Source: a virus | Virus record (IMG/VR): IMGVR_UViG_3300035670_000154 | Coordinates: 1 to 64,000 of that record | DNA length: 64,000 bases | Strand: one strand, 5' to 3' | Shown here: piece by piece, positions 1 through 64,000 of the stretch | Layout of the letters: the number at the start of each line of letters is the position of its first letter | Numbering within the stretch: position 1 is the stretch's first letter | Notes under the pieces: model-generated | Database searches by the model: none | Seen by the model: the letters and a program-made list of their open reading frames with translations, nothing else | What the model was told of the DNA's origin: nothing | Translations under genes and position numbers: made by a program

Positions 1-207
1 GTGTGTATGTATCAAAAAGAGCTAAAGTTTAATAATCATCGTTTTAATGCGTTTTAGCCAATAGACGGCGTTTTGTGGTGTTTTTGTGTAAAATATTTGA
101 CTTTTTGTTTGGCTTGTGGTATTCGCGTGTTTTTGTGTCGGTTGGTAAAGTTTGGAAAATGTTGCTAATTAAGGTTAAAATAAGAAAATTCTTTTTAAAT
201 TTGGCGG
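1..207. other. left-edge segment, no supported gene
   Basis: The first 57 bases are open on the plus strand up to a TAG at 55-57, which could be the tail of a gene outside the window, but nothing supports this beyond the open frame. Bases 60-207 are unusually G/T-rich on the plus strand. TTGACT followed 17 bases later by TATTCG is promoter-like but weak. The segment lies downstream of the minus-strand operon, so it may be its untranslated tail. Confidence 0.3.
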
Positions 208-657
208 TTAAAAAGATTGAACGGTAGCTTCATGAAGCCAAAGCTCATCAGTAAACCACCCATACCAAGTATTATAATATCCATGATAACATGGCTGCTT
301 TCTCTGTTTATAAATTTCATATTCCGCTTTATCAAATATTTTCAAAAACTCAATAAAAAAATCAATACCTTTTATTTTATTTTTGTCAATATATCTATGA
401 TTGTTATTGTTTTCTTCATTTTTATTTTTGTAATAACATTTAATTTTCGGGTACGATGTGTTTTTGTGTATAAACTCAACAAATAAATTATTTACATTTA
501 TAGTTATGTTATATATATTTATTTTAAAATAACCAATGCCGTCAACATTTTCCATTAGACTTACAATTAAACTATTTGTATTAATTCTTTTTTCATTGGC
601 TCTTTTATTAATCTCAGACAACAAATCATCAATGCCAAATCCTGATAAATCAGTCAT
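208..657 (-). CDS. hypothetical protein, 149 aa
   Basis: I do not recognise this protein. It is charged, Asn/Lys-rich and without membrane segments, and has an Asn-rich stretch near residues 80-88. A clear GAGGTG Shine-Dalgarno precedes the ATG. It is the last gene of the minus-strand operon that starts near 4821 or 1460, and follows the 76-aa gene after 13 bases. Confidence 0.7.
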   Translation of the reverse strand: MTDLSGFGIDDLLSEINKRANEKRINTNSLIVSLMENVDGIGYFKINIYNITINVNNLFVEFIHKNTSYPKIKCYYKNKNEENNNNHRYIDKNKIKGIDFFIEFLKIFDKAEYEIYKQRKQPCYHGYYNTWYGWFTDELWLHEATVQSF

Positions 658-670
658 AAAACACCTCTTT

Positions 671-901
671 TCATTTATAATCTCTAATACCTATCAAAGA
701 CATGTCTTCTGAAGCAATCATAAAAACCTTTTTAGACTCATCACAACGCATTTGTGGGCGTACCGATAGTGTTACATAAATTATTTTACCATCTTCAGAT
801 GAATAAATCTCCTCAAGAAGTCTGGTTTCATAAAAAATTTCTGCATATCTTTTTGCCTTAGCAATTGCATCAATATATATTTTAGGTATTAAATCACTCA
901 T
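671..901 (-). CDS. hypothetical protein, 76 aa
   Basis: Small soluble protein of unknown family. AAGGAGT lies seven bases upstream of the ATG, which makes translation likely. It sits between the frameshifted small gene (917-1071) and the 149-aa gene in a tight minus-strand run. Confidence 0.7.
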   Translation of the reverse strand: MSDLIPKIYIDAIAKAKRYAEIFYETRLLEEIYSSEDGKIIYVTLSVRPQMRCDESKKVFMIASEDMSLIGIRDYK

Positions 902-916
902 TTTTTTACTCCTTTT

Positions 917-1071
917 CTAATGTATACAAATACCAATACCAATTTCAAAATTAACCTCAAATGAATCTGCATTTAATATATCTATAAACCAAACATCTTC
1001 ATCTTCACTTATTTTTTTAGCTTAAGTTGTTCGTCTACATTTTTCTTAAAATTAGCCCAAGAAATACTCAT
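917..1071 (-). CDS. small gene interrupted at an A7 run (possible -1 frameshift)
   Basis: An ATG at 1071 overlaps the stop of the upstream gene (ATGA) and has GGAG at good spacing. The zero frame codes only 20 residues and stops at 1009-1011. Just before that stop the minus strand reads CTA AAA AAA, containing the heptamer A AAA AAA (1012-1018). A -1 slip there joins an open frame that continues to a TAG at 917-919 and gives a 51-residue acidic protein. It may be programmed frameshifting, or a homopolymer indel in nature or in the assembly. I do not recognise the product. Confidence 0.5.
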
Positions 1072-1460
1072 TTTGTTCTCCAGATAAAGTTAAATATTCT
1101 TTTAAATACACTAATCTTACCATAATTGCGAAAAAAACTCTCTTCTTCTTTTCTTGCTTTTTTTGTCTCTTTTTCAATTTCTTCATCAAGAGTATTTTTT
1201 ATAAGCATTGACATATTTTCTTTATCCAAACAATAAAAATAAATATATGAATGCGTCATAGATTCTTTGTAAATTTTCTTTTTTGAAAATAAACCGCAAA
1301 TAAATATTGAATAATACACACTCCTTTCTTCAAAGCACTTAAACTTTTCAAATTTAAATCGTCCTGCCTTAAAGCTCCAATCAGCAAGTTCATCAAACTC
1401 GCATCCTGTTATTCTTTTTAGTGAAATCAACTCTTCTATTTTATCTGATATTGCGCTCAT
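1068..1460 (-). CDS. hypothetical protein, 130 aa
   Basis: Unknown family. The protein has a lysine/glutamate-rich helical stretch (about residues 95-113) before an aromatic/basic tail. TTTGGAG precedes the ATG, and an extended -10 (TGATATAAT, minus strand) lies about 22-30 bases upstream. Its stop overlaps the next ATG, so the following small gene is probably translationally coupled. Confidence 0.7.
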   Translation of the reverse strand: MSAISDKIEELISLKRITGCEFDELADWSFKAGRFKFEKFKCFEERSVYYSIFICGLFSKKKIYKESMTHSYIYFYCLDKENMSMLIKNTLDEEIEKETKKARKEEESFFRNYGKISVFKRIFNFIWRTK

Positions 1461-1481
1461 TTTTTATCTCCAAAAAAAATC

Positions 1482-1507
1482 ATTATATCACAAAAATATG
1501 TTATAGT
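1482..1507. promoter_or_regulatory. divergent extended -10 promoters
   Basis: Minus strand: TGATATAAT, with -10 at 1482-1487, faces the 1068-1460 gene. Plus strand: TGTTATAGT, with -10 at 1502-1507, faces the Panacea gene at 1531. Both have the TGn extension and poor -35 elements. They lie back to back, so the two transcription units may share control. Confidence 0.5.
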
Positions 1508-1530
1508 GTTATTTTTTTATGGAGGATAAT

Positions 1531-2004
1531 ATGTATGATTGTATAGAGGTTGCTTGGCAAACATTAAAAGACGCTAGAAAACTTGGTGTTCATCTATCAA
1601 ACCAAAGGCTTCAAAAGATTGTTTATATATCTCACGGATATTTTTTAGCGCTATATAACAAGCCTTTGGTTTATGATAATGTAGAGGCGTTTTTAGGCGG
1701 TCCATGTTTTCCAAAAATTTATCAGTTATTTTCAGAATATAAAGAAAATGAAATTCCAGTTTCAGATTCAATTGAAACTGATTTGCGTTTTGACACTAGT
1801 GCCAGTTACGTTATAAATTATGTTTTAAAGCTATACGGAAATTTAGATTGTAATAAATTGGTTGCATTAACAACAGGCGAATTATCTCCGTCAAAAAAAT
1901 ATTTTAAAGAGCAGAGTGAACATTTAATTACAATTGAAAACGACGTAATAAAAAATCACTATAGAAAAGTAATTTCAGATATATATTACGCAGGTTCTTT
2001 GTAA
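1531..2004 (+). CDS. Panacea/SocA-like (DUF4065) protein
   Basis: The N-terminal half carries the pattern of the Panacea domain (formerly DUF4065, SocA/GepA-like): LQKIVYISHGYFLALYNKPL followed by a GG-P stretch (FLGGPCFPKIYQ). Members include SocA, an adaptor-type antitoxin, and many phage and toxin-antitoxin proteins in which the domain neutralises varied toxins. The start at 1531 is preferred over ATG 1519 because GGAGG (1521-1525) sits five bases before it; this gives 157 aa. It is followed by a 77-aa gene that could be a partner. A second Panacea protein lies at 12239-12655. The role here (antitoxin or anti-defence) is inference. Confidence 0.75.
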   Translation: MYDCIEVAWQTLKDARKLGVHLSNQRLQKIVYISHGYFLALYNKPLVYDNVEAFLGGPCFPKIYQLFSEYKENEIPVSDSIETDLRFDTSASYVINYVLKLYGNLDCNKLVALTTGELSPSKKYFKEQSEHLITIENDVIKNHYRKVISDIYYAGSL

Positions 2005-2041
2005 TACAAAAAACAATTTAATACACATTTTGGAGTAAGTA

Positions 2042-2275
2042 ATGTTTAAAAAAGATACATTTTACAGATCAGACGCAGACGTTGATCAATCAATAAAATC
2101 AAACAAAAAACCAAACGCTCAGATATATGTTATTGATGTTGTTGATAACCAAATAATTGTTAATTTTTCAGTTAATGGCAAAGATTTATACTTAAACAGA
2201 AAATTGGAAATAAAAAATGGATGTTATGTTGAAATCATGGGAATAAGGTTTAGCGAAAAAGGTGAAAAACAATAA
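2042..2275 (+). CDS. hypothetical protein, 77 aa
   Basis: Small protein with alternating hydrophobic residues that suggest a beta-rich fold (IYVIDVVDNQIIVNFSV). GGAG precedes the ATG. It is the second and last gene of a two-gene plus-strand unit behind the Panacea protein and ends just before a bidirectional terminator. A toxin/antitoxin partnership is possible from position only. Confidence 0.65.
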   Translation: MFKKDTFYRSDADVDQSIKSNKKPNAQIYVIDVVDNQIIVNFSVNGKDLYLNRKLEIKNGCYVEIMGIRFSEKGEKQ

Positions 2276-2305
2276 AAAAATCACTTATTTTTACAAATAC
2301 ATACA

Positions 2306-2345
2306 AACACACCAAAAAACCTTTTTAATTGAAATTTGGTGTGTT
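2306..2345. terminator. bidirectional intrinsic terminator
   Basis: A perfect 11-bp stem, AACACACCAAA (2306-2316) with TTTGGTGTGTT (2335-2345), is flanked by A-rich sequence on the left and a T-run on the right. It sits between convergent genes 2042-2275 (+) and 2355-2807 (-), so it can stop transcription from both sides. Confidence 0.8.
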
Positions 2346-2354
2346 TTAATACGT

Positions 2355-2807
2355 CTATCTAACAACCCTGGTGTTTCCATAACCACCTATTACCTTAACA
2401 CGATCACCAACAGATAGTTTTTGATTATCGCTTTCTTGAACAACAACAAATAATTTTCCATCATCACCTTTTAAAACAATTTCAACGGCATTTTTAATTG
2501 ATGATGCCTCTGATATTTTTTGACCAGCAATTCCACCAGCAACAGCACCAATTACACCACCTATCATACCATACTTTGTGTTTGATAACCCATTTGATCC
2601 AATAATACCACCAACAGCAGCTCCAGCACCAGTGCCTAGCCCTGTTTTCTGATCTTGGATAAAAACCTCTCTTATTGAATCAATTGTAGCATATCTTACC
2701 TGCATTTCTGTTTGAGCTAATCCAGATTGGTAAATAGAGGGCTTTTGGTTTGTATAGCTAACACATCCAGATAAAGCGATACATAAAAACAGAATTGATT
2801 TTTTCAT
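2355..2807 (-). CDS. glycine-zipper outer-membrane lipoprotein (SlyB/Pcp-like)
   Basis: A lipoprotein signal peptide ends in the lipobox LSGC (Cys15). The middle (about residues 57-100) is a glycine-zipper double segment (GTGAGAAVGGIIGS and GMIGGVIGAVAGGIAGQ), and the C-terminus is a small beta domain. This is the architecture of SlyB/Pcp-type 17-kDa outer-membrane lipoproteins. Phage genomes rarely carry it, so it may alter the infected cell's envelope (for example superinfection exclusion or envelope stress); that role is inference. Its ATG overlaps the end of the upstream gene. Confidence 0.8.
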   Translation of the reverse strand: MKKSILFLCIALSGCVSYTNQKPSIYQSGLAQTEMQVRYATIDSIREVFIQDQKTGLGTGAGAAVGGIIGSNGLSNTKYGMIGGVIGAVAGGIAGQKISEASSIKNAVEIVLKGDDGKLFVVVQESDNQKLSVGDRVKVIGGYGNTRVVR

Positions 2808-3145
2808 ACTAATTCAACCTTTCCTTTTATAACTTTGCATTTAAAGTTTGCAAAATCAGGGTCTTTTTTAATAACAAGATCAAGCATTTTTTCATAAGTT
2901 TCTTTTTTCATAAATTTTATTCTTCTTGTTTTACTTAAAACCCCATTAAAATATCCATACTTATCTGTTCCAAGATAAAGATACCTTCCAGCCTTTGCTA
3001 AAAACAACACACTTCCGTTTTTTTCATCAATATCTGATTTTTCATACGGCTTTTTATATGTCTTTTGTGGCTTTTTCTTAACGGTAGGCTCTTTTTTTAC
3101 TACTTTTGGTAAATTTAATATAGGGCTTAACCAACTTGCTAACAT
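2804..3145 (-). CDS. hypothetical protein with basic N-terminal linker
   Basis: 113 aa. A short hydrophobic start is followed by a Lys/Pro-rich segment (about residues 15-37) and then a compact C-terminal domain of unknown family. Its stop overlaps the ATG of the lipoprotein gene by four bases, so the two are probably coupled. Confidence 0.65.
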   Translation of the reverse strand: MLASWLSPILNLPKVVKKEPTVKKKPQKTYKKPYEKSDIDEKNGSVLFLAKAGRYLYLGTDKYGYFNGVLSKTRRIKFMKKETYEKMLDLVIKKDPDFANFKCKVIKGKVELV

Positions 3146-3146
3146 A

Positions 3147-3344
3147 TCAATTCCTTTCCAATATTTTTTTTAATTCAGTTAGCGATAATATCGCATGATC
3201 AATATCAATTGAGCTTATTTCACAATCAAAAATAATTCCCTTACCGTCTTTTGCAACTGAACAAAAGTCTCTTGGCTTTCCCATTCTAGTGTAAGTAATT
3301 TTAGCCAATCCGTCATCATCATAAAACACATCAAATCTACTCAT
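3147..3344 (-). CDS. hypothetical protein, 65 aa
   Basis: Unknown small protein. I place the start at the ATG at 3344 (after GGGATAGAGTT) rather than at 3380, because the longer form would overlap the upstream gene by 32 bases; the longer 77-aa form is possible. Confidence 0.55.
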   Translation of the reverse strand: MSRFDVFYDDDGLAKITYTRMGKPRDFCSVAKDGKGIIFDCEISSIDIDHAILSLTELKKILERN

Positions 3345-3348
3345 AACT

Positions 3349-3786
3349 CTATCCCAAAACACGTTCAATTTCTTTTTCATATAACTCTATGCTTGCGTCA
3401 ATTACTGAGGTGTCTGGCATTCCATTATCTCCATAACTAACTCGAACATTACCATCGTACCATTCAACAAAAGCAACCTCTTTACCAATATTGTGTTTCT
3501 CACAAACATTAACAGCAGATTTTATCACAAAATAATTGGTTGTTAAAAACACTAATGGAATACAAACATTGTTGTTTTTAGCATGATGCAAAGTTATTAA
3601 AATATCAGTTTCAACCTCATTGTAAACCTTTAATGGGTGTGTTGTATATCGATAATATCTATAATTAAGCCTAGGAATATCAGAGAATAAAGCATGCTCA
3701 AACGGGTCTTCTATTAGAAAAATAAAACTAGTTCCATCATCAGCTATTTCTTTAATTTCTTCTTTAATTTGTTGTTCTGGTGTCAT
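3349..3786 (-). CDS. hypothetical protein, 145 aa
   Basis: Unknown. The start at 3786 overlaps the upstream stop (ATGA) and is favoured over an in-frame TTG at 3798. The alternation of hydrophobic strands (DILITLHHAK, IPLVFLTTNYFVIK) suggests an alpha/beta fold. It is part of the minus-strand operon driven from about 4850. Confidence 0.65.
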   Translation of the reverse strand: MTPEQQIKEEIKEIADDGTSFIFLIEDPFEHALFSDIPRLNYRYYRYTTHPLKVYNEVETDILITLHHAKNNNVCIPLVFLTTNYFVIKSAVNVCEKHNIGKEVAFVEWYDGNVRVSYGDNGMPDTSVIDASIELYEKEIERVLG

Positions 3787-4289
3787 TGTTTTTTCCAATT
3801 AAATAAAAAATTCCAAAATGATGGTTTATCTTTTCTTTTACCTTTTCTTTTAAACCTATTTATAAAGTCATCAACGACAGCAATCTCCATTTCTTTTTCT
3901 TTTTGTCTTTTTTCTATAAAATTTTTTGTGTTTATTTCTTTTTCTGTAATAACTGAATCTAAAATATTATCTATTACTTTTAAACAAATTCCCTTAACCT
4001 CTCCATCGAAACACCAATCTTCTGTACAATAAGATTCAGACTTATACCATGAATAAACAGTAGCGTCTCCTTTTATGCTTTTGATTTTAATATAAACACG
4101 TAAAAAGTTTTTGCCAAAAATACTTAAAAGAACAATGTCGTTAAGCACAAGCTCTTTAAACGTGTCGCCTTCATCTGTAATTCTGAAATCAAGAATATGT
4201 AATATGACTTCAGATATATTACGGCAATTTTTCCATCTTTCGTGTTTATTCAACTTATCAATAATACTCTGTTCAGTTATTTCTTGCAT
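3783..4289 (-). CDS. hypothetical protein, paralogue of its upstream neighbour
   Basis: 168 aa. It starts with the same ITEQSIIDK motif as the next gene upstream (4291-4821). Both continue with an SDVI/SEVI segment, beta strands, an IDNILDS/ILDKLLD motif and a lysine-rich helical tail, so the pair are tandem paralogues of unknown function. AAGGAAG precedes the ATG. Confidence 0.7.
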   Translation of the reverse strand: MQEITEQSIIDKLNKHERWKNCRNISEVILHILDFRITDEGDTFKELVLNDIVLLSIFGKNFLRVYIKIKSIKGDATVYSWYKSESYCTEDWCFDGEVKGICLKVIDNILDSVITEKEINTKNFIEKRQKEKEMEIAVVDDFINRFKRKGKRKDKPSFWNFLFNWKKQ

Positions 4290-4290
4290 A

Positions 4291-4821
4291 TTACTTCCTT
4301 TTGTCTATTTTAAATTGTTTAATAAAGCTTTCAATGGTGTTTTTTTCTATTTTTTTTTGCAGCGCCTCTTCATTCTCATTGTTTTTTTCAAATTGCTCAT
4401 ATTTTTGAATTTCTTCTTTTCTTGCAATTAAACACACATCTAAAAGTTTATCTAATATTTCTAAAACACACTGTTTTATTTCTCCAGTTTTCTCCCACGT
4501 TTCTTCCATAAAGCGTTTATTATGGAATATTAAAATATTTTCTTTTTCACCATGAATTTCAATTGTTACTATATATCCAACACCTGGTCCAGGTGAATGA
4601 TCATATACCTTTTTGATAATTAAACCATAAGCAAATATGACATCATCATTAAAAGTTTTTCGTATTTTAATATTTTCATTTTTTCCTTTCAAATCCAACC
4701 TAAACATAAACTTAATTACATCTGAAATACCATCCAATGTCGGCAAATTATTTTTTGGATATAAAGCAAATAATTCTTCTATACATTTATCAATAATACT
4801 CTGTTCAGTTATATTTTCCAT
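4291..4821 (-). CDS. hypothetical protein, tandem paralogue, first gene of operon
   Basis: 176 aa from the ATG at 4821, chosen because AAAGGA lies just upstream; an upstream in-frame start would put the protein over the promoter. It shares ITEQSIIDK at the N-terminus and the overall layout with the 3783-4289 product. A coiled-coil-like Glu/Lys/Asn tail ends the protein. Confidence 0.7.
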   Translation of the reverse strand: MENITEQSIIDKCIEELFALYPKNNLPTLDGISDVIKFMFRLDLKGKNENIKIRKTFNDDVIFAYGLIIKKVYDHSPGPGVGYIVTIEIHGEKENILIFHNKRFMEETWEKTGEIKQCVLEILDKLLDVCLIARKEEIQKYEQFEKNNENEEALQKKIEKNTIESFIKQFKIDKRK

Positions 4822-4846
4822 ATTTATTCCTTTCAACAAAAACAAA

Positions 4847-4904
4847 ATCATACCATAAAAAAATTAAAAAAACACTTGACACGTGATAATTTTTGTGATT
4901 TAAT
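4847..4904. promoter_or_regulatory. divergent promoters
   Basis: Plus strand: TTGACA (4876-4881), a 17-bp spacer and TTTAAT (4899-4904), a good sigma70-type promoter firing into the structured region 4911-5230. Minus strand: extended -10 TGGTATGAT (-10 at 4847-4852) firing into the 4291-4821 gene. The plus promoter shares the block ACACTTGACAC with the promoter at 61801, which also drives RNA genes. Confidence 0.65.
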
Positions 4905-4910
4905 ATGTTT

Positions 4911-5230
4911 TTTCGCTTATATGTCGGTGCGTCGTTCGGTAAGCGGTTTTTATAAAACAAGCATATAAACTCTTCGTTTATATGCGCCTGGTGAGAAGAG
5001 CAGGACATAGCCAGGGCGGTTGGGTGAATCAAAAAAGCCGTGTTGCATAGCTGTTAAATTGTTGTGAATGTGCTATTAGAGAAATCTATCGGAAGCAGCA
5101 ATTTATGGTTTAAGTTTTTTGAGTGTAAAAGCGAGAAATGGCTCCATGTAGTTATTACATAACCGAGTGCGTATTTTTACGCATATAGGTTGTGTTTTGC
5201 TCAAAATTCACCATGTAGTTATATTAAATA
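4911..5230 (+). ncRNA. candidate structured RNA / long leader
   Basis: There is no convincing ORF for about 320 bases downstream of a good promoter, and the first 130 bases look less AT-rich than their surroundings. Hairpins seen: 4914-4919/4940-4945 (6 bp), 4961-4970/4976-4985 (10 bp, loop TCTTC), 4987-4991/5011-5015, 5047-5051/5072-5076 and 5168-5173/5178-5183. TTATATG at 4917-4923 can alternatively pair with CATATAA at 4962-4968, which would exclude the first two stems. CCATGTAGTTAT occurs twice (5144-5155, 5211-5222). It matches no RNA family I know. It could be an ncRNA or a regulatory leader for the 5239 operon. Confidence 0.45.
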
Positions 5231-5238
5231 GGATACTT

Positions 5239-5391
5239 ATGATTTCTGAATTAATAATTATTTTAAACGAATTGCTTGCTTATAAATTTGAACAACAGCT
5301 TATAAAACATTATAGAATTACTATTGCCACAGACCTATTAGAACCATGTAAACAAATGAAAAAAATTGAGCGAGGTGAAAAAAATGATTGA
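5239..5391 (+). CDS. hypothetical protein, 50 aa
   Basis: Small helical protein of unknown family. The ATG at 5239 follows AGGAT; the earlier in-frame start at 5167 lies within the hairpin region and is not favoured. The end overlaps the next ATG (5384). Confidence 0.5.
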   Translation: MISELIIILNELLAYKFEQQLIKHYRITIATDLLEPCKQMKKIERGEKND

Positions 5392-5566
5392 ATCAGAATA
5401 TATTAATGCAACAGACCTTTGTAAGATTCGTTTAGCAAAAACCATATTGCTAGACGTTATTCCAATTTTAGATGAAAATAATAAAGATTTGGGCGTTGCG
5501 CTGGTAAGTCTGTCGAAAATAGAAGATAGGTTGTCTTCTATTGTTGTTTGTGTTGAAGAGGTTTGA
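5384..5566 (+). CDS. hypothetical protein, 60 aa
   Basis: Mostly helical small protein of unknown family. GAGGTGA lies six bases before the ATG at 5384, which overlaps the preceding gene's end. It precedes the Dam-like methylase gene without a gap. Confidence 0.6.
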   Translation: MIESEYINATDLCKIRLAKTILLDVIPILDENNKDLGVALVSLSKIEDRLSSIVVCVEEV

Positions 5567-5580
5567 AAGGTTTTTTCATT

Positions 5581-6738
5581 GTGATTAACCAATGTCTATT
5601 TGATACATTTAAAAAACCAAAAAAAACACATGATTTTTGCATTCCTTACATGGGGTCAAAACGCTGCATTGCAGAACGTTTGTTAGATGAAATGCTTAAA
5701 ATCAAACCAAACGCGAAGTATTTTTATGATCTGTTTGGTGGTGGCGGTGCAATGTCTTTTATGGCTGCTCAGTATGGGTTAAGTGTTGTTTATAATGAGA
5801 AAAATAGTGCGGCATCTAGCTTTTTAGAGTTTATTTTTGATCGTATAAAAACAGGTAAAAAAAGCAAGTTTGGCATATTCCCTGAAGAATGGTATGAATT
5901 TGTCGGTCGTGAGCAATTTTTTAGCGCAATTGCCAAAAATGATGCTTTTTCACAGTTTTGTCGTGCATGTTATTCTTTTGGAAACAAAGGAACCTCATAC
6001 TCTTTTGGCAAGCACATAGAGGAATACAGCAAGCAAAAACACAATTTTGTGCTACATAAAGATCAAAATGCTAAAAAAATAATCAAAGAGCGTTTTGATG
6101 GTGATTATTCAAGGTTTTTACATCATGTGGAAACTGGTAAAGACTGGGTAGAGCGACGCGGTTTTTTTTCAAAAACATTCTTGAAGATCGAGGCGTTGCG
6201 GGTTGCGAATCTGTATCAAAAAGACTTTTCGGACTTTTTCAGCGACTTCACACCAAAACAGTTTTATGACTACAGACAAGTCGATTTGATTGGATTGATA
6301 AACGAAAAAATACCGCATATTGACAAAAAAAAATATAAAAGTGATCGAGATTCTTTAGAATCATTAAAAGAGTTGCAGCAGTTGGAGCAGTTGCAGCAGT
6401 TGCAGCAGTTGCAGCAGTTGCAGCAGTTGGAGCGGTTTGGTACTACCAATAGTTTTTTTTCTATACAAAACAAGGATTTTTTAGATGTTGAGATAGATAC
6501 CCCAATTGATCAAACAATTGTGTATCTTGACCCGCCTTATCGTGGAACTGCTCAATACGATTTTGGTGTTGATTATGACAATCTTGACTATTATTTTAGA
6601 AACAGCCCGTTCACTTGCTTCATGAGCGAATATAACTCACCTCATAAAGAGGTGTTTTGTTTGGAAAAAAGATCACTTTTAAATCAATCAAAAGGTGATA
6701 ACGTGATTGAGCGGCTATATTGGAATGGAGTTTTATGA
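5581..6738 (+). CDS. DNA adenine methylase (Dam/D12 class)
   Basis: N6-adenine methyltransferase that would transfer a methyl group from SAM to adenine in phage DNA. Seen: the N-terminal PYMGSKR motif of D12-class enzymes, the SAM-binding motif I DLFGGGGAMS (about residues 50-59) and the catalytic DPPY motif (about residue 317). A run of Leu-Gln-Gln repeats (6373-6435) lies between the target-recognition part and the DPPY motif. I chose the GTG at 5581 behind AAAGG; a TTG at 5563 is also in frame. It may protect the genome from restriction or alter regulation. It ends with an ATGA overlap into a 30-aa membrane peptide. Confidence 0.88.
   Translation: MINQCLFDTFKKPKKTHDFCIPYMGSKRCIAERLLDEMLKIKPNAKYFYDLFGGGGAMSFMAAQYGLSVVYNEKNSAASSFLEFIFDRIKTGKKSKFGIFPEEWYEFVGREQFFSAIAKNDAFSQFCRACYSFGNKGTSYSFGKHIEEYSKQKHNFVLHKDQNAKKIIKERFDGDYSRFLHHVETGKDWVERRGFFSKTFLKIEALRVANLYQKDFSDFFSDFTPKQFYDYRQVDLIGLINEKIPHIDKKKYKSDRDSLESLKELQQLEQLQQLQQLQQLQQLERFGTTNSFFSIQNKDFLDVEIDTPIDQTIVYLDPPYRGTAQYDFGVDYDNLDYYFRNSPFTCFMSEYNSPHKEVFCLEKRSLLNQSKGDNVIERLYWNGVL
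6373..6435 (+). repeat. 9-bp tandem repeat coding Leu-Gln-Gln in the methylase
   Basis: Seven units of TTGCAGCAG, the second and last carrying TTGGAG variants, encode LQQ LEQ LQQ LQQ LQQ LQQ LER. Units are nine bases, so copy-number change keeps the reading frame and alters only linker length. The four central units are identical, as expected of recent slippage. Confidence 0.9.
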
Positions 6739-6827
6739 AAAAAATAATATCTTGGATAGTTAGTAAAATATTTTGGTTTTTCGTGATATGCTATATAATA
6801 GCAAAGCTTTTTGGAGGTGAATATTGA
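6735..6827 (+). CDS. 30-aa membrane peptide
   Basis: The ATG overlaps the methylase stop (ATGA). The product has a basic start, then one hydrophobic segment (IFWFFVICYIIAKLF) and a short acidic end: a single-pass membrane peptide. Function unknown. Part of the gene is repeated without a start codon at 6872-6943. Confidence 0.6.
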   Translation: MKKIISWIVSKIFWFFVICYIIAKLFGGEY

Positions 6828-6841
6828 TTTGTTTTTTATGC

Positions 6842-6870
6842 TTGCGATATTGGTAATAAAGTGATACAAT
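6842..6870 (+). promoter_or_regulatory. sigma70-type promoter with extended -10
   Basis: TTGCGA (6842-6847), 17-bp spacer, TACAAT (6865-6870) preceded by TGA. The motif GTGATACAAT is repeated exactly in the promoter before dut (7391-7400), so both belong to one promoter class. Confidence 0.5.
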
Positions 6871-6871
6871 A

Positions 6872-6943
6872 ATAGTTAGTAAGATATTTTGGTTTTTCGT
6901 TATATGCTACCTTATAGCAAAACTTTTTGGAGATGATTTATGA
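6872..6943 (+). pseudogene. start-less duplicate of the 30-aa membrane peptide
   Basis: Translates as VSKIFWFFVICYLIAKLFGD, nearly identical to residues 9-28 of the 6735-6827 peptide, but the frame is closed upstream and has no start codon. The duplication brought a Shine-Dalgarno (TTTTTGGAGATGA) that now serves the 6940 gene, whose ATG overlaps the relic's TGA. Confidence 0.7.
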
Positions 6944-7389
6944 ATGGCTTTAGTAAAGCAACGATTTCGATGGAAAGAGTTGGATTGAGCATTGGTGATG
7001 GATTTAAAACACTTTCATTTGATACACACATTAATTTTGGTAAAAATGTTAGTCGTTATGCAAGAATTAATTCATTAAAAGAGCTGGTTTATACAACAGA
7101 TGTTTTCAATAAGGTTTTAAATTTTTTTAAAAATTCAGAGTGTTTTTTTTATGTTGAAGTTGATGTAAATGATGATATATATAAATTTTTTGTAGCTAGC
7201 GAAGCTGCTTTTATAAAAATAAAGCTTTCTGAAAATAAAGATGAAAATTTATATAGACAAATAGAATTTACCGATAAAGTAATAGCAAATAGATTAAAAA
7301 AAGAAGAACTTAGAGGTATTGAATATTACATTAATTTAAAAGAAAAGGCAGAATACGAATTTGAAAGAGGTTTGTGTGATTGGAAATAA
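6940..7389 (+). CDS. hypothetical protein, 149 aa
   Basis: Unknown family; mixed alpha/beta with a lysine/glutamate-rich C-terminal half. GGAGATGATTT precedes the ATG. It lies between two promoters of the same type and ahead of dut. Confidence 0.65.
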   Translation: MNGFSKATISMERVGLSIGDGFKTLSFDTHINFGKNVSRYARINSLKELVYTTDVFNKVLNFFKNSECFFYVEVDVNDDIYKFFVASEAAFIKIKLSENKDENLYRQIEFTDKVIANRLKKEELRGIEYYINLKEKAEYEFERGLCDWK

Positions 7390-7400
7390 TGTGATACAAT
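7372..7400 (+). promoter_or_regulatory. promoter upstream of dut
   Basis: TTGTGT (7372-7377), 17-bp spacer, TACAAT (7395-7400) with TGA extension. It overlaps the end of the upstream gene and is followed by GGAG and the dut ATG at 7425. Confidence 0.55.
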
Positions 7401-7424
7401 ATGTTTTTTAACTGGAGATAAAAA

Positions 7425-7895
7425 ATGAAACAAATTGAAATTAAAATTTTAAACAGAAATCTTATTTCTGAAGAATATGGTGTAAAATATGCAACTGATG
7501 GTTCTGCTGGTGTTGATTTAAGAAATTGTGGATTAGATGAAGCAGAAGGTATTGATCTAATCACAATTAAGCCTGGTCAGACAGTTTTGTTAAAATCTGG
7601 ACTTGCTATTAACATTAAAGACCCTGGATTGGCTGCATTTATTTTTCCACGTAGCGGAATTGGTCATAAAAATGGTATTGTTCTTGGAAACTTAACTGGG
7701 GTTATTGATTCTGATTACCAAGGTGAAATCAAAATTAGTTTGTGGAATCGCTCTGATAAACCATATACAATAATGCCATACGATAGAATTGCACAAATGG
7801 TGTTTATGCCAGTTTCTCAGGTTGGATTTAATGTTGTTGATGAATTTGAAAAATCAGACCGTGGCGAAGGCGGCTTTGGTAGCACTGGTAATTAA
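7425..7895 (+). CDS. dut: dUTPase (trimeric type)
   Basis: Hydrolyses dUTP to dUMP and pyrophosphate, keeping uracil out of DNA and supplying dUMP to the phage thymidylate synthase. All five motifs are visible: AGVDLRN (motif 1), [15 protein letters not shown] (motifs 2-3 region), [17 protein letters not shown] (substrate pocket) and the C-terminal [11 protein letters not shown] (motif 5, closing the active site). The length of 156 aa is normal. An upstream promoter and GGAG are present. Confidence 0.95.
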
Positions 7896-7915
7896 TTTTT
7901 AAAAAAGGATTTAAA

Positions 7916-8089
7916 ATGACAAATGATCAAAAATTAGATGTTTTAGCAAAAAATCAAATGGCTTTAAAAGACGCAATAAATAGAATCGTTGATGAGCTTG
8001 GATTAATTTTGCCTGATGATGTGAATAATATGCTAAATGGAGAAGGTGGGGTAGAAGATAGTTTACGTCAAGCATTTTTAATCAAATAA
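7916..8089 (+). CDS. hypothetical protein, 57 aa
   Basis: Helical acidic small protein following dut by 20 bases. AAAAAAGGAT precedes the ATG. Unknown family. Confidence 0.6.
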   Translation: MTNDQKLDVLAKNQMALKDAINRIVDELGLILPDDVNNMLNGEGGVEDSLRQAFLIK

Positions 8090-8108
8090 TATATTTATCT
8101 TGGAGTAA

Positions 8109-8156
8109 ATGATGATGGCATGTATTGTTGCATTATATGAAATTTTAAAAGTTTAG
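8109..8156 (+). CDS. possible 15-aa leader peptide
   Basis: Three consecutive ATGs behind TGGAG open a 15-codon frame ending at TAG 8154-8156, 12 bases before the next gene. It could be a leader peptide or chance. Evidence is only the ribosome site and the position. Confidence 0.25.
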   Translation: MMMACIVALYEILKV

Positions 8157-8168
8157 TGGAGGTGTTTT

Positions 8169-8984
8169 ATGGTAGAGTTTTTAAAAGAAGGTGATAAATT
8201 TTTATGTACAAATGGGCATGGTTCTGTTTTTGGTGAAATTTTTATGCTAGAAGACGGTTTGTATTATTATTCTGATAATCACAATATAGGTGGATGTTAT
8301 ACATGGCATACACTAAAATGTATTCAAGAAAAACTATTAGAGTTAAATTCTTTTAAAAAACAAAAATATGGTTTTAATGACCATATGGAACCAAAACAGC
8401 ATGTAAAACCAATCAAAATTAAAGAGACACAAGATTTGGTGGTAAATTTTTTAGATGCAGAAAATGGTGATATAGTATGCAAAAATGATAATGGTAGTAT
8501 CATTGGCGTTATTTTAAAATCTCCACTTTCTGGATATTATGTTTATCTCATTTTAAATGAAAATATAAATATTGAAACACAAAAAATTATTGAAGATAAA
8601 ACAAATAAATTAAATGAAGAAAATAAGGATGAGATATCAAAAAACATTTCAAATGAATTAGAAAAAATGCAAAATGAAATAGAAAAAAATGAAGGAAGAA
8701 AAGATGACAAAGGGAAGGCTATGTTTTCTCTAATACCAGCACTTGCTGAGGCAGAGGTTGCAAAAGTATTAACTTTTGGAGCGGCTAAGTACGGTAGAGA
8801 CAACTGGCGTTTTTTAGAAGATTTAGAAATACGAACAATGGACGCAGCTTTAAGGCATATAAGTGAAACAAGACTAGGAAGAAAAACAGATAATGAAAGC
8901 GGATTACATCCAATAGCTCATGCTATTTGTGAGTTATTGTTTTTTTTAGAACATGAGCTTGACAAAAACAAAAAACAAGATTAA
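8169..8984 (+). CDS. dATP/dGTP diphosphohydrolase-domain protein with duplicated N-terminal module
   Basis: The C-terminal about 90 residues match the dATP/dGTP diphosphohydrolase family (DUF5664, dGTP_diPhyd_N): KAMFSLIPALAEAEVAKVLTFGA, KYGRDNWR, then MDAALRHISE and HPIAHAICELLFFLEHEL with the acidic/His residues expected of a MazG-like site. The N-terminal part is unusual: a motif around residues 12-40 (CTNGHGSVFGEIF..GLYYY) recurs at about 97-125 (CKNDNGSIIGVIL..GYYVY), followed by a Glu/Lys/Asn coiled-coil linker (about 140-178). It would remove purine dNTPs, in line with dut and thyA nearby. Confidence 0.75.
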   Translation: MVEFLKEGDKFLCTNGHGSVFGEIFMLEDGLYYYSDNHNIGGCYTWHTLKCIQEKLLELNSFKKQKYGFNDHMEPKQHVKPIKIKETQDLVVNFLDAENGDIVCKNDNGSIIGVILKSPLSGYYVYLILNENINIETQKIIEDKTNKLNEENKDEISKNISNELEKMQNEIEKNEGRKDDKGKAMFSLIPALAEAEVAKVLTFGAAKYGRDNWRFLEDLEIRTMDAALRHISETRLGRKTDNESGLHPIAHAICELLFFLEHELDKNKKQD

Positions 8985-9068
8985 TATTTCTTGACTAATT
9001 AGTATTGTAAATAAAAACCGAAATGATATTTTCTTTTTCCCTTTCAAAAGTATTAAAGTAGGTTTTTT

Positions 9069-9098
9069 TACCCACCAAAAACGGTGGGTATTTTTTTA
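9069..9098 (+). terminator. strong intrinsic terminator
   Basis: TACCCACC (9069-9076) pairs with GGTGGGTA (9083-9090), followed by seven T. It ends the dut-to-diphosphohydrolase unit. Upstream (8991-9060) lie TTGACT and the palindrome ACTAATTAGT, which could mark a short RNA, but no good -10 is seen. Confidence 0.85.
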
Positions 9099-9131
9099 TG
9101 CACAAAAAATGTTTCTTTTTTACTACGAATT

Positions 9132-9488
9132 ATGAAAATAAATCCAAAAAAATGTGTTGAAGATTTAATGCAAGATGCTCTAATTTTTGAGTCATGCAAT
9201 AAGCTAATTTTTATTGCTGAAAATAATGGCATTGATATTGTTTATGAAAAATACATTCCTGACCACGCTATTTATCTGTATGAGGATAGAACAATAACAA
9301 TAAAAACATCTTTAAATAAAAATGAACGTGATTTTGCAATTGCTTATTGCTTGGGAAGAATTTTGTTTTGTGATGATGTTTATGAATTTTGTTTTGACGG
9401 AAATAAAAATTATGATAAAATAGACTCTGGTAAAAACGCTCATGGTTTTGGCGTTGAGTTTGCTAACGAGTTTCTAAAGGTGGGGTGA
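9132..9488 (+). CDS. degenerate ImmA/IrrE-like (DUF955) protein
   Basis: 118 aa from the ATG at 9132; the longer frame would start inside the terminator. The layout of ImmA/IrrE metallopeptidases is visible (ITIKTSLNKNERDFAIAYCL, then GFGVEFANEFL near the C-terminus), but the HExxH zinc site reads YCLGR, so catalysis is not expected. ImmA/IrrE proteins cleave repressors; a dead version could bind such partners without cutting. No clear Shine-Dalgarno. The family call is a pattern judgement. Confidence 0.5.
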   Translation: MKINPKKCVEDLMQDALIFESCNKLIFIAENNGIDIVYEKYIPDHAIYLYEDRTITIKTSLNKNERDFAIAYCLGRILFCDDVYEFCFDGNKNYDKIDSGKNAHGFGVEFANEFLKVG

Positions 9489-9492
9489 TTAA

Positions 9493-10167
9493 ATGAATTG
9501 TGGTTTTAGAGAAGGACTTTATTTAGATACATTTATGTGTATCAATTCATTTGATATTTTAACAGAGCCTGTGTTAGATAGAAGAATGCTAAACCAATTT
9601 TTTAAAAAATATGAAATTGAAGAACATTGTATAATGGATTTCTTTTGTTATGAAATTTTACCTAAAAGTAAAGATTATTCAAAAGAAAAAATAATTATTT
9701 CTCAAGAGCTTGCTAATAAGTTTTGTGATTATTATATGGGGATTAAAATGAAAAACTGTTGTAATTGCTGTAAATGTTGCTGCCAAAATAAGTGCTGTAA
9801 TAAAAAAGATGATAATGCTATAAAAATAGATGTAGAAAAAGAGATTGAAAGTTTTGTTGCTGGTATGCGTGGTGTGTATGGAGCTGGGTTTCTGGTTGAT
9901 GGAGTTAATGGAGAAGAAAAAAGGGTGGTAATTAATTATTGTAAAAACAAAATAAAAAACATACCAACCATTGAGATATATGAAAATAGATTTAATGAAG
10001 AATTATACTTAGACATGGTTCTTGTTGATTATATTGAAGACTGCTTAACATCAAAGCATAGAGACTTTTCTCTTGATGAAAAGATTGAAGCTATAGAGCA
10101 TTTAAATAAGTTTATTAACATTAGAGCCACAGAGTGGTTAAGTGATATAAAAAATGCAATTAGATAA
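9493..10167 (+). CDS. protein with a dense cysteine cluster, 224 aa
   Basis: Residues about 92-107 read NCCNCCKCCCQNKCC: ten cysteines within fourteen positions, between an N-terminal about 90-residue domain and a C-terminal about 115-residue domain. Such a cluster could bind metal ions or form a linker. GGGGATTAAA before an internal ATG at the cluster may allow a shorter product. No family recognised. GGGGTGATTAA precedes the main ATG. Confidence 0.65.
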   Translation: MNCGFREGLYLDTFMCINSFDILTEPVLDRRMLNQFFKKYEIEEHCIMDFFCYEILPKSKDYSKEKIIISQELANKFCDYYMGIKMKNCCNCCKCCCQNKCCNKKDDNAIKIDVEKEIESFVAGMRGVYGAGFLVDGVNGEEKRVVINYCKNKIKNIPTIEIYENRFNEELYLDMVLVDYIEDCLTSKHRDFSLDEKIEAIEHLNKFINIRATEWLSDIKNAIR

Positions 10168-10324
10168 AGATGATCTATATTTTCTTATAGGAATCATCAA
10201 TAAACTTACTGATAGGATAGAGCGAAAAAATGCGATTTTAGCTCTATCTGGTCATGGTAAAATAAAAATTGATGATATATCTAAAGAGTTGAAATGTTTT
10301 TTTGAAAACAAAATGGAGAAATAA
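10154..10324 (+). CDS. hypothetical protein, 56 aa
   Basis: Overlaps the end of the previous gene by 14 bases in another frame and stops just before thyA. Helical, charged; unknown family. No strong Shine-Dalgarno, so translation probably depends on coupling. Confidence 0.5.
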
Positions 10325-10326
10325 AC

Positions 10327-11130
10327 ATGAGTTTGTTTGAAAATGATTATTTACAATGTTTGAGAGACATTCTTGATTATGGAACTAAAAAAGATGATAG
10401 AACTGGAACAGGGACATTATCTTTATTTTCACAACAGATTTATGTTAATTTAAAAAATGGTTTTCCATTAATCACAACAAAGAAAATTCATATACCATCT
10501 GTTGTGCATGAGCTTATTTGGTTTTTAAGTGGAAATACAAACATAAAATATCTACATGAAAATAACGTTAAAATCTGGAATGAATGGGCAGATGAAAATG
10601 GTGATCTAGGTAGAGTTTATGGTGCTCAATGGAGAAGCTGGAAAGGCGCGAATGGAGAAACTTATGATCAGATAAGAGATGTTATTCAACAGATAAAAAT
10701 AAATCCAAATTCAAGGCGTTTAATCGTTTCTGCATGGAATGTTGCTGAGTTAAATCAAATGGCTTTACCTCCTTGCCACGCTTTTTTTCAATTTTATGTT
10801 GCAGATGGTAAATTATCTTGTCAATTGTATCAAAGAAGCGCTGATATGTTTTTGGGTGTTCCGTTTAATATCGCATCTTATTCTTTGCTAACGCACATGG
10901 TTGCAAAAGAGTGTGATCTTGATGTGGGGCAATTTGTATGGACTGGTGGAGATTGTCATATTTATAACAATCATATTGATCAGGTTAAAGAGCAGCTATC
11001 AAGAAAGCCAAAAAAACTTCCTGTGCTTTTTTTAAACGATGTAAATAGCATTTTTAATTACACATTTAATGATATTTGTTTTGCTGGATATGATCATCAT
11101 CCAGCAATAAAAGCACCAGTTGCTATTTAA
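10327..11130 (+). CDS. thyA: thymidylate synthase
   Basis: Converts dUMP to dTMP with methylene-tetrahydrofolate. The full ThyA pattern is present at 267 aa: [11 protein letters not shown] at the start, the catalytic cysteine in [12 protein letters not shown], the phosphate-binding [13 protein letters not shown], and the C-terminal IKAPVAI. The pyrimidine-reading Asn of [15 protein letters not shown] is present, so this is a true dTMP enzyme rather than a dCMP hydroxymethylase. GGAG in the previous gene's tail serves as ribosome site. Works downstream of dut. Confidence 0.97.
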
Positions 11131-11138
11131 GGATTAAG

Positions 11139-11288
11139 ATGAATAAAGAAGAACAAGAAATACTTAAAAAATTATATGAAGATATGAATAAACATCTTGA
11201 TGATATGGTAAAATTTAATAAAGAGCTTAGAGCTATTGTTGATCAAATAAACAGCAAAAAAAGTTTAACAAAAGATTTTAAAAAATGA
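11139..11288 (+). CDS. hypothetical protein, 49 aa
   Basis: A Lys/Glu-rich single long helix, probably coiled-coil. AAGGATTAAG precedes the ATG, and the stop overlaps the methylase ATG (ATGA). Confidence 0.6.
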   Translation: MNKEEQEILKKLYEDMNKHLDDMVKFNKELRAIVDQINSKKSLTKDFKK

Positions 11289-12250
11289 ATAAAAGAAATT
11301 TAGGGCAATATTTTACAAAAGAAAATGTTTTTGATAATCCTGCATTCAAAGAATGGTCAGAAGAGTGTGATTTATACAATCAAACTGTATTAGAGCCTTT
11401 TGCAGGCAGTAATAATTTGATTGATATGTTGGGATTAGCCAAGTTCAGATCGTTCGATATTGAGCCTAAAAATGAGCGTGTAGAAAAAAGAGATACGATT
11501 GCAGATTTTCCAAAAGGATATAGTGTTTGTATTACGAATCCGCCATATCTTGCCAAAAACTCTGCAAATCGACGCGGTCTTGCATATCCAAAAACATATT
11601 ATGATGATTTGTATAAACATGCGTTAAGCTTATGCTTAACTAATTGTGAGTATGTAGCAGCTATTATTCCTATGTCTTTTTTGCATTGCGATGAAATGAA
11701 GGAAAGGCTTTATTCCTACGTAATGCTAAACAAAAAAGTTTTTGATGATACTGATCATCCAGTGTGTTTAGCCTTGTTTACACCTAAAATAAAATTTAGT
11801 GTATCTGATATAAAACTTTTTGACAACAATGAATTTATTGGAACTTTAAAAAATGTTAAAAAAACAGGAGCCAATATTATACGTTCTGAAAGACTAACAG
11901 TCAATACGATTAAATTTAATGCTAAAAATGGAAAACTTGGTTTAATTGCTATTGATAACACAAAAGAAGAATCAATTAGATTTTTTTTTGCCAATGAATT
12001 TGATAAAACATTGATAAAAAGCTCTTCCAGAAATATAACAAAAATAGATATTGGAATTGATGTCACCAAAGAGCTAATAGATTTGCTTAATGATAATTTA
12101 AAAAGATACAGAGAAATTACACACGATGTTTTTTTAAGCCCATTTAAAGGACTTCGTAAAGATGGAAAAACAAGAAGGAGAATAAGGTTTAGTGATGTAA
12201 AGGAGTTGTTTTTTGAAGTTGATAATAAATACGATTTATCATATAAATGA
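11285..12250 (+). CDS. N6-adenine DNA methyltransferase (N-6 MTase, Eco57I-like core)
   Basis: N-terminal LGQYFTKEN is the signature start of gamma-class/N-6 adenine methylases; motif I EPFAGSN (about residue 38) binds SAM, and NPPYLAKNSA (about residue 84) is the catalytic motif IV. It is about 320 aa, with no nuclease domain and no adjacent restriction gene, hence a solitary methylase. The C-terminal half (about 170-321) should hold target recognition. With the Dam-like enzyme it gives the phage two adenine methylases. Its end overlaps the convergent Panacea gene by 12 bases. Confidence 0.85.
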   Translation: MNKRNLGQYFTKENVFDNPAFKEWSEECDLYNQTVLEPFAGSNNLIDMLGLAKFRSFDIEPKNERVEKRDTIADFPKGYSVCITNPPYLAKNSANRRGLAYPKTYYDDLYKHALSLCLTNCEYVAAIIPMSFLHCDEMKERLYSYVMLNKKVFDDTDHPVCLALFTPKIKFSVSDIKLFDNNEFIGTLKNVKKTGANIIRSERLTVNTIKFNAKNGKLGLIAIDNTKEESIRFFFANEFDKTLIKSSSRNITKIDIGIDVTKELIDLLNDNLKRYREITHDVFLSPFKGLRKDGKTRRRIRFSDVKELFFEVDNKYDLSYK

Positions 12251-12655
12251 TATAATACATCCAAGACCTTTTGTGTTTTTAGCAAAATCCCAGCGATCTC
12301 CTGGTTTTTGTGTTTTTTTTACTAGCTCCCAAGGGTCTTTTTTTGCTGATTCATCAACTATGTTTTTAATTATTTCTATTTGTTTGTCATTTAGCGCATC
12401 AGTTGAAATTTGATATACATTATCTGTCGGAATTGGATGATCTTTGTAAAGGCTAAATAGCTTGTACAAGCCAATTTCAACTGGACCATAATTCCACGCG
12501 TGCATTGGTGTATCAAACAAAAGCTCACCATATTTTTTAAAATACGCATCTTGAACAAAATACAATAGCTTTTGCAGTTTTAGATGATTTACCTCTATCT
12601 GTTTGTTATTGCAAAGTTCAATTATCTTATTTGCTACTACAAGTGCTGAAATCAT
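12239..12655 (-). CDS. Panacea/SocA-like (DUF4065) protein
   Basis: 138 aa from the ATG at 12655. It has the Panacea-domain pattern: KLQKLLYFVQDAYFKKYGEL followed by AWNYGPVEIGLYKLFSLY, as in SocA/GepA-type proteins. Panacea domains act as adaptable antitoxins or adaptor proteins. This copy lies at the end of the ribonucleotide reductase strand but probably has its own promoter (12852-12860). It is the second Panacea protein of the window; the two differ clearly, so they are not a recent duplication. Confidence 0.78.
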   Translation of the reverse strand: MISALVVANKIIELCNNKQIEVNHLKLQKLLYFVQDAYFKKYGELLFDTPMHAWNYGPVEIGLYKLFSLYKDHPIPTDNVYQISTDALNDKQIEIIKNIVDESAKKDPWELVKKTQKPGDRWDFAKNTKGLGCIISFI

Positions 12656-12827
12656 AAAAAATACCAATTAAAAACACAGCTCTAAAATACCAAAACTCGC
12701 TGTGAATAGTTTTTTGTGCAAAGGAGAATGCTAATTTGTGCCGATTACGCCAAGTTCGCGCTTTTATATTGCTGCTATTGGAATAACTAAAACAATAGCA
12801 ACAATAAAACAAACACCACATCGGCAT
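12627..12827 (-). CDS. uncertain 66-aa ORF in the nrdB-Panacea gap
   Basis: The minus-strand frame from ATG 12827 runs into the Panacea gene. It has a Cys/Tyr/Phe-rich start and a basic middle using CGA, CGT and CGG arginine codons, unlike the AGA-using phage genes around it. No good Shine-Dalgarno. It may be host-derived sequence carried with nrdB, or an RNA leader, rather than a gene. Confidence 0.25.
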   Translation of the reverse strand: MPMWCLFYCCYCFSYSNSSNIKARTWRNRHKLAFSFAQKTIHSEFWYFRAVFLIGIFYDFSTCSSK

Positions 12828-12851
12828 AGTGTTTATATTGTTAAAAATAAT

Positions 12852-12860
12852 ATTATAGCA
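12852..12860 (-). promoter_or_regulatory. extended -10 promoter for the second Panacea gene
   Basis: Minus strand TGCTATAAT, a consensus -10 with TGn extension, lies just after the nrdB stop and about 200 bases upstream of the Panacea ATG. No good -35 is visible. Confidence 0.45.
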
Positions 12861-12865
12861 TATTT

Positions 12866-13882
12866 TTATTCCCAAGACAGCCCTGTGCCCGTTTGATACT
12901 CAATCACCCTAGTTTCAAAGAAATTGCGTTCTTTTTTTAGATCGATCATTTCACTCATCCACGGAAACGGATTTTCTTCTTTAGCGAAAATCGCATCCAA
13001 ACCAATTTGTTGTGCTCGTCGATTGGCGATGTAGCGAAGATATTGTTTAAACATCGGTGCGTTAAGCCCTAACACCCCACGAGGCATGGTGTCTTCAGCA
13101 TAACGATATTCCAATTCGACGGCTTTTAAAAATAACTGAGTGATTTCTTGGCGGAAAGGTTCTGTCCACAAATGTGGGTTTTCGATTTTGAGTTGGTTGA
13201 TCAAATCAATGCCAAAATTACAGTGCATACTTTCATCCCTTAGGATATACATATATTGTTCTGCTGCACCAACCATCTTGTTTTGGCGACCCATTGCAAG
13301 TATTTGTGTAAACCCAACGTAGAAAAACAAACCTTCCATCAAACAGGCAAAAACAATCATGCTTTTTAATAGCTGTTGATCTGATTCTAATGTTCCTGTT
13401 TTAAAGTTAGGGTCTGTTAGCACATCAATAAAAGGCATCAAAAAATCATCTTTATCTTTAATTGATTTTATTTCTTTGTAAGCATTAAAAATCTCACCCT
13501 CATCAAGACCAAGTGATTCTGCTATGTATTGATAAGCGTGCGTATGAATCCCTTCCTCGAACGCCTGTCGCAACAAAAATTGGCGGCATTCTGGCGCTGT
13601 GATGTGTCGATAAGTTCCCAACACAATATTATTGGCAGCCAATGAGTCTGCTGTTACAAAAAAACCGAGATTTCTTTTGATAATACGGCGCTCATCTTCT
13701 GTTAAACCATCCTTACTTTTCCATAACTCAATATCTCGCTGCATATTAATTTCTTGTGGCATCCAATGGTTAGCACACGAAGCTAAATATTTATCCCATG
13801 CCCATTTATATTTAAAAGGCACAAGTTGATTTACGTCTGTTTTTCCGTTAATAATTCTTTTGTGTTCTGCTTTTACTCTCAT
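12866..13882 (-). CDS. nrdB: ribonucleotide reductase class Ia, small subunit
   Basis: Carries the di-iron/tyrosyl radical that activates NrdA. Visible: [13 protein letters not shown], with the iron ligands Glu and His and the radical Tyr four residues after that His; the second ExxH in [11 protein letters not shown]; and [14 protein letters not shown] near the N-terminus, as in gammaproteobacterial class Ia proteins. 338 aa, with a C-terminal tail ending GLSWE. Much of the gene uses CGC/CGT/CGA and G/C-ending codons unlike its AT-rich neighbours, suggesting recent capture from a bacterial chromosome. Its ATG overlaps the 62-aa gene's stop. Confidence 0.95.
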
Positions 13883-14067
13883 TTATTACCTCCAACAATA
13901 CCGCTAAAAATATCAAGAGTTTTTTCAATTTCTTGAGTATAACCATCTTCAAAAACAAGCCCTAAAAACTGCCTTGTATAACCTGTTTTCTTCTCAATTT
14001 TTTTAATCATTATCTCTCTATCGACAGGATTCATTTTTCTTAATTCTTCTTTTGATGGGTATTTCAT
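13879..14067 (-). CDS. hypothetical protein between nrdA and nrdB, 62 aa
   Basis: Small charged protein ([20 protein letters not shown]) sitting between the two reductase subunit genes, overlapping the nrdB ATG by four bases. AAGGAAG precedes its ATG. Possibly an accessory or regulator of the reductase by position; no family recognised. Confidence 0.65.
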
Positions 14068-14115
14068 TTTTCTTCCTTACTAAAACAATGGGGGCAATTA
14101 TACCCCCATTAAATA

Positions 14116-16734
14116 CTATTGGCAAGCCTCACAGTCATCTTTGTTTTCTAAACTACAAACTTTCACTTGATTTAAAACGCCTGTGCTTATAGTAGACTTT
14201 TCTGCCGATGTTGCACCAAGACTTCTAAAATAGTATGTTGTTTTTAACCCTCTCATCCATGCTAGTTCATACATTGCAGACATCTTTTTTCCTGAATCGC
14301 CAGTCATGTAAATATTTAACGATTGCGCCTGATCAATCCATTTTTGTCTTCTTGCTGCACATTCTATTAGCCAAACAGGATCAATCTCAAAAGCTGTTTT
14401 ATAAAGTCTTTTTAAGTCATCTGGTATTCTATCTATATTTTGGATAGAGCCATCATTTTCCTTTATCTCCATAATCATTAAATCATCCAATATCCCTAAT
14501 TTCTCAAGGTCTTTAATTAGATATTCATTAATAATCGTAAACTCGCCTGACAGGTTTGATTTTACATATAGATTTTGATATGTTGGCTCTATACTAGCTG
14601 AAACACCAGTAATGTTAGATATTGTAGCTGTTGGTGCAATAGCAACACAGTTTGAGTTTCTCATGCCATGTTCTTTAATACTATCTATAACGTTAAACCA
14701 TCCAATAGTTTCTGATTTATCGCAATCAACCCAACCGCCACGCTGATCAGAAAGCATGTTTATTGTATCTTGTGGTAATATTCCTTTATTCCATAAGCTA
14801 CCGTCATACGTCTTATACGTGCCACGCTCTTTTGCCAAATTGCTTGATGCAAGATATGCAAAATAACAAACAGCTTCTGTTGATGTATCAGCAAACTCAA
14901 CTGCTTCCTGGCTATCATAAGGAATGCGCATTTCATACAAGCAGTCTTGAAACCCCATCATGCCCAAGCCAACTGGTCTGTGTCTCATGTTTGATTTTTT
15001 TGCCTTATCTACTGGATAGTAGTTAATGTCAATAACATTGTCTAACATTCTCATTGCTGTTGATATTGTTTTTTCTAACTTTGTCATATCCAAAACAACA
15101 TTGCCATACGAGTTTTTAGTTAGATGGTTTTTTAGATTAACAGACCCTAAATTACATACGGCAATCTCATCTTCACTGGTGTTTAGTGTAATCTCTGTGC
15201 ATAAGTTAGATGAATGAACAGTGCCAACATGTTGCTGTGGGCTACGAACATTACAAGCGTCTTTGAATGTAATCCAAGGGTGACCTGTCTCAAATAACAT
15301 TGTCATCATTTTTTGCCAAAGTTTTTTAGCACTTACAACCTTAAAGTTTTTTATCTCACCGTTTTTTGCTTTTTCTTCATATTTTTCATAAGCTGATTCA
15401 AATTTTTTACCATACAAATCATGCAAATCTGGACATTCATCTGGAGAAAAAAGAGTCCATTCTTTATCTTCCATCTGTCTCTTCATAAACAAATCAGGAA
15501 TCCAATTTGCTGTATTCATGTCATGGGTACGACGGCGATCATCTCCAGTGTTTTTACGCAAATCGAGAAATTCTTCAATATCTAAATGCCAAGTTTCCAA
15601 ATAAACACAAGCAGAACCTTTGCGAAGCCCCCCTTGATTTACCGCTATAACCATGTCATTAACAATTTTTAAAAAAGGAATTATGCCTTGGCTTTTTCCA
15701 TTTGTTCCTTTAATGCTTGATCCAATTGCTCTTACTTGGGTGTAATCAATACCTAATCCACCAGCATGTTTTGACAACATAGCATTATCACCAAGCGATT
15801 CAAAAATGCCTTTTAAACTATCATCAACTGTTGATAAATAACAAGATGATAATTGAGGATGTGTTGTTCCTGAGTTAAATAACGTAGGAGTAGAACTCAT
15901 AAAATCAAAGCTAGATAAAACTTTGTAAAACTCAATTGCTTTTTGGTTTTTGTCTTTTTCATTTAATGCCAAACCCATTGCTACACGCATAAACATATAT
16001 TCAGGCGTTTCAAACACATTTCCATTTCTATCTTTTAATAGATATCTATCGTAAATTGTTTGAATGCCAATATAATCAAAATTAATTTTTCCAAACGAAT
16101 GCCCGTGAGAAAAAATATCAAAAGTTAATAGTCTTGCATCCAACAAACCCTGAGAAACGCCATAGTTTAGATAATCATTAAAAGAACATATTTTTGTTTT
16201 TTCAACTATATCTCCATTTATTTTTAGCAACAACAATGCCGCACAAAAACGATTAAATGAAACATCTTTTTCAATAAAACACCTTGCTGACATTAATATC
16301 GCTTTTTTTATTTCATCATGCGATGCGCCAGTATATGTATTTTTATATACCTCTTTTAGCAAAATTGTTTTATTTATTTCTACATTGTATTTACGGCAAA
16401 CATCATCAATGTAGCTACTAACTGGAAAACCAAGTTCTTTTTCCTTTCTCTCAATATCTCTTTTTTCTCTATACAAAACATAAGCCTTTGCAGCAGCAAA
16501 TTCCTTTGCATTCATCAATTCGTTTTCAACGATATTGTGTATCTCATCAACAGATATCTTTTCTACTAATACTTTAGCATAGACGGTTTTGCTAATTTCT
16601 TTTGCTCTATCTATAGCATCTATAACATATACACCATGATCAGAATTTATTAATGCCTTGAATATTGCGTTTTGTATTTTATTAATATCAAAATCAACAA
16701 CATCACCATTTCTTTTAATAACCTTTGCAACCAT
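14116..16734 (-). CDS. nrdA: ribonucleotide reductase class Ia, large subunit
   Basis: Reduces ribonucleoside diphosphates to deoxy forms. The N-terminal about 90 residues are an ATP-cone (VIKRNGDVVDFDINKIQNAI), which gives ATP/dATP on-off control. Active-site cysteine regions: SSCYLST near residue 296 and NLCTEI near 510 with the catalytic Asn, Cys and Glu. A substrate loop PTATISN and the C-terminal redox pair CEAC (residues 868-871) are present. 872 aa, apparently intact. AGGAG precedes the ATG, with a promoter at 16762-16790. Supplies dNTPs with thyA and dut. Confidence 0.96.
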   Translation of the reverse strand: MVAKVIKRNGDVVDFDINKIQNAIFKALINSDHGVYVIDAIDRAKEISKTVYAKVLVEKISVDEIHNIVENELMNAKEFAAAKAYVLYREKRDIERKEKELGFPVSSYIDDVCRKYNVEINKTILLKEVYKNTYTGASHDEIKKAILMSARCFIEKDVSFNRFCAALLLLKINGDIVEKTKICSFNDYLNYGVSQGLLDARLLTFDIFSHGHSFGKINFDYIGIQTIYDRYLLKDRNGNVFETPEYMFMRVAMGLALNEKDKNQKAIEFYKVLSSFDFMSSTPTLFNSGTTHPQLSSCYLSTVDDSLKGIFESLGDNAMLSKHAGGLGIDYTQVRAIGSSIKGTNGKSQGIIPFLKIVNDMVIAVNQGGLRKGSACVYLETWHLDIEEFLDLRKNTGDDRRRTHDMNTANWIPDLFMKRQMEDKEWTLFSPDECPDLHDLYGKKFESAYEKYEEKAKNGEIKNFKVVSAKKLWQKMMTMLFETGHPWITFKDACNVRSPQQHVGTVHSSNLCTEITLNTSEDEIAVCNLGSVNLKNHLTKNSYGNVVLDMTKLEKTISTAMRMLDNVIDINYYPVDKAKKSNMRHRPVGLGMMGFQDCLYEMRIPYDSQEAVEFADTSTEAVCYFAYLASSNLAKERGTYKTYDGSLWNKGILPQDTINMLSDQRGGWVDCDKSETIGWFNVIDSIKEHGMRNSNCVAIAPTATISNITGVSASIEPTYQNLYVKSNLSGEFTIINEYLIKDLEKLGILDDLMIMEIKENDGSIQNIDRIPDDLKRLYKTAFEIDPVWLIECAARRQKWIDQAQSLNIYMTGDSGKKMSAMYELAWMRGLKTTYYFRSLGATSAEKSTISTGVLNQVKVCSLENKDDCEACQ

Positions 16735-16761
16735 AAAAACTCCTAAATATAAAGAAAAAAC

Positions 16762-16790
16762 ATTTTAACACAACATAAAAAACCATACAA
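16762..16790 (-). promoter_or_regulatory. promoter for nrdA-nrdB
   Basis: Minus strand TTGTAT (16785-16790), 17-bp spacer, TAAAAT (16762-16767); transcription would begin near 16755, just before the AGGAG of nrdA. Confidence 0.6.
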
Positions 16791-16813
16791 TGTATTATTT
16801 ATACAACAAAATA

Positions 16814-16842
16814 TTGACAAATAAAAAAACACATGCTATATA
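16814..16842 (+). promoter_or_regulatory. promoter for the structural operon
   Basis: TTGACA (16814-16819), 17-bp spacer, TATATA (16837-16842) with TGC extension: near-consensus. Start of transcription is expected near 16849, only a few bases before ATG 16853, which has no Shine-Dalgarno, so the first gene may be read from an almost leaderless message. It is divergent from the nrdA promoter. Confidence 0.7.
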
Positions 16843-16852
16843 TACGCGCATT

Positions 16853-17464
16853 ATGACACAAAAAGAAATAAATCCAAAAATACTTCAATCAGACCCAAAA
16901 ATGTGTCTGGGTGTTATGGTGCCTGTTTTAAATGATCTTGTTGTTGAGGTTTTAAATAAAAAGCCAAAAAATATTTCCACAGACATTTTTTTTACAGAGT
17001 TTAGAACAAGATTTTTAAAAAAAATAAAAGATAAGATTGGCATTATACCACAAGTCTCTAAAATTGAGTTTGATGTTTTTGTTGGTTCTTGTTCTGATTT
17101 GCATTATTTTGATAGGCATAATGAGTATCAAGCGGTTGATATGACTCTTTATGACTACATACAATACATGTATGCACACATACAAAAAAACAATTTTGAT
17201 TATATAGAAGAAAAAGAAACTGAAAGTGAGTTTGGCTGTAAAAACGTATCTCACTACCAAAAACAAGCTATGTTGGCATCAAGTCAGTTTATAGGAACAA
17301 GCGATAAATATGCAATTGCAAACGCATTTTCATCAAAACAAAGTGTTGAAATAGCAGACAAAAAAGATGAAAAAAATGTTTTTGAGAAGCTGCATGATCA
17401 GATAAAAGAAAAAGGGCTTTCAACTGAAGATTTAAGAAAAATAGCAGAAGATGATGATGAATGA
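16853..17464 (+). CDS. putative terminase small subunit
   Basis: 203 aa, directly before terL with an ATGA overlap, the usual place of the small terminase subunit that binds the packaging site. I see no decisive motif; the C-terminus is acidic (EDDDE) and helical (EKLHDQIKEKGLSTEDLRKI). ATG 16853 was chosen because the earlier in-frame start (16790) would place the promoter inside the gene. Confidence 0.5.
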   Translation: MTQKEINPKILQSDPKMCLGVMVPVLNDLVVEVLNKKPKNISTDIFFTEFRTRFLKKIKDKIGIIPQVSKIEFDVFVGSCSDLHYFDRHNEYQAVDMTLYDYIQYMYAHIQKNNFDYIEEKETESEFGCKNVSHYQKQAMLASSQFIGTSDKYAIANAFSSKQSVEIADKKDEKNVFEKLHDQIKEKGLSTEDLRKIAEDDDE

Positions 17465-18855
17465 AAACAAAAAGAAATATAATAAGAGAGTCTCTTTTTA
17501 GAGGAGATTATAATAAGTTTCTTGAGTTTGTCAAGTGTCGTGATAAAAATGACACAAAAAGCGAGTTTTTAGATCAGTTTTGGTGTTTGATTGATCCAAA
17601 TCACAAGGATTATAACAAAAAGTTTTTTTTCTTTAAAGGTGGTCGTGGGGCTGGTAGAACAACAGCGGTAAGCAATTGGCTTATAGATTATGTCAGAATG
17701 GTTAAGACAACTGTTGTTGTTGCTAGGGGTTCTGCCGTAAGCATACAAGATTCTTGTTATAAAGAACTTATTGGAAGAATAGAAGAGCTTGAAATTATAG
17801 ATCAATTTGATGTTTTTGCTGATTCTATTGTATGTAAAAAAACAGGAACAAACATAATTTTTAAAGGTGTTGAAAGAAACACTCCTGCGATAAAGTCAAT
17901 TCCAGATATAGGTGTGTTTTGGGTTGAGGAGGCTCAAGGTTTGTCTTATGATCAGTTCATGACAATATCTCCAACTATATCAAGGAACAAGGGATTTAGG
18001 TTTATTGTAACCTATAACCCACAAGAAGAAGATGATGATATTGAGCAAATAAGAAAAGTAATCCCAGTTGATGATTTGTATGTATGTCATATGAATTACC
18101 ATGATAACCCTTGGATTAGTGAAGATTTTGTAAAATTTGCTGAAGGCATAAAGATAAACGATTACGACACATATCGTAATGTATATTTAGGTGAGTTTAA
18201 ATCAATTAGCCAGTTTTCAATTATTGGAGACAAATTACAGCTAAAAGAATTTACCATTGATCCTAAAGACAGAGGTTGGCAAGGTCCTTATTACGGAATG
18301 GATTTTGGTAATGTTGATCCAAATGCTATTGTAGAAGTTTATATTAAAAAAGATGAAACATCAGATTTTAATGATCTTTATATAAACAAGGCATACGCAA
18401 AACCAGGCTTGAGTTTAGATAATGTCAAAAAAGATGATTCTGAATTAATAACATGGGTTAGAAATAGATTTGGAAATTTCTATAGAACATGTTATGCGGA
18501 CTCTGCTAGAGGTGAAATAATAGACCTTTTAAAAAGCAGGGGTTTTAATGTTGAGAGATGTTCTAAAGGTGCTGGATCAATAGAACTTGGTATAAAGTTC
18601 ATAAGATCGTTTAGAACAATCTACGTTCAAAGTGAACACAAAGATTGTTATGATGAATTAAGGCTTTGGCGATACAAAGAGAGAAAAAAAGTTTCTTACG
18701 GCGAATCTAGGATTATTGACGAACAAGAAGATAAAAACAATCATTATGCAGACGCTATTCGCTATGCTTTTAGCAAAATCATTACAGACCCGTCAAAGAT
18801 AAAGCCTGCAAGAGGTATGTTATTAAGGTTTCCAAAAGGTTTTTTTGATAAATGA
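17461..18855 (+). CDS. terL: terminase large subunit
   Basis: Packaging motor ATPase plus nuclease. Walker A: FFKGGRGAGRTTA (about residues 57-69); Walker B with catalytic Glu: GVFWVEEAQ (about 150-158); coupling motif VTYNP (about 182). The C-terminal RNase H-like nuclease shows its acidic residues in YGMDFG, YADSARGEI and NHYADAIRYA. 464 aa, resembling the PBSX/pfam Terminase_3-6 type. Overlaps the neighbours at both ends by four bases. Confidence 0.93.
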   Translation: MKTKRNIIRESLFRGDYNKFLEFVKCRDKNDTKSEFLDQFWCLIDPNHKDYNKKFFFFKGGRGAGRTTAVSNWLIDYVRMVKTTVVVARGSAVSIQDSCYKELIGRIEELEIIDQFDVFADSIVCKKTGTNIIFKGVERNTPAIKSIPDIGVFWVEEAQGLSYDQFMTISPTISRNKGFRFIVTYNPQEEDDDIEQIRKVIPVDDLYVCHMNYHDNPWISEDFVKFAEGIKINDYDTYRNVYLGEFKSISQFSIIGDKLQLKEFTIDPKDRGWQGPYYGMDFGNVDPNAIVEVYIKKDETSDFNDLYINKAYAKPGLSLDNVKKDDSELITWVRNRFGNFYRTCYADSARGEIIDLLKSRGFNVERCSKGAGSIELGIKFIRSFRTIYVQSEHKDCYDELRLWRYKERKKVSYGESRIIDEQEDKNNHYADAIRYAFSKIITDPSKIKPARGMLLRFPKGFFDK

Positions 18856-20492
18856 TTAAAATAATAAAAAGTCTTTTTAATAAAAAAAAAGAAAAAACAA
18901 TAACAGTTGAAGAAAGAAAAAGACTACATAATGCTACTGATATTATAATCAGTAACGCAAGGCTATCAAGAGAAAACAAAGAATATGTAAGAAAAAAAAG
19001 AGAAGCGTTAAATTCAATAATGTATAAAGGAGTTGGTGGAAAGGTCGATTTTTCAGACTCTTTTTCTTCTAGTGAATTATACAATGAATTTGATTTGTCT
19101 CCAACAGAAGATATCGCTGTAGTTGATAAAATCATTAGAGACGGGGCACGTGTAAGTCAGGTTTTTTTGTCTTCAGTTGCTAACGCGGGTCTTATACAAA
19201 AAATACTTGCAGTGCTATCTCAAGAACCTACAAGGAATTGGCTCACTTGTGAGCAAAAAGAAACATTAGAAAAAATAAGCGATTTGTATCCAGATGTTAA
19301 AGAAAAGTGCGAAAAAGCTCTATATTATGCCGATCTTTATGGTTATTGCTTTATTTGGTTTAAGTCGTATCCAAAATCTGGAGTAACTGGTAATGAAACA
19401 ACAGAAGAGCTTCAGAAAAAAATAGAAGAAGTAAAGGATTTTTATAAAAATAGACTGACTGACCCAATAAATTATATTGGTTTTGAGGTTTTGTCTCCAA
19501 ACAGAGATGACGGAGTTGATGTTAAAGTTGTTGCAAAACAAGACCGTTTTGGTGGGAACAAAAAGTCTATTGATTACTATTCAATAGGTGAGTTTTCTCA
19601 TATACACAAAAGTCATATTTATTTATTTACCCTTGAGCCAAGAATAAATGATGATTTTTTATTTGAAAACAGTGGGTTATCACATAGTTTAGTACAGAGA
19701 ATTTTACCTAGCTTTATTCAGTATAAAACCGTTCTGGCTGAGGCGGTTAATTCTGCAATAACCAGAAACAATAAAATCTTAACACAAGATGAAACTGCCT
19801 GCGCCGCAAAAGATGAATTTATAGAGGAAGCAGTTAGAAAATGGATGGTGGAAAACCAATCGGCAACACCAGAGCAGATATTAAACATAAGGGCTGATTT
19901 TACCTCATCTTATGACGAAGCTCTTGCAAACGGGCTACTTGAAACTCAAAGAAAAACCAGTGTTTTTGTTGCTCCAGACGGAACAAGTTTGACAAACATA
20001 AATGGAAGAATAGATGATTATGTTGGGTTGCTAATTCATTTTAGACAGGAAATATCGTCAGACTCAAATGTACCAGGATCAAAATTAAATGGAACTCAGG
20101 CGGCAGGACTTGGAGCAAAGGATGAAGGCTCTCAAAAGTTTTGGCTACAAACCCTTGGAGCAAGACAAAACGCATTAACTCCGATTTTGTTGTTGCATTA
20201 TAAACTTGCTGCGATTCAAATTGGCGGGCTACAAGAAATAAAATTAATATCATGGCTTCCAATGGATGAAAGCACAGGTGTTGATCTTTCAATAATAATT
20301 GAAAACAAAATGAAAGCAATTCAGATTGCAAGTGAACATTTAACAGAAAAAGAAATCAGAGAAACAATTAGGCAGGATTTTGATTTAAATTTTATTGCCG
20401 CTGAAAAAGAAAATGATAAAAAGGTAGAAGAACATGCAAGAAAACTACAGGAATTACAAAAGATGCCAAGTGGGAAAACAGGAAGTTCTTAA
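18852..20492 (+). CDS. portal protein (DUF1073-like)
   Basis: 546 aa, immediately after terL, in the portal position; builds the dodecameric ring through which DNA passes. Middle and C-terminal features fit DUF1073-type portals: FLSSVANAGL, a long helical stem region, then PGSKLNGTQAAGLGAKDEG and DESTGVDLSIIIENKMKA. Ends in a charged helical tail that overlaps the protease gene by 59 bases. Confidence 0.8.
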   Translation: MIKIIKSLFNKKKEKTITVEERKRLHNATDIIISNARLSRENKEYVRKKREALNSIMYKGVGGKVDFSDSFSSSELYNEFDLSPTEDIAVVDKIIRDGARVSQVFLSSVANAGLIQKILAVLSQEPTRNWLTCEQKETLEKISDLYPDVKEKCEKALYYADLYGYCFIWFKSYPKSGVTGNETTEELQKKIEEVKDFYKNRLTDPINYIGFEVLSPNRDDGVDVKVVAKQDRFGGNKKSIDYYSIGEFSHIHKSHIYLFTLEPRINDDFLFENSGLSHSLVQRILPSFIQYKTVLAEAVNSAITRNNKILTQDETACAAKDEFIEEAVRKWMVENQSATPEQILNIRADFTSSYDEALANGLLETQRKTSVFVAPDGTSLTNINGRIDDYVGLLIHFRQEISSDSNVPGSKLNGTQAAGLGAKDEGSQKFWLQTLGARQNALTPILLLHYKLAAIQIGGLQEIKLISWLPMDESTGVDLSIIIENKMKAIQIASEHLTEKEIRETIRQDFDLNFIAAEKENDKKVEEHARKLQELQKMPSGKTGSS

Positions 20493-21432
20493 ATATCCGT
20501 ATGGAAATGTATTTCGATCTGAAGATAATCTAAGGCAAACCGCTGATATTATAAACAAAAAGAGAGCTATCCCAATAAACACAAAACATGATTATACAGA
20601 CACAAGCAAAGATTTTGAAGCAATAGGAACTGTATTAAACCCAGAAGTTAATGAAAAAAAACTTTTTTGTGAACTCTCAATGTGGAAAAAACCTAAAGAT
20701 AGATTTATATCCTTAGGATCAAGAGGGAATCTAAAAAGACAACCAGGTGAATACAATGGAGAAAAATACGATTTTGTTATACAAAACGTTTTTGACGTTG
20801 ATCATATTGCTATAACACCAACACCAAGATCGCCTGACGCAAGATTAATTGATTCAAAAGAAGAGATTTGTGAAGTTCATTTTTTAGATTCTATTGAAAT
20901 TGAAGGTTTTGCCGATTATTTTAACGGCGAAAATGTTGTTGAAAAACAACAGCTATTGACAGATGAAAAAAATAAAATTAATATTAAGGAAGAAAAAAAA
21001 ATGGAAATTGAAAAACAAATTAAAGACTTATTAGATTCTATTACAGAAATTAAAAAAAGTCAAGAAAAGATTATTTCAAATCAAGAAAATCAATCAAAAG
21101 TCGTTACTAACCTTCAAGACTCTTTAGAACAAATCCAAAAAAACGCAGAAGAAAATAAAATTGAGCAAGAAAAAAAACAGTCTTTGCTTTCTGCTGCAAA
21201 AGAAAAAGGGATTACACTTTCTGATAGCAAAACATCTCAAGAAATGGCTAAGGCTATTATTGAATCAATAGTTCAAGAGACTGGGGTTTCTTTAAGTTTA
21301 TCAGATTCTATATCTATGGACGCTGCATTAATTGCGTTATCAATGTATACACCAAAACAAAAAACAAACCTTGAAGACTCAAAAGAAAAAGAAAAGGTCG
21401 AAGAAAAAAAAGTAACTTTGCCAAGATTATAA
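20434..21432 (+). CDS. prohead protease (DUF2213-like) fused to scaffold
   Basis: 332 aa. The N-terminal about 150 residues match DUF2213-type head maturation proteases (INTKHDYTDTSKDFEAIGTV, DHIAITPTPRSPDARL with the expected His and Ser). The C-terminal half is a long coiled coil (about 185-255) typical of scaffolds. An internal in-frame ATG at 21001 behind AAGGAAG would give a separate 143-aa scaffold, the familiar nested protease/scaffold plan. It overlaps the portal gene end. Confidence 0.75.
   Translation: MQENYRNYKRCQVGKQEVLKYPYGNVFRSEDNLRQTADIINKKRAIPINTKHDYTDTSKDFEAIGTVLNPEVNEKKLFCELSMWKKPKDRFISLGSRGNLKRQPGEYNGEKYDFVIQNVFDVDHIAITPTPRSPDARLIDSKEEICEVHFLDSIEIEGFADYFNGENVVEKQQLLTDEKNKINIKEEKKMEIEKQIKDLLDSITEIKKSQEKIISNQENQSKVVTNLQDSLEQIQKNAEENKIEQEKKQSLLSAAKEKGITLSDSKTSQEMAKAIIESIVQETGVSLSLSDSISMDAALIALSMYTPKQKTNLEDSKEKEKVEEKKVTLPRL
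21001..21432 (+). CDS. nested scaffold protein (internal start)
   Basis: In-frame start inside the protease gene with its own AAGGAAG seven bases upstream. The product is mainly Lys/Glu/Gln coiled coil, then an acidic C-terminus. It would be made in excess over the protease form and act as capsid scaffold; inference from layout and ribosome site. Confidence 0.55.
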   Translation: MEIEKQIKDLLDSITEIKKSQEKIISNQENQSKVVTNLQDSLEQIQKNAEENKIEQEKKQSLLSAAKEKGITLSDSKTSQEMAKAIIESIVQETGVSLSLSDSISMDAALIALSMYTPKQKTNLEDSKEKEKVEEKKVTLPRL

Positions 21433-21454
21433 AAATAAAAAAAGGAAGCAAATA

Positions 21455-21997
21455 ATGCCTGGATTTAGACAGACGGTGATAAGCCCAAAACAAACCTATG
21501 GTTTTATAGGTAACATTCAACAAGATACAGCGTATCAAGACATGACTTACGAAAATGGTAAGTTTGCTGATAACGCTGACTTAACAAAAATCAAGCCTGG
21601 AGTTTTTTTGACTTTTCAAACGCCAGGTTTTCTTGAGGTTGGTGGAACTGGAAAATATGCTGGTTTTTTAGATTACACATCAAATTATAAAGACAAGTAT
21701 GAAAACCCAACGACATTTAAAAACATGGAGATTCGAGTAGCTAGGTCTGCTGGAACTTTCACGGCACTAGCGGATGCTGCGATTACAGAAGGACAGAGAA
21801 TTGTCGTTTCAACATCAACTGGTGCTGTCCTTGGATTAAATGATGGTGATGCTATACCTCCTGGCTATATTGAGTTTAAAGATGAATTTGGTCAGAGGAT
21901 TATGGTTGCAGAAGAGGACTCTGAAATGTTTGATAATCTAAATTTTAAACCTCAAACTCTTGGAGTAAAGGTTTATGTAAGATTTCTTAGAAAATAA
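21455..21997 (+). CDS. putative head decoration / cement protein
   Basis: 180 aa between scaffold and major capsid genes, the normal position of a decoration protein. Beta-rich composition (GVFLTFQTPGFLEVGGTGKY, IPPGYIEF) and a YGFIGNIQQDTAYQD start fit structural cement proteins found beside DUF2184 capsids. AAAGGAAG precedes the ATG. Confidence 0.55.
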   Translation: MPGFRQTVISPKQTYGFIGNIQQDTAYQDMTYENGKFADNADLTKIKPGVFLTFQTPGFLEVGGTGKYAGFLDYTSNYKDKYENPTTFKNMEIRVARSAGTFTALADAAITEGQRIVVSTSTGAVLGLNDGDAIPPGYIEFKDEFGQRIMVAEEDSEMFDNLNFKPQTLGVKVYVRFLRK

Positions 21998-22018
21998 TAA
22001 TAAAAAAGGATAAAAAAT

Positions 22019-23242
22019 ATGCAACATATACCAGGACTTAGCAGCTCTTTTATGGCTAGTGTTTCACCAGGTTGGGGAGCTGCTCTTGTTGGTGAAAAAA
22101 CAAAAAAAATTTTTGATCAAAAAGACGCAGTAAATAAAGCAGCAGAATCTTTTGAGAGAGCTAATCTATCTGACTCTATTTCATCTATTTGGGGTGACTT
22201 AGGATACTCCATCGATATTGAAGATGAAAAAAAAGGAGTAACAACAAATTTTTTGGACTCTGAGGTTTTTCACGGCAATTCCAACCCAAGAGAATTGGCT
22301 TACAACATGATTGCTCAAACAATTATGTTGTTAAGAAAAGAAAATGATTGGTCTGAGCTACCATCTACCGTTCTTGGCGGCGATTTATGGATGGCAGACT
22401 TGCTGCGAGTAAACTATGCAGATATGCAGGGAACTGGCTTACAGCGTTATGTGCCAGATGCTGTAAACAACCCAGCAAATGCCAATATTGAATTTACCCA
22501 TGAGGACTTTCAAGTTGTTAGAATGGCATTGGTTTTTGCTGGTCATGGATTTGAGTTTAAAAGAGACAATCGAGGTAGATTTGATTTTGGGTATGAGGAA
22601 AATATAAGATCAACTGTAATGAGAACTGTATCTGATGAACTAGATACGATAAGAAAATACGGTGTTGTTATACAAAACCAAAAACACAAAGTTGTTGATC
22701 CAAATATTTGTGGGTATTTTAATAATCCAGCTTATCCAGCATCTTTGGCGCTATACACAGTTGGTACGTTCGATGGGGCTACAAAGGAAGAAATTGTAAA
22801 ACACATTAAGCAAATGTTAATGGATTTAGACCAACAGGTTTATGATAATTCTGCTGCACAAAAAGCAGGTTTTTCTGTTCCAGCTACTCTAGTGATGCCT
22901 AGAGTAACATACGCAAGAATGACAAAAAAAGAAGAATTTGCTCAAGGCATTTATCACAGCATAGAAAGCGAAATTGCAACAGATTTTCCTTTGTTAAAAA
23001 TTATGTATCGTTCAGAGCACGATGATAGTGGCTTTGGCGGGCTTGGTAAGTTTCATTTAATGTTGGATAGAAGTCGCGCAGTTGCAGGAATGCCGTCATC
23101 TTGGTGGTTTGACACTTGCCCACTAAAGGTTTCTTTTACAAGAAAGATTTTTGAAGTCCTATATGAAAAACAAATAATGGCAATGGCTGGACATTTTATT
23201 GATCCTATTTGTCATATAATTCGTCATGGAGATGTAAGCTAA
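22019..23242 (+). CDS. major capsid protein (DUF2184-like)
   Basis: 407 aa with the expected position and patterns of DUF2184 major capsid proteins: GWGAALVGEKTK at the start, a central SVPATLVMPRVTYARM segment, and the C-terminal region LDRSRAVAGM, CPLKVSFTRKIFEVLYEKQI. HK97-type fold expected. AAAAGGATAAAAAAT precedes the ATG. The stop overlaps the next ATG (TAATG). Confidence 0.85.
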   Translation: MQHIPGLSSSFMASVSPGWGAALVGEKTKKIFDQKDAVNKAAESFERANLSDSISSIWGDLGYSIDIEDEKKGVTTNFLDSEVFHGNSNPRELAYNMIAQTIMLLRKENDWSELPSTVLGGDLWMADLLRVNYADMQGTGLQRYVPDAVNNPANANIEFTHEDFQVVRMALVFAGHGFEFKRDNRGRFDFGYEENIRSTVMRTVSDELDTIRKYGVVIQNQKHKVVDPNICGYFNNPAYPASLALYTVGTFDGATKEEIVKHIKQMLMDLDQQVYDNSAAQKAGFSVPATLVMPRVTYARMTKKEEFAQGIYHSIESEIATDFPLLKIMYRSEHDDSGFGGLGKFHLMLDRSRAVAGMPSSWWFDTCPLKVSFTRKIFEVLYEKQIMAMAGHFIDPICHIIRHGDVS

Positions 23243-23556
23243 TGTCTAAAAGAGAGAATCAAAAAATAATAGAAGCTAATATTGAAGACAAAAAAGATTT
23301 TGATGAATATTTTAGCTCTCCTGGAAAAGCTTCTTTTGTGGTAAAAAGAGAAGAAAATGAAATTACCGTTATAACTTTGGAGTTTAAAAGAGTTTACGGT
23401 CATGGAGTTGGATGTGCAACAATTTCTTCAGAAAAATACAAAGCTTTGTATGGAAACTCAGAAGACTTTAAAAATCTTGTTGATAAAGGTCGGATTTCCA
23501 AAAAAAGAGAAGATGTGGAGAAATGGTTTATTAAAAACCCACTTATTTTAAAATAA
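23242..23556 (+). CDS. hypothetical head-region protein, 104 aa
   Basis: Starts at the ATG overlapping the capsid stop. Small mixed-charge protein of unknown family between the capsid and neck genes. Confidence 0.6.
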   Translation: MSKRENQKIIEANIEDKKDFDEYFSSPGKASFVVKREENEITVITLEFKRVYGHGVGCATISSEKYKALYGNSEDFKNLVDKGRISKKREDVEKWFIKNPLILK

Positions 23557-23560
23557 AACG

Positions 23561-23968
23561 ATGACACCACTTGAGTTTTTTGATATTGAGGCTTCTGAAT
23601 TTTCTTCATTAAGCGTTGATATTAAGCAATATTTCATAACATTAGCCGACGGTAAAAAGTCTTATGAATGGTATTGCTTAACTGACGATGAGAAAAACAG
23701 AGCAAACGCTTTGTATGCCGCTTACTTAGTAAGTAAAAACCCAAAGTATAGCACATCATCAAACTCAAGTAGTGATTTGTATTTAAAAAAGAAGGTTATT
23801 GATAAATCAACTTTTGAGTATGCTGAAAAAAGCGGATCAAAAAGCTCAAGCGCAACATATTCTTTTGATGATAATTATTATTTGACAGAGTACAAAGAGC
23901 TTGTTTCTAAATGTGGTTTTGGTAGTACGTCGTACAATAGATTGGCAATTTACGCTATTAAAAGATGA
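23561..23968 (+). CDS. putative head-tail connector (DUF4054-like)
   Basis: 135 aa. Position after the capsid, helical N-terminus with a hydrolase-free adaptor layout (DEKNRANALYAAYLVSKNP), Ser-rich middle and C-terminal TEYKELVSKCGFG fit DUF4054-type connectors. ATGA overlap with the next gene. Confidence 0.5.
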   Translation: MTPLEFFDIEASEFSSLSVDIKQYFITLADGKKSYEWYCLTDDEKNRANALYAAYLVSKNPKYSTSSNSSSDLYLKKKVIDKSTFEYAEKSGSKSSSATYSFDDNYYLTEYKELVSKCGFGSTSYNRLAIYAIKR

Positions 23969-24447
23969 TAAAAAGCAAAACAGAGTTTAAAAGCAATCTG
24001 TTAGAGATATTCAAGGCAATAACCCAGCTACAAACAAAAAAAATAAAAGCTGGGGTCTTGGATAGATCAGAAAAAAATAGTGAGACTGGAGAATCTGTTG
24101 TTGATTATGCTGTTTATAATCAATTTGGGTATGGAGTTCCTGCTAGGGCTTTTATGACTATTGGTGGTTTATTTTCAAAAAATAATACAGAACCGCTAGT
24201 TATAAATATGTTAAATGATTTGTTTAGGTTAAAGCCGATAAATAAACATTTGTCAATAATAGCAAAACAAATGTCTTCTGATATTAAATATGCAATAGAC
24301 CCAACACAAATAAGCCCAGCTTTAAGCAAAACAACAATAGAGATAAAAAGAAAAAAAGGCAGATCAAATCCGAGCAAAACACTTGTTGATACAAAGAGCC
24401 TTCACGGATCAATTAAGTTTTCTGTTGAGATAAAAAATGTCGTTTGA
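23965..24447 (+). CDS. neck / tail completion protein (HK97 gp10-type)
   Basis: 160 aa. The stretch KIKAGVLDRSEKN, then DYAVYNQFGYGVPARAFM, and near the C-terminus VDTKSLHGSIKFSV is the typical sequence of neck/tail completion proteins of the HK97 gp10 and virion-morphogenesis kind. Confidence 0.7.
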   Translation: MIKSKTEFKSNLLEIFKAITQLQTKKIKAGVLDRSEKNSETGESVVDYAVYNQFGYGVPARAFMTIGGLFSKNNTEPLVINMLNDLFRLKPINKHLSIIAKQMSSDIKYAIDPTQISPALSKTTIEIKRKKGRSNPSKTLVDTKSLHGSIKFSVEIKNVV

Positions 24448-24874
24448 GAGCGTTTTTGCAGACATGCTGCAAGATTTTACTATACTTCGTAGAGGAAGAC
24501 AAAGTAAATCAAATGGAAGACCTATTGAAGGCGCTAGGTCTATCCTAACGGTAAAAGGTAGGTATAACTCTGTAGGTGGTTCTTACACTGGAAAACTTCA
24601 TTTTGATGATGGAGTTTCATTGATGGAAAACAGTATTTTCTTTTATACACAACAAGATTTGTTTATAACTGGTCAGTATGATGACATGCAGCCAGATTTT
24701 GTTTTGATAGATGAAGGAAATGGCGCTATTTTTATGTATAAAGTTGAGGCTTTATATAAAAACATGGATAACGATACAAGTGATAATAACATAAAACACA
24801 ATAGATATCTTATCACAAAAACAATAAAATTTACAAACAACAACGATTGGTTGAATGGTGTTTTAAATGCCTAA
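24437..24874 (+). CDS. putative head-tail joining protein
   Basis: 145 aa beta-rich protein (FTILRRGR at the start) following the neck gene and overlapping both neighbours. Position suggests a stopper or connector; no firm family. Confidence 0.45.
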   Translation: MSFESVFADMLQDFTILRRGRQSKSNGRPIEGARSILTVKGRYNSVGGSYTGKLHFDDGVSLMENSIFFYTQQDLFITGQYDDMQPDFVLIDEGNGAIFMYKVEALYKNMDNDTSDNNIKHNRYLITKTIKFTNNNDWLNGVLNA

Positions 24875-25571
24875 TAGTATACAGCAAATTATAGCTCAAG
24901 TTGATTCTACAACACCAATTAGAGGAAACGCCACAACTGAAAGTGTTAGATTTAATTTTGACAAAATTAAACAGGCGTTAATAGAGCTTAATGCTTATGG
25001 AGATGATTTAAGTAATCTTTTTCCAAATAAGCTTAATTTATCTGTTTTTGAGCAATACAAAACAAATTCTAGGTTTTATTTAGATGTTCAGTCTGGTGGA
25101 GCTATTGATTCTTTGTTTTCTATCCCATTAGCTGCTCAGACAAATGTACCATTGCTAATACCATCACCAGTTGTTTTTGGCGCTGGAATAACTTATGACA
25201 CTAATGATAGGGCAGTAGTTATACCAGAAGAAGGAAATTATTGTTTTTTTATTAAATTAAATATATTGCCAACTGGTAATGGTGTTTTAGAAACTAGGTT
25301 ATCAAAAAAAAATGGGGCTAATTGGAGCGTTATTCCAGAAAGTTCTGAGCATACAAAAAGATACTCAAATGGAGCTGAGGAGGTTGTTACTTATGTTCTT
25401 ACAAGTAGTTTTTTAGCTAACGATAGGGTTTATATTCATTCAAACTCGAATCCAGCGAATGTTTCTTTTGTTAGTAGGGCTGGAACTTCTTTACAAAACC
25501 CAAGTAATCCAACAGACATTCAAGCGACAAAAACACTTGGTGCTAGGATTCAAGTTTTTAGAATGGCGTAA
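24867..25571 (+). CDS. structural protein with possible jelly-roll domain
   Basis: 234 aa. N-terminal helical part, then a beta-rich domain (about residues 85-234) with NYCFFIKLNILPTGNGVLE and DRVYIHSNSN, resembling TNF/C1q-like jelly rolls used in phage decoration or fibre proteins. Unusual to find between neck and tail genes; could decorate the neck or collar. Confidence 0.45.
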   Translation: MPNSIQQIIAQVDSTTPIRGNATTESVRFNFDKIKQALIELNAYGDDLSNLFPNKLNLSVFEQYKTNSRFYLDVQSGGAIDSLFSIPLAAQTNVPLLIPSPVVFGAGITYDTNDRAVVIPEEGNYCFFIKLNILPTGNGVLETRLSKKNGANWSVIPESSEHTKRYSNGAEEVVTYVLTSSFLANDRVYIHSNSNPANVSFVSRAGTSLQNPSNPTDIQATKTLGARIQVFRMA

Positions 25572-25574
25572 AAA

Positions 25575-26081
25575 ATGCAAGCAACACTTTTAGAACGTAT
25601 TAGAGAGCCGTTTTATCATTTTGCAAAGAAGCTAACAGGCAATCCAGATGTGATGTTTTACATTGAGCCTGATGATGGTGGCAGCCCAAAGCCAAAAGAA
25701 ATTTATTTTGTTTTATGCCCACTATTAGAAGATGATTTTGGAGCAACGCAGGGAATATATGTACAAGAAGACGAAACGCAAAAAGTAGGCGGTCTAAGAC
25801 AGATGAATATAAGAGTTTCTTGTATTGGAAAAGGCTCTTATTCTTTGTTAAGCAGGATAAACACTCTTCTTCATTCTAATACAGGAAGAATAATAAAAGA
25901 TGAGGAAAAGATAGCAATAGAAACACAAAAAGTTTTTTTATCTCCAAAAACCAATTTAGAACCGATGTATATAGAAACAGCCCACGTAAATGGAGTAGCT
26001 AGGTACTATAGTTTTGAGACAGATAATGAAAACAATGATTACATTGAAACAATAAACGTTCCACAAATAATAATTACATAA
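25575..26081 (+). CDS. putative tail terminator protein
   Basis: 168 aa just before the sheath gene. The pattern KVGGLRQMNIRVSCIGKGSY and beta/alpha alternation fit tail terminator-type proteins of contractile phages. Inference mainly from position. Confidence 0.5.
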   Translation: MQATLLERIREPFYHFAKKLTGNPDVMFYIEPDDGGSPKPKEIYFVLCPLLEDDFGATQGIYVQEDETQKVGGLRQMNIRVSCIGKGSYSLLSRINTLLHSNTGRIIKDEEKIAIETQKVFLSPKTNLEPMYIETAHVNGVARYYSFETDNENNDYIETINVPQIIIT

Positions 26082-26089
26082 GGATAAAA

Positions 26090-27430
26090 ATGGCTGTACA
26101 AATAAGCTCAGAAAATTTTATACAGGTTTTTTCAGAAATAGGCGACAAAGGCGTAAATAGATTATATTTTGATAAGGTTTTGTTTGTCGCACATCACATG
26201 GCGTTTTCTGAAAGGGTTAGAAGTTATTTTAACATTGATTCAGCAAAAGACGACGGATTGCCAGAAATTGTTCAACAAGCTATCTCTTCAGCGTTATCAA
26301 ATAACGCTCCTGTTGTTAAAGTAGGAAGAAGAAGCTTAAATAAGGCTGTAATTAAATTAACAGGCGTATTTGCTCCAAAATTATACCAATTAAAAATTGG
26401 CGACACACTGTATGGATACACTAGCTTAGTCGGCGATACCGAGACCGATATTATTGATGGAATTGATGCAGCATTAACTGGTGTGCCAAAAATAACAGTA
26501 ACAAAAACTGCAACATCGATTGAGGTTAAATATATTGATGATGACGATGCTGTTCCAATTAAACTAACAAAAAACCTTACTTGGGCATCTTTTGAGCCAA
26601 ATACTTCAGCCAGCACAATTGTTGATGATTATGACAAAATAAAAGATGAAGACGCTGACTTTTTTCATGTTTGTATACAAGACAGGGATTTAGGAGAGGT
26701 TGAAAAAATTTCTTCTCACATGCAAACACAAGACAGAATTTTTTATGCTTGCGTGAATGACCCATTAAATTACGATAGCGACGCCTCTATTGGTTTTGGA
26801 GCAGAGCTTTATGATAAAGGAAGAAATTGTACCTGTTTGTTTCAGTCTCAATTAGCTGATTCTGAATTTTTGGATATGGCTTCCGCTGGACTTGTCGCAT
26901 CAAAAGAACCAGGAACGTATACTTTAAACTTAAAAAGACCATCAAATGTTTCTCCAGATTCTATAACAGATACTCAATATCAAAACCTATTAAAGAAAAA
27001 AATAAACAGTTATTCAAAAATAGAAATTTTTAACAAAGGTATAACTGATGGTTTTGTTTCTTCAGGCAGACACCTTGATATACAAATTTCTGATTTTTAT
27101 TTTAAAGCAATTTTAAAGGAAGAATTGGCTTTGTACCTATCAAATGAAGACAAACCTACTTACACAGATGATGGTGGTATAGCAGACATAAAAGCAAGAA
27201 CAGAGCTTGTTTTTAAAAGACTTCAGGATAAAGGTATTGTTGTTGCACAGAAATTTTTGGCGGAAGACGGGAAAACTCTTTTAGAGCCTTTTACTGTAAA
27301 TGTTGTGTCAAGATCAAACTCTCCTCTTGGCGACAGAATAGATAGGGTCTATAACGGACTGACTTATCAGGCTTATTTAACTGGTGGTATTCATAAAATA
27401 ATAGCTGTTAGAGGCGAATTGAACGTATAA
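26090..27430 (+). CDS. tail sheath protein (DUF3383)
   Basis: 446 aa. Matches DUF3383-type sheath proteins in position, length and the C-terminal region DRIDRVYNGLTYQAYLTGGIHK, with KARTELVFKRLQDKGIV before it. It forms the contractile sheath around the tube, so the virion is a myovirus. TAAGGATAAAA precedes the ATG. Confidence 0.85.
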   Translation: MAVQISSENFIQVFSEIGDKGVNRLYFDKVLFVAHHMAFSERVRSYFNIDSAKDDGLPEIVQQAISSALSNNAPVVKVGRRSLNKAVIKLTGVFAPKLYQLKIGDTLYGYTSLVGDTETDIIDGIDAALTGVPKITVTKTATSIEVKYIDDDDAVPIKLTKNLTWASFEPNTSASTIVDDYDKIKDEDADFFHVCIQDRDLGEVEKISSHMQTQDRIFYACVNDPLNYDSDASIGFGAELYDKGRNCTCLFQSQLADSEFLDMASAGLVASKEPGTYTLNLKRPSNVSPDSITDTQYQNLLKKKINSYSKIEIFNKGITDGFVSSGRHLDIQISDFYFKAILKEELALYLSNEDKPTYTDDGGIADIKARTELVFKRLQDKGIVVAQKFLAEDGKTLLEPFTVNVVSRSNSPLGDRIDRVYNGLTYQAYLTGGIHKIIAVRGELNV

Positions 27431-27446
27431 TAAAAAAGGAATATAA

Positions 27447-27884
27447 ATGGCTGTAAATGGTGTTATTGGATTTGATAATATAGTATTAATTGTTGGTGGA
27501 TTTGCAGTAAGAAACGGTCTTGTAAGGCTTGATATTGCTCCAGCAGAAAAAGCAAGCTTTACAAATTACGGAAGCGGTCCCTCATCTTCTACCACTTTTA
27601 ATACAAGCAAGCATAAATTAGTTACGATTGAATTATTGCCAACGGCAGATTCACATGGTGATATTTATAATTTGCTTGATATTTCTTTAGCGACAGGGAA
27701 GGCATTTCCTTTTATTTATCGAGACCCAGCAAAAACAAATCAATATGTAATTAGCCAAATGGCTGTGGTTGAGGATGAGCCTACAATATCACACCAAAGG
27801 CTTGCGATTGACAATTCTGTTTGGGTTATTAGGGCAAATGGCACAACAACCGCTCAAAGCGGCTCTCTTGCTAGTTTAATATAA
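27447..27884 (+). CDS. tail tube protein (DUF3277-like)
   Basis: 145 aa right after the sheath, beta-rich, as expected for the tube subunit: VRNGLVRLDIAPAEKASFTN, DNSVWVIRANGT. Forms the inner tail tube. Confidence 0.75.
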   Translation: MAVNGVIGFDNIVLIVGGFAVRNGLVRLDIAPAEKASFTNYGSGPSSSTTFNTSKHKLVTIELLPTADSHGDIYNLLDISLATGKAFPFIYRDPAKTNQYVISQMAVVEDEPTISHQRLAIDNSVWVIRANGTTTAQSGSLASLI

Positions 27885-27894
27885 AGGATTTTTA

Positions 27895-28266
27895 ATGAAT
27901 AAAATAGAATTGGGAAACCTTGTTTTTTCCTACAATCTTGAGCAAGCAAACTTTAGTGATCTTTGTGAATATAATGATCAAATGTGTTTTTTTGCTGTTG
28001 TTTGGGAGCTTTCTAAAGCAAATTTTATTGACAAAAAAAATCTTAACTTAATTAATGATTTTTTCACATCAATAAAACTTGAAGTAGCTGGTGAAAATGG
28101 AATAACAATAAAAATAAAAAGCATTCAAGATATTAATTCTTTTTTTCCAATAAAAAAAATTAGAACACTTTGTGAGCTTGTTTATTTAATTACAAAAGAC
28201 GTTTATGAGGATGATTTTCTTCATAGGCTTGATGAGGCAAAAAAAAAGATGGACACGACAAGTTAG
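27895..28266 (+). CDS. tail assembly chaperone, short form (G-like)
   Basis: 123 aa acidic protein between tube and tape measure genes. Near its end the message reads GCA AAA AAA AAG (28237-28248) with the slippery heptamer A AAA AAG at 28242-28248, the same heptamer as in E. coli dnaX. Normal reading ends at TAG shortly after; a -1 slip extends into 28248-28616. Confidence 0.8.
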   Translation: MNKIELGNLVFSYNLEQANFSDLCEYNDQMCFFAVVWELSKANFIDKKNLNLINDFFTSIKLEVAGENGITIKIKSIQDINSFFPIKKIRTLCELVYLITKDVYEDDFLHRLDEAKKKMDTTS

Positions 28267-28616
28267 ATTTTAAAAACAATAATTTTCGTTATACTCCTGT
28301 TTTTAAACAAGAGGTTGATAATAGAATAGAGATAAAAGAGATACCAATAAAAATACAAAAATTTTTTGATATTTTTAGATGTATTGAAGCTGGTTTTTTA
28401 ACAATAGATACTCTTTTAAGCAAAAATATAAATAAAAAAGAGCTGCTGAAATATATAAAAATGGCTTGCTTTTATCTCGACTTTAATAAAGATATTCAAA
28501 ATCAAGTTGATGTTTTGGCTGCGGCAGATTCTTTGGATATAAACACTGAATCGTATATTAAATTTGATATAAACTCTGTCTATAAACAAGTAAAAAGAAA
28601 GCAAAAACAAAAATAA
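28248..28616 (+). CDS. tail assembly chaperone extension (T-like, by -1 frameshift)
   Basis: An open frame of 122 codons directly downstream of the slip site with no usable start of its own. It begins in the -1 frame at GAT (28248), giving a 240-aa G-T fusion product with the preceding gene. It ends at a TAA immediately before the tape-measure ATG. This is the classic chaperone arrangement that sets tail assembly on the tape measure protein. Confidence 0.8.
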   Translation, partial: DGHDKLDFKNNNFRYTPVFKQEVDNRIEIKEIPIKIQKFFDIFRCIEAGFLTIDTLLSKNINKKELLKYIKMACFYLDFNKDIQNQVDVLAAADSLDINTESYIKFDINSVYKQVKRKQKQK

Positions 28617-30986
28617 ATGACAGATATTGTAGCATCTAGTCTAGTTAATAATCTAACCTTTAATGTAAAAGGCGAAGAGCAATTAAAGACTATTGAAGAA
28701 AGATTATTAGCAATAAAAAAAGCCGCTGATGGGATTGGTTCTATCAGCGGTATTGCTGCTGCTGCAAAATCTGGAAAATCATCTGTATATTCTGATGCCG
28801 CAAAAGGTCAGTTGCTTTATAATAAGGCGATGACTGAGGTGTCTAAGCAACATGTAAATGCTGCAAAAGCTATTGATATAAAATCAAAGGCAGAGTTAAA
28901 TTATGCCAAATCTTTGTCTGCTCAAACAAAATTGGTTGATAAGTACATGGGGATGTTTTATACCCAACGTGCTGGCGTTGTTCCTACATCTGGCATAGCA
29001 AAAAAGTATTTTGAAAAACTTGGTGTAGAGGCACCAAGTTACGCATATACAAAATCTTATTTTGCAACACAAAACGAGATCGCTAGGACAAGGTCTGCAA
29101 AACAAGATGAAATATCAGCAATAAAAGAAAGCGCTAGAGCGGCAAAAGAAAATGCCAAAGAGCGAGATAGGCATACAAAAATGCTATTGCGCCAACAAAA
29201 AGAATTAAGATCACAAGCATCTCAGCAATTAAGAGGTGCAGTTCCTTTTGGTATGGGCACTCAAGGTGTTTTAGGTGGTATACCAACTCCTCTTGTAGGT
29301 ATGCTTGGTGTTGGTGCTATTGCTCAAAAATATGACACAATCATTGGCGCTCAAGCCAGGATTCAAGCTGTTAGCACATTTAATGATCTTGGAAAAGAAG
29401 GTGCTTTAAATAATGTTTTTACACAAGCTGAGGAGCTAAGGATTGATGCTTCTGATTATGCGACACTATTATCAAGAATAGGATTGGTCACGGAAGATGT
29501 TGCAAAAGAAACTGGATATGGATCAAAAGGTCTTTTAGATTTTACAACAACTATATTCAAAGGTATGCGGTACAGTGGAGCAGGAACACAGCAAGCTGCT
29601 TCAATAATGACGCAATTACCCCAAGCGTTAGTTGGCGATGCTGGCGGTGAAGAGCTTAGGGCGCTTGTTGAAGGTATGGGTGCATTTGCTAACGACCTAG
29701 CTAAGGCAGTTAAAAACCCAGATACAGGAAAGTTTTTTAAAAATGCACAAGAGATGAAGAAGTGGACTGGTGTTCAAGGGAATGATTTAACGCCAAAAAT
29801 GCTTATGGACGCAGCACTTTCTTTAAAGCCGCTTTATGATGAAAGGTTTTTAAAGCTACCAAAGCTTTTCTCTGACATTTGGAACAATGCTGGAACTCAA
29901 GTTTCAAAAATAATTATTGGATTAGAGCGAGATACTGGTTTTTTCTCAAAAACGATTGAGGGTCTTTTATCTGGATTGAAATTTGTTGATAAAATAATAC
30001 GTGTTATTACAGACGCTACTGGCGGATGGGGAAATGCTATGCAGATATTTTTCTCATTGTACGGTGCGAAAAAGATTTATGACATGGCTGGTGCAGCAAA
30101 AAAATACTGGGATGCGATGCGGCTTGGCGTGATGGCTTACAATACGGCATCTGGTGCAACTGGTTTGGTTGGAGCTGCTGGCTCTATTGGTGCTGCTGGT
30201 AGGGCTGGTAGAGCTGGTTCGGCTGGAAAATATGCTGTGCAAAGCGGCTATCAAATGGGCAGTGTTGCAGCAACAGCTGCAACAACGGCTGGAGCTTTTC
30301 GCAGTGCAGCGGCTGGGACTATAGCATCAATAGGTAAGTTTACTGGCACAATGGCTTTATTAACTTTTGCTGTTGATGAGGGAATAAATATATTAAGCGG
30401 GCAAAGGTCTTTTTTGATGGAGATGTGGGCTAAAATTACTGGAGATAAATCATACGGCTCTTTTCATGATACAGAAGATGCAATAAAAAGAAGACAAGCC
30501 AATGCGGCTTTACTTGATCGTATAAGTGCGGCAAACACTGAGGCTGGGTATGAAAAGTTTACAGCAAAAAAACAGGAAGATTATAGTTTTTGGAAAGACA
30601 CATCTCTTGCTGAAAAATTTACATTGGCTACAAGTCTACTTACTAACCCTGAATCTTTTTTTAGCACTCGTAAAGAAATTCAAGATCGATACTCGGCTGC
30701 ACCTCGCCTTGAGCAAACAGAGGCAAACAGAATGTTTAAGCACTATAGAGACCCTGTTTCTGGTGTTGCTCTACAAACAGATGAGAGAATACCAGAGGCA
30801 GTAAATAGCGCAAATAAAAACTCTGTTGTCTATAACAACCCAGCAATTATTGGGAATGCTATTGGTAGCGCAGTAAAACTGCCACAACTTAACGTTCAAA
30901 TTATGCTGCCAAACGGTCTTACTTTACAACCATTAAGTGTTTCTATAAACAAGGGAAGCGCATCAATACCAACTAGCGCATTTTAA
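28617..30986 (+). CDS. tail tape measure protein
   Basis: 789 aa, the longest gene of the tail core, directly after the chaperones. Long helical Ala/Lys-rich N-terminal part (to about 205), a central tail-tape region, and a Gly/Ala-rich hydrophobic segment (about residues 505-590) that is probably membrane-active during DNA entry. It sets tail length. Weak Shine-Dalgarno, so probably coupled to the chaperone reading. Confidence 0.88.
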   Translation: MTDIVASSLVNNLTFNVKGEEQLKTIEERLLAIKKAADGIGSISGIAAAAKSGKSSVYSDAAKGQLLYNKAMTEVSKQHVNAAKAIDIKSKAELNYAKSLSAQTKLVDKYMGMFYTQRAGVVPTSGIAKKYFEKLGVEAPSYAYTKSYFATQNEIARTRSAKQDEISAIKESARAAKENAKERDRHTKMLLRQQKELRSQASQQLRGAVPFGMGTQGVLGGIPTPLVGMLGVGAIAQKYDTIIGAQARIQAVSTFNDLGKEGALNNVFTQAEELRIDASDYATLLSRIGLVTEDVAKETGYGSKGLLDFTTTIFKGMRYSGAGTQQAASIMTQLPQALVGDAGGEELRALVEGMGAFANDLAKAVKNPDTGKFFKNAQEMKKWTGVQGNDLTPKMLMDAALSLKPLYDERFLKLPKLFSDIWNNAGTQVSKIIIGLERDTGFFSKTIEGLLSGLKFVDKIIRVITDATGGWGNAMQIFFSLYGAKKIYDMAGAAKKYWDAMRLGVMAYNTASGATGLVGAAGSIGAAGRAGRAGSAGKYAVQSGYQMGSVAATAATTAGAFRSAAAGTIASIGKFTGTMALLTFAVDEGINILSGQRSFLMEMWAKITGDKSYGSFHDTEDAIKRRQANAALLDRISAANTEAGYEKFTAKKQEDYSFWKDTSLAEKFTLATSLLTNPESFFSTRKEIQDRYSAAPRLEQTEANRMFKHYRDPVSGVALQTDERIPEAVNSANKNSVVYNNPAIIGNAIGSAVKLPQLNVQIMLPNGLTLQPLSVSINKGSASIPTSAF

Positions 30987-30988
30987 TC

Positions 30989-31633
30989 ATGGAAACTTTT
31001 GTAATTAAGTTTGAAGCAACAGACGGTGAGTTTGGCGTGTTTGAGCTAGAGGCTCAAATGCAAGAAACAATGTCTTTGGAAAATGAAGTGGCTACACATC
31101 GAATAGAAAATGGGCGTAGCTCTTCTGATCATATACATAATGTTTCAAAAACACTGACAATAGTTGCTGACATAACAGATACCCCTCTTAATGATGATCT
31201 TTATAGAATAAAAAGAGAGGCTGGCAGAAGAGAGGCTTATACAAATTTAGCCGTTAGCTTTTATGAAAAAAGAGCGCTTATGATTGTCTATACAAAAAAT
31301 TATGTATGGGTAAACATGGCTATTGTAAGTATGGAAAAAAACACGACACCTGATAGAGGTGAGCGTGATATTTATACAATCACATTTAAACAGCTAGATA
31401 TAACAGACACAAAAACGGTTTCTCTTCCAAAACCAGTAGCTAGAAAAAAAACAAACAGATCAAAAAACGTAACAAACAAATGTGGAACTCAAACAGACTC
31501 TGGTCAAAAACAAACAAATTCAACACAAAGCACTCAAAGCGCTATTGATGCTTTAGTATTGCCACCAGGACTGAGACGTGGGTTTGGGTTGCCAGTTTTG
31601 CCAACTAACTCTGCATCAATTGTAACGCCATAA
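30989..31633 (+). CDS. putative baseplate/distal tail protein
   Basis: 214 aa following the tape measure. N-terminal about 140 residues are a beta-rich domain similar in pattern to Dit-like N-terminal domains (VSKTLTIVADITD, ERDIYTITFKQLDI), followed by a low-complexity Thr/Gln/Ser linker and a proline-containing end. Confidence 0.55.
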   Translation: METFVIKFEATDGEFGVFELEAQMQETMSLENEVATHRIENGRSSSDHIHNVSKTLTIVADITDTPLNDDLYRIKREAGRREAYTNLAVSFYEKRALMIVYTKNYVWVNMAIVSMEKNTTPDRGERDIYTITFKQLDITDTKTVSLPKPVARKKTNRSKNVTNKCGTQTDSGQKQTNSTQSTQSAIDALVLPPGLRRGFGLPVLPTNSASIVTP

Positions 31634-31638
31634 TAAAA

Positions 31639-32061
31639 ATGGAAAAAATACCACTGCTATCAGGTGAAACAAAACAAAGAGTATCTGTTGATATTGATGA
31701 AGTACCTTATGTTTTTGAGGTACAGTGGAACGATCATGCGCAAAAATTTTACATGTCTATTTTAACAACCGATCTTGTTGAAATTATTTCTGGTGTGTGT
31801 TTGGTTCCAAATACGCCATTAATAGGTAGACATAAAAAAGAAGAATTGCCAAAAGGTGAATTGTTTTTATTCCGCGTAAATTCAAAAAATGAATATCCGA
31901 CGTTTGATGAGCTTGATGTTGGTTTTTGGTTAGTATACATACCTAAAACAACCACTTTAAAAGCACCAGTTTTGCCAATTGTAACATCTAGGTATACCGA
32001 AACAGTCTGGGATGAAGGTATAACAACCTGGGATAATGGTGATACAAAATGGGATTTATAG
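31639..32061 (+). CDS. putative baseplate plug protein
   Basis: 140 aa. The pattern YVFEVQWNDHAQKFYMSI and FDELDVGFWLVYI fits the small baseplate plug family seen before the hub gene in contractile phages. Position supports it. Ends directly at the hub start. Confidence 0.6.
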   Translation: MEKIPLLSGETKQRVSVDIDEVPYVFEVQWNDHAQKFYMSILTTDLVEIISGVCLVPNTPLIGRHKKEELPKGELFLFRVNSKNEYPTFDELDVGFWLVYIPKTTTLKAPVLPIVTSRYTETVWDEGITTWDNGDTKWDL

Positions 32062-33021
32062 ATGAGTGAAAATTTTGGCAGGATCGTAAAGCTAACTATT
32101 TTTGACAAAGACCCAATAGAAAAGGGTGCTGATTTAAAAGGCGTTGAAATTGAGTTTTTAAAAATAGATTTTGAGGTTAAAAAAACATCATCAAAAGACC
32201 CAAATTATTGTAGAATTGATATAACAAATTGCAGTCAAAATACAATAGCATATCTTGAAAAAATAGGAAACATAGCTATATTAGAGGTTGGATACGCAGG
32301 ATTAGATGGAACGGGGAAACCAACTGTTTTGTTTACAGGCAATATTGTTAGGTTTGATCCACCAGGAGACGTTGCTGTTGATGAAGTTGTTTCGATAGAG
32401 GTTAGGGATGGATATTTAGAATATAGGGATACAAGAATATCCGTTTATAAGGATGTTGGCGCAAGCGCATTATCTGTATTAAAAGAAATTGTATCTTATT
32501 TTAAACTTCCTATTGAAAAACTACCTGCAATTGAAGATAAGGTTTATATAAACGGATATTCTTATACTGGAAAACTTAGAGAGGCTATGGATAGGGTTTG
32601 CAGATACCTTGGATTAAGCTGGTCTATTCAAAACAGACGTATTCGTATTTTTAAAAAGGGTGAAACATATACTAAGCAATTTTATCATTTAACTTATGAT
32701 AGTGGTCTTGAATTTTGTGGCAGAAAGTCAGTCACTGAAGATGATAGAAAAAAAGCAACAAAAAGAAAAACAAAATCAACAAAGCTAACAAAAAAAGATA
32801 AAACTGACTTTGTTTTACCTAGCGACAATGAAAAACTGAAAGTACAAGGAGTTGTTGTAAAAACGAGACTCAACCCTTTACTTTTACCAGGAGATACTGT
32901 TAAAATTACAAGCAAAATAATTGATGGTGATTTTTACTCTATTGATGATATAGAATATAGAGGATCAAACGTTGATAATGAGTTTTATTGCAGATTTACT
33001 GCGAAAATAATAAAAAAATGA
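32062..33021 (+). CDS. baseplate hub protein (gpD/gp27-like)
   Basis: 319 aa. Beta-barrel hub pattern: IDITNCSQNTIAYLEKIG, AILEVGYAG, VLFTGNIV, then a domain with YTGKLREAMDRVCRYLGLSW and a C-terminal LLPGDTVKITSKIIDGDFY. Forms the trimeric hub that carries the spike. ATGA overlap with the spike gene. Confidence 0.78.
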   Translation: MSENFGRIVKLTIFDKDPIEKGADLKGVEIEFLKIDFEVKKTSSKDPNYCRIDITNCSQNTIAYLEKIGNIAILEVGYAGLDGTGKPTVLFTGNIVRFDPPGDVAVDEVVSIEVRDGYLEYRDTRISVYKDVGASALSVLKEIVSYFKLPIEKLPAIEDKVYINGYSYTGKLREAMDRVCRYLGLSWSIQNRRIRIFKKGETYTKQFYHLTYDSGLEFCGRKSVTEDDRKKATKRKTKSTKLTKKDKTDFVLPSDNEKLKVQGVVVKTRLNPLLLPGDTVKITSKIIDGDFYSIDDIEYRGSNVDNEFYCRFTAKIIKK

Positions 33022-33755
33022 ATGATTTTAAATTTTTGGAACAACAGATAGGCAGTAGGACAAGTGAAAATGATATACATAAAATTCTCAAAGAGCATCT
33101 CAATACCAGTTTCCCTGCTACTGTTGTTAGTTATAGCGATGGTCGTGTAAAGGTTAAGCCTGATATATCAAAAAATTATCAAGATGATGAAAATCTTGAA
33201 TATGCTATATTAAATGCAAAGGTAATATACCCTAGATTTGACAATGGTAGCGCTGGGGTAAAAGGCAGGATAACAAAAGGAACGAAAGGCTATGTGCATA
33301 TAGCACAAGCAGCCACTGATAACAGTGGTGATCAACGAAGCTATGATTTGTCAGATGCCTTTTTTTATCCTTGCGATCCAACATTATCTGATCCAGTTGG
33401 GGTTGGAAATGATGAAATGGCTATGTTTTGGGGTGCAGCAAAGATAAGTATAAGTGAGGATGGGTTTATTACAATAGTAGCACCAACAGGTTTTAAGGTT
33501 ATTACACCAAAAGGCGAATTTACAGCAAAACTAGAGACTGGCGATAATCTTAACGTTAAGTCTGGTGGGATTGATAATGTAGACGGAATTAGAAATACTG
33601 GAGGTATTGATAACCTGGGTGGTCTTAGAAACGCAGGAGGATTTTCAAGTACAGGGTCATCAAAATCAAACGGAGAAAGAATTACAACTGAGTCGCATAC
33701 ACACAACTACACAGATGATGGTGCGCAAAAAGTTACTGAAAAGGCTAATGTGTAA
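33018..33755 (+). CDS. baseplate spike protein (gpV/Gp138-like)
   Basis: 245 aa from the ATG overlapping the hub stop. N-terminal OB-fold-like domain (NTSFPATVVSYSDGRVKVKP), a repeat region with GGIDN/GGLRN units (about 186-220) and a C-terminal tip with SHTHNYTDD; His-x-His is the iron-binding motif of membrane-piercing spikes. Contractile tails drive this through the outer membrane. Confidence 0.82.
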   Translation: MNDFKFLEQQIGSRTSENDIHKILKEHLNTSFPATVVSYSDGRVKVKPDISKNYQDDENLEYAILNAKVIYPRFDNGSAGVKGRITKGTKGYVHIAQAATDNSGDQRSYDLSDAFFYPCDPTLSDPVGVGNDEMAMFWGAAKISISEDGFITIVAPTGFKVITPKGEFTAKLETGDNLNVKSGGIDNVDGIRNTGGIDNLGGLRNAGGFSSTGSSKSNGERITTESHTHNYTDDGAQKVTEKANV

Positions 33756-34117
33756 TGACTGCTGATTTTAAATTGACAGAAAATGGTGATTTAGATTTAA
33801 CAAATGGCAGAATGTCTTTATCAAAAGACACCGATGCGGTTGCACAAAGGGTAATAAATAAGATTTATTTGGCTACTGGCGATTGGGATTTTGATTTGGT
33901 TTTTGGCACAAACTGGGACTTGGTGTTTGGCGCAAAAGGCAATACAAACATAAAAAACGCAGATAACATTATTAAGTTGGCAATAAGAGAGACAGAAGGT
34001 GTTGCTGAAATTTTAACATACAAATCCACTTTAAACAACAAAACAGGTGAGTTCTTAATAGAGTGTTCTATTAAAGATGTTTATGGAAAAACAATAAATC
34101 TAATAACAAAAAAATGA
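33755..34117 (+). CDS. baseplate wedge protein (gpW/gp25-like)
   Basis: 120 aa. VAQRVINKIYLATGDWDFD and a C-terminal EFLIECSIKDVYG fit the gp25/W-type baseplate proteins that initiate the sheath. One-base overlap at its start and ATGA at its end. Confidence 0.75.
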   Translation: MTADFKLTENGDLDLTNGRMSLSKDTDAVAQRVINKIYLATGDWDFDLVFGTNWDLVFGAKGNTNIKNADNIIKLAIRETEGVAEILTYKSTLNNKTGEFLIECSIKDVYGKTINLITKK

Positions 34118-35547
34118 CGCTTATAAAAGCAGATAAAAATGGTGTTTCAGTACAGATTTTATCAGAGCACTTAACAGAGCTTTTTGATACATTTTCTGAA
34201 AAATCTGGCATACCTATTGATAGAAAAGCAGATGACTTAACTGGTCAGGCTTTTACCATTTTATCAGAAATGGCGACAGATATTGCAAGTAAGGTTCAAT
34301 ATGTATCAAGTCAGTTTTCAATTGATAGCTCTGAAGATGTTTTTCTTGACTATGCAGTTAGGTATGGTTTAATTGAAAGGCAGGAGGCAACACCAACAAC
34401 GGTTTATGGTATATGTTACGATAACGAAGGTGTTGTTGTAGGCTCAGGCTTTGAGGCTAGAGATTTGTCTGGAAATAGTTTTTTGTCTATACAGGATACT
34501 ACAATAACAAAAAACTATTGTGCTGATATAACGTTTTCATTTTCTGTTCAAGATAATACAACATATTCTATTGTATTGTCTGGCTCTGCAATATCAACAA
34601 CAACAGGTGTATCAGCTACTGTTGATCAAATAATTGATGCTTTAATTCCGCAAATAGATTCTGAAAAATACATAGTAGAAAAAAAAGAAGCAACATTAAG
34701 AGTTTTTTCAAAAAATGGATATTCCCCATTTTCGGTAAGCACAAGCACCAATATTTCAATAGATGAAATTGGCACGCCAGTATATTTTGTTTGTTCTGTT
34801 GATGGTTCTATAGCCTGCCCAGCTAATACTCTCACCATAATGGACTCGGAAGGTGTTAATAGAATAAACAACCTTGCAGATGGATTTGTTGGTAACGACA
34901 TTGAAAAAGATGAAGAGCTTAGGGATCGTTTTTACAGGTCTGGTGGAGAGCAAGGCTACGCAACACTAACGGCAATAAAATCAAGACTTGAAAACAACGT
35001 TGATGGCGTTTCAAATGTAACTGTATATCACAACCCATATTCAATAATCGACGCATTTGGTATGCCAAGGCATTCTGTTGAAGCTATTGTTGATGGCGGT
35101 GAAGATCAAGCTATTGCAAATGAGATTTTATTAAACTCGGTTGCGGCTGGCATCGAGACCTATGGAAATGTTGTTGTTGGCGTTAATGATGGCAATGGAA
35201 GCATTCAAGAATGTCGTTTTTCTAGGATCACATTCAAATATATCTGGGTTAAGGTTGATATTCTAGCACTAAATGGCGAAGAATCTTTGGTTTTAGATGC
35301 AATACCAGCAATAAAGAACGCAATCTTGTCTTATGGTAATAAAATGGGCGTTGGTGAAAATGTTATTCCACAAAGATTTTATGGCTCTATTTATGGAGCA
35401 ACAGCGGGGATAAGAGAGCTTGATGTTTCTGTTGCTGAAACAAATCTTCCTACAGACACCCCATCTTATGCTGATTATGATATACCAATATCAAGAAATC
35501 AAAAAGCATCTTTTGATTTAGTAAGAATTATTGTAAACGGAATATAG
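34114..35547 (+). CDS. baseplate J-like protein
   Basis: 477 aa. Typical J features: EDVFLDYAVRYGL near residue 75, GEQGYATLTAIKSRLENNVD in the middle, and the C-terminal ENVIPQRFYGSIYGATAGIR. Main wedge component of the baseplate. Confidence 0.88.
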   Translation: MTLIKADKNGVSVQILSEHLTELFDTFSEKSGIPIDRKADDLTGQAFTILSEMATDIASKVQYVSSQFSIDSSEDVFLDYAVRYGLIERQEATPTTVYGICYDNEGVVVGSGFEARDLSGNSFLSIQDTTITKNYCADITFSFSVQDNTTYSIVLSGSAISTTTGVSATVDQIIDALIPQIDSEKYIVEKKEATLRVFSKNGYSPFSVSTSTNISIDEIGTPVYFVCSVDGSIACPANTLTIMDSEGVNRINNLADGFVGNDIEKDEELRDRFYRSGGEQGYATLTAIKSRLENNVDGVSNVTVYHNPYSIIDAFGMPRHSVEAIVDGGEDQAIANEILLNSVAAGIETYGNVVVGVNDGNGSIQECRFSRITFKYIWVKVDILALNGEESLVLDAIPAIKNAILSYGNKMGVGENVIPQRFYGSIYGATAGIRELDVSVAETNLPTDTPSYADYDIPISRNQKASFDLVRIIVNGI

Positions 35548-36288
35548 ATGGCAGACCTATACGAAAAATACTTATCAAGGCTTGCTGGAAGGTTTGTTGG
35601 AAAACCAAACATAGAGGCTTTTTTAAGAACAGCAATTAAGCCTTATCAAGAACTTAGTGATGCCTGTGATTTTATTTTAACAATGGCTAACTTAGATGAT
35701 GCTGTTGGATATTGGCTTGATATACATGGAAGCAGGGTTGCTGAAAAAAGAGATGGTAGAGATGATGACGAATATAGAGATGCTATAAAATTTAAGATAG
35801 CATTAAAATCGCCAAAGGCAACAATATCCGCAATTTTTAAGGCATTAAATTTTTTTGCACCAAAAATAAGATACGGTGTTTATATACCTCATTACCCAGC
35901 AGGATTTTCGCTACTAACAGACTCACCTTTAATAAGACGAGTTGCTTTAGAAGGAATAAAAAAAATAACAGCGGCTGGCGTTGGTTTAGATGTTTATTAC
36001 ACAAAAGGAATGCCTATTAGTTTTTTAGGCGGTCTTTCTGATCAAACTTTTCTTGGTCAGCAAAACAATAGACTTGTTTATGCAAAACATAACAATAATC
36101 TTGTAAAAATAAAACTACAAACACTTTATTACTCAAAAGGCGGGGCACATCTTGGTGGATTAATTGGTTCTTATTTAGGAACACAATCTGGTAATTTTAT
36201 TAAAACACAAAGTGGAAAAAGAATTATGTTGCGATCAAATATGAAATCTGTTGGTGGTTTTAGATTATCTGGAGTTTATACGGTATGA
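35548..36288 (+). CDS. tail protein, DUF2612-like (gpI-like)
   Basis: 246 aa after J. DAVGYWLDIHGSRVAEKRDG and DEYRDAIKFKIALKSPKATI are typical of DUF2612 proteins, which close the wedge and attach fibres. The C-terminal part has small Gly-rich repeats. Confidence 0.8.
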   Translation: MADLYEKYLSRLAGRFVGKPNIEAFLRTAIKPYQELSDACDFILTMANLDDAVGYWLDIHGSRVAEKRDGRDDDEYRDAIKFKIALKSPKATISAIFKALNFFAPKIRYGVYIPHYPAGFSLLTDSPLIRRVALEGIKKITAAGVGLDVYYTKGMPISFLGGLSDQTFLGQQNNRLVYAKHNNNLVKIKLQTLYYSKGGAHLGGLIGSYLGTQSGNFIKTQSGKRIMLRSNMKSVGGFRLSGVYTV

Positions 36289-36794
36289 CGGTAAAAAAAA
36301 CAAGGCTTGGTGTTTACGCAAAAGAACCTGTAACAAAAAATGTTTTGGATGGAGTTCCTATGCAAAACAGGATGCCATTTTCACAAACATCGGCTTTTTT
36401 TGCTGGTAAAAAACCACCAATAAATACCACTACAGAAAAAACATTAGCCGACACTGTTGCAGCACAAGAATGGAATGAGCTTGCGTATTTAACAACAAAA
36501 CAGATTGACTTGTCTGGTATAAGCGATGGTGAAGGTGATAATTTAATCACATATAAAAATTGCTTTATTAAGATAAGTGCTATTGATCTTGGTGATCAAA
36601 CAAAATTTTTTGAAGCAAGAGGATGGGTTGGTGAATTAAATATTGTACCACAACTAACTGTAATTGCGTCAAATGGGTTGTCGTTAGGAACGATAACAGC
36701 AAATGGAGCAATTCCTATAGTTGGAGGTAGTAGTGTTGCTAATGTAAGAGTGTTATGCGAATTAACACCAATAGATTTTAGAAGTGGGGAATAA
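36285..36794 (+). CDS. putative baseplate/fibre-associated protein
   Basis: 169 aa, beta-rich C-terminal half, unknown family. Lies between DUF2612 and the fibre genes with ATGA overlap, so it probably links fibres to the baseplate. Confidence 0.5.
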   Translation: MTVKKTRLGVYAKEPVTKNVLDGVPMQNRMPFSQTSAFFAGKKPPINTTTEKTLADTVAAQEWNELAYLTTKQIDLSGISDGEGDNLITYKNCFIKISAIDLGDQTKFFEARGWVGELNIVPQLTVIASNGLSLGTITANGAIPIVGGSSVANVRVLCELTPIDFRSGE

Positions 36795-36796
36795 GA

Positions 36797-37981
36797 ATGG
36801 CAGATTTTACACCAGTTGAAATAGAGCAGCTACGTTTACTGCTTCAAAAACAAAACGAATTGTTATCTATTGCCGATGATGCTGCAGCTCTTGATGTTGT
36901 TGCTGGTGCTGGACAAGAAACTATAAATAAGCTAACTCCAGAAACCGCAGCAGGATTAAATCAAGAAGACGTAACAGTCATTGATAAGTTTGATTCTTCA
37001 GCAACAAAATCACTTACAATATCAAATCTAGTTTCTTTTGTTAGCGGTCAGATTGGTGGAGGCGGGACTGAGTTTAATAAACAAGGTCATTTTAAATGGG
37101 TAGCTGGTGGTGGAGATGGTGGCACAGGGTATAAACTAAAAGATATAGTTTATCATAACGGCAATACTTATATATCAACTGCTGATAACAACACTACAGA
37201 GCCTGGGGCTGCTCTAGCAAGTTGGGAAGTTTATTATGGCAGTGATACGCACAACCCAACAAGAAGCGATTACAAACAAGGCGCTCGCGTTCAAGATGGT
37301 TTTGGTGGTGGTTGGCACGAAGCTGTTCAGGATGTGCCTGTCAATACTTTAATAACAAACCCGCTTTTCTGGCTGCCATCTAGTAATTTTAAAATTTTCA
37401 ATTCGGACGATGTGCTAACAACTTCTCGCGCTTTAACGGTAAACGATATTAATAAGCATCTTGTTCTTAGTGGAACATCAAATCAAACTTTTTCTTTGCC
37501 CCTGGCAGACTCAGTGCCATCTGGATCAATGATTTTTGTTAAAGGAAGAAAAGGTGTTATAGCAACATTTAATAGGCAAGGTTCTGATACTATCAACATA
37601 GATTCAGGAGCTGGCTTCACTTCATGCTCTTGCCTTGCACCCGAATCAATCATATTAGTATCAAATGGCAATCAAGATTGGCGCTTGACAAAAATAAATC
37701 CATTTTATAACGCAACAGCATTTACAGCACCTGACCGAGCTGCAAATACAAACTACACAAATAGTTCACCATTTCCTATTAGAGTAATAATTAATGTTAG
37801 TATGGGTGGGGCTGGGTCTTCCATAGTTTTAAGTGGGGCTTCGTCACACGCAAAACCATTCATTATATTAAATAGTAACTTTTCAATTGAATCGTGGTTT
37901 TATCCTGGGGAGGTTTATCAACTCAGTACCACTGGAACGGTTACAATAGTTAGCTGGTTTGAATATGCTGTTATTATTTAA
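36797..37981 (+). CDS. tail fibre-type protein with carbohydrate-binding-like module
   Basis: 394 aa. After a helical start, residues about 98-150 resemble a ChtBD3/CBM5-12 module (KLKDIVYHNGNTYIS and ASWEVYYG with spaced Trp and Tyr). The rest is beta-rich with Ser/Thr/Gly. Likely contacts surface sugars. Confidence 0.65.
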   Translation: MADFTPVEIEQLRLLLQKQNELLSIADDAAALDVVAGAGQETINKLTPETAAGLNQEDVTVIDKFDSSATKSLTISNLVSFVSGQIGGGGTEFNKQGHFKWVAGGGDGGTGYKLKDIVYHNGNTYISTADNNTTEPGAALASWEVYYGSDTHNPTRSDYKQGARVQDGFGGGWHEAVQDVPVNTLITNPLFWLPSSNFKIFNSDDVLTTSRALTVNDINKHLVLSGTSNQTFSLPLADSVPSGSMIFVKGRKGVIATFNRQGSDTINIDSGAGFTSCSCLAPESIILVSNGNQDWRLTKINPFYNATAFTAPDRAANTNYTNSSPFPIRVIINVSMGGAGSSIVLSGASSHAKPFIILNSNFSIESWFYPGEVYQLSTTGTVTIVSWFEYAVII

Positions 37982-37993
37982 TAAAGGACAAAA

Positions 37994-38833
37994 ATGTTTT
38001 ATTGTATAAATAAAAACACAAAACAAATTTACGCATTCGACACAGAGCTCGAGCGAGATAATAAAGTTAAGTCTGATCCTGATTTTGTTGTTTGCGATGC
38101 GAGACCAAGCTTATTCCACGAATGGTCAGGTAGTGCATGGGTTTATGATGCGAATTTAGAGATGTTAAGCACAAAGAGTGCTTCCGTTGATGTTCTAAAA
38201 CAGCTTGATGCGATTTATCGCAAAAAAAAGGATGGCGCTTTTCCTGTTGATATGACGGCGATTATAAACAGTCTAAATATACCGAATAATACCAATATTT
38301 TATTCCCAACAAGCCAGCCTTCTTTTAACATAACCAACACTCCAAAACCAGCCACTTGTCAAAATCAAAAAATCGTTGGTTATTCAACAAGTAAAATAAA
38401 ATACCCAACCCATGACCGTTGTGTGTTGTGGGTTCAAGATAGTCGAGATATCCAAAGCCTAGTTTCACTTGGGCATGTTTTAGCCGCCGATTGGGTTTCA
38501 AAAAATAGCAACTTGTCCATTTCTGATTATGTTCATTATCAGCAAATCGGCATTGCTGGTGTTCAGTACCGAGAAAATGAGATTAGAACGTTACAGCCCG
38601 ATGGATATCCGATTGTTTTGGATAAACACTCGTTAAAAATGTGGATTCTTATTTTTGAAAAAATAAATGAAAAAAAAGAACAATTGCATGGGCGATATTT
38701 GTTATTAAAGACTCAAATTCAAAACTGCACAACGATGTCTTCGCTTGAGTCTGTTGTTAAAAATATGAGCACTGGCTGGGTGGATGTTTTTAGTGACACA
38801 GAAACCCCCGCTGGCATGACGGTTATTAGATAA
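37994..38833 (+). CDS. putative tail fibre accessory protein
   Basis: 279 aa of unknown family. The C-terminal LKTQIQNCTTMSSLESVVKN is loosely similar to SKAKTLAELESITWSF of the 42952-43935 protein, so both may be fibre chaperones or related tip proteins. Codons here are less AT-biased than in the tail core, which suggests mosaic exchange. Confidence 0.5.
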   Translation: MFYCINKNTKQIYAFDTELERDNKVKSDPDFVVCDARPSLFHEWSGSAWVYDANLEMLSTKSASVDVLKQLDAIYRKKKDGAFPVDMTAIINSLNIPNNTNILFPTSQPSFNITNTPKPATCQNQKIVGYSTSKIKYPTHDRCVLWVQDSRDIQSLVSLGHVLAADWVSKNSNLSISDYVHYQQIGIAGVQYRENEIRTLQPDGYPIVLDKHSLKMWILIFEKINEKKEQLHGRYLLLKTQIQNCTTMSSLESVVKNMSTGWVDVFSDTETPAGMTVIR

Positions 38834-38848
38834 AAAAGAGGTACGACA

Positions 38849-39553
38849 ATGTCAAAAATTACTTTGCCAAGAGCCACGTGGCTTTGCGTAAATCCTGGGG
38901 CTGCTTATGCGTCAGGTGTTGAAATAACGATCAATGTAGGAAAAACAACTGCAAACTTACGCTACGAATTTAAAGATAGCGATACGACTGCCCCCACATC
39001 TATTAATGACATTTCAGAGCCAGTTCAATCACTTTCAGTTAAAGCCGTTGATGGAAAAGGCTTTTTATGGCTAATTTCTCAAAGCGTTGATGTTGATGTT
39101 CAGATTGAGACAATAACCCCTGCAACGTCTGTTGTGTCAGTTCCGTCTAATTTGGCAAAAGAAACGAAACAAGATGATCAAATTACAGAGCTGCAATTAT
39201 CTAACGAACTAGCTTATCGAGAGGCTACTAAAACGTATACGACACTTAAAACTTGGGCGCAGTACAAGGTAGTTGATATTACAGGCTGGTCTGTTGGTGT
39301 TGTTGTTGGTGATTTTGTTTATAAAGAAATCGACAAAATAACAAACTCGCTTCAATGGATAAAATCAGACGGAGTAACGACGATATCCGCACCTCCAAAC
39401 GAGGATGTGAATGTTGATCAGCTAACTGGTGATCGCGAGATTAGCGTAGTTTATTCATCGGTGTTTGGAGCCGTTTCAAAAACCCGAACTCCGACTATTA
39501 AAAATGGAATTTACAATTTTGGAACTGTTGAAACAGAAGGTGAATGGGTATGA
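38849..39553 (+). CDS. putative tail fibre-region protein
   Basis: 234 aa, beta-rich N-terminal part, then a helical linker and ENV/Val-rich strands. Unknown family. Lies in the fibre cluster and ends overlapping the large fibre gene by ATGA. Confidence 0.5.
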   Translation: MSKITLPRATWLCVNPGAAYASGVEITINVGKTTANLRYEFKDSDTTAPTSINDISEPVQSLSVKAVDGKGFLWLISQSVDVDVQIETITPATSVVSVPSNLAKETKQDDQITELQLSNELAYREATKTYTTLKTWAQYKVVDITGWSVGVVVGDFVYKEIDKITNSLQWIKSDGVTTISAPPNEDVNVDQLTGDREISVVYSSVFGAVSKTRTPTIKNGIYNFGTVETEGEWV

Positions 39554-42500
39554 CAATAGATAAAGAAGCTAGGTCTAAAGCCGATGATGCATTAGTTGTT
39601 GCAAACAAAGCAAAAAAAGGTATTAAAGATAGGCAAGTAAAAAACATTTCAGTGGCATCTCAATCTGCTATGCTTGCTTTAACAGATGTTTCGCCAGGGC
39701 AGATCGTTATAAGAGAAGATGACGGCTATTACAATTATCTATTAAAATCACTTCCGGCGTCAAATTTATCAAATTGGCAGCCGATGGGGAAAGACGCTCC
39801 ACCAATTGGCGAAACCGTTGAAGATATTATCACAACAAATGAAGTTATAACATCTAAGGCAGACGGATTGTATGCTTTTACAGGAACACCAAACGGTGGG
39901 TTTCCTGCGGGCGTTACGCAAGGCGATATTGCACAAAAAACAGGAAGCGTATGGACTGTTGTTTATACATTTATTAATGCTCCTGCAAGCATTTATGCAA
40001 AAAGTGATGGGCAAACATACGACAAAAAAGTTAATAGTAGCAATGTAAATAATTGGGTTGCAAAACCAAAGCCAGCATATTATGAAATTGGTTCTAATAA
40101 AGAATTTCCTATAATTAACAATTCCTTTGCACAGTTTATAACGGACGTAGTATCTGTTGGCGTAGGTCAGCTGTATGATTCTGAATTTAATCAGCGTGTT
40201 ATATTTCCTGCAAACGCACAAAACTTTTTACTAAAAGGGGAGGGGTACGTAACTCGTAATAACAATATAGTTAATAATATTGAAATATTAGGGCATAGAT
40301 TTACACTTCAAAAATGCCAACCAACTTGTGATGTTTCGTTGGCAAATGTTTCAAAAACTGTTACGACAACATTAAATTCCAAAACGATTGTAATAACTGG
40401 GGCTGGGCAAACAACATCAGGGCTTGTGAAATATCAAAAAATCACAGGTACAGGAATACCAGCAATGTCTTATATTGACACAATTATTGACTCCACTACT
40501 TTTACAATTAGCCAAAATGCTACTGCTAACGGCACAAACATAACAACAACTATTCAACCAAAAGCACCCGTTGTTATTGATTCAAGTGGTACAATTACCG
40601 AAGCTGGACAACCAAATATAAAAAGAGGTAAGCATTGTTTTGACGATATTAGTTTTTCAACGCCAGGTGCTTCTGCTCTTGACATTTTTGATATTGGGCA
40701 TTTTGCAGATTTTAGAAATTGTAATTTTGCTAACAAAGAAATCAATTTATATACAACATCAACAACACCGGTGTATATAACTTTTACAAATTGTCAAGCA
40801 GGTGTTATTAATATATATTCTCCGTTTATTGTTGTTACAAAAGCATATTCGCCGTCTGTTGTTTTTCAAACTATAATTAGCCAAACTGGAATTGTTGATT
40901 TTGATAAAGCAACGCCAGTGGCATATAGCCTACTAAGACAATATTCTTTGGGACAAACAGTAAGAGTTCCGCTTGGTGCAATGATAATCAACGATGATGT
41001 TGGTGGCACTTTACAAACACTAAAATGCACAACTGCTTATACAATTCCTGTGACAATAAATACTGGAACGCCAATTGATTTAACAAAATATCAAACAGGT
41101 GGTGGTGGTGGCTCATTAACAATTACATATCAAGCAAATAGTACCACATTTCCTGCTAACCCACGAACAGGCGATAAAGTGTATGTTACAAGCGACGGAA
41201 CAAGTGCTGGCATTATTGAAGAGCAGTGGGAATACAATGGCACGGATTGGATTTTAATTGAAGGTGTTTATCCCGTGTCAGGTGCAGTCGTTGACAATAC
41301 AATTGGAGACAGTGCGTTGATAACAACGCCCGGAAGATACATTGTGCCTGCAACTGGTTTATTAAATGAATTTGTTGGTCAAGCTAATAAATATGCTGAT
41401 TATGACGGTTCAATTTTTAGCTTTATTGCACCAACAAATAATGATACAGTTCAAATCAACTCTGGGCAAAATGTTGGTACAGTTTGGAAATTTACAACCG
41501 CTGGTGGGTGGGCAAAAGTAACATCAACGGCAACAACTGTGTTGGGTGCTTTAAAAACACCTCTTTTTGGAAATTTGATTGCAAATTATGCGGAGGATAA
41601 CAAAGGTCTTACCCATGCACTTGATGTTGCAATACAAAATAAAGTTATTCAGCAATTAAAAAACGGAACTATTTTTGATTTAACGCCTGGTGGTGTGCAA
41701 GGTCAGGCAATGGGAATTAGTGTAAATTGGTTTGGTCGCACAATATACAAGTTTGCAGATAATACCAATGCTTTTCCAAATGCAAATTACAACGCTTTAA
41801 TTGTTAATGTACCAGCTGGGGTAAGGTCTGTTTTTTTACAAGTTAACAACGATGTTAATGGTGGTCATCTTTGTGTGCGTGCTGATTATCTTGACGCAAA
41901 TAACGCACAAGAAGAACACTTAGGTTATTTTGTTCAACAAAAAGACAAACAGCAATTTGTAAGACCGTTTGCCAATAATTTTAGAAATAATGCAGGATTT
42001 CATACTTGGTTAATGATACCTGTGCATAAAGCAGGGAAGTTGGCGATTAGTTTGGCAACCGTGCTTTCACAAGCTGATTTATGGGTAGGAGCAATTGCAT
42101 TTTCAGACAATGCTCATAATTTTATGTACGAGCCTGCATTAAGCTACCACTGGGTCGTTAATAAGCAAAATGATTTAACTACAAGTGCACAATTTGGGGG
42201 AAATAACAATATTATTTGGTATAATGCTAACCCTTGGACAGACGGGGCTAATATTGTCAGAGCTACATTGCAATTCCCAATAGCACAAAGAGCTTGGGCA
42301 AGAGTTCGCGTTGTAAAACCTTCTGACGGTCAAGACATTATTTTACATTACACTTCTTGGGATAAGTCTTCTGCTTTACCCGAAGTTTGGCGTATAAGAA
42401 AAAGAGACGGAACTTATGTAACTGTTGCGAGCGGTAGTCAAGCATCTCCTAACTTTGATGTGCAATCAAGTTTATGGACTCATCAACTTGCGAGTGTGTC

Positions 42501-42945
42501 TGCATCAATTTCAACATACATTCAAAGTTATCATTTAAAAATACCTTTTGCAATTTGGAAAGATTGCATTCAGGTACCAACAATTGACTCACCAAAGCTT
42601 GACTTTCTCAATCAAGGAGCAAATTTGACAATTACAAATGCACAAGCAAATGCAAACCAATGTTTTCACATTTCATTTACAGCCACAGGAAGAGCGGTAA
42701 CTATTCAAGCCCCAACAAATGCAACAAGGTTTTATACAGTATATAACAGAGGTGCGAATGCTTTTACTTTTGCTGGAATAAATATACCCGCAAACAGTTT
42801 TGTGAATTTGTTATATAACTCAACCACTGCAACATGGAGTGTGCCAACCCAGCAAGAATGTTTCCTTGATTTTGAGTTTTGGTCTTATGCGGTTGGGGAT
42901 AGGTATTTTTTACACATAGCAACATCATCATCATCAATTTTTTAA
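39550..42945 (+). CDS. large tail fibre / tailspike protein
   Basis: 1131 aa from the ATG at 39550 (behind GGTGA, overlapping the upstream stop); ATG 39544 is also in frame. Long beta-rich, Thr/Asn/Gly-rich protein with a segment resembling DUF2793-type fibre parts (about residues 590-660) and a C-terminal beta domain. Middle regions with CFDDISFS and ADFRNCNFANKEI suggest a beta-helix. The host-range determinant by position and size. Confidence 0.75.
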   Translation: MTIDKEARSKADDALVVANKAKKGIKDRQVKNISVASQSAMLALTDVSPGQIVIREDDGYYNYLLKSLPASNLSNWQPMGKDAPPIGETVEDIITTNEVITSKADGLYAFTGTPNGGFPAGVTQGDIAQKTGSVWTVVYTFINAPASIYAKSDGQTYDKKVNSSNVNNWVAKPKPAYYEIGSNKEFPIINNSFAQFITDVVSVGVGQLYDSEFNQRVIFPANAQNFLLKGEGYVTRNNNIVNNIEILGHRFTLQKCQPTCDVSLANVSKTVTTTLNSKTIVITGAGQTTSGLVKYQKITGTGIPAMSYIDTIIDSTTFTISQNATANGTNITTTIQPKAPVVIDSSGTITEAGQPNIKRGKHCFDDISFSTPGASALDIFDIGHFADFRNCNFANKEINLYTTSTTPVYITFTNCQAGVINIYSPFIVVTKAYSPSVVFQTIISQTGIVDFDKATPVAYSLLRQYSLGQTVRVPLGAMIINDDVGGTLQTLKCTTAYTIPVTINTGTPIDLTKYQTGGGGGSLTITYQANSTTFPANPRTGDKVYVTSDGTSAGIIEEQWEYNGTDWILIEGVYPVSGAVVDNTIGDSALITTPGRYIVPATGLLNEFVGQANKYADYDGSIFSFIAPTNNDTVQINSGQNVGTVWKFTTAGGWAKVTSTATTVLGALKTPLFGNLIANYAEDNKGLTHALDVAIQNKVIQQLKNGTIFDLTPGGVQGQAMGISVNWFGRTIYKFADNTNAFPNANYNALIVNVPAGVRSVFLQVNNDVNGGHLCVRADYLDANNAQEEHLGYFVQQKDKQQFVRPFANNFRNNAGFHTWLMIPVHKAGKLAISLATVLSQADLWVGAIAFSDNAHNFMYEPALSYHWVVNKQNDLTTSAQFGGNNNIIWYNANPWTDGANIVRATLQFPIAQRAWARVRVVKPSDGQDIILHYTSWDKSSALPEVWRIRKRDGTYVTVASGSQASPNFDVQSSLWTHQLASVSASISTYIQSYHLKIPFAIWKDCIQVPTIDSPKLDFLNQGANLTITNAQANANQCFHISFTATGRAVTIQAPTNATRFYTVYNRGANAFTFAGINIPANSFVNLLYNSTTATWSVPTQQECFLDFEFWSYAVGDRYFLHIATSSSSIF

Positions 42946-42951
42946 TGCTTT

Positions 42952-43935
42952 ATGAAAATATATTTTAAAAACAATTGGGAACTTATTTTTGCGTTTTCAA
43001 AGCCAAAGGAGTGCATTGAGGTTGATTATAATTATTCCCGCTACGGCTCACATACTGATGATTTTATGCCAGATAGTGGCAAAACAACAAATTTAATTTT
43101 GATAAATGGCAAATTGTGTGTTGTATTTGCAAATGAAGTTTTGGATAACACTACCAAAGAAATACTTTCGCAAGCGCTTCAAGAAAATGAATGTCAAGCA
43201 GTGCAATCAACAGAAATTCACTTGACTGAAAATTATTTGCCTGATTATGCAGAAGACATTACACAATTGCCAGAATATACTGACGGCAGAACTGCTGGAA
43301 TTTATAACAGAGATGGAAGGGTTTTTGAAATTATTGCAAATGCAGAAGTTTATGTAAACCTTGAATTTAATTATGATATTGCAAACGAAATTCAACAAAA
43401 GCGTGAGCAATTAAAAAAGGATTTTGAAAATAATAAAGTGTATGTTATTGAAAATGGTGTGACAATGACAATTGACAATAATTCCAAAGCTCCAAATGGA
43501 GAAACCAGCAAACAAATTTTTGATAAATTATTAGAAGAAGCGTTAAATGTTAAACCTGCTACAAATGATTTATCTGTAAAAATATATCAACAAAAACAAG
43601 GAGTAAGTATTTACAGACTTTCGGCAATTAACACGATTTTAAGACAAATAAACGAAGATTTGTTTCATATTGTTCAAAATGATGTTAAGTTTTCAATTCG
43701 TCAAGTCAATAAGTGTCGTTATGATGAGATTGACAATAAATTAAGTAAAGCGAAAACACTTGCAGAATTGGAAAGTATTACTTGGTCTTTTATTCCATTT
43801 CCAAAAATTAAAGTTGATGAAATGGCAGTTGCATTACTTGCAAACCCAGAAATTAGTGAAATTGTAAAAGACAAAATAAGAGAAAGGGAATTTCCTGTTG
43901 GAAGTGGGCATTTTAAATTAATTGAAAAATTGTGA
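42952..43935 (+). CDS. putative tail fibre assembly/accessory protein
   Basis: 327 aa. N-terminal beta part and charged helical C-terminus (INTILRQINEDLFHIVQNDV). Its end shares a loose motif with the 37994-38833 protein. Follows the large fibre gene, a common place for fibre chaperones. Family uncertain. Confidence 0.5.
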   Translation: MKIYFKNNWELIFAFSKPKECIEVDYNYSRYGSHTDDFMPDSGKTTNLILINGKLCVVFANEVLDNTTKEILSQALQENECQAVQSTEIHLTENYLPDYAEDITQLPEYTDGRTAGIYNRDGRVFEIIANAEVYVNLEFNYDIANEIQQKREQLKKDFENNKVYVIENGVTMTIDNNSKAPNGETSKQIFDKLLEEALNVKPATNDLSVKIYQQKQGVSIYRLSAINTILRQINEDLFHIVQNDVKFSIRQVNKCRYDEIDNKLSKAKTLAELESITWSFIPFPKIKVDEMAVALLANPEISEIVKDKIREREFPVGSGHFKLIEKL

Positions 43936-44033
43936 AAAACATTATTTTACAAGCAATTTTACTTGTTGCACCACCGTTAATAGAAGAACGTAGAGGGCAA
44001 GATGGTTTTATTCGTTTGTTTTATAGTTATTAA
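43932..44033 (+). CDS. possible 33-aa peptide
   Basis: GTG start overlapping the preceding stop (GTGA), with a hydrophobic start (IILQAILLVAPPL) and a basic end. No clear Shine-Dalgarno. Low-confidence small gene. Confidence 0.3.
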   Translation: MKNIILQAILLVAPPLIEERRGQDGFIRLFYSY

Positions 44034-44044
44034 ATAAGGAAAAT

Positions 44045-44527
44045 ATGAAAAAAATACTAGCAATTTTAGCGATTTTAGCTTTTTCACAAGCAAAGGCTGA
44101 TCAATCAAATCCGGTTATTTATGGTATTGGTGTTGAAACCACATATATCGAAGGTGTACAATTTAATAAGTGTGAACGTTTGCGTGTTGGTGCCATGACG
44201 AATGGTTGGACATTATCAACAACATACGTACCTTTTAATAACGAATGTGAAGGTATTAAGAATGGTTATAAATTTAAATCTGATCAGAAGTCTATTACTT
44301 TAGGTAGGATGCTTTATCAATCTTGCGGCGGTAGGTTTTGCAAACAAGCGGGTTTTAGCGTTAGTGATGTTAGAGATAAGCCACTTAACGATCACTTCAC
44401 TCAATGGCATGTAGTAGGAAGTGCATTGGATACAAGAACAGGTTTAGCTGTGTTTGTTTCTCTTGGGGAAAAGCAAGGTGCTTTTACTAGCACATTAGGC
44501 GTTTATTACACATTTGGAGATAAATAA
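44045..44527 (+). CDS. secreted, possibly outer-membrane barrel protein
   Basis: 160 aa with a clear signal peptide (MKKILAILAILAFSQAKA, cleavage expected before Asp19). The mature part is beta-rich with four cysteines and ends in alternating aromatic strands (STLGVYYTFGDK), suggesting a small barrel or periplasmic protein. Phage-encoded exported proteins often modify the envelope or block superinfection; that role here is inference. AAGGAAAAT precedes the ATG. Confidence 0.65.
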   Translation: MKKILAILAILAFSQAKADQSNPVIYGIGVETTYIEGVQFNKCERLRVGAMTNGWTLSTTYVPFNNECEGIKNGYKFKSDQKSITLGRMLYQSCGGRFCKQAGFSVSDVRDKPLNDHFTQWHVVGSALDTRTGLAVFVSLGEKQGAFTSTLGVYYTFGDK

Positions 44528-44531
44528 TATT

Positions 44532-44855
44532 ATGAAAAAAATAATGATTAGCCAACCGATGCGTGGTTTAACAGAATTTCAAATTCTTGAAGCAAAAAAT
44601 AAGTTTTTAGAATTTGCGAAAAAAGAAGGATTAGAAGCGGTAAACAGCTATTTTAATGATGAATGGAATTCAAAAGAATCCATGTCTAAAAGAGGGGTTG
44701 TTAATATTCCTATGTGTTTTCTAGCAAAATCAATTGAAATGATGAGCCTTTGTGATAAGGTTTATTTTGCAAAAGGGTGGGAAAATGCCAGAGGGTGTAA
44801 GATTGAACATGAGGTAGCGATAGCCTATGGAATGGAAATTATTTACGATGCATAA
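44532..44855 (+). CDS. DUF4406 (nucleoside 2-deoxyribosyltransferase-like) protein
   Basis: 107 aa. KIMISQPMRGLTE at the start, CDKVYFAKGWENARGCKIEH and VAIAYGMEI at the end fit DUF4406, a Rossmann-like family related to nucleoside deoxyribosyltransferases. May act on nucleotides. The start at 44532 replaces an upstream one lacking context. Confidence 0.8.
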   Translation: MKKIMISQPMRGLTEFQILEAKNKFLEFAKKEGLEAVNSYFNDEWNSKESMSKRGVVNIPMCFLAKSIEMMSLCDKVYFAKGWENARGCKIEHEVAIAYGMEIIYDA

Positions 44856-45375
44856 CGTGCTAAAACCAGGCGATTTTGTATTTTTTTGGCATAAGCCTTG
44901 GTACATGCTTTTTGGGCGCGCAATTCAGTGGATAACCGACGGTGCGGCACACGTTGCTGTTGTGCATCGCGTCGAAGGTGATACGATTTATTTGGCGGAA
45001 TCTAAGGTGGTTGGTGGGGTTCAAATAAACCACTACACGCGATCTTATTTTTCAAATAAGAAAAAGATTGATTTTCTGGTTATGCGCCCGCCTGCCAAAT
45101 TCAAATATGACGAAGCAAAAACAAACAAGCTAATTGCCTTCAAATCAGCAAAAGAACGCGATTACGGTTTTATGAATATGCTGCGTGAAGTTGAGTTTGT
45201 TGACCGACTGTTTAGGCTTTTCGGAATTAAGAGAAGCCGTGAGCAGTATTGCTCTACTTTTGCAGACGAGATTGGTGAGGTGCAGGGATTTTACGATCCA
45301 GACAATATCTATCGTTCGCCAAAAGAGCTTTATGACAAATTAATCGCGCTGGGGTGGGAATGCGTAAGTATTTAA
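44848..45375 (+). CDS. permuted NlpC/P60 (YiiX-like) hydrolase
   Basis: 175 aa. LKPGDFVFFW, then HVAVVHRVEGDTIYLAES and REQYCSTF give the order His, Glu, Cys of permuted papain-like amidases (YiiX/YebB-type). Could cut peptidoglycan or lipid/peptide bonds during entry or lysis. Overlaps the previous gene by eight bases; the GC-richer codons match the following membrane genes. Confidence 0.65.
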   Translation: MHNVLKPGDFVFFWHKPWYMLFGRAIQWITDGAAHVAVVHRVEGDTIYLAESKVVGGVQINHYTRSYFSNKKKIDFLVMRPPAKFKYDEAKTNKLIAFKSAKERDYGFMNMLREVEFVDRLFRLFGIKRSREQYCSTFADEIGEVQGFYDPDNIYRSPKELYDKLIALGWECVSI

Positions 45376-45719
45376 AAGGATTGTGCAATAAGCATATTTT
45401 TGCATCTAATTTTATTTTAGGCTTGGTTGGTTTGATCGTAATTCCGTTCGCAATGCCATTGCATGATGTTGTCGAGGCAGCGGTTTACTTTATAACTCGA
45501 ATCGTTGTTATGGGCGCATACATGAAATTTGTGATGGGGTTAAAACAAAAAGCCGCCTTGTGTGAGTCTTTTTGGTTTTCGATAGTTGTTTTTGGGGTTG
45601 GTTTCATAACCGTAGCTTTCGTGAACACTATTACTAATAACTTTGTCGTTGCGACTTGCATTTACACGTTTTTGAGAATAGCCTCTTACCCGTTGTGGGC
45701 TGGTAGAGAGTTTAGATAA
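45360..45719 (+). CDS. membrane protein, 119 aa
   Basis: Three to four hydrophobic segments (about 17-37, 39-60, 70-92, 94-112). Start at ATG 45360 behind GGGGTGGGA. Forms a run of three membrane proteins after the NlpC/P60 gene; a holin-like role is possible. Confidence 0.6.
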   Translation: MRKYLKGLCNKHIFASNFILGLVGLIVIPFAMPLHDVVEAAVYFITRIVVMGAYMKFVMGLKQKAALCESFWFSIVVFGVGFITVAFVNTITNNFVVATCIYTFLRIASYPLWAGREFR

Positions 45720-45722
45720 CTT

Positions 45723-46130
45723 ATGTTTTTGGGGTGGATAGTGGCAGGCTTAACAACAACCGTAATAGCAAGCTCGTCTGCGGGGATTTTTGGGATTGCT
45801 TTTTTAGCACCAAATAGCCCGTGGTTTTTTGTGCCTGTGTGTATTGTTTGTGCAATCATTGGAACACTTTTGCATGAGTCAAAAGAAAAGCTAACTATTG
45901 GAGAAACGCTTAAGAAGGCGACTATTAGAGCTATTTTTGGGGCACTTATTGGTGCTTGTGCTACCCAATACGATTGGGTTGGATCACACTTTTCTAACGG
46001 AGAATTTATTGTTGGAGCTTTTTTTTCATTTACAATTTCTTTATACGGGAAAAAGATGTGGGAAGCCGTTGAGCAAAAGATTTTACCTAGTATTTTTGTG
46101 TTTATAAAAAATTGGTTGGAGAGAAAATAA
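45723..46130 (+). CDS. membrane protein, holin candidate
   Basis: 135 aa with hydrophobic segments at about 3-28, 35-48, 67-82 and 95-108 and a basic C-terminus (KNWLERK). Typical of phage holins in the lysis region. TAATG overlap with the next gene. Confidence 0.5.
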   Translation: MFLGWIVAGLTTTVIASSSAGIFGIAFLAPNSPWFFVPVCIVCAIIGTLLHESKEKLTIGETLKKATIRAIFGALIGACATQYDWVGSHFSNGEFIVGAFFSFTISLYGKKMWEAVEQKILPSIFVFIKNWLERK

Positions 46131-46483
46131 TGCTTAGCTTGCTTGTCATGATACCTTTTATTCACTCAGTGATCGCCTTGGTGACGCACTCTCACATGAC
46201 AAAGCGACAAGTTCGATTCAACCCGCGTTTGACATACGAGCTTGTGTCCATTTCATGGTTATTCATCGTGCTCACAGGCGCTTATTTTAGAGCTGATCAT
46301 GCGCTAATAAACACAATATTGCTTGTGTTCGTATTTTGGTTTATTAGAACCAAACAGCATAAAATAATGTGGGGGGGAATCAAAGAGTTTGTAACGTGGG
46401 CGGGAAAGTTTAAAGCAGTTTTTGGCTGCTTCATTCTATGCTCAATCCCACGTATTGCCGATGCTATCAGGGTTTTGGTTTAA
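46130..46483 (+). CDS. membrane protein, 117 aa
   Basis: Hydrophobic segments near residues 3-17, 38-55, 60-75 and 95-110. Starts within the preceding stop behind GGAGAGAAAATA. Its stop overlaps the stop of the convergent gene at 46480. Third gene of the membrane cluster; function unknown. Confidence 0.6.
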   Translation: MLSLLVMIPFIHSVIALVTHSHMTKRQVRFNPRLTYELVSISWLFIVLTGAYFRADHALINTILLVFVFWFIRTKQHKIMWGGIKEFVTWAGKFKAVFGCFILCSIPRIADAIRVLV

Positions 46484-46794
46484 CTTTCAACTGGAACCCA
46501 TTTTTCTACAATTTCAGTGAATTGTTTTTTCTCAACGCGAGTCAATACTTCTACCAAATCAATACCAGTATCCTCATCGCTCATAACAAATTGTTCTGTT
46601 TCCCAAAACCCGTGAAGATGTGGCTTTTCTGGTAAGTTTTCATCGTCTGCAACAACAACAGTTTTAACGAAAAAGCTGCCTCCTCTCCTATGATCTTTTT
46701 GAGACAAACAACATTCTTGTTCACGAAGCATATCAAATTCTTCATCCGTTAAGTTTCCATCACCTTTTCTAATTACATTGACTTGATTACTCAT
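46480..46794 (-). CDS. hypothetical protein, 104 aa
   Basis: Acidic soluble protein of unknown family with GAGG before the ATG. Last gene of the long minus-strand accessory and recombination block. Confidence 0.65.
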   Translation of the reverse strand: MSNQVNVIRKGDGNLTDEEFDMLREQECCLSQKDHRRGGSFFVKTVVVADDENLPEKPHLHGFWETEQFVMSDEDTGIDLVEVLTRVEKKQFTEIVEKWVPVES

Positions 46795-46858
46795 TTTTTA
46801 CCTCATTAAAAAAATACCTATGAATGGCATAGATTACCAATTATGGTTTTTGTTTAAT

Positions 46859-47014
46859 TTATAACTTTACAACTTTTGTAAAAGACCTGATTTTATCAGT
46901 GTTTTTATCAATCCACAAATTTGCATCAACTACTGATTCAAAGCCAGTTTTTAAAATAGAAACATTAAACGGCTCTCCACTTTTAAATTTATCAAATGTC
47001 AATACTATATACAT
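46859..47014 (-). CDS. hypothetical protein, 51 aa
   Basis: Small protein MYIVLTFDKFKSGEPFNVS... with AAAGGATTTAAAT before the ATG, filling the gap between 46794 and 47083. The pattern suggests a compact alpha/beta unit. Unknown family. Confidence 0.55.
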   Translation of the reverse strand: MYIVLTFDKFKSGEPFNVSILKTGFESVVDANLWIDKNTDKIRSFTKVVKL

Positions 47015-47082
47015 ATTTAAATCCTTTTTGACTCAAAATTAGGGTTTTTGTTTAACTCCTAATAAAAACACCAACTAGCCTT

Positions 47083-47526
47083 CTATTTAGCTTTCTGCTT
47101 TAACTCTTTTATCGCGTCTATTGTCGCATTAAGAATATCAGTATTTTTAGCCAAATCATTTTCTAATTTTTTCAGGTTGTCTTTAGCTTCTATTACAATA
47201 TTTGAAAGGTAAGAAACATTTTTCTTATGAATATCAAGAAGAGCGTAAATTTTGGAGGTATGAAAAAAATATTCTTTATCCCAAAGGTTTTTATGCAAAG
47301 CCTCTTGAGGATTGTCTTCGTCATCGTTTATTTGTCTAATAAACTTAAAGCTATCTTCATTTGTTTTTGTAATCAAAAGACGACACTTCCATCCGTGATT
47401 GCAAGATTGATCTTCAACAATATACTGTTTTCCGTATTGCGTTTCATGAACCTCAACAACTAAAAACTCATGAATCCCGCCCAGTGGAACATATCTAAAT
47501 AATTTGTCTTTTATTTTTAACGTCAT
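47083..47526 (-). CDS. hypothetical protein, paralogue of 54028-54483
   Basis: 147 aa. Shares IKDKL(F/W)RYV, GIHE, VEDQ.C.H.W.C.LLI, FKFIRQINDDE and a C-terminal coiled coil with the 54028-54483 protein 7 kb away. N-terminal half beta-rich, C-terminal half a long helix. Unknown function. AAGGATATGATT precedes ATG 47526. Confidence 0.7.
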   Translation of the reverse strand: MTLKIKDKLFRYVPLGGIHEFLVVEVHETQYGKQYIVEDQSCNHGWKCRLLITKTNEDSFKFIRQINDDEDNPQEALHKNLWDKEYFFHTSKIYALLDIHKKNVSYLSNIVIEAKDNLKKLENDLAKNTDILNATIDAIKELKQKAK

Positions 47527-47528
47527 AA

Positions 47529-47927
47529 TCATATCCTTAAAAAAACACCAACTAACTTACGTCCAATTCGTTTTCCGCTTTCCCCATTTACCATATCAAA
47601 ACTGTGTAAAAAGTCGCTAACAAACTCTTTTTTAACAAATGATCCACTAGCGATTTCAATGTGTCCATGCATTCCGCCAGAGTACACTAAAATCGAATCG
47701 GCTGGCGCATCATACTGTCTTGGATATTTATCAATCATGTTTACCCAGCCCAATTTTGGTAGGCATAACATCGCGTCAATTGCAGAGCCACCAGTTATTT
47801 TCGCGCGTTCAATACCATAACAAGCAACCATTGCATCTTTGACGTAAGCGTAGCATCGTCCAATGCTTTTTGAATGATCGCGCTTCTCTGATAAAACACG
47901 GATTTTCGCCGTTTCAAATAAACTCAT
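47529..47927 (-). CDS. putative CHAP-like peptidoglycan hydrolase (endolysin candidate)
   Basis: 132 aa. The order Cys (GRCYAYVKDAM), then DSILVYSGGMHGHIEIASG with the catalytic-type His, fits CHAP/NlpC-like endopeptidases of phage lysis. AAGGAGTGCAGA precedes ATG 47927. If correct this is the lysin, while the membrane proteins at 45360-46483 and the spanin-like pair at 50959-51482 complete lysis. Family call by motif reading only. Confidence 0.55.
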   Translation of the reverse strand: MSLFETAKIRVLSEKRDHSKSIGRCYAYVKDAMVACYGIERAKITGGSAIDAMLCLPKLGWVNMIDKYPRQYDAPADSILVYSGGMHGHIEIASGSFVKKEFVSDFLHSFDMVNGESGKRIGRKLVGVFLRI

Positions 47928-48268
47928 TCTGCACTCCTTATTTTTTTCCATTCTGCAATAGGATCGGCAAAGCTATTCCAACCTTCATGCTCTAGGGCGG
48001 CAATTGCGCTCATTGAGTCCATGATGGTTGATCCATCAAGAAACTCAAACGAAATCACTTCGCATCCGTCTATCGGCATTGCGCCATGCTGATCGCTCAA
48101 ATACCAATCTCCATAAACATTAATACGAATCATTTTGTTTAATGGCAGCTCTTTGTTTGATTTTAGAGTAATCATCTTTTCAGAAATGTATTCTTTAAAC
48201 AATATCTCACAATCCGTTTTTGATGCCACAACTCCATCAATAAACCCTTCGCTTTCACAAAGTTTCAT
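47924..48268 (-). CDS. hypothetical protein, 114 aa
   Basis: Soluble protein of unknown family. Its last 29 codons (AIAALEHEGWNSFADPIAEW) are duplicated as a mini-gene just upstream at 48265-48354. ATGA overlaps at both ends. Confidence 0.65.
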   Translation of the reverse strand: MKLCESEGFIDGVVASKTDCEILFKEYISEKMITLKSNKELPLNKMIRINVYGDWYLSDQHGAMPIDGCEVISFEFLDGSTIMDSMSAIAALEHEGWNSFADPIAEWKKIRSAE

Positions 48269-48356
48269 TCATCACTCCTTATTTTTTTCCATTCTGCAAT
48301 AGGATCGGCAAAACTATTCCATCCTTCATGTTCTAGGGCTGCAATTGCGTTCATTG
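47935..48356 (-). repeat. direct repeat of a gene 3' end
   Basis: About 80 bases at 47935-48019 recur with a few substitutions at 48276-48356. The copy carries the coding end plus the AAGGAGT ribosome site region. Substitutions are partly at third positions, so the duplication is not brand-new. Confidence 0.8.
48265..48354 (-). CDS. 29-aa mini-gene copied from the end of its neighbour
   Basis: ATG 48354 behind AAGGATTGATCA opens a frame coding NAIAALEHEGWNSFADPIAE and on to KKIRSDE, almost identical to the C-terminus of the 47924-48268 product. It ends with an ATGA overlap into that gene. It may be a translated fragment or just a duplicated ribosome-site segment. Confidence 0.5.
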   Translation of the reverse strand: MNAIAALEHEGWNSFADPIAEWKKIRSDE

Positions 48357-48364
48357 ATCAATCC

Positions 48365-48571
48365 TTATCTTTGTGGGCACGAAGAGAGTGGTTTCGATGC
48401 TCGTTCGCAAGCATCAATAACCATGTGTGTCCCGCCAACGTTATCAAAAGCTGCTGGCGGGGTGGATTTCATGCACTCTTGATAAAGTTTTGGATCAATC
48501 GCTGTTTCTGGTTCATCTATCGCACCAGAGCAACCAGCCAAAAACACAAGCAAAACAATTATTCTAATCAT
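48365..48571 (-). CDS. small lipoprotein, 68 aa
   Basis: Signal peptide with lipobox LAGC (Cys14), then an acidic and Pro-containing mature part with three further cysteines. First of five predicted small lipoproteins in this block. Could be an o-spanin or surface-exclusion lipoprotein; unassigned. Confidence 0.65.
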   Translation of the reverse strand: MIRIIVLLVFLAGCSGAIDEPETAIDPKLYQECMKSTPPAAFDNVGGTHMVIDACERASKPLSSCPQR

Positions 48572-48767
48572 TTTTACCTCTCAAATATTTTTTATCAACG
48601 CTCATGTAGCTCGATTCTCCACCATTCGCAACTTTTGCGTATTCCATGATCATCGTATGAATCGCGTCTTCTTCGTTTAATAAAGTACCGTCATCACGTT
48701 TAACTAGTCTTTCAAAAAAACCATTTGGGAAATGGGATAAAATCATTCCAACGAAATCAATCTTCAC
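48564..48767 (-). CDS. hypothetical protein, 67 aa (GTG start)
   Basis: GTG 48767 follows TTAGGAGTGAAAA, a ribosome-site block repeated before two other genes in the region (49077 and 49503). Soluble, unknown family. Overlaps the lipoprotein gene by eight bases. Confidence 0.55.
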   Translation of the reverse strand: MKIDFVGMILSHFPNGFFERLVKRDDGTLLNEEDAIHTMIMEYAKVANGGESSYMSVDKKYLRGKND

Positions 48768-48799
48768 TTTTCACTCCTAAAATATCATCACAAAAATCT

Positions 48800-48874
48800 T
48801 TAACCTCTATTATCAAGATCAACTAGTCTTTTTTGGTTTTTTATCAGCTTTTTAATTTTTAAAACAAGGTTCAT
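48800..48874 (-). CDS. 24-aa basic peptide
   Basis: ATG 48874 overlaps the stop of 48871-49077 and has AAGGAGAGAAAA upstream. Product is a short basic helix (MNLVLKIKKLIKNQKRLVDL). Plausible coupled micro-gene. Confidence 0.4.
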   Translation of the reverse strand: MNLVLKIKKLIKNQKRLVDLDNRG

Positions 48875-49077
48875 TTTTCTCTCCTTAGTTTAAATCGCCA
48901 TGTTTTAAATCGCCATGTGCCATCAGGATATATTTCAATTTTACGTTTCCTACCTTTTTTTGACTTTTTAAGGTCTAAAAACATATGTTTAGTGCTATCT
49001 GGTATTTTTAGGTCAGATAAACGAGATGATGTGATTTCTATTCCCTGTTTTATGGTATCTACGTTTTTATCAATCAT
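48871..49077 (-). CDS. hypothetical basic protein, 68 aa
   Basis: Lys/Arg-rich C-terminal half with a duplicated TWRFKTWRFK caused by a 15-base tandem repeat. Strong ribosome site (TTAGGAGTGAAAA). May bind nucleic acid by charge; unknown. Confidence 0.6.
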   Translation of the reverse strand: MIDKNVDTIKQGIEITSSRLSDLKIPDSTKHMFLDLKKSKKGRKRKIEIYPDGTWRFKTWRFKLRREK

Positions 49078-49107
49078 TTTTCACTCCTAACGCATTTTAA
49101 ATTTTTT

Positions 49108-49503
49108 TTACCACGCAAAACATGGGTCGTCTAGACTTGTAAACCCAGCATTATTAATATTTTTAAGATCAATTTCGCATTTATCTTTGATCTGTATGTT
49201 TATCGTATCATTTGGTCTGATCCACTGTGCGCAACTCCATGTTGAATTTCTAAGTTCTTCGCGGCTCAGCTCTATTTTTTGTCTCCAAATAACTTTACCA
49301 CTCTCTTCGTGCCCACAAAGCATGAAATTATCAACTTCTGTTGTAGCAAGGCATTGAAGTGACATGCGAAATAAAAATTCATCTATAATTTTAAAATACA
49401 AATCACGTGTATTGTTTATCATATATTCTCCATTGCGCATCAGTAATAACGCTCTTGAGTAACCACCTGGCAGCAAACGATATGGATATTGATTATGATT
49501 CAT
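49108..49503 (-). CDS. hypothetical protein, 131 aa
   Basis: Soluble protein of unknown family with several Cys and Trp residues (STWSCAQWIRP). TTAGGAGTGAAAA precedes the ATG and is at the same time the coding end of the upstream lipoprotein gene. Confidence 0.6.
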   Translation of the reverse strand: MNHNQYPYRLLPGGYSRALLLMRNGEYMINNTRDLYFKIIDEFLFRMSLQCLATTEVDNFMLCGHEESGKVIWRQKIELSREELRNSTWSCAQWIRPNDTINIQIKDKCEIDLKNINNAGFTSLDDPCFAW

Positions 49504-49733
49504 TTTTCACTCCTAACGCATTTTAAAAGCTGGTTATATCTAACCAACACATCCTCAGCGTGCTCACGAACGCGAACGCACTGAGTATCAATCGATTCGC
49601 TTTGATCGATGTTAAGCGGCTCAATATCCTGCGCTATCGTTGCGCATCGAATCGATGTTTGATCGATACTTGATTGCTTTGTTGTTGTGCAAGATGCTAA
49701 CAAAATAAACGGCGCAATAAAAAACACTCTCAT
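49500..49733 (-). CDS. small lipoprotein, 77 aa
   Basis: Signal peptide with lipobox LASC (Cys15), then a Ser/Thr/Gln/Asp-rich mature part. Start at 49733 (GGGGGAATTTTTAAG upstream). Its last codons, which contain the AGGAG ribosome site, are repeated at about 49080-49106. Second of five lipoproteins. Confidence 0.65.
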   Translation of the reverse strand: MRVFFIAPFILLASCTTTKQSSIDQTSIRCATIAQDIEPLNIDQSESIDTQCVRVREHAEDVLVRYNQLLKCVRSEK

Positions 49734-49734
49734 C

Positions 49735-50205
49735 TTAAAAATTCCCCCAAGCACATTGCAAGCAAACCAAACCTTGCTCTCTCCACATATCAACGACGCG
49801 CTGCCTATCATCTATGCAAAACAACACATCATAAAATGGCTCAATATGCTGTTCGTAAATTTCCTTTTTTACAATCGCATCATTTCTAAAATCACCGTCT
49901 TTTCTCATAAATAACCCAGAGTAAAGAACATCATGTTTTAAAAGCCATTCTTCTGTTGCCTCTCTATATCTTTCAGGGCGACCGCTAACAAGAATAACAT
50001 CCATACATTGAACAGCTTTCCCGGAATTGAATCGCCATAAAATATCGTAGCACCAGGTATTTATTGGATCATTCGGTATTCCAGCATAAAAAGACCTCCA
50101 ATCCTTTGGCTTTTGCTCCATAAAATGTTTTCTATGGTCTGTGTTGCATAACGTTCCGTCAAGATCACAGATTATAATTTTTTCTTTATTCAATTTTTTG
50201 CCCAT
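49735..50205 (-). CDS. HAD-type phosphatase (polynucleotide kinase 3'-phosphatase-like)
   Basis: 156 aa. Motif I DLDGTLCNTDHR, motif II VSGRPERY and the acidic motif IDDRQRVVDMW match the HAD phosphatase domain of T4 Pnkp-like proteins; there is no kinase P-loop, so only the phosphatase half is present. Would remove 3'-phosphates from nucleic acid ends or act on nucleotides; could take part in RNA/tRNA repair. Confidence 0.75.
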   Translation of the reverse strand: MGKKLNKEKIIICDLDGTLCNTDHRKHFMEQKPKDWRSFYAGIPNDPINTWCYDILWRFNSGKAVQCMDVILVSGRPERYREATEEWLLKHDVLYSGLFMRKDGDFRNDAIVKKEIYEQHIEPFYDVLFCIDDRQRVVDMWREQGLVCLQCAWGNF

Positions 50206-50539
50206 AATAAAAACCTTCGCAACTAACCTGTATATTGGACTTATTATAGCATTTATTATCAATCACCTCAACCGTAGTTTCTTTTGTTTGGCATAAAGCT
50301 CGACGCATTGTTCTTTCGCACTGCAAAACCAAGTCTTCACCCTCTTCATCGCTTAATGGATTCGCTGCTTTTGCGCATTCAACAACATATTTTGCGAAAA
50401 CCTCTTCTTTGCCTGAACAATCATTTTCAATCTTAAATAAGATTGTTGGCGAAGAATCTTGTTCACACCCAACTAAAAGAAATAAAAAAATAAGACTAAA
50501 TATATTTATCATTGTTTTATGTTTCTTAATTTGTTTCAT
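50186..50539 (-). CDS. lipoprotein, 117 aa
   Basis: Basic start, hydrophobic segment and lipobox LVGC (Cys25). Mature part has six further cysteines, suggesting disulfides. GAGGTGGAAGCAA precedes ATG 50539, inside the upstream gene. Third of five lipoproteins. Confidence 0.65.
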   Translation of the reverse strand: MKQIKKHKTMINIFSLIFLFLLVGCEQDSSPTILFKIENDCSGKEEVFAKYVVECAKAANPLSDEEGEDLVLQCERTMRRALCQTKETTVEVIDNKCYNKSNIQVSCEGFYYGQKIE

Positions 50540-50732
50540 TTGCTTCCACCTCTCTAACTAAACGTGCACGAATGCTAATAAATTCAACGTTATCATCAAA
50601 GTCATGGAAATTTAAAAAACCGATGTAACGCGCTTTTCTTGCCGTCTTCGCTTTGATTCTTGACGGCACACTAGAATGATGTACCCCATCATCAAAAACC
50701 AAGTCTTTAATCCAAACATCATATTCATTCAT
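50526..50732 (-). CDS. hypothetical protein, 68 aa
   Basis: Soluble; AKTARKARYIGFLNF and EFISIRARLV suggest an alpha/beta fold. Unknown family. ATGA overlap with the gene upstream. Confidence 0.6.
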   Translation of the reverse strand: MNEYDVWIKDLVFDDGVHHSSVPSRIKAKTARKARYIGFLNFHDFDDNVEFISIRARLVREVEANETN

Positions 50733-50941
50733 TTACATTCCCCACCAGTCGCTTCCTCATAATCGACATCAACATAAATTTCTACGTAAGTAAAAAATAT
50801 TAACTTGCGTACGAAGACTGTAATATCATTATATTCATAATAGTTATTTTTAATAAAGCTTTCTACCTTTTTTTTAATAAAATAACCTTTTTTTCTGTCT
50901 TTCCCAAAAATAAAAACTGAATGTTTGAAACTTAAAACCAT
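50729..50941 (-). CDS. hypothetical protein, 70 aa
   Basis: Basic N-terminal half and beta-like C-terminal half. The last residues DYEEATGGECK match DYAEATGGGCK of the 50959-51315 protein, and the DNA is similar there, which shows another gene-end duplication. Confidence 0.55.
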   Translation of the reverse strand: MVLSFKHSVFIFGKDRKKGYFIKKKVESFIKNNYYEYNDITVFVRKLIFFTYVEIYVDVDYEEATGGECK

Positions 50942-50958
50942 TTTTACTCCTTAAAAAA

Positions 50959-51315
50959 TTATTTACACCCACCGCCAGTCGCTTCCGCATAATCACAAAT
51001 CCCCTGCATAATCACCTGCTCTGCATCGGTTGGGCGATCACACTTATATGTGCCTTTTAAAGCATCGTAATGCTTATTTAAAACCGCGTTTTTAGCGTTT
51101 AAAACAGCCAGCTTTTGGCTTAGATCATACTGATTCAATATCGCTTCTTTTTGGGATTCTATTAGCTCTGCTTTTGAGTTGTTTGCGTTGTTTAACTCCA
51201 CTCTCAGCTCAAGATACTTTTGCTCAAAATCGTTTGCGCGCTTTATCGTTGTGACTAAAAATGAGATTGAAAATAACGCACAAAAAATAATCAGATGTTT
51301 TTTAAACTTGCTCAT
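50959..51315 (-). CDS. spanin-like inner-membrane protein (Rz-like)
   Basis: 118 aa with the i-spanin layout: short basic cytoplasmic start, one membrane segment (about 8-22) and a long periplasmic coiled coil (about 28-90), then a Cys-containing end. Next to a small lipoprotein gene (51318-51482), two bases away. I-spanins link to o-spanins and fuse inner and outer membranes at lysis. Start 51315 behind AAAGGATTAAAA. Confidence 0.6.
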   Translation of the reverse strand: MSKFKKHLIIFCALFSISFLVTTIKRANDFEQKYLELRVELNNANNSKAELIESQKEAILNQYDLSQKLAVLNAKNAVLNKHYDALKGTYKCDRPTDAEQVIMQGICDYAEATGGGCK

Positions 51316-51317
51316 TT

Positions 51318-51482
51318 TTAATCCTTTAATTGAACACAAACTTCACCATCGCAAACAACTGGATAATTGATTGGATTTGCTGGTACCAGCGCATTTGATG
51401 CTGGCTGGTTAATCACCTGATCTTGATAACTAGGGTCTCCGCAGGCTGTTAAAACAAGCGCTAAAAATAAAAACTTAATCAT
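51318..51482 (-). CDS. small lipoprotein (o-spanin candidate)
   Basis: 54 aa. Signal peptide and lipobox LTAC (Cys14); the mature part is 40 residues with several prolines, as in Rz1-type o-spanins. Lies directly before the i-spanin-like gene, which is the reverse of the usual Rz-Rz1 order. AAGGAGAGTCAAA precedes ATG 51482. Fourth small lipoprotein of the block. Confidence 0.55.
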   Translation of the reverse strand: MIKFLFLALVLTACGDPSYQDQVINQPASNALVPANPINYPVVCDGEVCVQLKD

Positions 51483-51493
51483 TTTGACTCTCC

Positions 51494-51880
51494 TTAATCT
51501 AACCAAGACTCTCTAACCCAAGCGTATGGATTTTCTTCAGCTAAAAGCTCCAATGTATATCTAGCTACATCATTCCATTCGTTCTCTGAATATGATAAAT
51601 CTAGTTTTGATGTTTTGTATCTAACATCATATTCAAGACCAGTTTCTTCTGCATTTGTATCACCATAAGGATAAGATTCACATGTTTTTTTAACACCAAG
51701 TAAAAATGGGTACTGTTGAAAAAATATAAAATTAACGTTAGAAAAATATATTCTTGTTGGATATTCAGAGCTATCTATATCAGCATCAAAATTTAAAGAA
51801 TCAACGCAAAACGGTATTCCTGGATATTTTGTAGCCAGCACCATAGCTTTTGATAAGAAAACCTGCCTCATTCCTTCCAT
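51494..51880 (-). CDS. hypothetical protein, 128 aa
   Basis: Soluble protein of unknown family with an aromatic-rich middle (YFSNVNFIFFQQYPF). AAAGGAATAAAA before ATG 51880. Confidence 0.65.
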   Translation of the reverse strand: MEGMRQVFLSKAMVLATKYPGIPFCVDSLNFDADIDSSEYPTRIYFSNVNFIFFQQYPFLLGVKKTCESYPYGDTNAEETGLEYDVRYKTSKLDLSYSENEWNDVARYTLELLAEENPYAWVRESWLD

Positions 51881-51891
51881 TTTTATTCCTT

Positions 51892-52071
51892 TCATTCAAT
51901 CTCAATTATTTGCCAACCTTTTGTTGCTGACTCAACATCTTCTTTGTTAATCCAGCCGCAAGCAGTATGGTTTCCTATGCTACCATCTTCATTAAGTGAA
52001 ACAATATCACCAACTAAAAACTCTTTTTTCTTACTTGATTTTACAACTTTGTATTTTTTGTTAGTTTCCAT
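51892..52071 (-). CDS. hypothetical protein, 59 aa
   Basis: Minus-strand frame METNKKYKVVKSSKKKEFLV... with a basic N-terminus and a KOW/SH3-like beta pattern (FLVGDIVSLNEDGSIGN). Weak ribosome site. Overlaps the start region of the next gene. Confidence 0.5.
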   Translation of the reverse strand: METNKKYKVVKSSKKKEFLVGDIVSLNEDGSIGNHTACGWINKEDVESATKGWQIIEIE

Positions 52072-52108
52072 TTTAATCTATTTCAAAATAATTAAAGTAA
52101 AACATTAT

Positions 52109-52136
52109 ACCATATTCCCGACATCAGGAATATGGT
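52109..52136. terminator. hairpin terminator downstream of ssb
   Basis: A perfect 10-bp stem, ACCATATTCC (52109-52118) with GGAATATGGT (52127-52136), lies between ssb and the 59-aa gene. In the minus direction it is followed by ATAATGTTTT, a short T-run, so it could end or attenuate the recombination operon. Confidence 0.6.
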
Positions 52137-52146
52137 TATCATTGTT

Positions 52147-52587
52147 TTAAAATGGAATATCATCGTCTAAACCACTCGTATCAACTCCTTTTTTATTCAC
52201 GGAAACTGACCTCTGGGCAGGTTGTGAGGCAGCATTGTTTTCAGCGCTGTTATTTTCTTTGCTATCTAACATTTGCATTTGATCAGCAACAATCTCTGTA
52301 GTATAGCGATCTTGACCAGACTTATCTTGCCACTTTCTAGTCTTTAGCTTACCCTCAAGATAAACTTTCGAGCCTTTTTTGAGATATTTTCCAGCTATCT
52401 CTGCTAGTTGTTTATAGATAACAATTCTATGCCATTCTGTTGCGTCTTTATTTTCACCAGTTGCTTTATCTTTCCATCGTTCTGTTGTAGCCAATGAAAA
52501 ATTAGCCACAGCATCGCCGTTTGGCATATATTTAACCTCAGGCGCATCACCCAAATTACCAATTAAAATTACTTTATTTACTGCCAT
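52147..52587 (-). CDS. ssb: single-stranded DNA-binding protein
   Basis: 146 aa. OB-fold with [40 protein letters not shown] and [20 protein letters not shown]; a flexible linker and the acidic tip DDDIPF, which recruits partner proteins. AAGGAGTGGAAAAA precedes ATG 52587. Works with the Sak4-like ATPase and replication proteins. Confidence 0.96.
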
Positions 52588-52603
52588 TTTTTCCACTCCT
52601 TAA

Positions 52604-53086
52604 TTAAAACCAACCACACAAATATCTTTTTGCAATTAAATGAACCTCATCGCCAGTTTCTTTAGCATCAAAAATAGCGCATTTATCGCCTTCTGAAGCC
52701 TCTGAAACATAAACAATTTTACTTCCATCCATAGGAAAAAGACTTCCTTTATATCCATAAAGTTGTTTTCCAATTACATATTGGCATTGCTCTAAAAGAT
52801 TGCCTACAGTTACATGCTTTTCAGTTTTTGATATGTCTATTGATAAGTTTTCATACCCACCTCTAAATGATACAAAACACGAAAAACATTCATCAACATG
52901 TCCGCTTTGATAAACAAAACTTCGATCTAATACATTTGGATAAGCAACAGAACCATCACTATAAACTATTTTAACTTTCTTGTCTTTATCTAATGACGCA
53001 AGTTTGCCAATTAACTCATATAAACGCAATGGCTCTACGTCATATTGATCTATCCTATCAAGCGCTCTCCATTGTTCTTCATTCAT
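52604..53086 (-). CDS. hypothetical protein, 160 aa
   Basis: Soluble protein of unknown family. Start at the second of two consecutive ATGs, six bases from AGGAG. Overlaps the pentapeptide gene's end. Confidence 0.65.
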   Translation of the reverse strand: MNEEQWRALDRIDQYDVEPLRLYELIGKLASLDKDKKVKIVYSDGSVAYPNVLDRSFVYQSGHVDECFSCFVSFRGGYENLSIDISKTEKHVTVGNLLEQCQYVIGKQLYGYKGSLFPMDGSKIVYVSEASEGDKCAIFDAKETGDEVHLIAKRYLCGWF

Positions 53087-54023
53087 CATTTTCTCCTATT
53101 GGCATCAAGCTAGATTCCTGCTCTTTTGTTAAGAAAAAACCATCTTCTGCTAAATCTTTTTTAAATTTATCGACATCACACGTCCCATTTGAAAAATAAA
53201 ACTCGCTTTTTAAATTAAATAGATCATCGCTTAGTGGTATCAATTCTTTTTTTACCAAAATACTGTTTATTTCATCGATTTGTTCTTTACTTAAATCCGC
53301 ATCAGACAAATCAGCCCTAGAAAAATCCGCATCTGACAAATCAGCACCAGACAAATCAGCACCAGACAAATCAGCATCAGACAAATCAGCACCAGACAGA
53401 CCTGCTTTAGATAAATTCGCTTTAGACAGATTCGCTTTAGACAGCTTTGCTTTATACAGATACGCACCAGACAAATCCGCCTTACTTAAATCCGCACAAC
53501 ACAAATCCGCCTTACTTAAATCCGCACAACACAAATCCGCCTTACTTAAATTCGCACCAGACAAATCCGCACCATACAAATTCGCACCAGATAAATTCGC
53601 ACCAGACAAATTAGCATATGACAAATCAGCACCACACAGACTTGCTTTAGATAAATTCGCTTTAGACAGATTCGCTTTAGACAGCTTTGCTTTATACAGA
53701 TACGCACCAGACAAATCAGCACCACGTAAATCAGCATATGACAAATCAGCACCACACAGACTTGCTTTAGATAAATTCGCTTTAGACAGATTCGCTTTAG
53801 ACAGCTTTGCTTTATACAGATACGCACCAGACAAATCAGCACCACGTAAATCAGCATCTGACAAATATGCACCACACAGATTTGCTTTAGATAAAGATAT
53901 TTTTTGCTTAACCGCCTCTTCTACTGTTAGTTTTATAGTATTGTTTTTACACTCAAATGAATATATGCTACTTCCTGTATACAAATTTTTGATTTCTAAC
54001 GAAATCACATTATTAACAGCCAT
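53079..54023 (-). CDS. pentapeptide-repeat protein
   Basis: 314 aa. Residues about 40-240 are a near-unbroken run of A(D/N)LSx pentapeptides, expected to form a right-handed square beta-helix. Units are arranged in longer blocks duplicated at DNA level. A non-repeat N-terminal domain (1-38) and a C-terminal region (about 241-314) flank it. Some family members mimic DNA and inhibit gyrase; for this one the function is unknown. Confidence 0.9.
   Translation of the reverse strand: MAVNNVISLEIKNLYTGSSIYSFECKNNTIKLTVEEAVKQKISLSKANLCGAYLSDADLRGADLSGAYLYKAKLSKANLSKANLSKASLCGADLSYADLRGADLSGAYLYKAKLSKANLSKANLSKASLCGADLSYANLSGANLSGANLYGADLSGANLSKADLCCADLSKADLCCADLSKADLSGAYLYKAKLSKANLSKANLSKAGLSGADLSDADLSGADLSGADLSDADFSRADLSDADLSKEQIDEINSILVKKELIPLSDDLFNLKSEFYFSNGTCDVDKFKKDLAEDGFFLTKEQESSLMPIGENDE
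53386..53885 (-). repeat. tandem long repeats within the pentapeptide gene
   Basis: A block of about 120 bases, containing the run AGATTCGCTTTAGACAGC and its flanks, occurs three times (around 53398-53465, 53638-53755, 53758-53875); the last two are almost identical over their full length. Short units between them vary. Recent unequal exchange or slippage is likely. Confidence 0.8.
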
Positions 54024-54027
54024 TTTT

Positions 54028-54483
54028 TTATCCTTTCATTTCAAATTCTTCTATCGCAGCTTGTGCCGCTGCGAGAGTGTCTTTATGTCTAGCCAAGTCT
54101 TGCTCTAGGCGCTCAACCTCTTTTTTTGCTTTGTATAACTTTTCAGAAAAATAAGAAACGTTAATTTCTGCAACATCCAAAAGACAATAACGCCTGGATG
54201 TGTGAAAAAAAAATTCACGATCACTGTTCTGATGCCAGCGTTCCTGGCTATTTTCCTCGTCATCGTTAATTTGTCTTATGAACTTAAATTTGTTTCCATT
54301 GGTTGGTGCAATCAAAAGCTGACAATTCCAGTCGTGTTTGCAGGTTTGATCCTCAACAACGTACTGTTTGCCGTTCTTGGTGTCATGGACTTCAATAACT
54401 ACAACTTCATGAATGCCTGACCTGCCGATGACGGCGCTATCGACATATCTCCACAGCTTATCGCCAATTTTTAAATCAATCAT
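54028..54483 (-). CDS. hypothetical protein, paralogue of 47083-47526
   Basis: 151 aa with the same blocks as the 47083-47526 product (KIGDKLWRYV, GIHEVVVIEVHDTKNGKQY, FKFIRQINDDEE) and a C-terminal coiled coil. AGGGAGG precedes ATG 54483. Codon choice differs between copies, so they separated some time ago. Confidence 0.7.
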   Translation of the reverse strand: MIDLKIGDKLWRYVDSAVIGRSGIHEVVVIEVHDTKNGKQYVVEDQTCKHDWNCQLLIAPTNGNKFKFIRQINDDEENSQERWHQNSDREFFFHTSRRYCLLDVAEINVSYFSEKLYKAKKEVERLEQDLARHKDTLAAAQAAIEEFEMKG

Positions 54484-54559
54484 TTTTTTCCTCCCTAAAA
54501 TCACCTGTAAAAAACCATTCCTCTTCTTGATCTTGCCACTGTCTTTGATCTTCTTCCAT
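54476..54559 (-). CDS. 27-aa acidic peptide
   Basis: ATG 54559 with TAGGAGATAAAA upstream; product rich in Glu, Asp, Gln and Trp (MEEDQRQWQDQEEEWFF). Its end overlaps the next gene's start region and carries its ribosome site. Plausible micro-gene. Confidence 0.45.
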   Translation of the reverse strand: MEEDQRQWQDQEEEWFFTGDFREEKND

Positions 54560-54568
54560 TTTTATCTC

Positions 54569-55054
54569 CTATTTAATTAAAATCTTCTGTGTCTCTTTTA
54601 AATAAACACCATCTATAGCCATACCTGATTCCAAAGCTGCTTTTAATTTTGTTTTTGATGGCTCAGGTGGTTTTGGGTCATTTAAATATTCAGTTGGTAT
54701 TACAGCGTCATCCTCAATAATAACACTTTTTGATATACCAGACAAAGACGCGTAAAAAGAACCATCAGTAGCTTCTATTTTTTTTGTCTGGTTTTGAATC
54801 ATAATTGATTTTAGATAATCTTTTAAAGAATCAATTTTGTTGATTTTAACCTCTTTTTTTGCCTGTAAGTCTTTTATTGTATTGCTTAAATTATCAACAA
54901 TAATTTGTTGATTTTTAATATAAGCAACTACAGCACGCATTTTTTCATGAAGCTCCGCTTTAGCCGCATTGAACCCTTCAATATCAATCTCACCTGTTTC
55001 TTGGTCAATAAAACGCTCTAAATTAACTAGTTCTAATGCTTTGTATAAATTCAT
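54569..55054 (-). CDS. Siphovirus Gp157-like protein
   Basis: 161 aa. MNLYKALELVNLERFIDQETGEID, a long coiled coil (IKNQQIIVDNLSNTIKDLQAKKEVK) and the C-terminal PKPPEPSKTKLKAAL...AIDGVYL match the Gp157 family, often found with phage recombination genes. Start 55054 behind AAGGATG. Confidence 0.88.
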   Translation of the reverse strand: MNLYKALELVNLERFIDQETGEIDIEGFNAAKAELHEKMRAVVAYIKNQQIIVDNLSNTIKDLQAKKEVKINKIDSLKDYLKSIMIQNQTKKIEATDGSFYASLSGISKSVIIEDDAVIPTEYLNDPKPPEPSKTKLKAALESGMAIDGVYLKETQKILIK

Positions 55055-55067
55055 AATATTTTCATCC

Positions 55068-55835
55068 TTAATGGTTGCTAAAATCAAGCAAATTCATCTC
55101 CCATCTTGTTATTACAGATGGCAATAGATTTGCATATAATCTTCTTTTTTTAACCTCATCATCTTTTTCTTTTTTTTCCATATTGAACTTAAATGTTGGC
55201 AATATATCTCTTTCTATTTTTCTAATAAAATCCGTATATTCTCTCAATAATGAAACAACATCATTGTCTAAATTATTGTACCATGAAAGCTCAAGTTTTT
55301 CGTATTTATTAACAACGACATGATGTGCATCAACAATTCTTATTGAAAATAAATTATAAACAAATCGTTTTAGACCAGTAATCCACAAATAAGCTCTCCA
55401 TTGATATGAGTTAAGATATCTTTCAATATCAACCTTGCTTGTAAATTTTAGGTCGTGTACGGTTGTTGCGGATATAGCATCAACCTTACCTACCAAAAAC
55501 ATATCATCTAAACTCCTTTTAAATGAGACCTCCCTTTTTTCTGGCAGGCTAATTGTTTCATCAATATACCAAAAAACAGTAACATCATTAACACCATCGT
55601 CATTCACAGTAGAGTCTTCTGGTAATTCTGAAAATCCAGCCTCTTCTATCATTTTGTGTAATATTGATCCAATTCTCATTGCATCAGTTTGTTTTTTTTC
55701 CCCATAAAGTTTGTTGATGTACATATCTAAAGTATATTCACAAACACCATCTTCTTCAGGTATATAAATCTCTCCTTTTTTGAAGGCTATAAACTCATCA
55801 AGCAAAGATGCTGAAAATGGATTTCTTAATTTCAT
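55068..55835 (-). CDS. PD-(D/E)XK nuclease (Cas4/RecB-like)
   Basis: 255 aa. The nuclease core shows GKVDAIS, then HDLKFT (Asp and Lys of the D-x-K motif) and SYQWRAYLW with the motif-IV Gln. IGSILHKMIEEAGF gives the usual N-terminal His. Probably an exonuclease in the phage recombination set with the Sak4-like ATPase, whose gene overlaps by four bases. Confidence 0.8.
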   Translation of the reverse strand: MKLRNPFSASLLDEFIAFKKGEIYIPEEDGVCEYTLDMYINKLYGEKKQTDAMRIGSILHKMIEEAGFSELPEDSTVNDDGVNDVTVFWYIDETISLPEKREVSFKRSLDDMFLVGKVDAISATTVHDLKFTSKVDIERYLNSYQWRAYLWITGLKRFVYNLFSIRIVDAHHVVVNKYEKLELSWYNNLDNDVVSLLREYTDFIRKIERDILPTFKFNMEKKEKDDEVKKRRLYANLLPSVITRWEMNLLDFSNH

Positions 55836-56746
55836 TTTTGCTCCACATGTAATTCGCTTTGCTTCTCCTCAAAAGCATTTTTATCTTTATTGTAAGAGAA
55901 GCCAAGCTCTTTTGTTCTATCTAAAAAAGCTCTTTTAATAACAATTCCTTTTGATGAAAAATACGACAACTTGTTATTAGCATCATCAATTGTTAATATT
56001 TTTGATATTTCAGCAATATCATTATTAAATTCTTTTTCTGCCGCGATTTGAGCTTCTGTCATTTCATTCATTTTTAATTTTGCTTCAGATATTATTGATG
56101 CAAACCATGATTGATCTGTCTTCCAATCTGGTATTTGTAGCATAGGGAAATTAACACAATTTTTTCCTGTATATCTATCAGTTGGGTTAAAATCAATCGT
56201 TCTTTTTCCGTTTTTTATACAAACATATCCAATAAAATCAGACAATCTGATTATTTCTGACTTTGTTGCGCCTGGCACATCAATTCTCATTGTCGTGTCG
56301 TCACCGTCTTTCTCCTCCTTCGCATGGGCAATAAGAATAATGTCTTTTCCAAAAGACCTTATTTTTGATAGCCACTGAGAAAAAGCAGTTTTAAGTGCGC
56401 CATATCCTTGTAGTGTTAGCTCACCAGTGCTTCTCATTAATTTTGGGTTTGAGCTTGATAGTGATATTGCACACATTTCAAGTGCTCTTGCTACAGTATC
56501 TATAACTATAGTGTCGTACCCATCAAAATCTGACTGAGATAGTCCTGAAACATCACTCCATGAATCTGGTATTACCGTATCCTTTCTTCCTATAGACCTT
56601 TGAGCACCTCTATCAAAATCAAACATTAATGGGCGACTTGCAGAAAATGCTATAGATGACTTCCCAGAACCAGGGTCTCCAAAAATCTGAAAAATCAGGT
56701 TTTTTACTTCTATTTTATCTGCCGCTCTTACAATTTTTAAAGCCAT
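55832..56746 (-). CDS. Sak4-like RecA-fold ATPase (single-strand annealing)
   Basis: 304 aa. Walker A FGDPGSGKSSIAF (about residues 22-34), FDFDRGAQRS, Walker B YDTIVIDT (about 80-87) and IILIAHAKEE fit Sak4/AAA_24-type phage ATPases that help SSB-dependent recombination. The last about 90 residues form a helical tail. First gene of the minus recombination operon. GGAG precedes the ATG. Confidence 0.82.
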   Translation of the reverse strand: MALKIVRAADKIEVKNLIFQIFGDPGSGKSSIAFSASRPLMFDFDRGAQRSIGRKDTVIPDSWSDVSGLSQSDFDGYDTIVIDTVARALEMCAISLSSSNPKLMRSTGELTLQGYGALKTAFSQWLSKIRSFGKDIILIAHAKEEKDGDDTTMRIDVPGATKSEIIRLSDFIGYVCIKNGKRTIDFNPTDRYTGKNCVNFPMLQIPDWKTDQSWFASIISEAKLKMNEMTEAQIAAEKEFNNDIAEISKILTIDDANNKLSYFSSKGIVIKRAFLDRTKELGFSYNKDKNAFEEKQSELHVEQK

Positions 56747-56774
56747 TTTTATCTCCTAAGTATTAAAAAATCAC

Positions 56775-56804
56775 ATATTAGCATAATTTACATATTTTTT
56801 GTAA
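56775..56804 (-). promoter_or_regulatory. promoter for the minus recombination operon
   Basis: Minus strand TTACAA (56799-56804), 18-bp spacer, TAATAT (56775-56780) with TGC extension; leads to GGAG and the Sak4-like ATG at 56746. It lies inside the ATPase remnant. Confidence 0.5.
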
Positions 56805-57017
56805 TTGCCGCAAGTATTCTTTTGTTTGATTCATCGGCACTGTTTTTAACCCCAATTTTACGACTTTTTGTTTTCCATCAATCTCTTGACGAGCTGTCTC
56901 TGTTTTTGCTCTACACGCCACAATAACGTGCATTTTTGAAGAAACAATAGCTTCTAAAAACGCATTGTGTCTTGGTGTTATTTCTTTCCAAGCCCTCCAT
57001 GTATCACCCTTATTAAT
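56778..57017 (-). pseudogene. C-terminal remnant of a second phage ATPase
   Basis: An open minus frame without a start codon translates to WRAWKEITPRHNAFLEAIVS, HVIVACRAKTETARQEIDG, KVVKLGLKTVPMNQTKEY. This is the C-terminal pattern of AAA_24-type phage nucleotide-binding proteins (W-x-x-x-T-P-x-H-N, then VI-x-x-x-R-x-K-T-E). The frame is closed by a TAA at 57018-57020 and the Walker half is missing. The DNA now holds promoters for both flanking operons. Confidence 0.6.
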
Positions 57018-57028
57018 TTATTTTGTCG

Positions 57029-57034
57029 TATAAT
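57029..57034 (+). promoter_or_regulatory. -10 element for the rightward replication operon
   Basis: Consensus TATAAT 31 bases before ATG 57065; CACCCT 18 bases upstream is a poor -35. Direction fits the 57065-61369 gene run. Confidence 0.5.
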
Positions 57035-57064
57035 GCAAGCCTTGTTTGTTTTAGGAGAAAAAAC

Positions 57065-57814
57065 ATGAGATGTTATGACGAAAATGATGCTATCAAATAC
57101 TCTTCAATCAATGCCGCTGTTTTACTTTGGCACATAAGGTTCTGGGTAGCAAAAAATAAAGCGAATGAAAAACATTTTTATGATGGTAGATATTGGACAT
57201 ATAACAGCGTAAAAGCATTCTCTGAGCTTTTTCCTGAGTTTACAAAAAGCCAAATATCTATTGCTTTAAAAAAACTTGAGGATTGCGGTGCGATAGTAAC
57301 TGGAAACTATAACTCATCCCCTTATGATAGAACAAAGTGGTATGCTTTAGCCGATGAAAACGATTTAACGAAAAACGAAAATGGAAATAAAAGTGATGAA
57401 AAATCTACTAATAAAGTAACAGATATAAAACCAAATATAAAAACAGATATAGACATACACCAAGGTGATGTTGATGATGAAACATGGGGTAAATTTAAAA
57501 CTCAAATGAAATCAAGAAAAAAGAAAATTACACAAGATTGGGTTGATGATGTAAAAAGAGAAGCGGATATTGCAGAAAAAGATGGTACACTTAACGCCTT
57601 TTTAATTGAAAAGGGAATTGAAATTGGATCGAAAACTCCTTTTTATAAGGCTATTATTGTTTGTGTAAGAAAGCAATGGCTTAGTTTTCAAGCTGATTAT
57701 CTTAATAATCAGTCATACAAAAAGCCAGTTGAAACAGAATCAAATAGGCATCACAATAAGGATCGTTTTGGCGATCTAAGTAGGTTTTATTATCAACAAA
57801 GAGGTGGTGAATAA
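57065..57814 (+). CDS. replication initiator-like protein with winged helix
   Basis: 249 aa from the ATG after AGGAGAAAAAAC. The N-terminal about 100 residues have the phage winged-helix layout (AVLLWHIRFW, YWTYNSVKAFSELFPEFTKS, IALKKLEDCGAIVTGNYN, YALAD), then a linker and a helical C-terminal domain. Next to a DnaC-like loader, the arrangement of O/P-type initiation modules. Would bind the phage origin. Confidence 0.7.
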   Translation: MRCYDENDAIKYSSINAAVLLWHIRFWVAKNKANEKHFYDGRYWTYNSVKAFSELFPEFTKSQISIALKKLEDCGAIVTGNYNSSPYDRTKWYALADENDLTKNENGNKSDEKSTNKVTDIKPNIKTDIDIHQGDVDDETWGKFKTQMKSRKKKITQDWVDDVKREADIAEKDGTLNAFLIEKGIEIGSKTPFYKAIIVCVRKQWLSFQADYLNNQSYKKPVETESNRHHNKDRFGDLSRFYYQQRGGE

Positions 57815-58570
57815 ATGTTTAGGACTGAAAAAAAAGATGCAGTATGTGAAAAACATGGCACTTTTGTGCAAGACGTTTTATTTATTTTAAACAAGCCAAG
57901 ATATAGGATGTGCCCAAAATGTGTCGAAGAGGAAAAAATAGCTGAGGAGGAAAAAAGAATAAAAAAAGAAAAGCAAGAAAAACAAAGAGAAATCGAGAGA
58001 CTTTTATCTGTTTCTGGCATACCTGAGATTTTTAAAGACGCTAGTTTTAAAAAATATGAAACAAATGAAAAAAACATAGAAATAGTAGAGTTTGCAAAAA
58101 AATACGTTGTTGATTTTAAAAGCAACAATGGTGAGTCAATTGTTTTTCATGGTGAAACTGGTGTTGGTAAAAGTATGTTATCATGTGTTATTGCAAACAA
58201 TTTAATTGCAAGGTGCAATACTGTTCTTTTTATAACTCTATCTGATATTTTTAAGCAGATAAAAGAAACATGGAAAAAAAATAGCGAATTAAGCGAGTCT
58301 GACGTAATAAATTCATTTTTATCTGTTGATTTGTTGATTATTGATGAGGTTGGGTTAAAGCAGTTAAGAGAAAACGATGATGCTTTGCTTTTTGATGTGA
58401 TTGATGGTAGAATATTAAAAAGAAAGCCGTTTATAATAACAACAAATAAATCACCAGACTTGCTTTTTAAATTTGTTGGTGATAGAATAGCGTCAAGAAT
58501 AATAGGCGTATGTAAAGGGCGTATTATTGGTTTTGATGGTGTATCTGATTATAGGATTAATGGAGAATAA
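57815..58570 (+). CDS. DnaC-like helicase loader ATPase
   Basis: 251 aa. N-terminal cysteine pairs (CEKH near residue 8; CPKC near 33) form a probable zinc site; a charged helix links to an AAA+ domain with Walker A FHGETGVGKSM (about residue 111), Walker B LLIIDEVG (about 172) and sensor TTNKS. Loads host DnaB at the phage origin; no phage helicase is visible. GAGGTGGTGAATAA precedes the ATG. Confidence 0.88.
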   Translation: MFRTEKKDAVCEKHGTFVQDVLFILNKPRYRMCPKCVEEEKIAEEEKRIKKEKQEKQREIERLLSVSGIPEIFKDASFKKYETNEKNIEIVEFAKKYVVDFKSNNGESIVFHGETGVGKSMLSCVIANNLIARCNTVLFITLSDIFKQIKETWKKNSELSESDVINSFLSVDLLIIDEVGLKQLRENDDALLFDVIDGRILKRKPFIITTNKSPDLLFKFVGDRIASRIIGVCKGRIIGFDGVSDYRINGE

Positions 58571-58571
58571 T

Positions 58572-58742
58572 ATGCCAAATATGACTTACTGCATGTTTCA
58601 AAATGTTTTAGAAGATTATGAACAGGCTTATGAACATTTAAAAGATGTTGGTATTGATGGTTTATCGAAAATAGAGAGAGAAAAAGTATTGGAGCTTATT
58701 AGATTGTCTAAAGATTTTGTTGATGAATTTGATGTTGTTTGA
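58572..58742 (+). CDS. hypothetical protein, 56 aa
   Basis: Helical acidic protein of unknown family; the start at 58572 has GGAG in the loader gene's end. Confidence 0.6.
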   Translation: MPNMTYCMFQNVLEDYEQAYEHLKDVGIDGLSKIEREKVLELIRLSKDFVDEFDVV

Positions 58743-58764
58743 TTTTTTAACTTAGGAGATAAAT

Positions 58765-59076
58765 ATGAAAAAGAAAGATATTTTAAAGGCTGTTAAAGAT
58801 GAGCTTTTTGAATCTAGAAGCACCGATCTTTCACTAAAAGATATCAAGAGTGTTCTTGAGATATATTTTGAATTTTTACTTGAGGACTCTGTCCATTGTG
58901 GTGAGCAATTTAAAACACCAATTGGTACGTTCTTTAAAAAAGAATTAAAGCCAAGAAAAGGAAAAACACCAGAAGGAAAAGATTTTAGTGTTGGGGAGCG
59001 CACTAAGCTATCTTTTAGGCAAAATAAACAATCGAAGGCTTGGATTGAATTGAAAAAACTTAATGTAACTTTCTAG
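58765..59076 (+). CDS. HU/IHF-like DNA-binding protein
   Basis: 103 aa. Helical N-terminus, then GTFFKKELKPRKGKTPEGK and TKLSFRQNKQSKAW match the beta-arm region of HU/IHF proteins. Bends DNA; may help initiation or packaging. TTAGGAG precedes the ATG. Confidence 0.85.
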   Translation: MKKKDILKAVKDELFESRSTDLSLKDIKSVLEIYFEFLLEDSVHCGEQFKTPIGTFFKKELKPRKGKTPEGKDFSVGERTKLSFRQNKQSKAWIELKKLNVTF

Positions 59077-59084
59077 TTAATTTT

Positions 59085-59156
59085 ATCTCCATCGTATAAT
59101 GGATAATACAGCACTCTTCTAAAGTGCGGATGAAGGTTCGACTCATTCTGGAGATG
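59085..59156 (+). tRNA. tRNA-Arg (anticodon UCU)
   Basis: Acceptor ATCTCCA/TGGAGAT, D-stem GTAT/ATAC, anticodon stem GCACT/AGTGC with loop CTTCTAA (anticodon TCT), T-loop TTCGACT with one mismatch in its stem. No encoded CCA. Reads AGA/AGG; AGA is the main arginine codon of these genes. Confidence 0.88.
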
Positions 59157-59187
59157 TTTTTTTTATAAAAAATAATTTTGGAGTTAT

Positions 59188-59940
59188 ATGTTAAAGTTAA
59201 ATGGGGTTGAGATATGCCCCACAATTTTTAGTGATAACACATCACAGATATGGAAAATTCATGAGAGTTTGTTTGAAACAGCTTCTGAAATAGAATGGAT
59301 TTTTGGTGGAGACCAAGAGGTTTTTCATCTGTTTCAGTTGGCTATTCTTTGTAGGTCAAAAGGTGTTAAAAGTTTAAATCTTTTGACTAAATATTTGCCT
59401 TATGCTAGGCAGGATAAGCCTATTTCAAATGAAAGTACATTTGCATTACATGTTTTTTCAAAAATAATCAATCAAATAAATTTTGATTCGATTTTTTGTT
59501 ATGATCCACATTCTGACATTGCAAAAAAGCTAATTAATAATTTATTTTGTATTGATGTGGGAAGTCATGTTTATAGATTTTTTACAGAAAACAATTATGA
59601 TGTTGTTTTGTACCCAGACTTAGGAGCAAAAACAAGATATTCTGAGCTTTATGGGCTTCCATATATTTACGCAGACAAAAAGCGAGATCAGCTTACTGGC
59701 AATATTGAAGGTCTTGATGTTATTGGTGATTGCGATGGTAAGACTGTTCTTATTGTTGATGATATATGTGATGGAGGAGGCACGTTTATAATTGCTGCAA
59801 AGGAGCTTTATGATAAAGGAGCTATTGATGTTGGTCTTTTTGTTTCTCATGGCATTTTTTCAAAAGGAAAAGAGGTTTTATATAACGCAGGAATAAACAA
59901 AGTTTTTAGTTTAAATAATTTAGGAGATAAAAATGCTTAA
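59188..59940 (+). CDS. PRPP synthetase-like protein (candidate ADP-ribose pyrophosphokinase, Adps-like)
   Basis: 250 aa, shorter than the about 310 aa of cellular Prs. Shows the Prs fold: IFGGDQEVFHLF, YLPYARQDKP (ATP loop), CYDPHSD and the PRPP-type loop VLIVDDICDGGGTF. Cellular Prs makes PRPP. In phage NARP1 systems the homologue Adps instead pyrophosphorylates ADP-ribose for NAD+ rebuilding. Overlaps the NAMPT-like gene by eight bases, so the two are made together. Sequence alone does not separate the two activities. Confidence 0.82.
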   Translation: MLKLNGVEICPTIFSDNTSQIWKIHESLFETASEIEWIFGGDQEVFHLFQLAILCRSKGVKSLNLLTKYLPYARQDKPISNESTFALHVFSKIINQINFDSIFCYDPHSDIAKKLINNLFCIDVGSHVYRFFTENNYDVVLYPDLGAKTRYSELYGLPYIYADKKRDQLTGNIEGLDVIGDCDGKTVLIVDDICDGGGTFIIAAKELYDKGAIDVGLFVSHGIFSKGKEVLYNAGINKVFSLNNLGDKNA

Positions 59941-61369
59941 GCTTTTGCCGCTTATTTGTTGTGATGGATATAAACTTGAACATAGAAAGCAGTATCCAGA
60001 ATCAACAGAAATTATTTATTCAACATGGACTCCAAGATTTTCTAAAAAAGAAGGGTTTGATGATGTTGTTGTATTTGGGATTCAATACGCAATAAAAAAG
60101 GTTCATGATTATTTTGACGAGTATTTTTTTAAAAAAAATATAGATGATATTTTAAAAGAATACGCTTCAATAATGGAGTGTTATGGGGTTTATGAAATAG
60201 AAACTGATCATATCAGGAATCTTCATAAGATTGGTTTTTTACCAATAAAAATATCATCCGTTTATGAGGGTGCTGTTGTAAAGTTTAAAACACCAGTTGT
60301 TACAATAGAAAATACATTAGATGAGTTTTTTTGGATAACAAATTTTTTAGAAACTTTTTTAAGCTGTGAACTCTGGCCAGCATCAACAGCCGCAACAATA
60401 GCGCTTAAGTACAAAAAAATATTAAAGAAATACGCAAAAAAAACATCCTCATGCGAAGGTTTTGTCGATATTCAAGCCCATGATTTTTCAATGAGAGGGC
60501 TTGAAGGAATTGAGGCTACTATTGGAATTGGGCTTGGTCATTTATCTTCATTTAAAGGAACTGATACAATAACAGCAATTCAAGGCGCTATGTATTATTA
60601 CAATCAAAAAGGTTTTATTGCTGGAACTGTCCCTGCAACAGAACATTCTATTCAGTCTTCATACGGAGACGATTTAAAATATTTCAAAAAAATGTTGGAT
60701 ATATACAAAAAAGGAATAGTGTCTATCGTATCTGACGGGTATGATTATTTTAATGTTTTGACTAATGTGTTGCCAAAAATAAGGAAAGAGATTCTTTCAA
60801 GGGATGGTAAGGTGGTTATACGACCAGACAGTGGAGACCCAGTTAAAATAATATGCGGAGACAAAGACGGAAAAACAATAGAAGAGCAAAAAGGTTCTAT
60901 TGAAATTTTGTATGAAATTTTTGGAGGATTTATCAATGAAAAGGGATATAAAGAGCTTGATCCTCATATAGGTTTAATATATGGCGACTCAATTACTTTG
61001 AACAGGTGTGAAGAAATTTGCCAAAAACTTGCTGAAAAAGGTTTTGCATCAACAAATGTTGTTTTTGGTGTTGGTAGTTATAGCTATCAGTATAATACTA
61101 GGGACAGTTTCGGTTTCGCATTAAAATCAACTGCCAACTCTGTTAGCGGAAAAGAGTTTGCTTTATTTAAAGACCCAAAAACAGACGATGGCATGAAAAA
61201 ATCTCAAAAAGGTAGGGTTTTTGTTGATGCTGATTTTTCTTGGTCTGACGGCTATACAAGTAAAAATATGCCAGAAAATAATATGTTAAAGCCAATTTAT
61301 ATTGACGGTAAATTTTTGATTGAAACAAGCCTAGAGGATGTTAGAAAAAGACTAGATAAGATAGCTTAA
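59933..61369 (+). CDS. NAMPT-like phosphoribosyltransferase (candidate Namat)
   Basis: 478 aa, full length. NAMPT motifs: GYKLEHRKQYPESTEIIYST, a WPASTAATIA stretch, DFSMRGLEG, GTDTITAIQGA, GTVPATEHS, IVSDGYDYF, IRPDSGDPVKI and YGDSITLNR. Cellular NAMPT makes NMN from nicotinamide and PRPP. In NARP1 the homologue Namat joins nicotinamide to activated ADP-ribose to give NAD+ in one step. No NMN adenylyltransferase is visible in the window, which fits the one-step route better. AGGAGATAAAA precedes the ATG. Confidence 0.9.
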   Translation: MLKLLPLICCDGYKLEHRKQYPESTEIIYSTWTPRFSKKEGFDDVVVFGIQYAIKKVHDYFDEYFFKKNIDDILKEYASIMECYGVYEIETDHIRNLHKIGFLPIKISSVYEGAVVKFKTPVVTIENTLDEFFWITNFLETFLSCELWPASTAATIALKYKKILKKYAKKTSSCEGFVDIQAHDFSMRGLEGIEATIGIGLGHLSSFKGTDTITAIQGAMYYYNQKGFIAGTVPATEHSIQSSYGDDLKYFKKMLDIYKKGIVSIVSDGYDYFNVLTNVLPKIRKEILSRDGKVVIRPDSGDPVKIICGDKDGKTIEEQKGSIEILYEIFGGFINEKGYKELDPHIGLIYGDSITLNRCEEICQKLAEKGFASTNVVFGVGSYSYQYNTRDSFGFALKSTANSVSGKEFALFKDPKTDDGMKKSQKGRVFVDADFSWSDGYTSKNMPENNMLKPIYIDGKFLIETSLEDVRKRLDKIA

Positions 61370-61375
61370 AAAATA

Positions 61376-61449
61376 GCGCCGTTAGCTCAGTTGGTTAGAG
61401 CAGAGGACTCATAATCCTTTGGTCACAGGTTCGAGTCCTGTACGGCGCA
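61376..61449 (+). tRNA. tRNA with CAU anticodon (Met or Ile2)
   Basis: Acceptor GCGCCGT/ACGGCGC, D-arm TAGCTCAGTTGGTTAGAGC, anticodon stem GAGGA/TCCTT with loop CTCATAA, T-arm ACAGG-TTCGAGT-CCTGT. No encoded CCA. A CAU anticodon can be elongator Met or, after lysidine modification, Ile reading AUA; phage AUA use is high, so Ile2 is possible. Confidence 0.92.
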
Positions 61450-61483
61450 TAATCTTTATTTTTAAATAAACGAAGGAAATAAA

Positions 61484-61768
61484 ATGAATGTCTTGATTAA
61501 AGCGAGTGATCTACCAAAATCTGATATTGAAATTGATAAATTAAAAAATGTGCTATCTTACTTGAATAAAAGTATTCTTGAAGAGAATAACAAAGGATTT
61601 AAATCTTTAAAAACTCACGGTAAAAATGGTGAATTTGGAGGTGATGAGCTTTATTGCCACATAACACCTTTTGTAAAATCTGTTATTGATGAGCTTAAAG
61701 AAGCTGGATATAAGGCTGAAATTAGTTCTAATAACGCTTCTGGCATCCATCTTTTAATTAAATGGTAA
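61484..61768 (+). CDS. hypothetical protein, 94 aa
   Basis: Soluble alpha/beta protein of unknown family. AAGGAAATAAA precedes the ATG. Lies between the two tRNA units. Confidence 0.65.
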   Translation: MNVLIKASDLPKSDIEIDKLKNVLSYLNKSILEENNKGFKSLKTHGKNGEFGGDELYCHITPFVKSVIDELKEAGYKAEISSNNASGIHLLIKW

Positions 61769-61800
61769 TATGTTTTACGCCTGTATCATAAAAACAACAC

Positions 61801-61829
61801 TTGACACAATAAGGTTTTTTTGTTATTAT
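61801..61829 (+). promoter_or_regulatory. strong promoter for the tRNA unit
   Basis: TTGACA (61801-61806), 17-bp spacer, TATTAT (61824-61829). Shares ACACTTGACAC with the promoter at 4876. Confidence 0.75.
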
Positions 61830-61834
61830 TTATT

Positions 61835-61950
61835 TTAAATAATCATTAGCGATACAAAAAATAGATTTTTGTAAAGTTGCCGATAAAAGCATATATATTG
61901 TATATATGCCAAAAGCCATGACTGATTGTTATGTAATGATTGCTCTTTTT
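61835..61950 (+). ncRNA. hairpin-rich leader of the tRNA transcript
   Basis: Contains TACAAAAA/TTTTTGTA (around 61853-61873) and GCATATATA-TTG-TATATATGC (around 61889-61909) hairpins and no ORF. The second resembles the GCATATAAAC hairpin at 4961-4985, also downstream of the related promoter. Likely a processed leader or small RNA. Confidence 0.4.
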
Positions 61951-61951
61951 T

Positions 61952-62029
61952 CTTAGCGTAGGCTAGTTTGGTTAAGTCACTCCGTTTGGGGCGGAGATAT
62001 CGTAGGTTCAAATCCTACCGCTAAGACCA
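61952..62029 (+). tRNA. tRNA-Pro (anticodon UGG), CCA encoded
   Basis: Full cloverleaf of 78 bases: acceptor CTTAGCG/CGCTAAG, D-stem GGCT/AGTC, anticodon stem CTCCG/CGGAG with loop TTTGGGG (anticodon TGG), T-stem GTAGG/CCTAC with TTCAAAT, discriminator A and CCA. UGG reads all proline codons ending in A or G. Confidence 0.95.
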
Positions 62030-62034
62030 TTTTT

Positions 62035-62163
62035 TTAAGCGTATATCAGTGGTAGATAATATGGCAGAGCCTAAATAATGGAATTTTATAACTGAAATAA
62101 ATATCCTTTCAGCTCTTTTTAGGATTTCGCGATAAGGTCGATGGTTCAAATCCATTCGCTTAA
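62035..62163 (+). tRNA. tRNA-like gene with 58-nt insertion in the anticodon loop
   Basis: Acceptor TTAAGCG (62035-62041) pairs perfectly with CGCTTAA (62157-62163); D-stem TATC/GATA with loop AGTGGTA; T-stem GATGG/CCATT with TTCAAAT. An anticodon stem TATGG (62060-62064) / CGATA (62130-62134) has one mismatch at the expected distances, but its loop is 65 bases instead of 7. The insertion can form AGAGC/GCTCT or CTGAAA/TTTCAG. Too short for a known self-splicing intron, so this may be a decayed tRNA, a tRNA mimic or an RNA with an unknown processing route. Amino-acid identity cannot be assigned. Confidence 0.6.
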
Positions 62164-62168
62164 AAATC

Positions 62169-62201
62169 AATACCCAGTTTTTATGGCTGGGTATTTTTTT
62201 T
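62169..62201 (+). terminator. intrinsic terminator of the tRNA unit
   Basis: AATACCCAG (62169-62177) pairs with CTGGGTATT (62187-62195), followed by a run of T. Ends the transcript that starts at 61801. Confidence 0.88.
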
Positions 62202-62221
62202 CTTTATTTTTTGGAGCTTTT

Positions 62222-62299
62222 ATGTTTTTAGCTAATTTAGTTTTCTTTTTAATTTGTTTGTATTTTGGTAAAAAAATAAGTGATAGGTTAGATAGATGA
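62222..62299 (+). CDS. 25-aa membrane peptide
   Basis: ATG behind TTTGGAGCTTT; product MFLANLVFFLICLYFGKKIS... is a single membrane segment with a basic end. Converges on and slightly overlaps the RuvC-like gene. Micro-gene of unknown role. Confidence 0.45.
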   Translation: MFLANLVFFLICLYFGKKISDRLDR

Positions 62300-62728
62300 T
62301 ATTCTATGGGCGTTTATTGATAAAACAGCCATTGCAGAATCTCTCTCGTGTGGATTAGACTGTTTAGACCATCCTGTTATTTGATTAAAGGCTTTAGAAT
62401 CGATTTTAGAGCCTTTTTTCTTTGCTGATACACCAAAATGCTCAATCTTGTTTTTAATGGCGTATTCCTCTATTAAGTGGCTCCAAGCATCAATTGTTCC
62501 AACTTTTCTTGCTATACTCATAGCTGCTGCTTTTGATTGTGTTCCTACAGCATTGTACATAAAGCCAATTTTTCTACTATCCTCAAAAACAATTATATCT
62601 GGCTTTTCTTTAGGTAAAAGAATAACCACCAAATCCAATGGATTAGTGGTTTGAAGATCAACTAGCTTTCCGTTTATGAAAATTGAAACACCAGTTTTTA
62701 AACCAGGGTCTATTCCTATTGTTCTGAT
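62288..62728 (-). CDS. RuvC-like Holliday junction resolvase, non-ATG start
   Basis: 146 aa if read from ATC at 62728: RTIGIDPGLKTGVSIF carries the first catalytic Asp, PDIIVFEDSR the Glu, and NPHERDSAMAVLS the last Asp of RuvC/RNase H-fold resolvases. No ATG, GTG or TTG precedes the conserved motif in frame. GGAG sits seven bases before the ATC, just where ATG would be expected. Alternatively a -1 slip on A8 in the upstream gene would fuse the two. Resolves branched DNA before packaging. Confidence 0.75.
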   Translation of the reverse strand: MRTIGIDPGLKTGVSIFINGKLVDLQTTNPLDLVVILLPKEKPDIIVFEDSRKIGFMYNAVGTQSKAAAMSIARKVGTIDAWSHLIEEYAIKNKIEHFGVSAKKKGSKIDSKAFNQITGWSKQSNPHERDSAMAVLSINAHRISSI

Positions 62729-62979
62729 TTTTTTTCTCCAATAATTTTTATTGTATCTATTTGATCATGGCTTTCGTTATGAACATCAATCAAACCTTTT
62801 GAGAAAATATAATCAACTACAATCACATCGCCTTTTTTACCATAATAGCAATCTTCTTTTAAGGTCAATTTCTCTTGGAAACAAAATGTACCAAGAGCAA
62901 TAATTGTCCATTCAGTAATCTCAGCCTCTATTCCCAAGTATGTTTTAGCAGTTTCTGATATAGCAATTTCTTCACACAT
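62716..62979 (-). CDS. hypothetical protein, 87 aa
   Basis: Small beta-rich protein (MCEEIAISETAKTYLGIEAE...). Start at 62979 or 62985, both behind AAGGA. Ends GEKKSEQ within the run of eight A that also precedes the RuvC frame. Confidence 0.6.
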   Translation of the reverse strand: MCEEIAISETAKTYLGIEAEITEWTIIALGTFCFQEKLTLKEDCYYGKKGDVIVVDYIFSKGLIDVHNESHDQIDTIKIIGEKKSEQ

Positions 62980-63196
62980 TTTCATTTCCTTCCTTTGGTA
63001 CAATAAACGTAACTTTTGTTGTTCTAATATTAACAGCAACATATAAGTATGTCAAGCCAATTCCAATGTGAGCAACGATATAACCAATAGGCGATTGCAT
63101 AAATACACCGCCAATAGCATATCCTAAAGACGTTCCAAAGAAAAAACAATCGTTAAAATTTATTTTTTCACTAATTTTTTTAAAAATATTCTTCAT
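62972..63196 (-). CDS. membrane protein, 74 aa
   Basis: Two hydrophobic segments (about 18-33 and 37-55) with a basic N-terminus. Unknown function. Overlaps both neighbours. Confidence 0.6.
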   Translation of the reverse strand: MKNIFKKISEKINFNDCFFFGTSLGYAIGGVFMQSPIGYIVAHIGIGLTYLYVAVNIRTTKVTFIVPKEGNENV

Positions 63197-63542
63197 TTAA
63201 ATCCTCATCAATAAAACAAGTAGTATCAATAGATTCTGCAACTCTTGATTTTTCAACCATAAGATACATTAATTTTTTAAACTCTTTAAAATTTTTTGGC
63301 ATAATGCTTGTCCTAGCGCCTGTAGATACAGAAAATCTATCAAATTTTTTTTTAGAATATCCACATAAAATCAAACTTTCAGGTATCCACAAGCAACACC
63401 TAAATCGCCTATTTTTAAAATAAAATTCACTGTGAAACTTTTTCTTTCCCATATCAGATTGATATAGGTCTTTAATATGAAGTCTTTCGCACCAATTGTT
63501 CCACTGTTTTGGCTTTTTTGTTACGTCTTTGTATTTAACCAT
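63180..63542 (-). CDS. hypothetical protein, 120 aa
   Basis: Basic soluble protein of unknown family (FYFKNRRFRCCLWIPESL). Its start overlaps the TAA of the remnant upstream (TAAATG); no strong ribosome site apart from GAGG. Confidence 0.6.
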   Translation of the reverse strand: MVKYKDVTKKPKQWNNWCERLHIKDLYQSDMGKKKFHSEFYFKNRRFRCCLWIPESLILCGYSKKKFDRFSVSTGARTSIMPKNFKEFKKLMYLMVEKSRVAESIDTTCFIDEDLNEEYF

Positions 63543-63765
63543 TTAAACCTCACTAAAATTAATTATTGGAATGGCTGCATATTCACCACTAAGATAGTCA
63601 TCCTGAATAATCAATTGTTGGAACCGCGCCTACTTCAAAATCTGCCTTTAAATGTGTGTCGATTGCCTCTTGATGTTGCGTAACCCAATTTTTATTTACT
63701 CTCAAATCAAAACGCGTTTCTTCACTAAAAGATAAAAAGTTAGCCACTGAAAATTCAAGTAACAT
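63543..63765 (-). pseudogene. remnant of an AAA15/OLD-like ATPase start plus a second fragment
   Basis: ATG 63765 opens MLLEFSVANFLSFSEETRF, the usual N-terminus of AAA15/OLD-type ATPases (many are defence nucleases), but the frame ends after 55 codons (TGA at 63598) with no P-loop. A different frame then codes QQLIIQDDYLSGEYAAIPII to a TAA at 63543-63545, the tail of some other gene. Codons such as CGC and GCG differ from the neighbours, suggesting foreign origin and deletion. Confidence 0.5.
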
Positions 63766-63792
63766 ATTAAACTCCATTAAAATCAACGTGCT

Positions 63793-64000
63793 TTATTTTT
63801 GTAAATGTGTTTTATACATTTCAGAAAAAAGACTTAATAAATCACTTTCTAAGTATTCCATATCAGTAAATTTTTCAATATAGAACTCCTCTTTTTCTTT
63901 TATAAAAGCCACAATCTCTTTTTCTTCAAACAAATCCAAAATCATTGTTTGAATGTTTGTTTGTTGTGCTTTAACACCCAGATTAAAAAATATATAAATA
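63793..64000 (-). CDS. partial hypothetical protein (C-terminal 68 codons)
   Basis: Minus-strand frame open from the window edge to a TAA at 63793-63795, coding an acidic helical end (FEEKEIVAFIKEKEEFYIEK, ending SEMYKTHLQK). The start is outside the window. Unknown family. Confidence 0.55.
   Translation of the reverse strand, partial: IYIFFNLGVKAQQTNIQTMILDLFEEKEIVAFIKEKEEFYIEKFTDMEYLESDLLSLFSEMYKTHLQK

Follow-up and report, generated by a model that had tools for sequence, protein, structure and literature searches.

A very probable NARP1-type NAD+ rebuilding cassette in a divergent contractile-tail phage

The window analysed here is a stretch of 64,000 nucleotides that runs from base 1 to base 64000 of a virus record 72,164 bases long (IMG/VR record IMGVR_UViG_3300035670_000154). 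The whole contig carries the gene set of a contractile-tail phage (myophage), including tail sheath, baseplate wedge, tape measure, portal and terminase. The same contig also encodes a ribonucleotide reductase, a thymidylate synthase, a DnaC-like loader and a Sak4-like annealing protein. The nearest terminases found share about 32-36% identity with that of this phage, which places it far from described lineages. The features of the locus under study, in which two overlapping genes are flanked by tRNA genes, are as follows.

59084..59157, + strand: tRNA-Arg (tct), directly 5' of the pair (ARAGORN; Rfam 53 bits)
59188..59940, + strand: adps, predicted ADP-ribose pyrophosphate synthetase, Prs-like, 250 aa, ATG start (ORF, phrog_619, tree, loop)
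59758..59784, + strand: codons of the Adps loop DDICDGGGT, residues 191-199, at the site of the Prs ribose-phosphate-binding loop (alignment)
59933..59940, + strand: 8-base overlap of adps and namat (ORF coordinates and sequence)
59933..61369, + strand: namat, predicted nicotinamide ADP-ribose transferase, NAMPT-like, 478 aa, ATG start (ORF, phrog_448, tree, motif)
60044..60049, + strand: codons of Namat K38-K39, at the selectivity-clamp loop position (Arg40-Val41 in SPbetaL1; alignment)
61073..61105, + strand: codons of the Namat clamp-helix motif GSYSYQYNTRD, residues 381-391 (alignment; motif definition from PMC12774641)
61376..61449, + strand: tRNA-Met (cat), 3' of the pair, 7 bases beyond the namat stop (ARAGORN; Rfam 75 bits)

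A preliminary description of this DNA had reported a Prs-like gene overlapping a full-length NAMPT-like gene by eight bases, and the same coordinates and shared bases were recovered here. On inspection of the sequence, a Shine-Dalgarno-like GGAG precedes the ATG of each gene, and the overlap and common strand agree with a single predicted operon. Adps matches phrog_619 (ribose-phosphate pyrophosphokinase; 7e-61) and the Pfam families Pribosyl_synth/Pribosyltran, while Namat matches phrog_448 (nicotinamide phosphoribosyl transferase; 4e-172) and NAPRTase/NAMPT_N. Given these PHROG and Pfam matches, both genes are real homologues and not chance open reading frames. PADLOC matches on Adps were weak, probably reflect other phosphoribosyltransferase folds and were discarded.

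Adps was placed in a tree of 55 rows that included 11 cellular Prs, ten of them from bacterial genomes also carrying a relative of the query Adps. Archaeal Prs was represented by a partial sequence stretch, and NrsA of phage ICP1 was omitted as its frame is broken in the isolate used. The query falls within a clade with the Adps of SPbetaL1 and Bas63, separated from the 11 cellular Prs by a branch with 100/100 support, and its catalytic residues are invariant across 40 aligned sequences. The loop at the ribose-phosphate-binding site reads DDMIDTAGT or a close variant in cellular Prs, whereas that of the query, DDICDGGGT, is of the Bas63 type (DDICDGGxT) and fails the canonical ribose-5-phosphate pattern DD.[IV][DS]T[AG]G[TS] by having Gly (G196) for Thr. 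This Thr is present in 11/11 cellular Prs, and it is missing from every Adps-type protein in which the site could be scored. Conservation of DDICDG within the collected Adps set is partly circular, given that this peptide was one of the six search patterns. In independent checks, Bas63 and Thibault have the same loop as the query, and the Thr site is occupied by Phe in SPbetaL1, Tyr in P100 and vBSP-A2, and Arg in KKP_3916.

In Prs, the loop Thr helps to bind the 5'-phosphate of ribose-5-phosphate, and its replacement in Adps would presumably open space for the ADP moiety of ADP-ribose. The contrast between Gly, Tyr, Phe or Arg and the Thr of cellular Prs separates both enzyme types in the set examined, and may help to classify many 'Prs plus NAMPT' pairs. 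The AlphaFold2 model of Adps (pLDDT 92) gave PDB matches that, among those listed, were all PRPP synthetases, as expected since no Adps structure has been solved (PMC12774641). The short length of the Prs-like protein (250 aa), which had been taken as support for the NARP1 reading in the preliminary description, proved not to be diagnostic, because related Adps, as delimited in this analysis, range in length from about 253 to 316 aa.

The second protein is closer to characterised Namat than to NAMPT in sequence, tree and fold. The best PDB sequence match in a phmmer search was SPbetaL1 Namat (9W5X/9W5W; 527 bits, against about 194 for mammalian NAMPT), and aligned identity was 52% to SPbetaL1 Namat vs 32% to rat NAMPT. 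Both PDB entries are Namat (PMC12774641), and their sequence was tied to phage SPbetaL1 by a 100% tblastn match. The Namat/NAMPT tree had 57 rows, and the query clade in it includes SPbetaL1 and Bas63 together with further sequences of paired genes from phages and bacteria. The branch that splits this clade from rat NAMPT and the phage and gammaproteobacterial NAMPTs has a length of 1.76 and 100/100 support. SPbetaL1 and Bas63 bracket the query in both the Namat and the Adps trees, with long end branches for the query (0.99 and 0.76 in the Namat/NAMPT and Adps/Prs trees, respectively). Clear grouping with cellular Prs and NAMPT had been named beforehand as the outcome that would speak against a NARP1 pair, and the opposite was seen, with 100/100 separation in both trees. 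The AlphaFold2 model of Namat (pLDDT 92) agrees with this placement: the top seven foldseek matches were SPbetaL1 Namat chains (TM 0.93-0.94), followed by HdNadV and then human and mouse NAMPT. Alignment to SPbetaL1 showed that the NMN-site residues listed in PMC12774641 for nicotinamide, ribose and phosphate contacts are all kept (D11, Y13, F185, S186, R188, D211, A235, R297, D299, G351, D352, S382 and R390), and that the active-site His (H238) is invariant.

Donor selectivity in Namat has been linked to a clamp, whose helix (SCH) carries the signature GSX-phi-X-phi-X-phi-TRD, in which positions 3 and 7 are aromatic (PMC12774641). The query has this signature as GSYSYQYNTRD at residues 381-391, and the adenine-clamp positions are kept as Y383 (Phe in SPbetaL1), Y387, T389 and D391. 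The signature was absent from HdNadV (GAQTYQRNTRD) and from the canonical NAMPTs examined (GGGLLQKLTRD in rat). In the clamp loop (SCL), the stacking residue is Arg, or Lys or Tyr with the next residue stacking, as with Trp in Bas63 (PMC12774641). The query has Lys-Lys (K38-K39) where SPbetaL1 has Arg-Val, with a stacking Arg, and Bas63 has Lys-Trp. K38 is the allowed Lys option and K39 is non-aromatic, so that the published rule covers this loop only in part. In SPbetaL1 Namat, R40A/F392G is reported to cost NAD+ formation while sparing that of NMN.

HdNadV, encoded on the Haemophilus ducreyi plasmid pNAD1 (9KE8/9KEO), serves as a control for these marks. It falls inside the Namat clade of the tree and shares its fold and 46% identity with the query Namat, yet it makes NMN in E. 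coli and is used in NMN production (PMC7384224). Membership of the clade alone is therefore no proof of the use of ADP-ribose pyrophosphate (ADPR-PP). HdNadV differs from the query in its degenerate clamp motif, which lacks both clamp aromatics in the alignment, and in its missing partner, as no Prs-like gene accompanies it on pNAD1. Since the query has both, the clamp aromatics and the Adps partner are the informative marks. This result may also help to sort 'Prs plus NAMPT' pairs, for which Namat-clade membership is insufficient by itself.

Among described systems, the NARP1 of the Bacillus phage SPbetaL1 resembles the query in gene order with overlap, folds, catalytic residues and clamp-helix motif. 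It differs in sequence (31% identity for Adps, 52% for Namat), in the Adps loop (DDLSSFGGT vs DDICDGGGT) and in the clamp loop (Arg-Val vs Lys-Lys). Bas63 (Escherichia phage JohannRWettstein) has the same gene order, the Adps loop DDICDGGRT and the Namat motif GSYTYQYMTRD, but its Namat is about 590 aa with insertions, and identity to the query is 45% for Namat and 31% for Adps. The NrsAB pair of Vibrio phage ICP1 is homologous to the query pair, with about 43% Namat identity, although its open frames were interrupted in the isolate examined by tblastn. Higher NAD+ has been reported with NrsAB in infected hosts carrying the Nezha defence (PMC11559045). Canonical salvage by NAMPT and PRPP synthetase uses the same chemistry as NARP1 with a smaller donor; its NAMPT has FGxGGxLLQ, without aromatics, at the clamp-helix position, its Prs has the loop DDMIDTAGT, and both stand 100/100 apart from the query clades.

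A Namat-like frame was found within 6 kb of the Adps relative at 79/80 viral loci, downstream and on the same strand in 78, and many of these pairs overlap or abut as in the query. Most of 80 bacterial loci contain both genes, sometimes several kilobases apart. In many Flavobacteriaceae chromosomes (loci L089-L162), Adps lies several kilobases from a Namat or has no visible Namat, indicating that linkage of the two genes can be loose in bacteria. In a separate observation, the first half of phrog_12872 (547 positions) matches Adps and its last third matches Namat, a pattern suggestive of Adps-Namat fusions in some phages. A relative of the second gene occurs in about 1,900 of 50,697 phage records, a figure that counts in canonical NAMPTs. 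Searches of viral contigs with exact short peptide patterns returned no relative of the window Namat or its DnaC-like neighbour, a result that is not evidence of absence. A RyDEP/RyR-domain partner, which adjoins NARP1 in phage DyoEdafos (PMC13232231), was not found, and the control for this family was silent too.

On phage infection, bacterial defences carrying TIR, SIR2 or SEFIR domains cleave NAD+ to nicotinamide plus ADP-ribose. Under the NARP1 mechanism, for which the original paper is said to be that of Osterman et al. in 2024, Adps would transfer pyrophosphate from ATP onto ADP-ribose, yielding ADPR-PP. Namat would then join ADPR-PP and nicotinamide directly into NAD+, without NMN or an NMN adenylyltransferase. 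The phage would thereby reverse the NAD+ starvation imposed by the defence and complete its own infection cycle. The preliminary description had proposed a NARP1-like pair and had noted that no NMN adenylyltransferase was visible. Both points are supported: a search of the 72-kb record, possibly a fragment, found no NMN adenylyltransferase-type domain (PF01467), with positive controls in 14/14 cases, and the pair is further backed by the trees, the clamp helix, the fold comparison and the gene order, with the clamp loop as the feature that departs. Nudix hydrolases and the Nudix domain were also sought in the phage contig, and none was found.

Judged from sequence, the adps-namat pair is very probably a NARP1 cassette, and a genuine, divergent yet otherwise ordinary example of a system that is already known, characterised and widespread. 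Its substrate choice, NAD+ synthesis and counter-defence role are inferred by analogy with SPbetaL1, Bas63 and ICP1 (PMC12774641; PMC11559045). The cassette comes from a phage lineage without a near relative in the collections searched, and thereby broadens the range over which NAD+ rebuilding is known as a counter-defence.

Several other readings of the pair were weighed. In ordinary salvage, the first enzyme would convert ribose-5-phosphate to PRPP, the second would form NMN from PRPP and nicotinamide, and a host NMN adenylyltransferase would complete NAD+. This is very improbable for the query: neither protein groups with cellular Prs or canonical NAMPT (100/100), the clamp aromatics that HdNadV lacks are present, and DDICDGGGT stands in place of the Prs loop DDMIDTAGT, even though the two enzymes share the Prs and NAMPT folds, HdNadV of the same clade makes NMN, and a characterised Namat uses PRPP in vitro with about half the NMN-forming activity of human NAMPT (PMC12774641). 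A departure of another kind would be a fast-evolving Namat whose Lys-Lys loop has shifted its donor preference, either using ADPR-PP about as readily as PRPP or accepting a modified ADP-ribose from a new defence; this is a decidedly improbable variant.

A NARP1-type pair may also serve the general supply of NAD+ during infection and not anti-defence, an unlikely reading that nonetheless draws on the presence of ribonucleotide reductase and thymidylate synthase in this phage and of NARP1 pairs on bacterial chromosomes (loci studied here; PMC12774641). However, the nucleotide genes cluster far from the pair, at positions 10-17 kb, and NARP1-type genes are active as counter-defence in tested phages (PMC11559045; PMC12774641). 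Decay or inactivity of the cassette, to which the long end branches of the query in both trees might point, is extremely improbable with intact frames, full conservation of catalytic residues and two confident models (pLDDT 92).

Further features were observed elsewhere in the window. At 62037-62163, 3' of a tRNA-Pro, a tRNA-like 5' half and a T-arm/acceptor half are separated by extra bases. This is possibly a broken or interrupted tRNA gene, and no clean tRNA was called there by Rfam or by ARAGORN with introns allowed. At 62288-62764 on the - strand, a frame of up to 158 aa with TIGIDPGLKTGV resembles a small RuvC-type nuclease, and the listed TTG start would exclude this motif. At 8169-8981 lies a dATP/dGTP pyrophosphohydrolase domain (PF18909), a type known from modified-base phages; a PurZ-like protein was sought in the phage contig and none was found. 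Finally, a 314-aa pentapeptide-repeat protein (PF00805; 4e-85) is encoded at 53079-54023 on the - strand and is possibly a DNA mimic.
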